Shown one piece after another: positions 1 to 10,879 of a stretch of DNA of 10,879 nt. Origin of the DNA: Desulfarculaceae bacterium JdFR-95 (lineage in GTDB: Bacteria > Desulfobacterota > Desulfarculia > Desulfarculales > Desulfarculaceae); NCBI GenBank assembly GCA_002011835.1, contig MTPE01000098.1, positions 1 to 10,879 of the forward strand, in the 5' to 3' direction. Positions within the stretch are counted from its first letter, which is position 1. Each line of letters starts with the position of its first letter. The notes beneath the pieces are model-generated. The model was not told where the DNA came from. It searched no databases and saw nothing but the letters and a program-made list of their open reading frames with translations. The translations under genes and the position numbers were made by a program.

Positions 1-442
1 CGGGCAGGATGGCCGCGCCGCTGGCGGCGGCGGCCCGGGTCACCGGCTCGCCGCCGGCCACCAGGGTCTCCTTGTTGGCCAGGGCCACGTCGATGCCCGC
101 CTCCACCGCGGCGAAGGTGGGCACCAGGCCCGCCGCCCCCACCATGGCCGACAGCACCATGTCCGCCCCGGCCTGGGTGGCGGCAGCGATGTAGCCCTGG
201 GAACCGTAGGTCACCCGGCCGGCCAACTCCGGGGGAAGCAGGCGCTTGAGCTCCTCGGCTGCGGCGCGGTCCAGCACCGCGATCACCTCCGGCCGCCAGC
301 GCCGGCTCAGCTCGGCCAGGCGCTCCACCGAGCGCGCCGCGGCCAGCGACACCACCTGGAAGTCCCCGGGCCGGCGGGAGACGAACTCCAGGGCACTGGT
401 GCCAATGGAGCCGGTGGCCCCCAGTATGGCCAGGCGCTTCAC
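1..442 (-). CDS. dxr: 1-deoxy-D-xylulose 5-phosphate reductoisomerase, N-terminal part (cut by window edge)
   Basis: Converts 1-deoxy-D-xylulose 5-phosphate to 2-C-methyl-D-erythritol 4-phosphate with NADPH, the committed step of the MEP isoprenoid pathway in the cytoplasm. The 147 visible residues begin VKRLAILGATGSIG, whose GATGSIG (residues 8-14) is the family's NADPH-binding glycine motif. LANKETLVAGG (121-131) is the highly conserved segment that contains the lysine near the cofactor. The visible part ends just before the expected metal-binding Asp/Glu motif, so catalytic residues cannot be checked. I chose the GTG start at 442-440 because it places the Rossmann motif at the usual distance from the N-terminus and overlaps the cdsA stop as GTGA, indicating translational coupling. 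The C-terminal two thirds lie outside the window. Identity is secure; only completeness is unknown. Confidence 0.95.
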   Translation of the reverse strand, partial: MKRLAILGATGSIGTSALEFVSRRPGDFQVVSLAAARSVERLAELSRRWRPEVIAVLDRAAAEELKRLLPPELAGRVTYGSQGYIAAATQAGADMVLSAMVGAAGLVPTFAAVEAGIDVALANKETLVAGGEPVTRAAAASGAAILP

Positions 443-1287
443 CCCCACCACAGCACCCTCGCCAGGAGCAAGGCCGGCGCGGCCATCATCAGGCCGTCGG
501 CCCGATCCAACAGTCCTCCGTGGCCGGGGAGCAGACGGCCGGAGTCCTTGGCCCCGGCCGCGCGCTTGAGCGCCGACTCCACCAGGTCGCCCACCACGCT
601 CACCGCGCCCAGCCCCACCCCCAGCCCGGCTCCGGCCGGCAGCCCCACCTCCGGCAACAGGCCACCGGCATACAACCCGCCCGCCACCCCGGCCAACACC
701 AGCCCCCCGGCCAGACCCTCCACGGTCTTGCCCGGGCTCACCACCGGGGCCAGCTTGTGCCGCCCGGCCAGGTGACCGGCGAAGTAGGCCCCGGTGTCGG
801 CCGCCACCACCACCGTGAGCAGGAACAACAGCCACCAGCGCCCCCGCGGCATGCCCAACAGGAGCACCAGGCAGGACAGAAGCCCCCCCACGTAGAGGAG
901 CCCCCAGCCCCGCCGCTGCAGGCGGCCGATGGCCTGGGCCAGCTCGCCGCCCTGGGCCAGGCTCAGCCCGGCCACCACCGCCAGGCCCAACCCCAAGGTC
1001 CCCACCACCGCCGCCGGCCCGGCCAGGGCGCACAGGGGCACCGCCGCCGCCAGGGGCAGACCGGCCAGCGCCCCCGATGCGAATGAACCCGATTCGGTAA
1101 GTCGCAGGTATTCCCAGGCCCCCAGCCCGGCCGCGGCCGCAGCCACCACCGCCACCAGCCATCCCGGGGCCAGGAGCGTCAACATCACCCCTCCCACGGC
1201 CAGGGCCAGGCCCGTGGCCACCCGCACCCCCAGGCCGGCGAAGCGGCTCCTGCGTGGCGAGGACTGGGGAGCGGCGGTGGGGCTCAT
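439..1287 (-). CDS. cdsA: Phosphatidate cytidylyltransferase (CDP-diacylglycerol synthase)
   Basis: Integral inner-membrane enzyme that makes CDP-diacylglycerol from phosphatidic acid and CTP, the precursor of phosphatidylglycerol and phosphatidylethanolamine. The 282-residue product has a short basic N-terminus followed by several hydrophobic stretches (for example roughly 22-60, 70-110, 125-165, 190-235) consistent with a polytopic membrane protein. The C-terminal family signature is at about 238-264: SALKR, then KD, then PGHGGLLDRAD. One position differs from the usual pattern: the residue between DR and D is Ala, where a larger hydrophobic residue or Thr is common. The ATG at 1287 overlaps the uppS stop (ATGA), and the gene's own stop overlaps the dxr GTG. 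The three genes are therefore probably translated from one mRNA. Leu, Ala and Gly content is very high, as expected for a membrane protein in a GC-rich genome. Confidence 0.95.
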   Translation of the reverse strand: MSPTAAPQSSPRRSRFAGLGVRVATGLALAVGGVMLTLLAPGWLVAVVAAAAAGLGAWEYLRLTESGSFASGALAGLPLAAAVPLCALAGPAAVVGTLGLGLAVVAGLSLAQGGELAQAIGRLQRRGWGLLYVGGLLSCLVLLLGMPRGRWWLLFLLTVVVAADTGAYFAGHLAGRHKLAPVVSPGKTVEGLAGGLVLAGVAGGLYAGGLLPEVGLPAGAGLGVGLGAVSVVGDLVESALKRAAGAKDSGRLLPGHGGLLDRADGLMMAAPALLLARVLWWG

Positions 1288-2051
1288 GTCTCCTCCCCGG
1301 CGATCTGTTCGCTGGTCTTGCCGAAACGCCGCTCGCGCGCGGCGTAGCTGGCCAGGGCCTGGATCAGCTCGGCCTCGCGGAAGTCGGGCCAGAGGGTGTC
1401 GGTGAAGTAGAACTCGGCGTAGGCCAACTGCCAGGGCAGGAAGTTGCTGATGCGCAGCTCGCCGCTGGTGCGGATGAGCAGGTCCGGGTCGGGCAGCCCC
1501 GCGGTGTCCAGGCGCTCGGCCACGGCCCGTTCATCCACCTCCTCGGGGCGCAGGGCGCCGGCGGCCACCTCCTGGCAGAGGCGGCGGGCGGCGCGGGCGA
1601 TCTCCTGGCGGCCGCCGTAGGACAGGGCCAGGGTGAGGGTCATGTGCTCGCCCGCGGCGGTGTCGGCCATGACCTGGCGCAGGAGGGCCAGGGTGCTGGC
1701 GGGCAGGCGCTCGATACTGCCGATGGCGTTGAGGCGGATGCCCCGCTCGAGCATCTCGTCGCGCTCGCGCCTGAGGAAGCGCTCCAACAGCTTCATCAGG
1801 GCGGCGATCTCGGCCTGGGGCCGGGCCCAGTTCTCCTCGCTGAAGGCGTAGAGGGTGAGGTAGGGGATGCCCAGGCGGCGGCAGGTACGCACCACCACCC
1901 GCACGCTCTCGGCTCCTTCCTCGTGGCCGCGCACCCGGCGCCAGCCGCGGCGCTTGGCCCAGCGGCCGTTGCCGTCCATGATCACCGCCACGTGCCGGGG
2001 CAGACGTTCGGCGGGGAAGGGTAAGGTAGGGCTCTGTTCCTGCTCGCTCAT
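1284..2051 (-). CDS. uppS: Undecaprenyl diphosphate synthase (cis-prenyltransferase)
   Basis: Condenses isopentenyl diphosphate onto farnesyl diphosphate to give the C55 lipid carrier for peptidoglycan and other envelope polymers. The 255-residue protein matches the family closely. HVAVIMDGNGRWAKRRG (20-36) carries the Mg-binding Asp26. RGHEEG (41-46), FSEENW (70-75) and SYGGRQEI (144-151) follow. The C-terminal signature at about 190-214 begins DLLIRTSGELR and includes Arg194, Arg200 and Glu213. These residues fall at the same numbers as in the E. coli enzyme, which supports the chosen ATG at 2051. A GGGAG ribosome-binding site lies six bases upstream (2058-2062). The stop overlaps the cdsA ATG. 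Upstream is an unusually long gap to frr, so uppS-cdsA-dxr may have its own promoter as well as read-through from frr. Confidence 0.97.
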   Translation of the reverse strand: MSEQEQSPTLPFPAERLPRHVAVIMDGNGRWAKRRGWRRVRGHEEGAESVRVVVRTCRRLGIPYLTLYAFSEENWARPQAEIAALMKLLERFLRRERDEMLERGIRLNAIGSIERLPASTLALLRQVMADTAAGEHMTLTLALSYGGRQEIARAARRLCQEVAAGALRPEEVDERAVAERLDTAGLPDPDLLIRTSGELRISNFLPWQLAYAEFYFTDTLWPDFREAELIQALASYAARERRFGKTSEQIAGEET

Positions 2052-2446
2052 GGACTTCTCCCGCCCTCGACCCGACGGGCACTGCCCCTCTCTCCCTGGG
2101 GGACCAGAGGTACCCAGGCGCCTTCCTCTCGCCTTTCCCTCCCCTGGCGGAGGCGGGCAAGGGGCCTCGTCTTCTCAAGTATATCTCGATCTCGCCGGAA
2201 CCGCCCCATCCCCCTGCCGCGCCAGGCCCGCCCTCCTCCGCGGTCCGTGCCTTCCCTGAGTCCGGGACAGCACCTCCCGCCTCTTGGCCCCCGTGGTCTC
2301 GTCTCTGGCCCGCCTCGCATCCCGGTCGGGCGCCGCTTCGGGGCCTCCTGTCGGCCCCTGGGGTACACAGGTCCGGCCTCTTCCCGGAAGGAGGACACCT
2401 CGGCCGCCCACACCGCTGGGGGGAACCCCCAGAGGCACCCCGGCGG
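2052..2446. other. Gap between frr and uppS with no convincing gene
   Basis: This 395-bp stretch interrupts an otherwise tightly packed cluster. Open frames on both strands (for example 2175-2438 minus) give Arg/Gly/Pro-rich proteins with no recognisable motif, which is what GC-rich non-coding DNA produces. On the minus strand I see one AT-rich block containing TATACT (2183-2178), which resembles a sigma70 -10 box 127 bases before the uppS start, but no good -35 box at 16-18 bp spacing. A short hairpin lies just after frr and is listed separately. The region may hold an internal promoter or leader for uppS-cdsA-dxr, but I cannot demonstrate one. Confidence 0.6.
2416..2432 (-). terminator. Hairpin just after frr, possible weak or Rho-assisted terminator
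   Basis: A perfect 7-bp inverted repeat, CTGGGGG and CCCCCAG with a 3-base loop, begins 14 bases past the frr stop. No U-tract follows on the minus strand, so it is not a canonical intrinsic terminator. It could stabilise the frr 3' end or cause partial termination before uppS. It could also be a chance feature of GC-rich sequence. Confidence 0.3.
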
Positions 2447-3004
2447 CTAGAACTCCATGATCTCCTTTTCCTTGGCCTGGGTCAGCTCGTCCACCTTGGC
2501 CACGTACTGGTCGGTGAGCTTCTGGATCTGGTCCATGCCGCGGTGGGCGTCGTCTTCGGAGACCTCGCCCTCCTTCTTGAGCTCCTTGAGCATGTCGTTG
2601 GCCTCGCGGCGGGCGGCGCGGATGGCGATCTTGGCCTCCTCGCCCATCTTGCGCACCACCTTGACCAGCTCCTTGCGCCTCTCCTCGGTGAGGGGTGGGA
2701 TGGTGATGCGCACCACCTTGCCGTCGCTGACCGGGGTCAGCCCCAGGTCGCTCTTGAGGATGGCCTTCTCGATGGCCTCGCAGCTCTTGGGCTCCCAGGG
2801 CTGGATCAAGATCAGGCGCGGCTCGGGGATGGAGAGGCTGGCCATCTGGTTGAGGGGGGTGGGCACGCCGTAGTAGTCGGCCTTGATCCCGTCCAGGAGG
2901 GAGAGGGAGGCCCGGCCGGTGCGTACCCGTTTGAAGTCCCGCTCCAGGGCCGCGATGGCCTTCTTCATGGCCGCTTCCGCTTCCTGCTTGGTCTCCTCGA
3001 TCAT
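2447..3004 (-). CDS. frr: Ribosome recycling factor
   Basis: Acts with EF-G to split post-termination ribosomes. From the ATG at 3004 the product is 185 residues, the standard family length, starting [10 protein letters not shown]. Conserved segments include [14 protein letters not shown] (27-40), [14 protein letters not shown] (44-57), [15 protein letters not shown] (77-91), [14 protein letters not shown] (102-115) and the C-terminal [17 protein letters not shown] (149-165). An upstream in-frame ATG at 3037 would add 11 residues, but I prefer 3004. It is preceded by GGAGGG (3015-3010) at five bases, gives the canonical length, and starts one base after the pyrH stop. The ribosome-binding site therefore sits inside the end of pyrH, implying coupled translation. 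Confidence 0.97.
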
Positions 3005-3005
3005 C

Positions 3006-3725
3006 TCATCCCTCCACGCGTGATCCCACCGGCTCACCCATGACTACGCGCCGGATGTTGCCGGGCTTGAGAAGGTCGAACACCACCACCGGCAGGCGGT
3101 TGTCCTCGGCCAGGCTGATGGCGGTCAGGTCCATGACCCGCAGGTGGCGGCGCAGCACCTCCTGGTAGGTGAGGCGCTCCAGCTTGACCGCGGCCGGGTC
3201 CACCGCGGGGTCGCGGTCGTAGATGCCGTCCACCTTGGTGGCCTTGAGCAGCACCTGGGCCTGTATCTCCTGGGCGCGCAGGGCCGCGGCGGTGTCGGTG
3301 CTGAAGTAGGGGTTGCCCGTGCCCGCGGCGAAGATCACGATACGGCCCTTCTCCAGGTGGCGGATGGCGCGGCGGCGGATGAAGGGCTCGGCCACCTGGG
3401 GCATGCGGATGGCCGACTGCACCCGGGTGGGCACTCCCCGCCGCTCCAGGGCGTCCTGCAGGGCCAGGGAGTTGATCACCGTGGCCAGCATGCCCATGTT
3501 GTCGGCCTGCACCCGGTCCATGTCCGCGGCGCTGGCGCTCAAGCCCCGGAAGATGTTGCCCCCGCCCAGCACCACCCCGATCTGGGGACACACCTGGTGG
3601 GCCTGGCGGATCTCCTCGGCCACGTAGTCCAACACCGCCTTGTCGATGCCGAAGGAGGCACCGCCCATCAGGGCCTCGCCCGAGACCTTCAGCAGCACCC
3701 GCCGGTATGCCGGCCCCTGGCCCAT
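3006..3725 (-). CDS. pyrH: UMP kinase
   Basis: Phosphorylates UMP to UDP with ATP and is the gatekeeper of pyrimidine nucleotide supply; bacterial enzymes are hexameric and allosterically controlled by GTP and UTP. The 239-residue product belongs to the amino-acid-kinase fold. Visible motifs are KVSGEALMG (13-21), GGGNIFRG (54-61), [11 protein letters not shown] (75-85), the UMP-binding [13 protein letters not shown] (135-147) and [13 protein letters not shown] (161-173). Length agrees with the family (about 240). The ATG at 3725 follows a purine-rich AGAGG site. The gene starts 16 bp after the tsf stop and ends one base before frr, so it lies within the rpsB-tsf-pyrH-frr transcription unit. 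No unusual residues were seen. Confidence 0.97.
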
Positions 3726-3741
3726 GCCCGCCTCTCTGCCT

Positions 3742-4341
3742 CTAGGACTGCTCCCCCAACTGGAAGCGCACGAAACGGCGGATCTGGATGTTCTCGCCCG
3801 TCTTGGCCCGCATCTCGTTGAGCAGGTCCTCCACCGTCTTGTCGGGGTCCTTGACGAAGGGCTGGCTGAGCAGACAGTTCTCGGTGTAGAACTTCTTCAG
3901 CTTGCCCTCCACGATCTTGTCCACGATCTTCTCCGGCTTGCCCTGCTCCAGGGCCTGGGTGCGGTAGATCTCGCGCTCGCGCTCCACCACCTCGGGGGGC
4001 ATGTCCTCGGGGGAGATGCAGATGGGGTTGCTGGCGGCGATGTGCATGGCCAGGTCGTGGGCCAGGGCGGTGAACTCCTCGGTGCGGCCGGTGAAGTCGG
4101 TCTCGCAGTTCACCTCCACCAGCACCCCCAGGCGGCCGCCGGCATGGATGTAGCTGGCGATCTGGCCCTCGCTGGCGGTGCGGCCGGCCCGCTTGGCCGC
4201 CACGGCCAGGCCCTTGCGCCGCAGCCAGTCGATGGCCTTCTCCATGTCGCCGCCCGTCTCGCTGAGGGCCTTCTTGCAGTCCATCATGCCCGCTCCGGTC
4301 TTCTCCCGGAGCTCCTTCACCATGGCAGCAGTGACACTCAC
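3742..4341 (-). CDS. tsf: Elongation factor Ts, short form
   Basis: Guanine-nucleotide exchange factor that regenerates EF-Tu-GTP. From a GTG at 4341 the product is 199 residues, the short form seen in Thermus and many other bacteria, rather than the about 280-residue E. coli type with an extra core repeat. The N-terminal UBA-like region contains [19 protein letters not shown] (8-26), followed by [15 protein letters not shown] (30-44). The second signature reads [11 protein letters not shown] (76-86); the TDF that contacts EF-Tu is kept but the next residue is Thr where Val is common. An in-frame ATG at 4389 is possible, but I chose the GTG because AAGGAG (4356-4351) lies nine bases upstream and the extra residues do not look like EF-Ts. 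Neighbours rpsB and pyrH are as expected. Confidence 0.95.
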
Positions 4342-4367
4342 TTTCTTTCGCTCCTTATCTGGGCCGC

Positions 4368-4387
4368 GTGCCCTGGCAGGAGGGCAC
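4368..4387 (-). promoter_or_regulatory. Hairpin in the rpsB-tsf spacer
   Basis: The 96-bp rpsB-tsf spacer contains a perfect 7-bp inverted repeat (GTGCCCT and AGGGCAC, 6-base loop) ending 11 bases before the tsf ribosome-binding site. There is no U-tract, so it is unlikely to be a simple terminator. A role in attenuation, RNA processing or tuning tsf relative to rpsB is possible; E. coli is known to have partial termination in this spacer. Function here is inference only. Confidence 0.35.
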
Positions 4388-4437
4388 ACGGAAGGGTTCT
4401 ATGTGCTTCGCTCGGGGGACAAAGGGATCCCGCGGGC

Positions 4438-5328
<891 letters not shown>

Positions 5329-5451
5329 GAAAATTCCTCCTGGTTTCTGGTTTACCTCCGCCCCCGTCACCCGGCCGGGCACACCAATGCCCTCGGCACT
5401 GGCCCAGACCCGCCGTCAGGGGACGTGTGTGCTCTCGAATCGTCGAAGAAT

Positions 5452-5480
5452 ATCATACCCCCCACGCCCCCGCAAGACAC
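5452..5480 (-). promoter_or_regulatory. rpsB: Candidate rpsB promoter
   Basis: On the minus strand, GTGTCT (5480-5475) and TATGAT (5457-5452) are separated by 17 bp. They match the sigma70 consensus at 3 of 6 and 5 of 6 positions. A transcript from here would carry a leader of roughly 115 bases before the rpsB ATG. The -35 match is weak, so this is a best guess from the only AT-rich blocks in the divergent region. Confidence 0.3.
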
Positions 5481-5486
5481 GGAGCT

Positions 5487-5506
5487 GGTTCATAATATGA
5501 GGAACC
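5487..5506. promoter_or_regulatory. Partial dyad in the rpsB / arsC divergent region
   Basis: GGTTC and GAACC form a 5-bp inverted repeat with a 10-base AT-rich centre containing CATAATATG. It lies 71 bp before arsC and about 160 bp before rpsB. It includes sequences resembling a -10 box on both strands (CATAAT plus, TATTAT minus), without a good -35 on the plus strand. It could be an operator or simply the melting region of overlapping promoters; no specific regulator is recognised. Confidence 0.25.
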
Positions 5507-5577
5507 ACAAGACGGTTGCACCCTCCGCACCCCTGGAGGCGGATCCCCACCGGAAACCCCAGCCGGGAGAGAGCCGC

Positions 5578-6042
5578 ATGAGCCGACCCCCCCAGCCCAA
5601 TCGCATCCGCATACTGTTCCTGTGTACCGGTAACTCCTGCCGCAGCCAGATGGCCGAGGGCCTGGCCCGCGCTCTCAAGGGCGAGCTGGTGGAGGCACAC
5701 TCCGCCGGCGTGGCCCCCCAGGGCCTGGACCCCCGGGCGGTCAAGGTCATGGCCGAGCTGGGCATAGACATCTCCGGCCAGCGCTCCCAGGGCCTGGAAG
5801 AGTTCCTGGGCCAGAGCTTCGACTACGTGGTCACCCTGTGCGACGACGCCCGCCAGAGCTGCCCGGTCTTCCCCGGACCGGCCCGGCGCCTGCACCTGCC
5901 CCTGGAGGACCCGCCCCTGGCGGCGGTGGGCGCGGCCAGCGAGGAGGAGGCCCTGGCCCCCTACCGCCGGGTGCGCGACCGCCTGCGGGCCTGGGTGGAG
6001 GGCCTGCCCGGGGTGCTGGAGGCGGCCCGGCCTCAGGTGTGA
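5578..6042 (+). CDS. arsC: Thioredoxin-coupled arsenate reductase (low-molecular-weight phosphatase fold)
   Basis: Reduces arsenate to arsenite in the cytoplasm using a thioredoxin-regenerated disulfide cascade. The 154-residue protein has the P-loop LCTGNSCRSQMAEG (15-28), with nucleophile Cys16 and Arg22 of the CX5R motif. It also has VVTLCDDARQSCP (84-96), carrying Cys88 and Cys95, the two further cysteines of the Bacillus-type ArsC relay at the same seven-residue spacing. A DP pair (111-112) sits where the general acid is expected. The ATG at 5578 has GGAG eight bases upstream; the following residues RIRILFLC lead directly into the P-loop. There is no arsR, arsenite pump or other ars gene in view, so it stands alone. 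It runs convergently with argJ and overlaps its end by 10 bp. A general LMW phosphatase is the alternative, but the three-cysteine pattern argues for arsenate reduction. Confidence 0.9.
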   Translation: MSRPPQPNRIRILFLCTGNSCRSQMAEGLARALKGELVEAHSAGVAPQGLDPRAVKVMAELGIDISGQRSQGLEEFLGQSFDYVVTLCDDARQSCPVFPGPARRLHLPLEDPPLAAVGAASEEEALAPYRRVRDRLRAWVEGLPGVLEAARPQV

Positions 6043-7292
6043 TACTCGGCGTTCAGCTCCACGTAGGGGTGGCCCAGGTCGCAGGTGAGCACCCACCACC
6101 ACCCCCGGCCCAGGCCCAGGTCCAGGCGCACCTGATAGCGCGGCCGGCGCATCACCTCCGCGGCCCGTTTCTCGGCCGCCTCTCCCGCGGGCAGGCCGCG
6201 GTCCGCCACCAGGGCCTCGCCGATCCACAGGCGGGTCTTCTCCGGGACGAAGGGCAGATCCTCCAACCCGGCCGCCGCCGCGGCCGCGGCCAGGATGCGG
6301 CCCCAGTTGGGGTCGGCGCCGGCAAAAGCAGTCTTGCACAGGGGCGAGTGGGCGATGGCATAGGCCAGGGCCCGGGCCGCGGCCTGGTCCGGCGCACCGG
6401 TGACCAGCACCCGCACCAGATGCGCGGCTCCCTCGCCGTCGGCCACCAGCATGGCGGCCAGCTCCTGGCAGACGCGGGTGGCCGCCTCCTCCAGCTTCTC
6501 CAGGGCGGCCTCACCCTCGCGCAGCGGGGGGTTGCCCGCCTCGCCGCTGGCCAGCAGGAGCAGGGTGTCGTTGGTGGACATGTCCCCGTCCACCGTGGCC
6601 CGGTTGAAGGAGGCCTCCGCCGCCCGCCGCACCAGCCCGCCCAAGGCGGCCGGCTCCACCGCGGCGTCGGTGAGCAGGAAGGCCAACATGGTGGCCATCT
6701 GGGGCCGGATCATGCCCGCGCCCTTGGCCAGGCCCACCACCGTCACCTCCCGCCCCGCCAGCTGGGTGCGGGCCTGGGCCATCTTGGTGACGGCGTCGGT
6801 GGTGCGTATGGCCGCCGCCGCCCGGGGCAGGCCCTCCGGCGAGAGCGAGGCGGCCAGTGCCGGCACCGCGGCGGTGAGGCGGTCCAGGGGCAGGGGCTGG
6901 CCGATCACCCCCGTGGAGCAGACCAGCACCTGACGGGGTTCACAGCCCAGGGCCGCGGCCACCGCGCGGCAGGTGGCCCGGGCCGCCTCCAGGCCTTCGG
7001 GGCCGGTGGCGGCGTTGGCGCAGCCGCTGTTGGCCACCACCGCCCGTATCCCTTCCCCGGCGGCCAGGTGCTCGCGGCTGACCAACACCGGCGCCGCAGG
7101 CAGGCGGCTGGTGGTGAACACCCCGGCCGCGGTCACCGGCCGGGCGGCGGCGATCAGGGCCAGGTCTTCCCGCCCGTCGCTGCGAATGCCCGCGGCCACC
7201 GCTCCGGCGGTGAAGCCCGCCACCGGCGTGGTTACGATGCGGTCCTCCTTGAGCGGCCCCTGGCCCAGCTCCGGCAGGTGTTCCCAGTCCAT
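6033..7292 (-). CDS. argJ: Glutamate N-acetyltransferase / ornithine acetyltransferase
   Basis: Transfers the acetyl group from N-acetylornithine to glutamate in the cyclic arginine pathway; some members also use acetyl-CoA. The 419-residue product fits the family (about 400). It is a self-processing Ntn-type enzyme. KGAGMIRPQMATMLAFLLTDA spans 190-210, and the predicted cleavage lies between Ala200 and the nucleophile Thr201. The oxyanion-hole segment CSTGVIGQPLP (125-135), ANSGCANAATG (87-97), RATVDGDMSTNDT (231-243), AGADPNWGRI (324-333) and the C-terminal NAEYHT are all present. I chose the ATG at 7292, which has GAGGAGAGGGAG just upstream, rather than an in-frame ATG at 7472 that would add 60 unconserved residues and overrun the divergent gene. 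Its 3' end overlaps arsC on the other strand by 10 bp. Confidence 0.96.
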   Translation of the reverse strand: MDWEHLPELGQGPLKEDRIVTTPVAGFTAGAVAAGIRSDGREDLALIAAARPVTAAGVFTTSRLPAAPVLVSREHLAAGEGIRAVVANSGCANAATGPEGLEAARATCRAVAAALGCEPRQVLVCSTGVIGQPLPLDRLTAAVPALAASLSPEGLPRAAAAIRTTDAVTKMAQARTQLAGREVTVVGLAKGAGMIRPQMATMLAFLLTDAAVEPAALGGLVRRAAEASFNRATVDGDMSTNDTLLLLASGEAGNPPLREGEAALEKLEEAATRVCQELAAMLVADGEGAAHLVRVLVTGAPDQAAARALAYAIAHSPLCKTAFAGADPNWGRILAAAAAAAGLEDLPFVPEKTRLWIGEALVADRGLPAGEAAEKRAAEVMRRPRYQVRLDLGLGRGWWWVLTCDLGHPYVELNAEYHT

Positions 7293-7357
7293 GGCTCCCT
7301 CTCCTCGCCACCGTCCCCCCGGACGGCCCAAAGGTTGTGGTGCGGGCGCGATTGCCC

Positions 7358-7387
7358 CTGTCATCGTCGGGTGATGCAGACCATAAT
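7358..7387 (+). promoter_or_regulatory. Candidate promoter for the flavin-reductase-like gene
   Basis: CTGTCA (7358-7363) and CATAAT (7382-7387) are separated by 18 bp, matching sigma70 boxes at 4 of 6 and 5 of 6 positions. The predicted leader is about 48 bases and the GTG start at 7442 follows. It overlaps the argJ candidate on the other strand across the only AT-rich block of this spacer. Confidence 0.35.
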
Positions 7388-7412
7388 AAGGGGAAGTGGC
7401 GGCTGGCGCCAA
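7383..7412 (-). promoter_or_regulatory. argJ: Candidate argJ promoter
   Basis: On the minus strand, TTGGCG (7412-7407) and TATTAT (7388-7383) are separated by 18 bp, matching sigma70 boxes at 4 of 6 and 5 of 6 positions. The leader would be about 85 bases. The -10 block is shared with the candidate promoter on the opposite strand, so the two genes would compete for or share RNA polymerase access. Confidence 0.35.
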
Positions 7413-7441
7413 GCACACACGCTGGGGAAGGAGAGAGAGCC

Positions 7442-8017
7442 GTGAAACAGAGACTGGGGGCCCAGAACGCACTCTATCCCCTGCCCGCGGTGTTGGTGGG
7501 GGCCCTGGTGGAAGGGCGGCCCAACTTCATCACCGTCTCCCACCTGGGGGTGCTCACCACCGGCCAGGAGGAGTTCATTGGGGTGGGGCTGAACAAGGTA
7601 CATTTCACCAACGCCGGTATCCGCCAGACCGGCACCTTCTCGGTGTGCATCCCCGACGAGAAGATGGTGGAGCTGGTGGACTACTGCGGGCTGGTCTCGG
7701 GCAAGAACGTGGACAAGTCCGAGATGTTCGAGGTGTTCTACGGCGAGCTGGGCACCGCGCCCATGGTGGCGCAGTGCCCGGTGTGCATGGAGTGCCGCCT
7801 GCACCAAGTGATCGACTTTCCCGACCACGACCTGTTCATCGGCGAGATCGTGGAGACCCACGCCGAGCCCGAGGTGCTGCAGGAGGGGCGTCTGGACCTG
7901 GGGCGCATCCGGCCGCTTCTGTTCGACCTGCACGGCCGGCAGTATTGGGCTCTGGGCCGGCCGTTGGCCGCGGCCTGGAAGGCGGGCCTGAAGCTGATGG
8001 AGAAAGAACAGGGCTGA
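7442..8017 (+). CDS. Flavin reductase-like FMN-binding protein (flavoredoxin-like)
   Basis: Member of the flavin-reductase-like FMN-binding family, which includes flavoredoxins that pass electrons in anaerobes. The exact partner is not predictable. The 191-residue product shows the family layout: YPLPAVLVGA near the N-terminus, NFITVSHLGVLTT (28-40), GVGLNKVHFTNAGIRQTGTF (47-66), FSVCIPDEKMVELVDYCG (66-83), SGKNVDKSEMFEVFYG (86-101), and a C-terminal RPLLFDLHGRQYWALG (157-172). It carries CPVCMEC (112-118), three cysteines at three-residue spacing in a place where relatives usually have fewer. The GTG start at 7442 has AAGGAG eight bases upstream. It is cytoplasmic, with no signal peptide or membrane segment. 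The gene is divergent from argJ and convergent with secA. I leave the symbol blank because several flavoprotein subfamilies are possible. Confidence 0.85.
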   Translation: MKQRLGAQNALYPLPAVLVGALVEGRPNFITVSHLGVLTTGQEEFIGVGLNKVHFTNAGIRQTGTFSVCIPDEKMVELVDYCGLVSGKNVDKSEMFEVFYGELGTAPMVAQCPVCMECRLHQVIDFPDHDLFIGEIVETHAEPEVLQEGRLDLGRIRPLLFDLHGRQYWALGRPLAAAWKAGLKLMEKEQG

Positions 8018-8106
8018 AAGGCAGGCGGACGGAGGAGGGGTCCCGCCAGGGCGGCCCGGCCAGAACACCAGGAGTTGGGAAGGGGGTCTTTGCTCCGCGG
8101 GCCTCC

Positions 8107-8114
8107 CTCTTTCA
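8107..8114. repeat. Left copy of 8-bp direct repeat (putative target-site duplication)
   Basis: CTCTTTCA here is repeated exactly at 8435-8442, immediately outside the two terminal inverted repeats. An identical 8-bp repeat abutting both ends is the footprint expected from staggered-cut transposition. Confidence 0.75.
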
Positions 8115-8149
8115 GGCTCATCCGGCAAACGCCGGGGTGGTGGTAAAAC

Positions 8150-8227
8150 CATCCCGGGCCGGCCTTGTCAAGGCTGGCCTTAAGGCCACCCTTCGGGCCA
8201 TGGCCTAGAGCTGGCCGGCCCGGGATG
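8150..8227. repeat. 15-bp perfect GC-rich inverted repeat inside the element
   Basis: CATCCCGGGCCGGCC (8150-8164) is the exact reverse complement of 8213-8227, with 48 bases between. The interior holds a further near-palindrome at 8170-8193, centred on GGCCTTAAGGCC, with one mismatched pair in 24 bp. The trinucleotide AAC directly borders both outer ends, which may be coincidence. Confidence 0.85.
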
Positions 8228-8242
8228 AACAAGATCGTGCGC

Positions 8243-8351
8243 TCGTCTTTGCCAGGAAAATGATATGGCTCTACACCTGGACTACACCCGGAACACCGAG
8301 GCCAGAATCCCTGTAGTGTGCCTTTTCATATCATTTTCCTGGCAAAGACGA
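8243..8351. repeat. 25-bp perfect inverted repeat inside the element
   Basis: The arm 8243-8267 (starting TCGTCTTTGCCAGG) is the exact reverse complement of 8327-8351, with 59 bases between. The arms are more AT-rich than their surroundings. A 25-bp perfect match is far beyond chance, so a stable stem or cruciform is expected on either strand. Confidence 0.9.
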
Positions 8352-8434
8352 CAGATATCATCCAAATCTCCTGTGCCGCCGGCTGGGGCCGCAATTCCAA
8401 GCCACCTCTCACCCCGCCATTTGCCGGATGAGCC

Positions 8435-8442
8435 CTCTTTCA
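8435..8442. repeat. Right copy of 8-bp direct repeat (putative target-site duplication)
   Basis: CTCTTTCA, identical to 8107-8114, begins at the base after the right terminal inverted repeat. If the element and one copy are removed, the joined site reads CCCTCTTTCAGGG, itself a small hairpin (CCCT / AGGG), possibly part of an older gene-end structure. Confidence 0.75.
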
Positions 8443-8542
8443 GGGCACGATCTCCCCTGAGTGCTCTGGAGGGCGCGTGGGGTGGGTGGTTGTTTGCTGG
8501 GGGCTGGGGCAAGGCCGCCCGCGCCTGTCCGCCGCGGGGCGG

Positions 8543-10879
<2,337 letters not shown>

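Follow-up and report, generated by a model that had tools for sequence, protein, structure and literature searches.

The interval between a flavin-reductase-like gene and secA in Desulfarculaceae bacterium JdFR-95 raises the question of what kind of element lies there, which enzyme would move it, and how its inner parts came to be arranged as they are. An earlier note, made from the letters of the window alone (the window being the whole stretch of DNA analysed, 10,879 nucleotides), had described a MITE-like element of 320 bp at this place, free of genes, with terminal inverted repeats (TIRs), an 8-bp target-site duplication and a modular interior holding two extra inverted repeats. The window copy sits between the flavin-reductase-like gene on the plus strand and secA on the minus strand, and its parts are as follows.

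7442 to 8017, plus strand: flavin-reductase-like gene, the flavoredoxin-like gene of the earlier note (weak NCBIfam matches, below cut-off)
8107 to 8114, no strand: left target-site duplication, CTCTTTCA (direct reading, repeat search, recount; 8-bp peak across the family)
8115 to 8139, plus strand: left TIR, GGCTCATCCGGCAAACGCCGGGGTG (repeat search; end-motif scan of the own genome)
8150 to 8174, plus strand: left arm of module A (repeat search and arm comparison)
8175 to 8202, plus strand: loop of module A, in the majority (+) orientation (23 + and 15 - in 38 copies)
8203 to 8227, plus strand: right arm of module A (repeat search and arm comparison)
8243 to 8267, plus strand: left arm of module B (repeat search and arm comparison)
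8268 to 8326, plus strand: loop of module B, in the minority orientation (inverted against C130 and C126_5253, the copies nearest in linker sequence)
8327 to 8351, plus strand: right arm of module B (repeat search and arm comparison)
8352 to 8409, plus strand: right linker, which served to orient copies (copy comparison)
8410 to 8434, minus strand: right TIR, GGCTCATCCGGCAAATGGCGGGGTG on the minus strand (repeat search and end pairing)
8435 to 8442, no strand: right target-site duplication, CTCTTTCA (direct reading, repeat search, recount)
8543 to 10861, minus strand: secA, part of the gene (ORF list, SecA comparison, profile search)

Direct reading and a repeat search both placed the 320-bp element at 8115-8434. 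The TIRs pair at 23 of 25 positions, the first 15 being identical, and the 8-bp direct repeat at 8107-8114 and 8435-8442 is perfect, so that the outline given earlier was upheld, also on recount. The two inner inverted repeats were found as well: the arms of module A agree at 84% (21/25) around a loop of 28, and those of module B at 25/25 around a loop of 59. None of 20 base shuffles of the window gave a 15-bp perfect TIR together with a perfect 8-bp direct repeat (200-500 bp). Folded as single-stranded DNA, the element reaches -98.1 kcal/mol, where 100 dinucleotide shuffles gave -51.8 +/- 4.4 (z -10.6), and its G+C content is 59% as compared with 70% for the window. No gene was recognised within the element, in keeping with the earlier claim, and the ORFs of at least 80 aa that touch it extend beyond its ends. 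A search of 7900-8700 against Rfam 15 gave only two matches, both scoring about 20 bits where the family concerned has a gathering score of 130. By eye, the B loop (8268-8326) of the window copy and some others can be read as an HLDY..NTEA-like open frame.

Further copies were searched for in the host genome, a fragmented draft of 2.8 Mb in 499 contigs that is 71% complete. The DNA search returned 110 matching pieces, and the end motif with at most one mismatch gave 107 matches as compared with 0 for a reversed control. Pairing of ends (at most three mismatches, in stretches around the matches) yielded 53 pairs; one of these, of 2,084 bp on C45, was spurious and was left out of the counts. There are thus 52 end-to-end copies of 68-328 bp in the assembly, corresponding to 51 loci, since C15 and C42_10812 are one locus on overlapping contigs; both were kept in all copy counts. 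From the 31 unpaired ends, the 20 with at most two mismatches were kept as further, one-ended copies, some of which may belong together as parts of a single copy split between two contigs, and the 11 with three mismatches were left out. The rough size classes are about 320 bp for copies with A and B, about 235-240 bp for B only and 207-224 bp for A only, the others being smaller. Four matches to a model of A plus B (C406, C356, C270 and C401) had no clean end pair with a duplication and stand outside the counts. As a side observation, C15 (L151 37-292) and C42 (L176 10812-11079) are the same insertion in two versions, with several substitutions between them and, at the inner edge of one B arm, a tandem duplication of 12 bp; strain variation and a slippage event may lie behind this.

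If the family is mobile, its copies should carry target duplications. Both flanks were readable in 50 of the 52 copies, and among these the identity of the flanks was 0.745 at a length of 8 bp and at most 0.423 at all other lengths from 3 to 14. The 8-bp flanks were perfect in 9 copies, matched at 7/8 positions in 14, at 5-6/8 in 18 and at 0-4/8 in 9, and shuffled flank pairs reached 7/8 or more in 1.6%. A profile built from the 32 copies that match at 6/8 or more showed the targets to be A+T-rich 8-mers amid G+C-rich surroundings. Thirty-three copies lie between two called genes, 15 have one side without a called gene (contig edges), and 4 appear within an ORF read across the masked element; these calls were made with a home-made gene finder. 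With TIRs, many dispersed copies, a length below 500 bp, 8-bp duplications, conserved ends and neither a transposase gene nor anything else coding recognised, the element is almost certainly a MITE, that is, a non-autonomous member of a multicopy mobile family. The likeness to MITEs seen earlier in one copy was therefore confirmed by the family.

The host is placed by its SecA, which shares 76% identity with its counterpart in L041, a Desulfarculaceae MAG. Both there and in the same-genus genome G001 (L291) secA adjoins argJ and the element is absent. The flavin-reductase-like gene is absent from both as well, so that secA offers no clean before/after comparison, and the exact empty site with a single CTCTTTCA for which the earlier note had proposed to look was not found in these two. 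We also observed that two plus-strand genes of the window, 5578-6042 (which we take, by its sequence, to be arsenate-reductase or low-molecular-weight-phosphatase-like) and 7442-8017, break the minus-strand run secA-argJ-rpsB; in L041 secA, argJ and rpsB are adjacent without these two genes.

The next question was which transposase would move the element. The guess that it is ISL3-like gained support, as relatives contain complete ISL3 elements whose ends are the same as its own or similar to them. A PF01610 (ISL3) search of the own 71%-complete assembly gave no match. Some PF01610 match was obtained in 20 of 60 genomes, the own genome being among those searched. The best lay in a genome of the same family (G007, contig C44, L226), in an ISL3 insertion sequence of 1,331 bp. 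It carries GGTTCATCCGGCAAATG at each end, and its ends are 14/15 like those of the MITE. Its transposase has a frame without stops, matches PF01610 with an E value of 3e-74 and scores above the cut-off of NF033550; the flanks agree at 2/8, without a matching 8-bp duplication. When this protein was compared with 395 genomes, matches with E at most 1e-40 were found in 24, none of them the host. Thirty ISL3 loci were returned by this search, of which 11 were looked at, with a script that required GG...CC ends alike at 14/20 or more and ranked end pairs by both ends and flank match. Nine of the 11 have GGTTCWTC-type ends, and L347 and L350 do not. Among the 8 loci with ends and both flanks, 2 had perfect 8-bp duplications (AGAAAGTA at L344 and TATATTTT at L349), 1 had 7/8, and 5, that of G007 included, had 2-3/8. 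A second complete element, of 1,381 bp with GGTTCATCCGGGGAATGCCG at both ends, was found in G352; it starts at the first base of its stretch, and by eye its 24-bp ends match the left end of the MITE at 20/24. The search proposed earlier for a full-length insertion sequence sharing the ends thus succeeded in relatives (G007 and G352) and found none in the own assembly. The complete ISL3 elements with matching ends suggest that the mobiliser is very probably of the ISL3 type.

The ends and the duplication length could also point to another transposase family that duplicates 8 bp of its target. Elements of the IS6 family, to which IS26 belongs, have ends running GG...GCAAA and make 8-bp duplications, and in both respects an IS6/IS26-like mover would fit. 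However, PF13610 (IS6-type) was above its cut-off in none of 21 genomes, the own included, the single match in G007 falling below it, and the complete element found with matching ends is an ISL3 element. An IS6-like mover is therefore extremely improbable.

The interior proved to be modular, as had been claimed, and more so: modules are present or absent, and occur in either orientation. Flips are known from differences between copies. All 72 entries were oriented by the right linker. In the 46 copies with both B arms the B loop was + in 13 and - in 33, and in the 38 copies with both A arms the A loop was + in 23 and - in 15, a simple sequence signature agreeing with the A calls in 37 of the 38. 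Where a copy has both modules (31 copies), every one of the four combinations of orientation is represented (14, 8, 6 and 3 copies). For pairs of copies with a linker identity of at least 0.85, a loop was called inverted if its inverted identity exceeded the direct one by more than 0.15; in 43 such close pairs, which are not independent of one another, A was inverted in 9 and B in 10. The cleanest flip of A is seen between C126_6721 and C172_61, with linkers identical at 0.98, A at 1.00 inverted versus 0.67 direct, and B at 1.00 direct; C126_6721 ends its contig and C172_61 begins 60 bp into its own. Module exchange between copies was considered for this pair, which has identical B loops and stands apart in one of the trees, and was discarded: these are near-identical copies with an inverted A.

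Since the assembly is a draft of many contigs with many copies at contig ends, and the cleanest A flip involves two such copies, the flips could be artefacts of a draft that cannot resolve palindromic repeats. Yet flipped loops are also found within contigs and carry private substitutions there. The B loop of C304 matches that of C336 at 0.92 inverted versus 0.56 direct, that of C35 matches C83 at 0.90 versus 0.51, and that of the window copy (C17) matches C130 at 0.83 versus 0.60, all six copies being internal. The words used in assembly are usually longer than 25 bp, and the 25-bp arms are shorter than these. Assembly error is accordingly quite improbable as the source of the flips.

On a tree of the ends and linkers only, A changed orientation 8 times and B 7 times, with at least 4 changes of A and at least 5 of B forced by well-supported branches; shuffled labels gave 9.2 and 7.9 changes, respectively. 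As the shuffled and observed values are about the same, orientation is hardly inherited on that tree. On another tree A required 9 changes versus 12 in shuffles (18-19 of 500 shuffles as low), and on the loop tree B required 9 versus 11.5 (23-36 of 500 as low), only 2 of them forced; all of these trees have many weak branches. On the latter two trees orientation is partly inherited, so that flips are fewer than random. Apparently, both inner cassettes were turned round repeatedly and independently.

A second property of the modules is that the two arms of a palindrome change together. Of the 47 pairs in the A1 alignment (22 copies), 14 were changed on both sides as compared with 4.7 in shuffles, none of 500 shuffles being as high, in a test that is inflated by the relatedness of the copies. 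In the B arms of 46 usable copies, 43 of 166 departing cells were double changes, with mismatches of G.T in 36 and A.C in 35; in the A arms of 39 usable copies, 25 of 103 departing cells were double changes, with G.T in 8 and A.C in 16. At column 11 of B, 21 of the 46 copies have G-C and 20 have C-G, a double transversion. In contrast, over the first 15 positions of the outer TIRs of 52 copies only 3 of 90 departing cells were double changes (G.T 31, A.C 27). In the window copy 270 bp separate the TIR arms, which are an imperfect control, as their positions may be held by selection through the transposase. The inner arms thus change together within a copy, and the distant outer repeats hardly do.

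Paired changes of this kind would be compensatory if the element were a structured RNA under selection, such as a regulatory RNA or a bidirectional terminator. The very strong fold and the paired changes would suit such an RNA, as would the A-then-B order kept in diverged copies of other genomes (G001, G005 and G018); the A mismatches would also be a G.T excess if the opposite strand were transcribed (24 cells). But under selection on an RNA, G.T should outnumber A.C on whichever strand is transcribed, and the counts speak against this: there is no G.T excess in B and little in the TIRs, so that the counts in A, B and the TIRs do not follow wobble-tolerant pairing. The loop sequences, moreover, are found in both orientations, and the window copy has no Rfam match at the gathering score. 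Nor was there a clear orientation bias in the neighbouring genes by the home-made gene finder, with 20 tandem, 7 convergent and 6 divergent for 33 copies versus 95, 31 and 38 for 164 background gaps; a terminator or promoter niche was rejected for this reason. A selected RNA is, taken together, a very improbable explanation.

The element may be a MITE whose loops are nevertheless flipped by recombination. This could be an exchange across the 25-bp arms, of RecA type or by annealing, or the work of a site-specific invertase that uses the arms. Recombination at short repeats would flip loops too, and in many copies the B arms match over all 25 positions or nearly all. Small inversions of chloroplast DNA (5-50 bp at repeats of 11-24 bp) have been ascribed to homologous recombination in hairpins (PMC12928735), and Correia elements can invert according to a review (PMC10969869), as far as the available parts of both sources go. 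However, two different arm sequences flip, A and B, and the B arms vary at column 11, which speaks against one sequence-specific enzyme, and inversion alone leaves the co-change of the arms unexplained. We regard recombination as a possible but rather unlikely cause of the flips.

Template switching at hairpins, as described for yeast (PMC8604942) and rRNA (PMC8794818) in the portions of these reports at hand, makes arms identical and inverts spacers reversibly. The co-change of arms and the inversion of loops match this published signature, and by analogy with it template switching is somewhat favoured as the cause of both. The different behaviour of inner and outer arms would also fit, since the template-switching repeats in the accessible text on yeast have shorter spacers (PMC8604942). 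Judged from the sequences, our reading as a whole is likely to be right: a new MITE family, mobilised in trans by an ISL3 transposase, the inner palindromes of which are flipped by template switching. Ends, duplication and copy number are observed here; transposase and template switching we infer. An ISL3-family DDE transposase acting in trans would recognise the GGYTCATCCGGCAAA ends and make the 8-bp A+T-rich target duplication, mostly between genes. When the region became single-stranded, most likely in replication, palindromes A and B could fold or pair across strands, and a DNA polymerase could then switch template between the arms. A switch copying one arm from the other would leave identical arms, and one passing through the loop would turn the loop round. 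Repeated switches during the spread of the family would produce the four isomers (A+/-, B+/-), and the shorter copies would have arisen where one module or both were lost. Against this whole reading stand the 9 of 50 MITE copies that match at only 0-4/8 flank positions, the negative searches for an ISL3 transposase in both the host assembly (71% complete) and G433, and the 5 of 8 testable ISL3 elements without a matching duplication.

The distribution of the family was then surveyed. A scan for the end motif in 395 genomes of the phylum gave a match in 201, with 101 matches in the host (G000) and 83 in G433, and no more than 6 in any other of the genomes listed. The ends in G433 belong to a different family of palindromic elements with GGTTCATCCGGCAAAC ends (for example L274 1501-1904 and L277 427-800, among loci L246-L279); two pairs have perfect 8-bp duplications, AAAAAACC and TTTTTCAT, and many of the pairs tried do not. 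A PF01610 search of this 97%-complete assembly gave no match. A pair of ends 1,558 bp apart on C221 of G433 had been taken as a candidate autonomous element and was rejected, being really a 420-bp element followed by another end, with no PF01610 match. In a DNA search of 60 genomes 4 matched, namely the host and, weakly, G001, G005 and G034. A covariance model of A plus B, run on 60 genomes with strict filters and 40 candidates scored per genome, found only the host, G001 (1 locus), G005 (1 full and 1 A-only) and G018 (1 locus). The diverged single copies in G005, G001 and G018 (L306, L307 and L308) keep the A-then-B order, and that of G005 has a recognisable right end, GCATTTGCCGGATGGATC, close to the TIR. 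No common neighbour ORFs were found among these three at an E value of 1e-8 (stretches of 13, 13 and 7.5 kb for G001, G005 and G018, the last being the shortest), and a common chromosomal site was therefore rejected. A gene adjoining the host copy C65 is matched at 74% by one ORF that lies 5.4 kb away from the copy in G001, and four other ORF matches to own-genome loci are of 27-47%. No DNA match to the element was obtained in plasmids and phages. Within the reach of these searches, the family has expanded in the host species only, and the element is older than the species.

Related systems are known. An ISL3-type MITE of Microcystis aeruginosa is 187 nt long, has GGCTCTTCG ends and about thirty copies (PMC11448079). 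According to the part of that report available, it resembles the present element in having no transposase, ISL3-matching ends, 8-nt direct repeats and a stem-loop fold; it differs in sequence and length, and in that part neither paired internal palindromes nor inversion of a part is described. Its ISL3 partner is in the same genome, unlike in the host assembly here (PMC11448079). The Correia elements of Neisseria are likewise small, multicopy and reported to invert; there, in the available text, it is the element itself that inverts, whereas here two inner cassettes are found in either orientation between fixed ends (PMC10969869). The inverted spacers described for yeast, in the excerpt consulted, involve 2 to 5 substituted bases (PMC8604942); the loops here measure about 28 and 60 bp, with two in each element and dozens of copies. 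The chloroplast hairpins, with loops of 5-50 bp and inverted repeats of 11-24 bp in two orientations, are alike; in the text at hand they are organelle loci compared across species, as opposed to many copies of a bacterial mobile element (PMC12928735). In the open-licence literature no paper was recognised that deals with this family or describes cassettes inverting independently of each other in a bacterial MITE, in keeping with the earlier suggestion that the element may be undescribed. ISL3-type MITEs are already known; the family and its double cassette flipping are new.

The end motif, tied here to ISL3 elements, is useful for finding other orphan MITEs, and the paired changes are a warning that such changes in repeat hairpins need not imply a functional RNA. 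The published cases of template switching at hairpins, as far as seen in part, concern single sites and mostly short loops, and here there are dozens of copies with long loops in one genome. Orientation and arm identity can be scored against conserved flanks, with the far outer repeats as an internal contrast, and it could become possible to measure, in a natural bacterium, how fast loops invert relative to the correction of arms and to point mutation. More tentatively, and on the whole unlikely, the family might be a four-state, self-inverting MITE in which flips are so frequent that orientation is only weakly tied to the relatedness of copies. On this reading, flipping may go with the life cycle of the element, for example with each round of transposition or passage through a single-stranded state. 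If this were true, the family in one genome could serve as a clock for natural template switching.
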